IMG/VR virus record: IMGVR_UViG_3300047168_000258
Coordinates: 1-20,469 of that record
DNA length: 20,469 nucleotides
From: a virus
Reading direction: 5' to 3' (one strand)
Shown: positions 1 through 20,469 of the stretch, in pieces
Layout of the letters: every line of letters starts with the position of its first letter
How positions within the stretch are numbered: the first letter of the stretch is position 1
The notes under the pieces: generated by a model
Told to the model about the DNA's origin: nothing
Seen by the model: the letters and a program-made list of their open reading frames with translations, nothing else
Database searches by the model: none
Made by a program: the position numbers and the translations under genes

Positions 1-528
1 TCAAGCTTCTCCACGAGTAGCTGGCAGTTCCCCAGCGAGTGCGATGATGCGTCTTGACCAGCCGAGGCCAAAGCTGGGCCAGGTCGGCAGGCGGGAGGAA
101 AAATCCAGGCGGCGGACCAACGCCTCGCGTGCCAACGCCAGCGCATCGCCATGGCTGAGTGCGGCCAGGGTGCCGGGGCCGAGTACGCCGTCCGCCGGCT
201 GGGCCGCCGCCTGTTGCAGCCAGATGATGGCGCGGCGCAGCCCGGCATTCACGGCGGCATCGAACCCCACGAGCGCCAACGGCAGGGCCAGCGCATCGCC
301 CTGCAAGGGCGCCCAGTAATCACGCCGGTAAATCGCCGCCGCCGCCTGTTCCGTCAGCGCCGCAATATCGAGCGTGGGATAGGCGGCGGCGCTGATGCCG
401 TATTTGGTGCCGCGCAATTGGCCTTGGCCGATGGCACCCCCCGTCCAGTTGCCCGGATCGTCCGCGTTGGCCGTGAAACCGCCCTCGGAGGCCAAGATGA
501 AGCTGAAGCAGCGGGAGAAATTATCCAT
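1..528 (-). CDS. Phage endolysin, GH108-type muramidase with peptidoglycan-binding C-terminus
   Basis: This 175-aa protein very probably cleaves peptidoglycan at the end of infection. Residues 12-45 carry the GH108 signature: the catalytic-type Glu15 in SEGGF, then a DDPGN stretch and GTKYGIS (39-45). A helical middle contains YRRDYW (66-71) and FDAAVNAG (88-95), as in this family. The C-terminal part, GVLGPGTL (113-120) onward, matches the PG_binding_3 type domain usually attached to GH108. The length is normal for the family. No signal peptide or anchor is visible, so release should depend on a holin. The ATG lies inside the end of the upstream coiled-coil gene (8-base overlap, ATGGATAA), which implies translational coupling, and only a weak ribosome binding site is visible. 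The stop codon is the first three bases of the window, so the gene is complete. The family call is from motifs only. Confidence 0.9.
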   Translation of the reverse strand: MDNFSRCFSFILASEGGFTANADDPGNWTGGAIGQGQLRGTKYGISAAAYPTLDIAALTEQAAAAIYRRDYWAPLQGDALALPLALVGFDAAVNAGLRRAIIWLQQAAAQPADGVLGPGTLAALSHGDALALAREALVRRLDFSSRLPTWPSFGLGWSRRIIALAGELPATRGEA

Positions 529-847
529 GGAACAGGCTCGCGATCAGCCCGCCGCAGGCTGCCGAGAGCAGGCTGATGATCATCATGCTCATCCGCCGCT
601 CGGCATCGCGCTCGCCGCGAATGCGCGAAATATCGGCGCGCAGGTCGCTCAAGCCCGCGACCAGCTCATCGACCTTGGCGAATAATTTGCCGATCACCTG
701 GTCCTCCTGGCTGAGATAGCGCACGCGCCAGGCCTCGATGGAATCCGATCTGGCTTCGAGGCTGCCGATATCCTGGCGGATGCCGGCGACATCGGTGCGC
801 AGCAGCGCGAGATCGGCGCGCAGCGCCGCAATGGCGTCTGAGTCCAT
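521..847 (-). CDS. Coiled-coil protein with C-terminal membrane anchor, probable lysis accessory (XhlA-like)
   Basis: A 108-aa protein. Residues 1-82 are strongly heptad-like (ALRADLALLRTDVAGIRQ and similar) and should form a long coiled coil. Residues 87-106 (MSMMIISLLSAACGGLIAS) form one hydrophobic segment, followed only by two residues, so the protein is a tail-anchored type. This layout resembles the haemolysin XhlA/holin-associated proteins found next to endolysins in other prophages, but that is inference from architecture and position. A strong AAGGAGAT ribosome binding site (851-858) precedes the ATG. Its end overlaps the endolysin start by 8 bases, so the two are likely translated together. 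It could instead be a holin itself, or a structural protein; no second small membrane gene lies beside it. Confidence 0.7.
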   Translation of the reverse strand: MDSDAIAALRADLALLRTDVAGIRQDIGSLEARSDSIEAWRVRYLSQEDQVIGKLFAKVDELVAGLSDLRADISRIRGERDAERRMSMMIISLLSAACGGLIASLFHG

Positions 848-850
848 GGT

Positions 851-858
851 ATCTCCTT
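851..858 (-). promoter_or_regulatory. Strong ribosome binding site for the lysis pair
   Basis: Reads AAGGAGAT on the minus strand, 3 bases before the ATG at 847. It fixes the start of the 108-aa coiled-coil protein and is the only strong site ahead of the overlapping endolysin. Confidence 0.7.
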
Positions 859-865
859 GGGAGAG

Positions 866-3010
866 CTAATCGGGCGTGTCGGACAGGGTGATCGGGTAGC
901 TCGTGGCCTGCAGCGGCAGGTTGAGCGCCCAGGCGCTGCCGAGGTCGTTGCCGATGTTCCAGTTCACGGGCGGGGCATGGCTGGCCGCATTGTCCGTCAC
1001 CGCATCGCCCCGTCCGATCTGCGTGCTGCCATACGGGTAGAAGAACAGCACATTGGCCGAGGCGTTGGTGATGGCGCTGGCGAGCGTGAGCAGGAGATGC
1101 GTGGCATCGATCCGCGCCGCCGCCGTGGCGGCGATGATGTTGCCGGGTGCGGCGACGCTGCCGCCATCCATCACCGCGAAGCCCGCGCCAAAGGCCGCTT
1201 GCAGCGGCACGATGAGGTCATTGCCGGAATCATGGGCGATGGTGAGGATGAGGCTCGTATTGGAAGCCCGGTAAACATGCGCGATGCGCGGACCGCCTTT
1301 CGCGGGCAGCCCGGCAGTGGGGAGAGCGGCGGCGGGGATGGAATCCGACAGGCCGAGCGCGATGGCAGCCGGCCCCGCGTTGAGCGCGCCGATGCGGCCA
1401 TAGCGCAGCAGATCCGGCGCGTCGCGATGTTCCGGATCGCCGCCGGTGAACAGGCCGGTGGTGGCGTCATAGGTCGCGTTCAGCGGGTTGGAATCGGCGG
1501 TCTGCGGCGCGAAGACGAGAATATTGTTCGCCGGCACGGCGGCGAGGTCGGCGATGGATTCGCGCACCATCTGCACGCCGTCATTCGTCTCATAGGGCAC
1601 CGCATTCCAGGCCAGCAGCGGCAGACTGGCCGCAGACCGCCCGAGCAGCGCGCGGGTGAGCGAGAGCAGCCGCAGCACGCTGGCCTTGTAGAGCGATTTA
1701 TTGGCGTAGGGCATCGTGCTGTCCTGCTCGGACCAGGGCCAGACGAGAAAGGCGATATCGGCCTCATCAACCGCCGCGACCAGGGCGGCACTCCCGGTGA
1801 GATAAGCGGTGAGCGCGGCGAAATCCGGCCCGCCGCTCCAGCTGGACGGGTCGGACCCGTCGCCCGGGTTGGTGAGGAAGGTGCCGTTGGCCACACCGGG
1901 CGGGAAGAGCGGCGGGGAGGAATTGGAGATCGGGTGGCCGGAGATCACCGAATAGCGGTTGGGCGAAATATAGGAGCCGGACGCGGCGGCGGTGAAGCCG
2001 TAAGCCGCCGCGCCCAGATACCAGGCAATGCCCTGCGCCAGCGCGAGCGGCCCGCCCGAGGTGATGAACCAGGCGGCGTTGGACTGGCCCATGATGAGCA
2101 GATTCACCCCCCGGCGCGCGCCCAGCACCCAGCGCGCCTGCGCGGCGATGAGGGTGGCAATGTCCGCGCTGCTCAACGCATGTTCCCAGCACGCGGCTTC
2201 ATGAAACCAGCATTGCGCGGAGCCCTGGATGCTGCCGTCGTGCAAAAACAGCACCTGCGCCTTGGCGCTGGCGGGCAGCGGGTTGGCGATGGCGGCGGCG
2301 ACCTGCACGCCGTCCAGCCACACATCCACCCCCTGCCCCGGAATGTTGCTTAGAATCACCGCATGGCTGTGCCGCCGGGCCAGCGTGGCGGTGAGCAATG
2401 TCTGACTCGCGGTGCCCGGAAACAGCGTGAGATTCGTACCCTCGGCACTGTCCGCCTGCAAAATGGTGCTGCCCGCGCCGGCGGTGGTGTGGAGCAGCGG
2501 GATGGGCGCGGTGTTCACATAATAGGTGCCCTGCCGCCAGTTCGGCCGCGTCCAGACGAGATAGCGCGTCCAGGCCGCCCCCGAACCCAGTTCAAAGCCC
2601 GGATGTGCCAGCCCCCAGTCCGGGTCCAGGCTCGGGCCGAAATTCACGATGGAAGTGTCCGGCGCGCCGACCGCGCCCAGAAACCCGTTCACGCGCGGCG
2701 CGGCCAGCGTGGCGGCGGGCGCGGTGTCGGCACTCAGGTGAAACGGCAGCAGGCTGTTTCCGCCGCCCGATTTATCGGTGAGCGCGCCGACCACCGCACC
2801 CGTGGCCGTCACCGGCCCGCCCGCGCTGGTTTGCAGGCCGCTCAAGGCTCCCGCATCCCACCAGCCGGACAGGCCCGCGATGGCCGAAGGATAAGGCCCC
2901 GCGAACACGCCCGCCGGGACGCCGCTGCCCGCCGGCAGCGGTGCCACCAGCGCGCGTTTGCCCGCCGCGACCGCCAGCGGCGAGCCGCGCTCATTGAACA
3001 ATAACGCCAT
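866..3010 (-). CDS. Tail-associated carbohydrate esterase: ConA/LamG-like lectin domain plus SGNH hydrolase
   Basis: A 714-aa protein at the end of the fibre block. Residues about 45-290 look like a concanavalin/LamG-type jelly roll: it opens with GLSGWWDAG (46-54) and ends with DVWLDGVQ (229-236) and HALSSADIATL (277-287). Residues about 300-550 carry an SGNH/sialate O-acetylesterase-like domain. The block I motif is MGQSN with nucleophile-type Ser310, a WPWSEQDS motif (424-431) sits where WxQGExD is usual, and DPEH (525-528) supplies the Asp-x-x-His pair. Residues 570-714 form a beta-rich tail without a recognised fold. The likely role is removal of acyl groups from a surface polysaccharide during adsorption. 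The substrate cannot be read from the sequence. It follows the previous fibre gene by 3 bases with no clear ribosome binding site, so coupled translation is likely. Confidence 0.8.
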   Translation of the reverse strand: MALLFNERGSPLAVAAGKRALVAPLPAGSGVPAGVFAGPYPSAIAGLSGWWDAGALSGLQTSAGGPVTATGAVVGALTDKSGGGNSLLPFHLSADTAPAATLAAPRVNGFLGAVGAPDTSIVNFGPSLDPDWGLAHPGFELGSGAAWTRYLVWTRPNWRQGTYYVNTAPIPLLHTTAGAGSTILQADSAEGTNLTLFPGTASQTLLTATLARRHSHAVILSNIPGQGVDVWLDGVQVAAAIANPLPASAKAQVLFLHDGSIQGSAQCWFHEAACWEHALSSADIATLIAAQARWVLGARRGVNLLIMGQSNAAWFITSGGPLALAQGIAWYLGAAAYGFTAAASGSYISPNRYSVISGHPISNSSPPLFPPGVANGTFLTNPGDGSDPSSWSGGPDFAALTAYLTGSAALVAAVDEADIAFLVWPWSEQDSTMPYANKSLYKASVLRLLSLTRALLGRSAASLPLLAWNAVPYETNDGVQMVRESIADLAAVPANNILVFAPQTADSNPLNATYDATTGLFTGGDPEHRDAPDLLRYGRIGALNAGPAAIALGLSDSIPAAALPTAGLPAKGGPRIAHVYRASNTSLILTIAHDSGNDLIVPLQAAFGAGFAVMDGGSVAAPGNIIAATAAARIDATHLLLTLASAITNASANVLFFYPYGSTQIGRGDAVTDNAASHAPPVNWNIGNDLGSAWALNLPLQATSYPITLSDTPD

Positions 3011-3013
3011 GGC

Positions 3014-5170
3014 TTAGCTCACCGGGATTGTGAAATCGCTGACCAGCACGCTGCCGCCGCTGCTGGTCGAGACCCAGACATAGTAATTCCCAGGGGCGGC
3101 GGGTGTTACGTAAAACACGCCCCAGAGCGAATTGCCGTAGAGGATCGCCGCACTCTCCCAGCCCGAGGTCGGGACCACATTGTTGGAGGTGGAGAGCGCG
3201 ATCTGCGTGGGCACATTCTGCGCCGGCGTGATCGACCCGTTAAGCGGCACGGTGCTCACCCCATGCACATAGCTCCCGCCGGGATTGTTGATCGTGTAGG
3301 TCAGGCCCGCCCCGGCCGCGACATTGATGGCGGCGGAGACGGCGCTCAGCCCCGTCACCGCATCCTGCGCCCAGACATACCAGGTGCCGGCGGTCGCGGG
3401 CGTCAGGCTCGCCGTGAAATTGCCGGCGCTGTTGGCGGCGGCGGTCCATCCGCCGGTCGGCACGATCGTGTTTTGCGTCGCGAGTTGCACGTTCACGGCA
3501 TCCGCCGCCGGGCTCACCGTGCCGGTTACGCTGAGTGCGGCCGCCGCCGTGCCGCTGGCGGGTGCGGAGACGGTGATGGCGGCGGCCACCACGCTGAGCG
3601 GGCCGCCGATGGCCGTCACGGCAGGCGCATTCTCATGCTCGGCCCAGATGTAGAAGGTGCCGGTGGTGGCGGGGGTGAGGCTCGCGCTCCAGTTGCCGTC
3701 ATTCACCAGCGCATTCACCCAGGCGGTGGGCGGCACGCTGGCGCTGGCGGACAGGCCCGCCTGCACGGCGCTGCTGATGGGGGTGACAGTGCCCGAGAGC
3801 GCCAGCGGTGCGCCCAGCGCCACCGTGGCGGGCAGCGGCGAGAGGCTGAGGGTTGGGGCGGCGATGGTGAACCCGTTCGAGACGCCGATGATGGCGACAT
3901 TCGCATGGTCGCGCACGCGCACGGTATAATTGCCCGCCGCCAAGCCCGCAGCGGTGAAGCTGTAGGCGTTCTGCGTGATCACCGGGCTCGGCGCGGCGGT
4001 CCATGTCGCACCGCCATCGGTGGAATAATCCAGCGCCGTCGGCGCATCGTTGAAAATACCGCCGGTGACGGTGAAGGGCGCATTCAGCGCGGGGGCTTGG
4101 ATCGTGCCCACGGTAAGTGTGGGCGCATTCGGCACCACGCCGCTCCACCAGATCAGCGAGCCGCCGGAATAGCTCAGCCCGAGCAGCGTGGTGGCCGCCC
4201 CCGGCGGCAGTACGGCGCTGCCGGAGCCCGAGGTGATGCCCGTGCCCATGGTAATGTTGCCCGGCGCCAGGTTGATCAGCGTGCAGGAAAAGCCGGGGCC
4301 GGTATTGGTGAAATTGGCGGTGAGCGTGAGCGCCGCGCTGGCGATGAGAATGCGGTTGTTATGCTCGGTGGCATCCAGCACCGTGTTGCTGGTGAGTTCC
4401 ACCACCCCCTGCTGCACGCTGGGCAATTTGCTTTGCACATAGCTCCAGAGCGCGCCAACACTCTGCACGCTGAGCACATTGCCGCCTTGGGCCACCAGCA
4501 GCATGTCGCTATCGCCAGCAGGCGCGGCGGCGGGCAGCTCATCGATCGTCTGGCCGCCGAGAAACTGGCCATAAGGCATCCAGGCGAGCGCGCCATTCTG
4601 CCAGAGGGCGACATAGTCGGAGGACGTCACGGCGCTGGCGGAATTCCCCGCCGCCGGCCCGCCGAGGCCGGCACCCGTCGCCCCCGTCGCACCCTGCGGG
4701 CCTGCGGGACCGGCGGGGCCGACCGCGCCCTGCGGCCCGGCGGGACCGGCGATGGACGAGACCGTGACATTGATCACGCCCTCATTGTCGATCGCGATGC
4801 CCGAACCCGCCGTGAACAGGCCGCGCAGCGCGGTGACCGGAAGCAGCCCCGGCGTGCTGCCCGCATTGATAACGAGTTCATCCGAGAGGGACATGGCACT
4901 TTGCACGGCAAAGCCGGCATGGTCCGCGCCGTTGGCGGCGAGCGTGCCGCTGCCAAGCATAAGGCCAGTGCCGAGGCTGATGCTCTCCGGCGCGCCGGCC
5001 CCCAGGCTCTGGCGGCCCAGCAGGTCGCCGGTCGGCACGCTGAGCAAAGGCTGCAGCCCGAAATTGAGCTGCGCGACGCTTACGGAATACAGCACCCCCG
5101 CCTGGGAGAGCGGCAGCAGGTCGCCGGACCCGACGGTTTGAACCTGCGGCAGTTGGGCGATCGTTGTCAT
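3014..5170 (-). CDS. Tail fibre/adhesin with collagen-like segment and tandem Ig-like repeats
   Basis: A 718-aa fibre. The N-terminus (MTTIAQLP) aligns by eye with the N-terminus of the upstream tailspike, including a shared LGTGL/IGTNL...SGxTLxA stretch, which suggests a common mode of attachment to the tail. Residues 142-166 are a collagen-like G-P-A/G-P-Q run, followed by two more copies of the LP...D...Q.G module (184-205 and 209-245). From about 346 to the end there are four Ig-like repeats; the last three share VPPTAW/VPTGGW/VPTSGW, then a G-x-W/F strand, TPA and (F/W/Y)Y(I/V)W. An alternative GTG start 27 codons upstream (5251) is rejected because it would lie before the shared N-terminus. 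A GGAAAG element sits 10 bases before the chosen ATG. No enzymatic motif was seen; the role is probably binding or display. Confidence 0.75.
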   Translation of the reverse strand: MTTIAQLPQVQTVGSGDLLPLSQAGVLYSVSVAQLNFGLQPLLSVPTGDLLGRQSLGAGAPESISLGTGLMLGSGTLAANGADHAGFAVQSAMSLSDELVINAGSTPGLLPVTALRGLFTAGSGIAIDNEGVINVTVSSIAGPAGPQGAVGPAGPAGPQGATGATGAGLGGPAAGNSASAVTSSDYVALWQNGALAWMPYGQFLGGQTIDELPAAAPAGDSDMLLVAQGGNVLSVQSVGALWSYVQSKLPSVQQGVVELTSNTVLDATEHNNRILIASAALTLTANFTNTGPGFSCTLINLAPGNITMGTGITSGSGSAVLPPGAATTLLGLSYSGGSLIWWSGVVPNAPTLTVGTIQAPALNAPFTVTGGIFNDAPTALDYSTDGGATWTAAPSPVITQNAYSFTAAGLAAGNYTVRVRDHANVAIIGVSNGFTIAAPTLSLSPLPATVALGAPLALSGTVTPISSAVQAGLSASASVPPTAWVNALVNDGNWSASLTPATTGTFYIWAEHENAPAVTAIGGPLSVVAAAITVSAPASGTAAAALSVTGTVSPAADAVNVQLATQNTIVPTGGWTAAANSAGNFTASLTPATAGTWYVWAQDAVTGLSAVSAAINVAAGAGLTYTINNPGGSYVHGVSTVPLNGSITPAQNVPTQIALSTSNNVVPTSGWESAAILYGNSLWGVFYVTPAAPGNYYVWVSTSSGGSVLVSDFTIPVS
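3020..4135 (-). repeat. Array of four Ig-like protein repeats (about 90 residues each)
   Basis: Residues about 346-717 of the 718-aa fibre. Repeats 2-4 share the order VP-x-x-W, G-N-x-(W/F)-x-A-S-L-T-P-A-T, then (F/W/Y)Y-(I/V)-W and a short loop (residues 479-515, 570-607, 666-705). Repeat 1 (346-435) is more divergent. Copies are not identical at DNA level, so the duplication is old. Confidence 0.65.
4436..4621 (-). repeat. Two internal copies of the 'LP...D...Q.G' module
   Basis: Residues 184-205 (DYVALWQNGALAWMPYGQFL) and 209-245 (IDELP...GDSDMLLVAQGG...) of the 718-aa fibre. They match the pattern seen at 5057-5161 in the same gene and twice in the neighbouring tailspike gene. Confidence 0.55.
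4673..4747 (-). repeat. Collagen-like Gly-X-Y segment
   Basis: Residues 142-166 of the fibre read as eight or so consecutive Gly-X-Y triplets (GPAGPQGAVGPAGPAGPQG and onward). Such segments are known in phage fibres as trimer-forming linkers. Confidence 0.8.
5057..5161 (-). repeat. N-terminal copy of the 'LP...D...Q.G' module (fibre)
   Basis: Residues 4-38 of the 718-aa fibre: IAQLP, then GDLLPLSQAG, then a hydrophobic turn ending near FGL. It aligns with residues 4-38 of the upstream tailspike. Confidence 0.6.
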
Positions 5171-5222
5171 TTCGGAAAACTTTCCAGTTTGCGGGCGCTG
5201 CGGAACGCGGGTTTGAACGGCC
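5171..5222. other. 52-base gap between two fibre genes
   Basis: The largest gap in the fibre block. On the minus strand it ends in GGAAAGTTTTCC just before the ATG, a short imperfect palindrome that contains the presumed ribosome binding site. I see no convincing promoter or terminator. Confidence 0.4.
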
Positions 5223-7784
5223 TCAGGCGACGGCGACCCAGTTAGCCGCACCCGTGCTCGTCTGCTTCACCCAGAAGGTGCTGCCGACGCCGCCATTGAG
5301 ATTGCGAAAGGTCGAGCCCGCAGGCGCAGAGATCGCATTCAGCGGCGAGCCCCGGCCGATGAGTTCCACCGCACCCGTCGGCTCCGTATCCGAGAGCAGG
5401 CGCACCATGCCGCTGCCCGCCGGGTGCAACGAAAGATCGCCGGACTGCGTGCGAAGCGTGACACTGCCATCGCCATTCGGTGACACATAATCGCTCTGCG
5501 TGAAGCGCGCCGCGCGCCAGCCGCCGTTTGTGCTGATCCAGTCGATGCTCGAACCCGCCGGCAAAGTGATGGCAGCACCGGTCCAGTTGCTGAGCGCCGG
5601 CGTTCCCACTCTGTTGGCAAAAGCGGCGCTCGCCAGGCAATCCACGGTCAGCTCCCGGTTCAGCGGCAGCGGCAGGCCAACTTGCGCGCTGGCGCTCGCC
5701 CCCGCGCCATTGCCGCTGATGATGACGCTGGTGCCGCTGCCGTAGCCGGTGCCGTTATTGATCATCTGAATGCCGATGAGCTGGCCGTTGGAGAGCACGG
5801 CATTCGCCGCCGCACCGCTGCCGGTGCCCGAGAAACTCACGCTGGCCGACGTATAGCCAAACCCCGGGCTGGTAACCTTCACGAAGGTGATCTGCCCCAG
5901 CGTCGCAAAAGCCTGCGCGGTCATGATCGTGGCGATCGGGGCGGTGGATTGCGTGACCGTGACCGCATCGGCGATATCCGGCACGATCAGCGTATAAACG
6001 CCGTTCACCATCGCCGGATTCACCGCCCAGCGCGGCGTGAAATTCAGCAGATTGCCGCGTATTGTAATGCTATCCGTATAAGCGGAAATCGCATTCGTGA
6101 GGCTCGCCCCGGCATCGGCGACGATGATGTTATCCGCGACGAGAATATTCTGCGCCCCGTCGCGAACGAGGATACCGTTCACATAGCCGCTGTAGTTGAT
6201 CCAGTTGCCGATGATCGAAAGACCGGTGCAGGCAATGCCGAAATTATCGCCCGAGCCATCGGCCTCGACATTCTGCACGGCGATCGACGTGCCTGTGCAA
6301 TCCTGAATGAAATTGCCGCGCGCCGTACAATATTGCCCGCCGCCGATATTCAGCCCGATCAGCGCGCCGTTGATATAATTACTGTCCACCTCGGTATAGA
6401 TCGCGCCGCCGCAATCGATCCCGAAGGCGGACGCGCCGCTGATCATGTTGCCGGTGATCTTGCAATAGCCGGTATCGCAGAGAATGCCCGCACCGCTCGC
6501 CGCGATGGAACTATTGTTGGTGCAGAGATTGCCCGAGACCAGAATATTGCGCCCGGAGATATAAATGCCGTAGCCGCGATTGGCGTAGCAATTATTGCCG
6601 ATGATCACCGCCCCCAGCACGTCCGGGTTGGTGTTGCCGTAGGTAAAGGGCTGCGTCTGCACATTGGTGGCGTTGAAATTGCCGACGATGATGCCGCAGC
6701 TATTGTTCCAGCAGGTGTTGCCCATCACGTGCAATTCGCGAATCTTCAGCGCGAAGGCGGGATCTTCCATGTCGATATGGATGCCGTCCTGCGTATTGTC
6801 ATGCACCCGGCAGTTGGTGATGCTGAGCGCATCGAGCGCCTGGGCGTAAAACCCATGGGTGGCGTTGGCCGTGAATTCGCAATGGTCGATGCTATGCTGC
6901 GTGACCGCCGGGTCGCTCGCCACATAGGTCAGCCCGGCGCCATTGCCCGGCCCCTTCGCGTTGCGGAACAGGCAGCGGGTGATGACGGATTTGGTGCAGG
7001 ATGCCTGAATTAATACACCGAATGTGTTGGTGGTGATGGATGCATTGGCATCGAAAATCACGCCATCCATGAACAGATTGGCCGCCGAGATGCTGAGCCA
7101 GGCGGCGGTGGCCGAGCTGCCGAGCCTGGATTGCGCGCAGCGTTTCAGAATGCTGAGGCCGGGCACGCCAAGCAGGGTGCAGATCGCGCCGGAAATATCG
7201 CACTCGCCCGCAATGGCGTAGGTTTTCGCGCCCAGCCGGACCGGCGCGCCGCTCGCCACCGCCGCCAGCAGGGCGGCGCTGTCATCCGTCACGCCATCCC
7301 CCACCGCGCCGAAATCCTCGATGGCAACCGCATTGCCCGCCAGTGCCGCCAGCGTGCGGGCCACGCTGCCGCCCTTGGCGGTGGCGGTGAGCGCGCCGCC
7401 CGGCAAGCCGGGCACGCCCGCCATCGCGCCCAGGAAATTCGCGTAGGAGACACCGGCATTCGCACCGCTTTGGCCGATCGGCACGATATCCCCGGCCCCC
7501 GGCGGCGTGCCGGTGGGCAGGCCCGGGATTTCAAACGGTGCGGCGGCGGCAGACAGCGTGTCGCCCGAGAGCGCGAGGTTGGTCCCGATATTGATCGGCA
7601 CGGCGGCAGCGGTGCCCGGCCCGATGCCGCCCAGCAGCGTGTTGGGCGGCGCGGTGAGCGCGCTCTGCACGCCGGCCAGCACCTGCGCGCGCGTTGCCGC
7701 CAGCGTCTGGCCATTCTGGAAGATCGGGATTTCGTCGGAATCCGACACGGAACTCGCGGGCGGCAATTGTCCGATGGTGGGCAT
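5223..7784 (-). CDS. Tailspike with pectate-lyase-like parallel beta-helix
   Basis: An 853-aa protein. Residues 1-125 hold two copies of the LP...D...Q.G module (4-38, 86-120) and a shared attachment-like stretch. FGAVGDGVTDD (158-168) is the classic entry motif of the phage pectate-lyase-3 type beta-helix. Residues about 170-580 show repeating short strands with recurrent GN/NN turns (for example VMGNTCWNN, VIIGNNCYAN, LVSGNLCTNN), the rung pattern of a right-handed parallel beta-helix. Residues 636-701 contain two GxGYxS repeats, and 702-853 form a beta-rich end. The likely role is binding and perhaps depolymerising a surface glycan; catalytic residues cannot be assigned. Many cysteines lie in the helix rungs, possibly stacked inside the helix. 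The start ATG follows the previous gene's TGAGG, whose GAGG may act as ribosome binding site. Confidence 0.85.
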   Translation of the reverse strand: MPTIGQLPPASSVSDSDEIPIFQNGQTLAATRAQVLAGVQSALTAPPNTLLGGIGPGTAAAVPINIGTNLALSGDTLSAAAAPFEIPGLPTGTPPGAGDIVPIGQSGANAGVSYANFLGAMAGVPGLPGGALTATAKGGSVARTLAALAGNAVAIEDFGAVGDGVTDDSAALLAAVASGAPVRLGAKTYAIAGECDISGAICTLLGVPGLSILKRCAQSRLGSSATAAWLSISAANLFMDGVIFDANASITTNTFGVLIQASCTKSVITRCLFRNAKGPGNGAGLTYVASDPAVTQHSIDHCEFTANATHGFYAQALDALSITNCRVHDNTQDGIHIDMEDPAFALKIRELHVMGNTCWNNSCGIIVGNFNATNVQTQPFTYGNTNPDVLGAVIIGNNCYANRGYGIYISGRNILVSGNLCTNNSSIAASGAGILCDTGYCKITGNMISGASAFGIDCGGAIYTEVDSNYINGALIGLNIGGGQYCTARGNFIQDCTGTSIAVQNVEADGSGDNFGIACTGLSIIGNWINYSGYVNGILVRDGAQNILVADNIIVADAGASLTNAISAYTDSITIRGNLLNFTPRWAVNPAMVNGVYTLIVPDIADAVTVTQSTAPIATIMTAQAFATLGQITFVKVTSPGFGYTSASVSFSGTGSGAAANAVLSNGQLIGIQMINNGTGYGSGTSVIISGNGAGASASAQVGLPLPLNRELTVDCLASAAFANRVGTPALSNWTGAAITLPAGSSIDWISTNGGWRAARFTQSDYVSPNGDGSVTLRTQSGDLSLHPAGSGMVRLLSDTEPTGAVELIGRGSPLNAISAPAGSTFRNLNGGVGSTFWVKQTSTGAANWVAVA
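5682..5879 (-). repeat. Two tandem GxGYxS beta repeats in the tailspike
   Basis: Residues 636-662 and 675-701 of the tailspike share G-x-G-Y-x-S-x-x-V-x-x-S-G-x-G-x-G-A-x-A-x-A (one copy has PGFGYTSASVSFSG, the other GTGYGSGTSVIISG). This type of repeat is familiar from other phage fibre proteins. Confidence 0.7.
7425..7775 (-). repeat. Two copies of the 'LP...D...Q.G' module (tailspike N-terminus)
   Basis: Residues 4-38 (IGQLP...SDEIPIFQNG...) and 86-120 (IPGLP...GDIVPIGQSG...VSYANFLGA) of the 853-aa tailspike, separated by about 47 residues that include the IGTNLALSGDTLSA stretch shared with the downstream fibre. Confidence 0.6.
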
Positions 7785-7796
7785 GGGTCTGGAACC

Positions 7797-8279
7797 TCAG
7801 AGCGTTGTCAGGGGAGTGCCGGTCGGGTCGGTCAGCGCCGGGCCGCCTGGCGTGGTGAGCGCGCTGGCCGGGGCCGGCGTGCTGGCGAGCGCGATGCACG
7901 GCAGTGCCACGCTGCGCGCCAGCGTGCGCCCGCCCAGCGTGGTGATGTTGATGGTCACGGTATAATTCGTCAGCGCCTGGCCGCCGGCCAGCCAGAGCAC
8001 GGCGCGCGGGCCATCCGCCGCCGCCGAGACCAATGTCACATCGCCGGGGTTGGACGGCGCAATCGTCACATCCAGCGTGCTGATCGCATCGCCCGGATTG
8101 GCGGTCAGCGCCGGGGTGATATCAAACACATAATCCAGCGTGTCGCCGGGGTCCTTGGCGGGCCAGGCGAGCGGCTGCGGGGGCGGCACCTGCGGGCCGC
8201 GCGGGGTGGGAACAAACCCGTCCAGCTGCACATAGCGTGCGTTGGAGGGGCGCCAGAGATGGCTGGCCGGTGTGGTCAT
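7797..8279 (-). CDS. Phage fibre-tail adaptor protein
   Basis: A 160-aa protein. DYVFDITPAL (49-58), GDAISTLDVTIAP (about 63-75) and an Ig-like end with LWLAGGQALTNYTVTINI (95-112) and GRTLARSVALPC match the pattern I know for phage fibre-tail adaptor proteins. These join fibres or spikes to the tail. The proline-rich N-terminus (TPRGPQVPPPQPLAW) would be extended. A good GGGAG ribosome binding site lies 8 bases before the ATG, just after the stop of the preceding fibre gene. Its place between the glycine-rich fibre and the tailspike fits a role in attaching the following adhesins. Family recognised from memory of motifs. Confidence 0.75.
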   Translation of the reverse strand: MTTPASHLWRPSNARYVQLDGFVPTPRGPQVPPPQPLAWPAKDPGDTLDYVFDITPALTANPGDAISTLDVTIAPSNPGDVTLVSAAADGPRAVLWLAGGQALTNYTVTINITTLGGRTLARSVALPCIALASTPAPASALTTPGGPALTDPTGTPLTTL

Positions 8280-8291
8280 GCGCGCACTCCC

Positions 8292-9545
8292 TTAATATTC
8301 AACGATCACGATGCCGCCCGCCCCCGCCCCGCCGGCATAGCCGACCGGATTGGCCCCGGTGGACGTGCCGCCACCCCCGCCACCGCCGCCATAGCCCGGC
8401 GCGTTGATGCCGTTCTGCGGCCCGCTGGCGGCGCGGCCATTGCCGGGGCCACCGCCATCGCCGCCCCGGCAGGCGACCACGATGGCATCCCCGCCCTGCG
8501 AGCCGTTGAAATTCACCTGCCCGCCGGAGCCCGCACCGCCGGCACCGCCGGCGTTCGAGAAATTCGTCACCGTGCCGCCATTGCCCCCGGCCCCGCCGGT
8601 GGCCGCCAGATACCCGCCGAAACTCGACGTGCCGCCGGAATTGCCGGTGCCGGGGCTGCCCAGCGCCGCACCGCCGGCCCCCACCGTCACCGCAATGCTC
8701 TGGCCTGGCACCAGCCCGCTCACGATGCCCACCGCCTGCCCGCCGGCCCCGCCGCCGCCGCTCGGCATGGTGCTATGATACCCGCCCGAACCGCCGCCGC
8801 CCGTCACACTCGCCCGCACCACGCTCACGCCATTCGGCACCGTGAACCAGCCCGATGATGTGAAAACCTGCATGTTCGCAAAGCCGGGCCGCAGCGCGGG
8901 CAGCTTGTAGGCAAGGAACGGCGCGCCCGGCAGTGTCGCGATGCTGGCGCCGGTGATCGCCGTCTGGCCGTAATTCACGGTAATCACATAGAGCCCGACC
9001 CATCCTTCATCCACCGCCGGCGTCGCCTGCGCGCCGTTGCTCCCCGCCGCCCCCGCCTTCACCTGCAACTGCACGCGCTGAATGCGCTGCGTGTTCTGCG
9101 CCGCGCCCGAATTGCCCGGGCCGGAATACGCCTGCGCCGGATTTGCCGCATTCACATAGGGCAGCACCACCGCGTCCGTATCGGTCTCGGAAAACGCCGC
9201 CTCGATGAGGTAATTGATCGACTGGCCGGAGTTTGCCGGTGCGGCCAGCGTAAAGCCCGTCGCCTGCAGATTGATGCCGGTCTTCACAATCTGATCCGCC
9301 ACATCGGCGGCCAGCGAGCCATAGACCGAGGCATCCACCGCCGTGAGCTGCGTGATGCTGCCGGGGCCGATGTTGACGGTAAGCGAAGGCGGCGAGGAGG
9401 GCGAACAGACAAGCCCGTCCACCACGACATTGCTGCCGAGCACGGCGGCGGTGAGGGCGGCAATGCCCACCATCGCGTTGCGGTTGGGGTACAGAATATC
9501 CGTATCCAGCGGGATGCTCCCGGGATAGACGATGTTGCGATCCAT
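8292..9545 (-). CDS. Tail fibre with glycine-rich receptor-binding domain
   Basis: A 417-aa protein directly downstream of gpI, the usual place of the main tail fibre (gpH position). Residues 1-220 are a non-repetitive N-terminal part beginning MDRNIVYPGSIPLDTDIL. Residues 226-240 (VFTSSGWFTVPNGV) introduce the common 'fibre tip' domain, and 249-411 is glycine-rich with runs of up to eight glycines, ending in GIVIVEY. Glycine-rich tips with this ending are known from many phage fibres and are proposed to pack polyglycine helices with variable receptor loops between them. A GAGG element lies 7 bases before the chosen ATG; another out-of-frame ATG four bases upstream is ignored. No chaperone-like gene follows directly. 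Confidence 0.85.
   Translation of the reverse strand: MDRNIVYPGSIPLDTDILYPNRNAMVGIAALTAAVLGSNVVVDGLVCSPSSPPSLTVNIGPGSITQLTAVDASVYGSLAADVADQIVKTGINLQATGFTLAAPANSGQSINYLIEAAFSETDTDAVVLPYVNAANPAQAYSGPGNSGAAQNTQRIQRVQLQVKAGAAGSNGAQATPAVDEGWVGLYVITVNYGQTAITGASIATLPGAPFLAYKLPALRPGFANMQVFTSSGWFTVPNGVSVVRASVTGGGGSGGYHSTMPSGGGGAGGQAVGIVSGLVPGQSIAVTVGAGGAALGSPGTGNSGGTSSFGGYLAATGGAGGNGGTVTNFSNAGGAGGAGSGGQVNFNGSQGGDAIVVACRGGDGGGPGNGRAASGPQNGINAPGYGGGGGGGGTSTGANPVGYAGGAGAGGIVIVEY
8316..8801 (-). repeat. Glycine-rich tip domain
   Basis: Residues 249-410 of the 417-aa fibre are dominated by glycine in short G-G-x-G runs interrupted by variable loops (GYHSTMPSG, SSFGGYLAATG, NFNGSQGGD, APGYGGG). At DNA level this appears as low-complexity GCC/CCG triplets on the plus strand. 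Confidence 0.7.
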
Positions 9546-9554
9546 GCATGATCC

Positions 9555-10217
9555 TCAGTTGGAGATTTGCGTCCAGGCGATGCTGGTGGTGGGCAGAACC
9601 GAGGCGACGTTGGCGTAGATCTCGGCATCATCCACCGTGCCGGCGAATTGCGCGGCATCGGCATAGAACATCGGCCGCCTGTTATAGCCGCCCGGCCCCT
9701 GAACATAACCGCCGGCGTTGCTGATGGGCGTGTTGTTGGGCCGGTAGGCTTTAACGAAAAACTGATAGGGCAGATTGCGGCTGCCATAGCCGCCCGCCCT
9801 GTTGTAACCGTTGTTGAAATTATAGGCCCCGGTATCCGCCGGATTGAGCGGCTCGAAAATCTCCGGTGCGCGCCCGGTGAGCGTGGTGAGTGTCGCCGTG
9901 AGGCTGGCGCGGGTGGCGCGCGGGCTGATCAGATTGCCCATCAGCCGCGCGCCATAGGCCGCATCCGCCTCCCCGGCCCGGCGCGGCAGCGCGCCGCCGA
10001 GGTAATCGGCCGAGGCCATGTCCAGAAATATCCCGCTGGCCGAGGCGATGCGCGTCTGCGCGCGGACATAGTGGAGCAAGCCGTAAACGCCGCTCCAGCC
10101 GCTCGCCAGGCCGCTCAGCAGCGCGTCCAGGATCGGCGTGCTATCGGCAAACCAGCGTGCCGGCAGCACCATTTTCAGCCGCGCGAGCATATCCGCCGTG
10201 CTCCCCGTGCCGCTCAT
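9555..10217 (-). CDS. Baseplate wedge/tail protein gpI-like
   Basis: A 220-aa protein placed directly after gpJ, with a 4-base ATGA overlap. The N-terminal half (MLARLKMVLPARWFADSTPILDALLSGLASGW, in two parts) and SGIFLDMASADYLGG (61-75) fit the gpI-type proteins that link the baseplate to tail fibres. The C-terminal half is tyrosine-, glycine- and asparagine-rich, with two similar stretches (YNRAGGYGSRNLPYQFF and GGYVQGPGGYNRRPMFY). In P2, gpI works with gpJ and the fibre protein; the same order is kept here. The identification rests mainly on position and the N-terminal pattern, with modest certainty about the exact family. Confidence 0.75.
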   Translation of the reverse strand: MSGTGSTADMLARLKMVLPARWFADSTPILDALLSGLASGWSGVYGLLHYVRAQTRIASASGIFLDMASADYLGGALPRRAGEADAAYGARLMGNLISPRATRASLTATLTTLTGRAPEIFEPLNPADTGAYNFNNGYNRAGGYGSRNLPYQFFVKAYRPNNTPISNAGGYVQGPGGYNRRPMFYADAAQFAGTVDDAEIYANVASVLPTTSIAWTQISN

Positions 10218-11338
10218 ACCACACTCACCGTGCCGGTGCGGATGACGCCGAATGCCGAGGGCACCAGATCCGAAGTGCCGCCGTTCAACAGCAGGCCGGA
10301 GAGATTGGTCACGGCGCTTGAAGCATCGAAGGCGAGTTGCGCGAGGCGCGTATAGCTCAGCACGCCGCCGATCGGCAGCGTGGCGATATAGGCTTCAATC
10401 GCGCCGGCAACGGCGGCCACGGCGGCGGCATGCGAGGCACCCGCCGCCGTGGTGAGCGAGACCGCGACATTGGCGAGCGTCACCTGCGGCGGCTGCACGG
10501 CAAAGCCAGTGCCAACCGGGCGGATCGAATCCACCGCCTGCTGCACCGTGGCGAGCAGGCCGGCGGGCGGATTGCCCGAGCCGTCATCCACCGTGAGCAC
10601 GAAGAACCCCATCTGCGCCGCACCCGCCGGGTTCACATTCTCATGGATCGCATAGCTCAACCCCTGCTGAATGCCCGTGACCGCCGCGCCGATGGCGATG
10701 TTGGTGGCGCGCGAAAGGCTGGCGAGATAATTGCCAAAACGGGCGCGGAACGACGCATCGCTCTCCGTATCCACCCCGCCGGTGAGCGCCTGCGCGTTTG
10801 TGACCGTATCCACCCCCGCCACCGCGGAGCTGAGCAGGCTGATCGCCCCCGGCTGCACATTGCCCGCAGCACCCGCAATGCTGGCCGTAACCGGCAGATT
10901 CAGGCTCGCCACCCCGGCGGGCAGGCCATACATGCCGGTGGCGGCATCATAAGACGTGTTTGAGACATCCGCCGTGACGAGAAACATTTGGCCATTTCCC
11001 GCCGTGGAAACCGCCGTGCCCACCGGGATGAACGCGGCAATGCCGGGCGTGAAGCGCGCGAAATTCACCTGCCCGGTGGCGGCCACGGCGGGCAGCCGCG
11101 CAAAGCCGAAATCCGCCCCAAAACTATCGCAATCCGCCCCGCTGCTGGTCGAAAGCCGCGTGGTCGCCAGGCATTGCACGATGAGCCATTGCAGCCAGAG
11201 CGCGACCGAGGCGTTGGCCTCCAGAATCGCGCGCAATACCGAACCCACCGTGAGATCCAGCAGGTTTTGGGCGGCACCTTGCACGGCGGCGGCCATGCCT
11301 TCCATCAGGCTGGCGAAATTCTGCAGCGATAATTGCAT
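10214..11338 (-). CDS. J: Baseplate protein gpJ-like
   Basis: A 374-aa baseplate_J family protein. The N-terminal helix bundle, then GADCDSFGADFGFARLP and FARFTPGIAAFIPVGTAV, are typical, as is DTESDASFRARFGNYLASLS in the middle, followed by NPPAGLLATVQQAVDSIRP and a strand-rich end. It forms the wedges around the hub and connects to gpI and the fibres. The start ATG is preceded by AGGG formed by the stop codon of gpW (TAGGG), 5 bases away. The length is a little longer than P2 gpJ. The ending overlaps gpI by 4 bases. Confidence 0.9.
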   Translation of the reverse strand: MQLSLQNFASLMEGMAAAVQGAAQNLLDLTVGSVLRAILEANASVALWLQWLIVQCLATTRLSTSSGADCDSFGADFGFARLPAVAATGQVNFARFTPGIAAFIPVGTAVSTAGNGQMFLVTADVSNTSYDAATGMYGLPAGVASLNLPVTASIAGAAGNVQPGAISLLSSAVAGVDTVTNAQALTGGVDTESDASFRARFGNYLASLSRATNIAIGAAVTGIQQGLSYAIHENVNPAGAAQMGFFVLTVDDGSGNPPAGLLATVQQAVDSIRPVGTGFAVQPPQVTLANVAVSLTTAAGASHAAAVAAVAGAIEAYIATLPIGGVLSYTRLAQLAFDASSAVTNLSGLLLNGGTSDLVPSAFGVIRTGTVSVV

Positions 11339-11344
11339 GAGACC

Positions 11345-11704
11345 CTACAGGGAAAAAGTGAGGAGAGAAGCCTGCCCGCTGGCATCGGCATAATTCAACG
11401 TGAGCGTGACCACGCCATCATCCGCCACCATGGCGCTGATCACCGGGGCCGGCGTGGGCGCGACGGCGGATTCCAGCAGCATCTGCGCGCGCGCCACGCC
11501 GCGAATGGAAGCCGGCGCGCCCGGCTGGCCGACGAATTGCCCGAGCCCCGCGCCGTAGTTAAGTTGCCAGATATAATCGCCGGGATTCGTGAGCAGCCGG
11601 CGCAGCACGCGCTGCTGCGTGAGCGCCGTGCCCGCCGCCAGCAACACATCGCCGGTTGGCCCCACGGCGAGGTCCCCGCCGAACTGCAACGCCAGATCGG
11701 CCAT
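11345..11704 (-). CDS. W: Baseplate protein gpW/gp25-like
   Basis: A 119-aa protein of the GPW_gp25 family, which in T4 and P2 initiates sheath assembly at the baseplate. DVLLAAGTALTQQRVLRRLL, then NPGDYIWQLNYGAGLGQFVG, is the characteristic conserved block (LL-TxxGxxxxxPxYGxGL type). Length agrees with the family. The ATG overlaps the gpV stop as TGATG; a GTG one codon upstream is possible but less likely. Confidence 0.9.
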   Translation of the reverse strand: MADLALQFGGDLAVGPTGDVLLAAGTALTQQRVLRRLLTNPGDYIWQLNYGAGLGQFVGQPGAPASIRGVARAQMLLESAVAPTPAPVISAMVADDGVVTLTLNYADASGQASLLTFSL

Positions 11705-12249
11705 CACACGCGCTCCGACGGCAGGCCCGTGCTGCCGCCCTGCGGGTCTGCGTGCGTGTGGGCATCATAGGCGCTGCGCAGCGCCGCCAGCGTGCCATGC
11801 GCGCCGCCCCGGTCGGAAATATCGCCGCTCACCACCAGATTGCCACTCACATTCACCACCGGCGCCTGCAAGGCGATGCTGCCGTCATTATGCAATTTCA
11901 AGAAACTCCCGCTCTGGTGCTGCAACCATAGCTCGCCGGCGGGGGCGGGCAGCGGCGTATCCACCGCCGACCATACCGCGCCGATGATCACGCCCTGCTC
12001 GGCATCCCCCTCCTGCGCCAGCACCAGCACCTGCGCGCCGGGGGTGAGCGGTGCGGCCATGCCCCAGCCCGCGCCAACCCAGGATGAGAGAATCGGCAGC
12101 CAGCCGCTCAGCACATTTTCCGGCTGGAGCATCACCCGCGCCGCGTAGGCGGATGGATCAAAACTCGACACGAGCCCGAACCGCGCGACACCGGCCAACC
12201 CGTCCAGCCCCGCCGCGTGGCTTTTCACCAGGTTCCAGAATTGATCCAT
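11704..12249 (-). CDS. V: Baseplate central spike protein gpV-like
   Basis: A 181-aa protein. Residues about 20-100 form the OB-fold region of phage baseplate assembly protein V (RFGLVSSFDPSAYAARVML, then GWLPILSSWVGAGWGM and GAQVLVLAQEGDAEQGVIIG). Residues 107-150 are strand-rich and include LWLQHQSGSFLKLHNDGSI, suggesting the triple-stranded beta-helix needle. Near the end AHTHADPQGGSTGLPS holds an H-T-H motif like the HxH sites that bind an iron ion in the tips of P2 gpV and phi92 gp138. The spike pierces the outer membrane during contraction. Start chosen by an AAGG upstream of the ATG. Confidence 0.9.
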   Translation of the reverse strand: MDQFWNLVKSHAAGLDGLAGVARFGLVSSFDPSAYAARVMLQPENVLSGWLPILSSWVGAGWGMAAPLTPGAQVLVLAQEGDAEQGVIIGAVWSAVDTPLPAPAGELWLQHQSGSFLKLHNDGSIALQAPVVNVSGNLVVSGDISDRGGAHGTLAALRSAYDAHTHADPQGGSTGLPSERV

Positions 12250-12276
12250 GCGCTTGCCTTCAGAGGGTTTTCAAAC

Positions 12277-12600
12277 TCAGAAAATTTTCCCGAGATCGCT
12301 CAGCAAGTCCGAAATGGCCGCCAGAATGCCGGTGGCCTTTTGCTGGTCGGCAGCAGGCAGTGCCGCGATGACCGGGGCGGAGGCGCTGGCCAGGCTGTTC
12401 GCCGCACCGATGGCCGTGGTGAGTGCGGCCTGATGCGCCGCCACACCTGCCTCCACGCTCGCCGCCACCGCCCCGGCAGCGCCGAGCCCGGCGGCCACCA
12501 CCCCCGCCACCGGATTTCCCGTGGCAGCAGCGGCAACATCGGCAACATCCGTCATATCGGTGAGAACCTCATTCACGTTGGATTGCGTCGTATTGCTCAT
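12277..12600 (-). CDS. Small alanine/glycine-rich protein with membrane-like segment, unrecognised
   Basis: A 107-aa protein with no family I recognise. Residues 1-24 are polar, with acidic residues. Residues 28-56 are Gly/Ala/Val-rich with small residues spaced as in glycine zippers (NPVAGVVAAGLGAAGAVAAS), so insertion into a membrane or oligomer packing is plausible. The last 40 residues are helical. A strong GAAGGAG ribosome binding site precedes the ATG, so it is a real, well-translated gene. It lies between the gpD hub and the gpV spike, next to another small membrane-like protein. Possible roles are holin/antiholin or tail accessory; neither is proven. Confidence 0.6.
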   Translation of the reverse strand: MSNTTQSNVNEVLTDMTDVADVAAAATGNPVAGVVAAGLGAAGAVAASVEAGVAAHQAALTTAIGAANSLASASAPVIAALPAADQQKATGILAAISDLLSDLGKIF

Positions 12601-12621
12601 GTTGAACTCCTTCGGCCCGTA

Positions 12622-12933
12622 TTAAGATTTTGCCTTTGGCGTGGTGACACCCGCCACGAGCCCGGCGGCATCCGCGACCACGCTCTCCACATTCGCCGGC
12701 GTTTTGCTGTGCAGCATCGCCTGCACATCGGCGACCGCCTTTTCCAACTGCGCGCGCGTCACGCTGTTATCCGGCTGCACGATCGCCAGCAGGCCGATCA
12801 CGAGCCCCAGCAAATCCGCCGCCGGCGGCAACGTTCGCGTGACCAGAACTTGCACCAACGCGGTGAGCGCGGTGGCCGCCCAAGCGGAAAGCCCCGCGCG
12901 ATTGGCGGGCGATTCGAAAAACAGCTTGATCAT
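12622..12933 (-). CDS. Small protein with two hydrophobic segments, holin candidate
   Basis: A 103-aa protein. Residues 14-32 and 39-53 are hydrophobic and separated by a short TRTLPPAAD turn containing Arg, Pro and Asp, which gives a hairpin of two membrane helices. The remaining 50 residues are soluble and end in a basic TPKAKS tail. This layout resembles small phage holins of about 100 residues. AGGAG 6 bases before the ATG supports the start; an upstream reading of the same frame adds MPLFYISGVH but lacks a better site. It sits in the baseplate cluster after gpD, away from the endolysin. Holin function is inference from topology. Confidence 0.6.
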   Translation of the reverse strand: MIKLFFESPANRAGLSAWAATALTALVQVLVTRTLPPAADLLGLVIGLLAIVQPDNSVTRAQLEKAVADVQAMLHSKTPANVESVVADAAGLVAGVTTPKAKS

Positions 12934-12962
12934 ATGAACTCCTGAAATATAGAACAGCGGCA

Positions 12963-13952
12963 TCAAACCACGGCGTAAGCCCGAATATTCTGCAAAAATC
13001 CTGAATGATTCTGAAACGTCCGGGACACCGAGGCGATATTGTAGCTCTGGTCCAGCGACGACCCCGTTCCGTTGAGCACCAATTGCTGGCCCGGCATCAG
13101 CGTCACATCCGCCGGCATCACGCCGGTCAGCATCACCCCATGCGCCTGCACGGTCGCCAGATGATTCGCCGCCATGCTCTGTGCCTGCGCCGGCGTCAAA
13201 TTCGGGCGAATGAGCGTGGTCTGCGCCCCGCTGCCCTGTGTTTGCGCCACCACTTGCTTGTTGCGGCTGTTCCAGGATTTCACGCTGGCCTGCCCTGGAA
13301 GATTCGCCGCCATATCCAACGACAGCGACACGAAATTCTGCGGCGTCACGGCAACGGCGGTTGCCGCCGGCGGCGGCCCGAAATTCAACACCGTCCCGGT
13401 CACCGACAGCGCGAAATGCTCCGCCTGCGCCAGCGCCGCCAGCAGATTCCACTCTGTCGTCGCCCGCGCATGCAGCCCGAGTGCGCTGCGCGCATGGTCA
13501 AGCTCGTAATATTGCCCAACCGGCGTCGTGGTGTTCGTGACATTCGCGCTCAGCTGGTGCCGCGCCGCCAAGGTCGCCGCGATCTGGCTCGCCGTCTGAT
13601 TCGCAAAGGTCTCCGATATTTCGGTGTCGATCAGCCGCGCCGATAAATCCCGCCCGCTCAGAAGCGCGATATTGCGCAACATGTCGATGCGCACATTGTC
13701 AATCTGCCCGGTAAGCAGATTCGTAAATCCAAAGCCGCCAAGCGCAGCCTCAATGGTGATTTCCTGCAAACCCAGCGACGCGAAATACGCAATGCCCGCC
13801 GGCGCCAACGCAAAACCCGCATGAAACCGGTCCGCCGCGAAATAGCCGACGGACTCGATTTCGAGCGAGACCACGCCCGGCACCGGCACGCCGCCCACGC
13901 TTATCCGCAATTGCGGCTGCTCAGCCGGCAATGCCGCCCCCGGCCGCCGCAT
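12963..13952 (-). CDS. D: Tail hub protein, late control gene D-like
   Basis: A 329-aa protein of the phage late control D / gp27-like hub family, which caps the tail tube and carries the spike gpV. ISVGGVPVPGVVSLEIES (17-34) is the usual opening, and GQIDNVRIDMLRNIALLSGRD, DLSARLIDTEISETFANQTA and ASQIAATLAARHQ follow as in known gpD proteins. VKSWNSRNKQVV (about 226-237) and PGQQLVLNGTG (about 290-300) are also characteristic. The start overlaps the LysM gene by 32 bases; no clear ribosome binding site precedes it, so a downstream non-ATG start is possible. Confidence 0.9.
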   Translation of the reverse strand: MRRPGAALPAEQPQLRISVGGVPVPGVVSLEIESVGYFAADRFHAGFALAPAGIAYFASLGLQEITIEAALGGFGFTNLLTGQIDNVRIDMLRNIALLSGRDLSARLIDTEISETFANQTASQIAATLAARHQLSANVTNTTTPVGQYYELDHARSALGLHARATTEWNLLAALAQAEHFALSVTGTVLNFGPPPAATAVAVTPQNFVSLSLDMAANLPGQASVKSWNSRNKQVVAQTQGSGAQTTLIRPNLTPAQAQSMAANHLATVQAHGVMLTGVMPADVTLMPGQQLVLNGTGSSLDQSYNIASVSRTFQNHSGFLQNIRAYAVV

Positions 13953-14109
13953 CCACCGGCGGAATCACCAATATCGTCACGCCCTGCAACACCGGGTCCG
14001 AGAGGCCATTGGCCTGCGCAATGCGAATCCATTGCGTTGCGTCATTCAGATATTTCGCGGCCAGTGCAAAGAGATTGCCGCCGGCCACGGTGATCGTCTG
14101 ATTTCCCAT
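13921..14109 (-). CDS. X: LysM-domain tail protein gpX
   Basis: A 62-aa protein that is essentially one LysM fold: QTITVAGGNLFALAAKYLND, ATQWIRIAQANGLSDP, then GVTILVIPP. This is the standard tail protein X found just before gpD; in P2 it is thought to help join hub and tube. The ATG overlaps the previous stop (TGATG), and GGAGG lies 7 bases upstream. The last residues are Ala/Gly-rich (DAAAGGGIAG) and overlap the start of gpD. Confidence 0.9.
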   Translation of the reverse strand: MGNQTITVAGGNLFALAAKYLNDATQWIRIAQANGLSDPVLQGVTILVIPPVDAAAGGGIAG

Positions 14110-14804
14110 CACAGCGCCTCCGCCGAATTCATGGCCGCGCGATTGACATAACCGCCCATAGCACTCAGCCCCGCCAACTGGCCCGAAATGCTGCTAAGCT
14201 GGTTCACAGCAGCAGCCCCCGCCCCCGCATCGCTTGCATCATTCACCGCCGCCGCTGCCCCGCTCAGCGCCGCCCCCTGCGCGCCGATGGCCGCAGTCAA
14301 CGCCGTCTGCACCGCGGAATATCCCGCCAGGCTCGTCGCACTGATCCCGCCGAGGGAGAGCCCGGCCTGCCCGCTGAGCGCGGTCGCGATGCCAAGGTCG
14401 CGCGCGACCAGATTCGCAACCGGTGCCGCCGCAGCCGCAAGTGCGGCCACCGGGTCGCTCACCACGACGCAGGTAATGGCGAACGGGATGAGATTCGGCT
14501 TGCGATATTCCGCTGAAAATTCCTGCAGAATCACGCTATAATAAAAACCGTCCCACACAAGCGGCAGCGCCGCGCCCAGAGCGCGCGCGGCATCCAGCAA
14601 TTGCGCACGGTTCACCGCATCAGCGCCCGAGAAAATACCGGAGAAGGAAATCACCCCGTCATCCAGCCCCAGTGCCGAGACCACGCGCCCGCCGCCGATG
14701 AGATTCTGCACGGCCACGCGTTGCTTGCCGCCGAAGGAAATCTTCTCCGGCACTTCCATATCCTGGAACGGTACGCCGCCCAGCGTTAGAATCACATTGC
14801 TCAT
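14109..14804 (-). CDS. Tail/baseplate protein, gpU or DNA-circularisation-N-like
   Basis: A 231-aa protein at the gpU position. The N-terminal 115 residues are conserved in style: ILTLGGVPFQDMEVPEKISF (5-24), QRVAVQNLIGGGRVV, then SFSGIFSG (53-60), and PLVWDGFYYSVILQEF (81-96). This pattern recalls the tail proteins annotated as gpU or 'DNA circularisation protein N-terminal' in Mu- and P2-like phages. Residues 121-231 are very rich in alanine and low in charge, with weak repeats (AAAAPVAN, SGAAAAV). The start at 14804 is chosen because GAGG overlapping the previous TGA lies 6 bases upstream; an upstream GTG is less likely. Confidence 0.65.
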   Translation of the reverse strand: MSNVILTLGGVPFQDMEVPEKISFGGKQRVAVQNLIGGGRVVSALGLDDGVISFSGIFSGADAVNRAQLLDAARALGAALPLVWDGFYYSVILQEFSAEYRKPNLIPFAITCVVVSDPVAALAAAAAPVANLVARDLGIATALSGQAGLSLGGISATSLAGYSAVQTALTAAIGAQGAALSGAAAAVNDASDAGAGAAAVNQLSSISGQLAGLSAMGGYVNRAAMNSAEAL

Positions 14805-14811
14805 GCAAACC

Positions 14812-15540
14812 TCAAACGGGGATTTTAACACCGGCCCAGGCCGGGGTCAGCCGCGGATCGAACGCCGCACCGCCCGCCGGCGGCAAGCGCGCCTGGCGCG
14901 TGAAATAATCATCGAGCGCACTACGAATATCCGCAGGTTCGGTTACGGAATCGCGCCCTAGCCTCAACGGCGCAAATCGTGCCTCGGCTTCATCCACACC
15001 CGTAACGCGCGCAGCACGCCGAAAATCCCTTGGCCCGCGCGTCTTCACCTTCTGCCCATCCACCTCATGCGCCCGCTCCGCCATGCCGGAAAAACTCACA
15101 GCATTAGGCGCATAACTTCTGCGCGTCCCATTCACACGCGGTTGAACGCTCGGCGCACGCGCATCGACCACGGCGCGCCGTACGGCGGCCTGCCCAACAT
15201 TGCGGCCTGCAATCCTCTCCCGCGAACGGACCCATCCAAACCCTCCGCCAGCCCGGCGCGCTTTTTTTACAACATCACGCACTACCGGCGCGCTCGCCCG
15301 GCGCGTCACGGCGGCCGGCATCTTCGAAGAGCGCCACGATGCCTCCACCTTTCGCCCGCTCAAAAACACCGGCGCCGCCGACTTGATCATCAGCCCACCC
15401 ACACCCGTCACCGCCTTGCGCGCCACCCGCCGTGCCGCACCCCGAAATCGCATCACCCTCGGCGCAAATTCGCGTTTTTGCAGCCGTCCACGAATCACGG
15501 TTCGTTCAACATTCGCCTGAAATTTCTGAACGCGCCCCAT
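14812..15540 (-). CDS. Short arginine-rich protein at the tape-measure position
   Basis: A 242-aa protein that is strongly basic, with many R/K residues (for example RFRGAARRVARKAV and ASWRSSKMPAAVTRR), few acidic residues in the first two thirds and no clear coiled coil. It follows the two-form tail-assembly chaperone and precedes gpU and gpX, exactly where P2, Mu and lambda-like gene orders put the tape measure. The C-terminus is different in style: SALDDYFTRQARLPPAGG, FDPRLTPAWAG. A strong GGAGGT site (15548-15553) lies 7 bases before the ATG; a start at 15564, overlapping the chaperone stop as TGATG, would add 8 residues. It may be a very short tape measure, or a tail protein that replaces it. 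I do not recognise a family with certainty. Confidence 0.4.
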   Translation of the reverse strand: MGRVQKFQANVERTVIRGRLQKREFAPRVMRFRGAARRVARKAVTGVGGLMIKSAAPVFLSGRKVEASWRSSKMPAAVTRRASAPVVRDVVKKARRAGGGFGWVRSRERIAGRNVGQAAVRRAVVDARAPSVQPRVNGTRRSYAPNAVSFSGMAERAHEVDGQKVKTRGPRDFRRAARVTGVDEAEARFAPLRLGRDSVTEPADIRSALDDYFTRQARLPPAGGAAFDPRLTPAWAGVKIPV

Positions 15541-15547
15541 TCCAGCT

Positions 15548-15553
15548 ACCTCC
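15548..15553 (-). promoter_or_regulatory. Ribosome binding site deciding the start at 15540
   Basis: GGAGGT on the minus strand, 7 bases before the ATG at 15540. It favours this start over the ATG at 15564, although that one is coupled to the chaperone stop codon. Confidence 0.6.
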
Positions 15554-15563
15554 GCACGCGCCA

Positions 15564-16033
15564 TCAATCCGCCTGCCAGCGCAGCCGCTGCCAATCAAAC
15601 CGCAGCCCCTCAAATCCGCCGAAAATCACCAGATACGCCAGACGCTCCGGCGCCTCCAAAGCGAACGCAACGTCAAACGGCACCCCGCACCGAACCAGAT
15701 ACAGGCAATCGATCAGCCCGGGGTGCCGCGCAAGTTTCCCGCGGCATGCGCCATCTCGGCCTCGCTTGGCGCGGGTAGTGCTGCATCCACCGCCGCCAGC
15801 CCATCACGCCCCAGCCGCTCCAGCACCGCCTCCAGCGCCGCCTCGCTCGCCGGGAACGGCACCGGCACATCATCAATCATCGTGACAGATGCAGCAATAA
15901 ACGCCATCTCCATATATGCATCATTGGCCGATAATTCTCCGCCCAACGCTTTATACAGCCGCAACTGCTCCACCACGCCCACCCGCCGCAGCGCAATCTT
16001 CCGCCCGGCTTTATCGATCGTCATCTCGCTCAA
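15564..16033 (-). CDS. Tail assembly chaperone, long form made by -1 frameshift (gpGT-like)
   Basis: Predicted 156-aa protein. The first 106 residues are those of the short form; a -1 slip at CCCGGGC (15716-15722) then gives 50 more residues starting LIDCLYLVRCGVPFDVAFAL. The extension ends at 15564 and overlaps the ATG of a possible next start. Its frame is open to exactly that junction and its amino acids look structured (LVRCGVPFDVAF, then ERLAYLVIFGG and FDWQRLRW), which random shadow frames rarely show. In lambda, P2 and many other tailed phages the chaperone's long form binds the tape measure and tail tube. Slippage efficiency cannot be read; no strong downstream stem-loop is obvious. 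Confidence 0.7.
15713..16033 (-). CDS. Tail assembly chaperone, short form (gpG-like)
   Basis: A 106-aa protein, MSEMTIDKAGRKIALRRVGV onward, ending APSEAEMAHAAGNLRGTPG. The length, its place between tail tube and tape-measure slot, and the overlapping extension in the -1 frame identify it as the gpG-type chaperone. The N-terminal half is a small alpha/beta unit (LRRVGVVEQLRLYKALGG), and the C-terminal half is acidic and helical. The start ATG overlaps the end of the tail tube gene by 4 bases. The stop TGA follows the slippery site without a gap. Confidence 0.8.
   Translation of the reverse strand: MSEMTIDKAGRKIALRRVGVVEQLRLYKALGGELSANDAYMEMAFIAASVTMIDDVPVPFPASEAALEAVLERLGRDGLAAVDAALPAPSEAEMAHAAGNLRGTPG
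15716..15722 (-). other. Putative -1 frameshift slippery heptamer C CCG GGC
   Basis: On the minus strand the bases read CCCGGGC in the zero frame C-CCG-GGC, which fits the X XXY YYZ pattern with X=C, Y=G, Z=C. The TGA stop of the short chaperone follows directly (15713-15715). After slipping back one base the ribosome would read CTG and continue for 50 codons. Confidence 0.65.
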
Positions 16034-16461
16034 GACACGCTCGTGCGGCTGGAGGCGTAAAACTCCAGCTGCTGCGTCACCGGCGCATCGCCCCTGTACG
16101 CACCGGCGGACGTCAGCTTAAACACCACGCCGCTGAATTGATAGGTCGAGGTCGAGCCATCCGGCTCGCTGACATATTGGTAGAGCGTACCTGCATTCAC
16201 GCTCTGCCCCGCCAGATACGCCGCCTCGATCTGCGCGATGAAATCATCCACCGCCGAGGACCCGCGATCGAGCGAAAAAACCCCTGCCCAACCCTTCGGC
16301 AATTCCGCGCCAAGCTGCACGCCATCCAGCCGGTCCACCCGCACCGCAATCGTCAATTGCTTCGCCTCAAACCCGGTCACATGCGCCAGATCGACCCGCC
16401 CGAACGGTCCCATCACCACAAACTGGCAGTCGCTGCCAACGGAAAACATATTATACGGCAT
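16030..16461 (-). CDS. Tail tube protein
   Basis: A 143-aa protein immediately after the sheath gene, the usual tube position. MFSVGSDCQFVVMGPFGRVD (5-24), HVTGFEAKQLTIAVRVDRLD and PKGWAGVFSLDRG are typical of myovirus tube subunits of the gpFII/gp41-like group, with a two-sheet beta barrel and a helix (AVDDFIAQIEAAYLAG). The end (VTQQLEFYASSRTSVS) overlaps the chaperone start. No other ORF of the right size lies between sheath and chaperone, so the assignment is firm. Confidence 0.85.
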   Translation of the reverse strand: MPYNMFSVGSDCQFVVMGPFGRVDLAHVTGFEAKQLTIAVRVDRLDGVQLGAELPKGWAGVFSLDRGSSAVDDFIAQIEAAYLAGQSVNAGTLYQYVSEPDGSTSTYQFSGVVFKLTSAGAYRGDAPVTQQLEFYASSRTSVS

Positions 16462-16474
16462 GTTGTTCCCCTCT

Positions 16475-18028
16475 TTAACCGTTCGCCGGAATCGTCTGCA
16501 CGCTCACCTGCACCGTCTGCCCGCCCTGCACATTCACGATGAATTTCTCGTTGATCGCCTGGTACTGCACCTGCACATCCGCCTGCACATAGCCCAGCGC
16601 CGTGCGGCTCGCCGGGTTGTTGCTCGCATCGCACACCACCGCAAAAGGCAGCGCGCTTGTGGTGCTCCCCAGCATGCCTTGCGAAAGCAACCCGTTCAGA
16701 AAAGCCAGCAGCGTGGCGCGGATATTTTGAAACAGCGTGGCATTCACCAACTGCCCCACATAAGCGCCCATGCCGCTCGCCAGCGTGCTCGCGATATAAT
16801 TTGTCAGGCGCGTATAATTATCGCCATTAATCGCGGCATTGGAGGACGCATTATGCCCGCCGCGCACGCCCCAATAGGCCCCGCCCGGCTGCGGATTGGC
16901 GATCACGTCAATCCCTGCACTCAACAGGGCCGAGAGATCCGCACTCGCATAGGTCGTCGCCGTCCCCACGCCCGGCTGGCCGGATTTCTGCGTGCCGATC
17001 ACCCCATAGAGCGGCTTGTTCAAGGAGGATTGCTCGGGCGAGAGATTGGCGAGCCGCCCCGCCACAAACCCTTGCGGCGAGACCAGCCGCACCAGCCCAT
17101 TTGCCTGGTCGGACCAATAGACCCAATCGCCGAACATCAGCTTGGCAGCATAACTATCAATGCCGGCCTCGGCTTTTACCGTCACGGCATTGACGATATT
17201 ATCCCCCGCCGGCCCGGTTAAAATCATATACACGCTCTCGGAGAGGCCAAATTCCGTCTGCACGCTCCATTGCGTCGGGTCATCCGCATCGGCCAGCAGC
17301 GCAATCGCGCAGCCCTGCGCACGCAGCGCATACATGCCAAGCCGCGGCAACGTATCGCTGCCCACCAGCATCGCGGCCGTCACACCCGCCGCGCCATCCT
17401 GCCCCGGCGTACCGGCGCTGAACGGATACACCCCGGCCACCGGTGCGGCCACGCCCGCCAGGTTGGTTGCCACCACCAGCTGCGAAGCACCGCGCAAAAC
17501 GCCGTTCCCATCATTCACCGCATTCGCCACATTGGCCCAGAAGCTCGGCCCCGTACCGGTGATATTATCAAACACCTCCGGATTCATCCCCGGCAGTGCC
17601 ACGGTCAGCCGCCAGCTGCTCGCCGCCGACCCAGGCGACAAAGTCACGCTCAACTGCGTGCCGAACGTGCCGGTATAAAGGGCGGTGAAGGTAATCGCGC
17701 CCAGCAGCGTGAGCGATGCCGCGGTGTCGGTGCCATCGCTCACCCGCACGCAGATGAAATTGCCCGCCCCCTGCTGCACGGCGGTCGCCACCTGCGTGCC
17801 CATGTCATGTTTGCGCGGCATCACCGCGCCGAACCGGTTGGCATAATCGCCCATCGTGCCGATCACCGTCGGCTCGCCCACCGGCCCCCAGCTCGCGGTG
17901 CCCACAACGCCCAGCACATCCGTCGGCACGCCGTTCAGCAGCAAGGTCTGCGGCGGGACGATCTGAACATATAAATCCGGCACAATCAGCGCCGTGGTGT
18001 TGATCGCCCCTTGTTGAACAATCGGCAT
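16475..18028 (-). CDS. Tail sheath protein
   Basis: A 517-aa contractile tail sheath subunit. The N-terminal VLGVVGTASWGPVGEPTVIG (38-57) and the downstream MGTQVATAVQQGAGNFICVR stretch are the sheath signature. The middle (about 105-350) is the variable surface domain with Rossmann-like GSDTLPRLGMYALRAQGCAI. The C-terminal part, YTRLTNYIASTLASGMGAYV, ATLFQNIRATLLAFLNGLLS, then QAINEKFIVNVQGGQTVQVS, is the conserved arm that exchanges strands between subunits. Length is as expected. AAGGAGG lies 8 bases before the ATG. Confidence 0.95.
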   Translation of the reverse strand: MPIVQQGAINTTALIVPDLYVQIVPPQTLLLNGVPTDVLGVVGTASWGPVGEPTVIGTMGDYANRFGAVMPRKHDMGTQVATAVQQGAGNFICVRVSDGTDTAASLTLLGAITFTALYTGTFGTQLSVTLSPGSAASSWRLTVALPGMNPEVFDNITGTGPSFWANVANAVNDGNGVLRGASQLVVATNLAGVAAPVAGVYPFSAGTPGQDGAAGVTAAMLVGSDTLPRLGMYALRAQGCAIALLADADDPTQWSVQTEFGLSESVYMILTGPAGDNIVNAVTVKAEAGIDSYAAKLMFGDWVYWSDQANGLVRLVSPQGFVAGRLANLSPEQSSLNKPLYGVIGTQKSGQPGVGTATTYASADLSALLSAGIDVIANPQPGGAYWGVRGGHNASSNAAINGDNYTRLTNYIASTLASGMGAYVGQLVNATLFQNIRATLLAFLNGLLSQGMLGSTTSALPFAVVCDASNNPASRTALGYVQADVQVQYQAINEKFIVNVQGGQTVQVSVQTIPANG

Positions 18029-18031
18029 GTC

Positions 18032-18172
18032 TCAGCCCTCCTTGGGCGTAATGCGGACCACGAAACCCGCCCGCGGGCCGCCGAGAATCTTCTCGATCGT
18101 CACGGCATCCGTAATCATGTCGCCGCGCCGGTACTGCGCGAAGGGTTTCAGCACCACCAGATGAAACTTCAT
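18032..18172 (-). CDS. Small 46-aa protein upstream of the sheath, unrecognised
   Basis: A short reading frame beginning MKFHLVVLKPFAQYRRGDMI and ending in VVRITPKEG. It has an AAAGGA site before the ATG, and its last codons carry the AAGGAGG that serves the sheath gene. A PFxxYxxGDxI pattern followed by an IEKIL helix and a short VVRI strand looks like a folded mini-domain. I believe comparable small proteins precede the sheath in related prophages. Function unknown; possibly a neck or tail-initiation factor. Confidence 0.7.
   Translation of the reverse strand: MKFHLVVLKPFAQYRRGDMITDAVTIEKILGGPRAGFVVRITPKEG
18037..18043 (-). promoter_or_regulatory. Strong ribosome binding site for the tail sheath
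   Basis: AAGGAGG on the minus strand, 8 bases before the sheath ATG at 18028 and inside the last codons of the 46-aa gene. Confidence 0.75.
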
Positions 18173-18182
18173 GGATTTTCCT

Positions 18183-19013
18183 TTAAGCTTGTAGGGTTTC
18201 GGCCAGCGCGCCGTTCGCCGTCACGCGCGCCGTGCCAAACAGCATCGCCGGCGTCATCTGCGCCAGAACGGTCGGATATTCCGCGCTATAGGTAATATCC
18301 CGCCGGTACAGGCTGGCATCCGCCGAGCCATCCTCTGCACTGCTCGCCACGAACAACAGCCGCGCATACGTGCCATCCGCCAGCGGGATGAAATTAAGCC
18401 CCGCCAGCGCCTGGTCGATACAGGGTGCCGCCGCATCGCGCGATGCCGGGTCCGGGCACCATAGCGTGATTTTGAAAGATTGAATTTGACGCTTGATCTC
18501 CTGCAACGCCCCCGCGCCATTCACCACCCGCGCGGTAAATCGCACCGCCGCCGGCACGGTAATCATGCTGCCCGCATAATCCACCAGCCACCCGGCGCTG
18601 CGCAACAAGGCCGCCAGATTGCTCGCCACCGTCGCCGGGCTGTCATTGCGCTGCACGGCATAGGCAAACAGCGCATCATCCACCATCACGCCCGCCAACT
18701 GCCCCGCCGCGCATGTGCCGGAAAACGCGGCGGACTTGCCCGCCGCCTGCACATTCAGCATCGCCGTCACCGGCGCCACCGTCACCCATTGTCTTGGATA
18801 GCGCGTCACATTCTTCACCGGCGCCGCTTCCGCCGCCACAGACACATTCACAACCCCCGCCGCCAGATCCGCATCCAGCGCCGGCGCTGCCGGAAAGCCG
18901 CGATATACCCGGCAAACATTCCCAATCGCGCTCGCCGCCGCCGTGCCCGCCGGATACAGCGCATTGGCAACAATCGCCGCCAGCGCCGTCTCCACATCCG
19001 CCTGGTCCGCCAT
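18183..19013 (-). CDS. Neck/tail-terminator candidate
   Basis: A 276-aa protein. Residues 1-70 start with a helix (ADVETALAAIVANALYP) and include NVCRVYRGFPAAPALDADLA and NVTRYPRQW, a pattern I associate with a prophage family found next to the sheath in alphaproteobacteria. The second half has FKITLWCPDPASRDAAAPCI followed by LYRRDITYSAEYPTV. It lies between the connector-like genes and the sheath, so a role at the tail end (terminator or completion protein) is plausible. The ATG overlaps the previous stop by one base. Function not shown by any motif I can name. Confidence 0.55.
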   Translation of the reverse strand: MADQADVETALAAIVANALYPAGTAAASAIGNVCRVYRGFPAAPALDADLAAGVVNVSVAAEAAPVKNVTRYPRQWVTVAPVTAMLNVQAAGKSAAFSGTCAAGQLAGVMVDDALFAYAVQRNDSPATVASNLAALLRSAGWLVDYAGSMITVPAAVRFTARVVNGAGALQEIKRQIQSFKITLWCPDPASRDAAAPCIDQALAGLNFIPLADGTYARLLFVASSAEDGSADASLYRRDITYSAEYPTVLAQMTPAMLFGTARVTANGALAETLQA

Positions 19014-19657
19014 CAGCTCACCGCCTGCACAAGGGATAAACGCCAGACAAACCCAACCTGCTCCACCGCAGTCACCACAAACCGCTCATCGCGGTCATTC
19101 ATCAGCAGATCCGCCACCTGCGGCTGCACCTGCGGCACCAGCGGGAGCAGCGCGGTAAAGCCCGGCAGTTTCGTATCATCTGGCAGCCCGGCGCGGGTGC
19201 GGTCATCCACCCCGCCCAGCAGCAGGCTGGCGGGAAAACCCATGAGCAGCACGCGCTCCGTGCCGGGCAACACCGCGCCATACGGGTTCAGCCCCGCCAG
19301 CACCGGTGCCGCGGGCCGCGCCAGGCGCACCAGCGCATTCGTCATCACCACCAGCATCGGCTTGGGCGGCTCAATCGCCGCCACAAACACAATGCCTTCC
19401 GGCCCGGCCAGATAATCCCCGGCCTGCAAATAGCTCCAATCCGCCCAGGCCTGGCGAAACGGCACTGCAAAGCCGCTGGGGGCCGCCACGGAGCCGCCCG
19501 GCAGCACAAAGGCCACGCACAGCCGCATGAAGCGGTTGCCGAGCGCCACAGGCTGCTCCGGCCCGCTTGGCCGGTAGGCATCATGCAAAAACCCGACCCG
19601 CCGCGCCACGCAGCCCGCGCCATAGGCCAGCCGGTCCGCCAACCGCACGCCTTCCAT
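19013..19657 (-). CDS. Head-tail stopper/closure candidate
   Basis: A 214-aa protein starting MEGVRLADRLAYGAGC. The frame is open 66 codons upstream, but that part is arginine-rich antisense-like sequence overlapping the previous gene, so the ATG one base after its stop is chosen. YLQAGDYLAGPEGIVFVAAI followed by PMLVVMTNALVRLARP recalls the small beta-barrel of head-closure proteins, and DERFVVTAVEQVGFVWRLSL ends in another beta hairpin. Its location in the neck region supports this, but the call is inference. Confidence 0.5.
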   Translation of the reverse strand: MEGVRLADRLAYGAGCVARRVGFLHDAYRPSGPEQPVALGNRFMRLCVAFVLPGGSVAAPSGFAVPFRQAWADWSYLQAGDYLAGPEGIVFVAAIEPPKPMLVVMTNALVRLARPAAPVLAGLNPYGAVLPGTERVLLMGFPASLLLGGVDDRTRAGLPDDTKLPGFTALLPLVPQVQPQVADLLMNDRDERFVVTAVEQVGFVWRLSLVQAVS

Positions 19658-19658
19658 C

Positions 19659-20054
19659 TCAAACCACCAAACTAATGCCGGCCTGCGCCAGCGCCGGGCC
19701 GGGCGGCACGCCCAGAAAGCCGCACAACCGCCGCCGCCAACTATCCAGCAAATTCGTGCGGTCGCGCAGCTCATCGGCATTATGCGTCCAGGCCGCCGCC
19801 GCCTCGGTATCGAGATTTTCGGAGGTTCCGGGAATCGCCGCCTCCAACGTCGCAAGCGTCGCGAGATATTGCAGCGTCACCGCAACCTCCGCCGGGGCCA
19901 GATGATTCATCCGGTACTCCAGCGTTCCATATGCCTGGAAAAACCGCCAGCCGTTGAAACCGGCAGCCCCCGCGCCATAGGCCGGATAGCCGCAGAACCT
20001 GCGAATATCCGCCTTCTTCCCGTCGCTGAACGCCAAAGCCGCGCTGCCGGACAT
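19659..20054 (-). CDS. Helical neck protein, head-tail connector candidate
   Basis: A 131-aa protein. Start at MSGSAALAFSDGKK because the 18 upstream residues of the open frame lie inside the previous gene and look like shadow sequence. The protein is mostly helical: ADIRRFCGYPAYG, then FFQAYGTLEYRMNHL, TLQYLATLATLEAAIPG, and DRTNLLDSWRRRLCGFLGV. The size and helical content suit a head-tail adaptor of the gp6/gp15 type. The ribosome binding site is weak. The family is one I think occurs in other alphaproteobacterial phages without a proven function. Confidence 0.5.
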   Translation of the reverse strand: MSGSAALAFSDGKKADIRRFCGYPAYGAGAAGFNGWRFFQAYGTLEYRMNHLAPAEVAVTLQYLATLATLEAAIPGTSENLDTEAAAAWTHNADELRDRTNLLDSWRRRLCGFLGVPPGPALAQAGISLVV

Positions 20055-20055
20055 G

Positions 20056-20364
20056 TCAGTACGTATCCCCATCGCCCAGCGTGAAATACACCGTGCCGCT
20101 GCCCGCACTCAGCACAACGGCGGCGTTGTTCACAAACGGCCCGCCGCCCACCAGCATCCGCCCACCCGCCGGCACCGGCGTGTCAGCACTCGTCGCCGTC
20201 AGCCCCGTCGCCCCGCCCAGCCTGAAAAACGCCGTGGCGCTGCTGGCATTATACACCAGCACCGCATTGCCGCCGCCCACCAGCGCCACCGTGCGCGCGG
20301 TGGTGGAAGCGCTCGCCGTCGCCGTCCCCGCGGGGCGGAAGGGTTGCGTTGAACCTGTTGACAT
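20056..20364 (-). CDS. Small beta-rich virion protein, unrecognised
   Basis: A 102-aa protein, MSTGSTQPFRPAGTATASAS and onward, composed of short Ala/Val/Gly/Thr strands (ALVGGGNAVLVYNASSATAF, GTVYFTLGDGD) with few charges. Such a composition suits a capsid decoration or small beta-sandwich structural protein, but no motif proves it. AGGAGG 7 bases before the ATG gives a firm start, and it ends one base before the next gene. It lies directly after the partial gene at the window edge. Confidence 0.6.
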   Translation of the reverse strand: MSTGSTQPFRPAGTATASASTTARTVALVGGGNAVLVYNASSATAFFRLGGATGLTATSADTPVPAGGRMLVGGGPFVNNAAVVLSAGSGTVYFTLGDGDTY

Positions 20365-20376
20365 GCGCGCCCCTCC

Positions 20377-20469
20377 TTAACCGATATGCTCGATCATCAC
20401 GGCCCGCTTGTAATTCGCGTTCGTCGCCGTCGGCACCGTCGTCGGCGTGGTGGTGGTATCAGAGGGCGC
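20377..20469 (-). CDS. C-terminal 30 residues of a truncated upstream gene
   Basis: An open frame enters from the right edge and stops with TAA just before the ribosome binding site of the 102-aa gene. The visible end is Thr/Ala-rich followed by NANYKRAVMIEHIG. The rest lies outside the window, so I cannot name it; by position it may be a head protein. Confidence 0.55.
   Translation of the reverse strand, partial: APSDTTTTPTTVPTATNANYKRAVMIEHIG

Follow-up and report, generated by a model that had tools for sequence, protein, structure and literature searches.

The window analysed here, 20,469 nucleotides of an IMG/VR virus record, carries on its minus strand a run of tail genes in the order sheath, tube, chaperone, followed by an ORF of 250 aa. 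These genes are located as follows.

16475..18028, minus strand: tail sheath gene (PHROG 23, E 1.4e-46)
16030..16461, minus strand: tail tube (major tail) protein gene, directly upstream of the chaperone, so named for its place after the sheath (PHROG 12993, unknown function)
15713..16033, minus strand: zero-frame tail assembly chaperone ORF, taken from the ORF list, with its stop TGA at 15715-15713
14812..15564, minus strand: next ORF, 250 aa, in the tape-measure slot, its ATG overlapping the stop of the -1 frame (TGATG)

Relatives of the window phage reside as prophages in Acidocella, Acidiphilium and other Acetobacteraceae, and the order sheath-tube-chaperone is kept in them. The relatives of the tube protein are 45-91% identical to it, and the designation of 16030..16461 as the tube gene is an assignment by position. 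The terminase (PF03237) is encoded by all 12 relatives checked, which identifies them as phages or prophages and not as tail-only particles; a tailocin was ruled out on this ground. The 250-aa ORF has no match in Pfam or PHROG.

The chaperone relatives, 40-69% identical, occupy the same place in phages of Acetobacteraceae. The zero-frame protein, which is 106 aa long if started from the TTG at 16033 or 103 aa from the ATG at 16024, belongs to PHROG 20383; neither this family nor that of the tube protein has an assigned function in PHROGs. Neither frame convincingly matches a family in Pfam, and a tblastn search of annotated phages with the chaperone and with the -1 extension described below gave no matches. 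The predicted structure of the zero-frame protein (mean pLDDT 86) finds as its best PDB match the tail assembly chaperone of HK97, 2ob9, at a weak level (Foldseek E 0.33, prob 0.51). A second structural look, equally weak, returned YqbN 3klu (Z 5.2) and again HK97 2ob9 (Z 4.9), and many of the model's BFVD matches are tail assembly chaperones (E 0.03-0.27). Together with the position of the gene, these weak matches of a predicted fold support the name "chaperone", short of proof.

At its end, the zero frame reads ...GGC ACC CCG GGC TGA on the minus strand, with CCCGGGC at 15722-15716 and the TGA at 15715-15713, in agreement with the C CCG GGC TGA ending given in the initial annotation of this DNA. 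From 15803 onwards the -1 frame contains no stop until the one at 15566-15564. The 50 open codons past the zero-frame stop and the overlap of the -1 stop with the next ATG as TGATG (15566-15562), both noted in that annotation, were confirmed. Both frames are open from 15803 to 15713, so that a slip is possible anywhere in that stretch. The elements of the junction that bear on the position of such a slip are the following.

15734..15740, minus strand: slippery heptamer G GGA AAC, the proposed -1 slip site, conserved in relatives as GGGAAAC/AAAAAAC
15731..15733, minus strand: TTG codon at the usual position of the zero-frame stop, where a stop (TGA/TAG/TAA) is found in 64/67 protein-found sites
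15564..15740, minus strand: -1 frame extension, GKLARHPGLIDCLYLVRCGVPFDVAF...WQAD, with its stop at 15566-15564 and a dN/dS of 0.23
15719..15727, minus strand: 5' arm GGCACCCCG of a putative stimulatory stem, overlapping the CCCGGGC at 15722-15716
15679..15687, minus strand: 3' arm CGGGGTGCC of the same putative stem, with near-frozen wobble bases

The G GGA AAC heptamer sits in the zero frame of the chaperone, 18 nt upstream of CCCGGGC, and is the sole copy of GGGAAAC in the window, both strands counted. Its first base, 15740, is the end coordinate that the initial annotation gave to the region, although the heptamer itself was overlooked.

The conservation of this junction was examined in 71 loci obtained by two IMG/VR scans, with the chaperone and the tube protein as queries, and in 24 further loci from one GTDB genome scan with the tube protein (Acidocella, Acidiphilium, other Acetobacteraceae and Neokomagataea). 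Wherever a locus extends across the junction, it contains a homologue of the window's -1 ORF, placed in the same frame relative to the zero frame. The comparison set comprised the 67 distinct protein-found relatives that could be aligned over the site, including the window and leaving out one divergent locus; the sampling consists mostly of metagenomic records, and all these counts are of distinct sequences, not of independent events. The heptamer is GGGAAAC in 63 of these sites and AAAAAAC in the other 4, and wider pattern scans gave 169 and 25, respectively, among 194 distinct sites. In the Komagataeibacter phage phiKX1 and the Neokomagataea prophages, the zero-frame residues change from GN to KN and the X XXA AAC pattern is kept. 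The retention of this pattern in the AAAAAAC group despite the altered residues suggests that selection acts on slipperiness and not on the peptide.

The zero-frame stop abuts the heptamer in 64 of the 67 sites, lies one codon later in one and six codons later in two, the window and the locus L068. In the 194 pattern-scan sites the stop is flush in 141 and six codons on in 50, the share of the latter class being inflated because one of the scans asked for TTG. Members of the six-codon class, to which the window belongs, end at a TGA or TAA nested within the Leu-Ile/Thr-Asp codons of the -1 frame. Since the abutting stop reads TTG in the window, its zero frame is six codons longer and ends beside CCCGGGC by accident. 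A single TAG to TTG change would explain this arrangement; in the -1 frame it leaves Leu unaltered (CTA to CTT). A sequencing error at the TTG was ruled out, as the variant is common to dozens of other phages. The two arrangements, with the stop flush with the slip site or six codons later, offer a natural comparison for the effect of an abutting stop on frameshifting. The divergent locus mentioned above, L070 (3794 onwards), retains GGGAAAC without an adjacent stop and without the conserved stem; its -1 frame is longer by about 15 codons, and another strong hairpin starts 4 nt past its heptamer.

The protein-like character that had been attributed to the -1 frame is borne out by the comparison. 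Its pairwise dN/dS is 0.23 (the two alternative frames of this DNA give 1.25 and 2.27), and no stop occurs in its 45 codons across the 43 relatives compared. Judged by these substitution patterns, the -1 ORF is under purifying selection, and its openness is far beyond chance. Conservation begins directly after the heptamer (LxRHPxLxDCLYLVxxGVP), and the stretch between the slip site and the stem is conserved as well. The model of the -1 extension has a mean pLDDT of 89; searches of Pfam, PHROG and PDB sequences with the extension, as well as a fold search, returned nothing of note.

The 9-bp stem formed by GGCACCCCG and CGGGGTGCC is separated from the heptamer by a spacer of 6 nt. Stimulators of -1 frameshifting are usually stems placed at such a distance from the slip site, and a downstream structure is a common, though not a universal, element of tail chaperone frameshifts of the lambda G/GT kind. 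Across 44 aligned sequences, standard pairs fill 97.2% of the stem pair cells; shifting the partner by 1-3 columns lowers this figure to 38-59%. At least 8 of the 9 pairs are present in 67/67 sequences, against 23.5% under a null in which synonymous codons are drawn from the remainder of the -1 ORF; the genome loci among these 67 were collected with a pattern covering part of the 5' arm, a pattern matched by all 23 genome loci that extend across the junction. In the aligned sequences the wobble bases of the heptamer and of the stem arms are frozen. In the 3' arm, nearly frozen at the wobble positions of the -1 codons, Gly is GGG in 40/44 and Val is GTG in 44/44; further along the -1 ORF, all or most codons of these two amino acids are in use. 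The only compensatory pair type in the stem, C-G to G-C, belongs to a single clade. In the loci of this clade (L008, L011, L013 and L014), the exchange goes together with the replacement of Pro by Ala in the -1 protein (HP to HA) and of the Gly codon GGG by GGC. No recurring 6-nt complementarity between the stem loop and the downstream sequence, as would form a pseudoknot, was found, nor any conserved Shine-Dalgarno-like stimulator upstream of the slip site. The stem probably brings about a pause of the ribosome and promotes the slip.

A conserved -1 ORF could also be expressed as a separate protein from a start codon of its own, by translational coupling or reinitiation, for instance at the GTG in the 3' arm. 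Such a GTG does stand at -1 codon 19 in 44/44 sequences, and the record of phiKX1 lists the -1 ORF as a CDS of its own (5791-5970 of L073). However, this GTG is accounted for by the stem, and no start codon closer to the zero-frame stop is conserved in the aligned relatives. The -1 codons 7-17, which lie upstream of this sole conserved GTG, have a pN/pS of 0.35 versus 1.14 and 1.76 in the other frames, their residues being retained while the wobble bases vary freely. Selection at the protein level before the GTG argues against separate initiation, which moreover has no need of an invariant X XXA AAC. This explanation is considered very unlikely.

A slip at CCCGGGC itself, next to the zero-frame stop, was the proposal of the initial annotation, in which a CCC/GGG pair abutting the stop was described as an unusual site. 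Read in the zero frame, the motif conforms to X XXY YYZ, and it lies within the stretch where both frames are open. Any heptamer of this form at the same position is nevertheless found in only 2/51 relatives whose zero frame crosses it (the window and L104, in the wider scans), unlike the upstream GGGAAAC/AAAAAAC, which is invariant among relatives. CCCGGGC occurs in 7/49 protein-found junction sequences, including the window, and in all of them but the window its position is past the zero-frame stop, where it cannot act as a zero-frame slip site. Its bases are accounted for by the 5' arm of the stem and by the conserved -1 frame codons for His-Pro-(Gly), and entry at this point would skip the conserved -1 residues (LxRHP) that come right after GGGAAAC. 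The rarity of the heptamer and its location past the stop in the other protein-found carriers lead to the conclusion that CCCGGGC is not the slip site, a role that it is exceedingly unlikely to play; its apparent pairing with the stop is an accident produced by the loss of the usual stop and by the 5' arm of the hairpin. A slip at CCCGGGC would predict the tryptic junction peptide GTPGLIDCLYLVR, distinct from the peptides of a slip at GGGAAAC. This case illustrates that the conserved residues of the -1 frame need to be checked before the heptamer nearest to the stop is named as the slip site.

The production of the second frame by RNA polymerase slippage (transcriptional realignment) has a negligible likelihood since, although the AAAAAAC of some relatives contains a run of six A, the longest run in the GGGAAAC of the window and most relatives is three.

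The preferred reading, to which a probability of about 0.92 is given on the basis of comparative sequence analysis, is a -1 programmed ribosomal frameshift of the lambda G/GT type at G GGA AAC in the tail chaperone gene. Most ribosomes would read the chaperone to the zero-frame stop and release a product of 103-106 aa. Some of them, with tRNA-Gly on GGA and tRNA-Asn on AAC, would slip one base back on G GGA AAC, the stem downstream probably pausing them and favoring this event, and would continue in the -1 frame as ...AAGN-LARHPGLIDCLY... to yield a fusion of about 153-156 aa. The tryptic peptides predicted from this slip are ...AEMAHAAGNLAR and, in the -1 frame, HPGLIDCLYLVR. The conservation of both frames, of the heptamer and of the stem suggests that the slip occurs in the cell, and by analogy with lambda the two products would chaperone tail assembly. 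The frameshift in the tail chaperone proposed at the outset is thus retained, and its site is displaced: the comparison of homologues then advocated finds both frames conserved, and the conserved heptamer is GGGAAAC/AAAAAAC and not CCCGGGC. The lack of a conserved heptamer in homologues had been named in advance as grounds for refutation; on that ground CCCGGGC is refuted as the slip site, and the frameshift as such is not. A spurious slippery motif is removed in this way, and a signal conserved in a group of Acetobacteraceae phages is put in its place. A synthetic A_AAA_AAG site is far shiftier than A_AAA_AAC in E. coli (PMC5009743), which makes it uncertain how efficiently an AAC site would work in the real host. 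The two products predicted here, a short protein and its -1 extended fusion, parallel those of lambda, and many tailed phages make such a pair.

The slip site of lambda is GGGAAAG. The programmed -1 frameshift of its G/GT genes (Levin 1993; Xu, Hendrix and Duda 2004, 2013) has been reviewed (PMC5009743), and the present system resembles it in that the chaperone gene follows the major tail gene and precedes the tape-measure slot, and in having an X XXY YYZ slip site. It differs by its GGGAAAC/AAAAAAC heptamers, usually flush with the stop, and by a contractile tail, as indicated by the sheath gene; no sequence relation of the window proteins to lambda G or T was found in the libraries searched. 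Closer precedents exist for the heptamers. In Burkholderia phage KL1, a GGGAAAC immediately before a TGA, with a possible stem-loop downstream, was predicted for gp18/gp19 (PMC3483164). This layout, the sole basis of the comparison, matches that of most relatives described here; KL1 is however a siphovirus, and in the available part of that report the prediction comes from one genome, without comparative support. The pre-tape-measure chaperones of Caulobacter phages make use of GGGAAAC in Colossus and of AAAAAAC in phiCbK and its relatives (PMC3556154). These are the same two heptamers, the only feature on which the likeness is drawn, in phages of another alphaproteobacterium, but Colossus and phiCbK are large siphoviruses. 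The haloarchaeal virus HCTV-1 has G_GGA_AAC (PMC5009743). In view of these precedents, the type of frameshift is already known. The papers found contain no description of this chaperone family, of its conserved stem or of the two stop arrangements.

Among named phages, the Komagataeibacter phages phiKX1 and phiKX2 (LC644975, LC644976) encode a tube protein 36% identical to that of the window. A direct check of phiKX1 revealed AAAAAAC-TGA and the same stem, together with a homologue of the -1 ORF; this phage differs by a downstream ORF of 742 aa, the size of a tape measure. The separate hypothetical CDS annotated at 5791-5970 in its record (LC644975) corresponds to the -1 extension of the preceding gene.

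The slot that follows the -1 ORF is variable. It measures at most 93 nt before the next tail gene (gpU-like) in 20/129 relatives and 0.6-2.8 kb in the others; L006, L045, L049 and L062 are examples of this variability, and no obvious tape-measure ORF was seen elsewhere in the full 24.6 kb record of L006. That contractile-tailed phages without a gene in the tape-measure slot retain the frameshifted chaperone pair, in the service of an unrecognised length determinant or of some other assembly step, is an improbable if conceivable reading. The 250-aa protein of the window and a 254-aa protein of L034, both Arg-rich, have little in common by eye, and share the C-terminal motif LPPAGGAAFDPRLTPxWAGVKxP.
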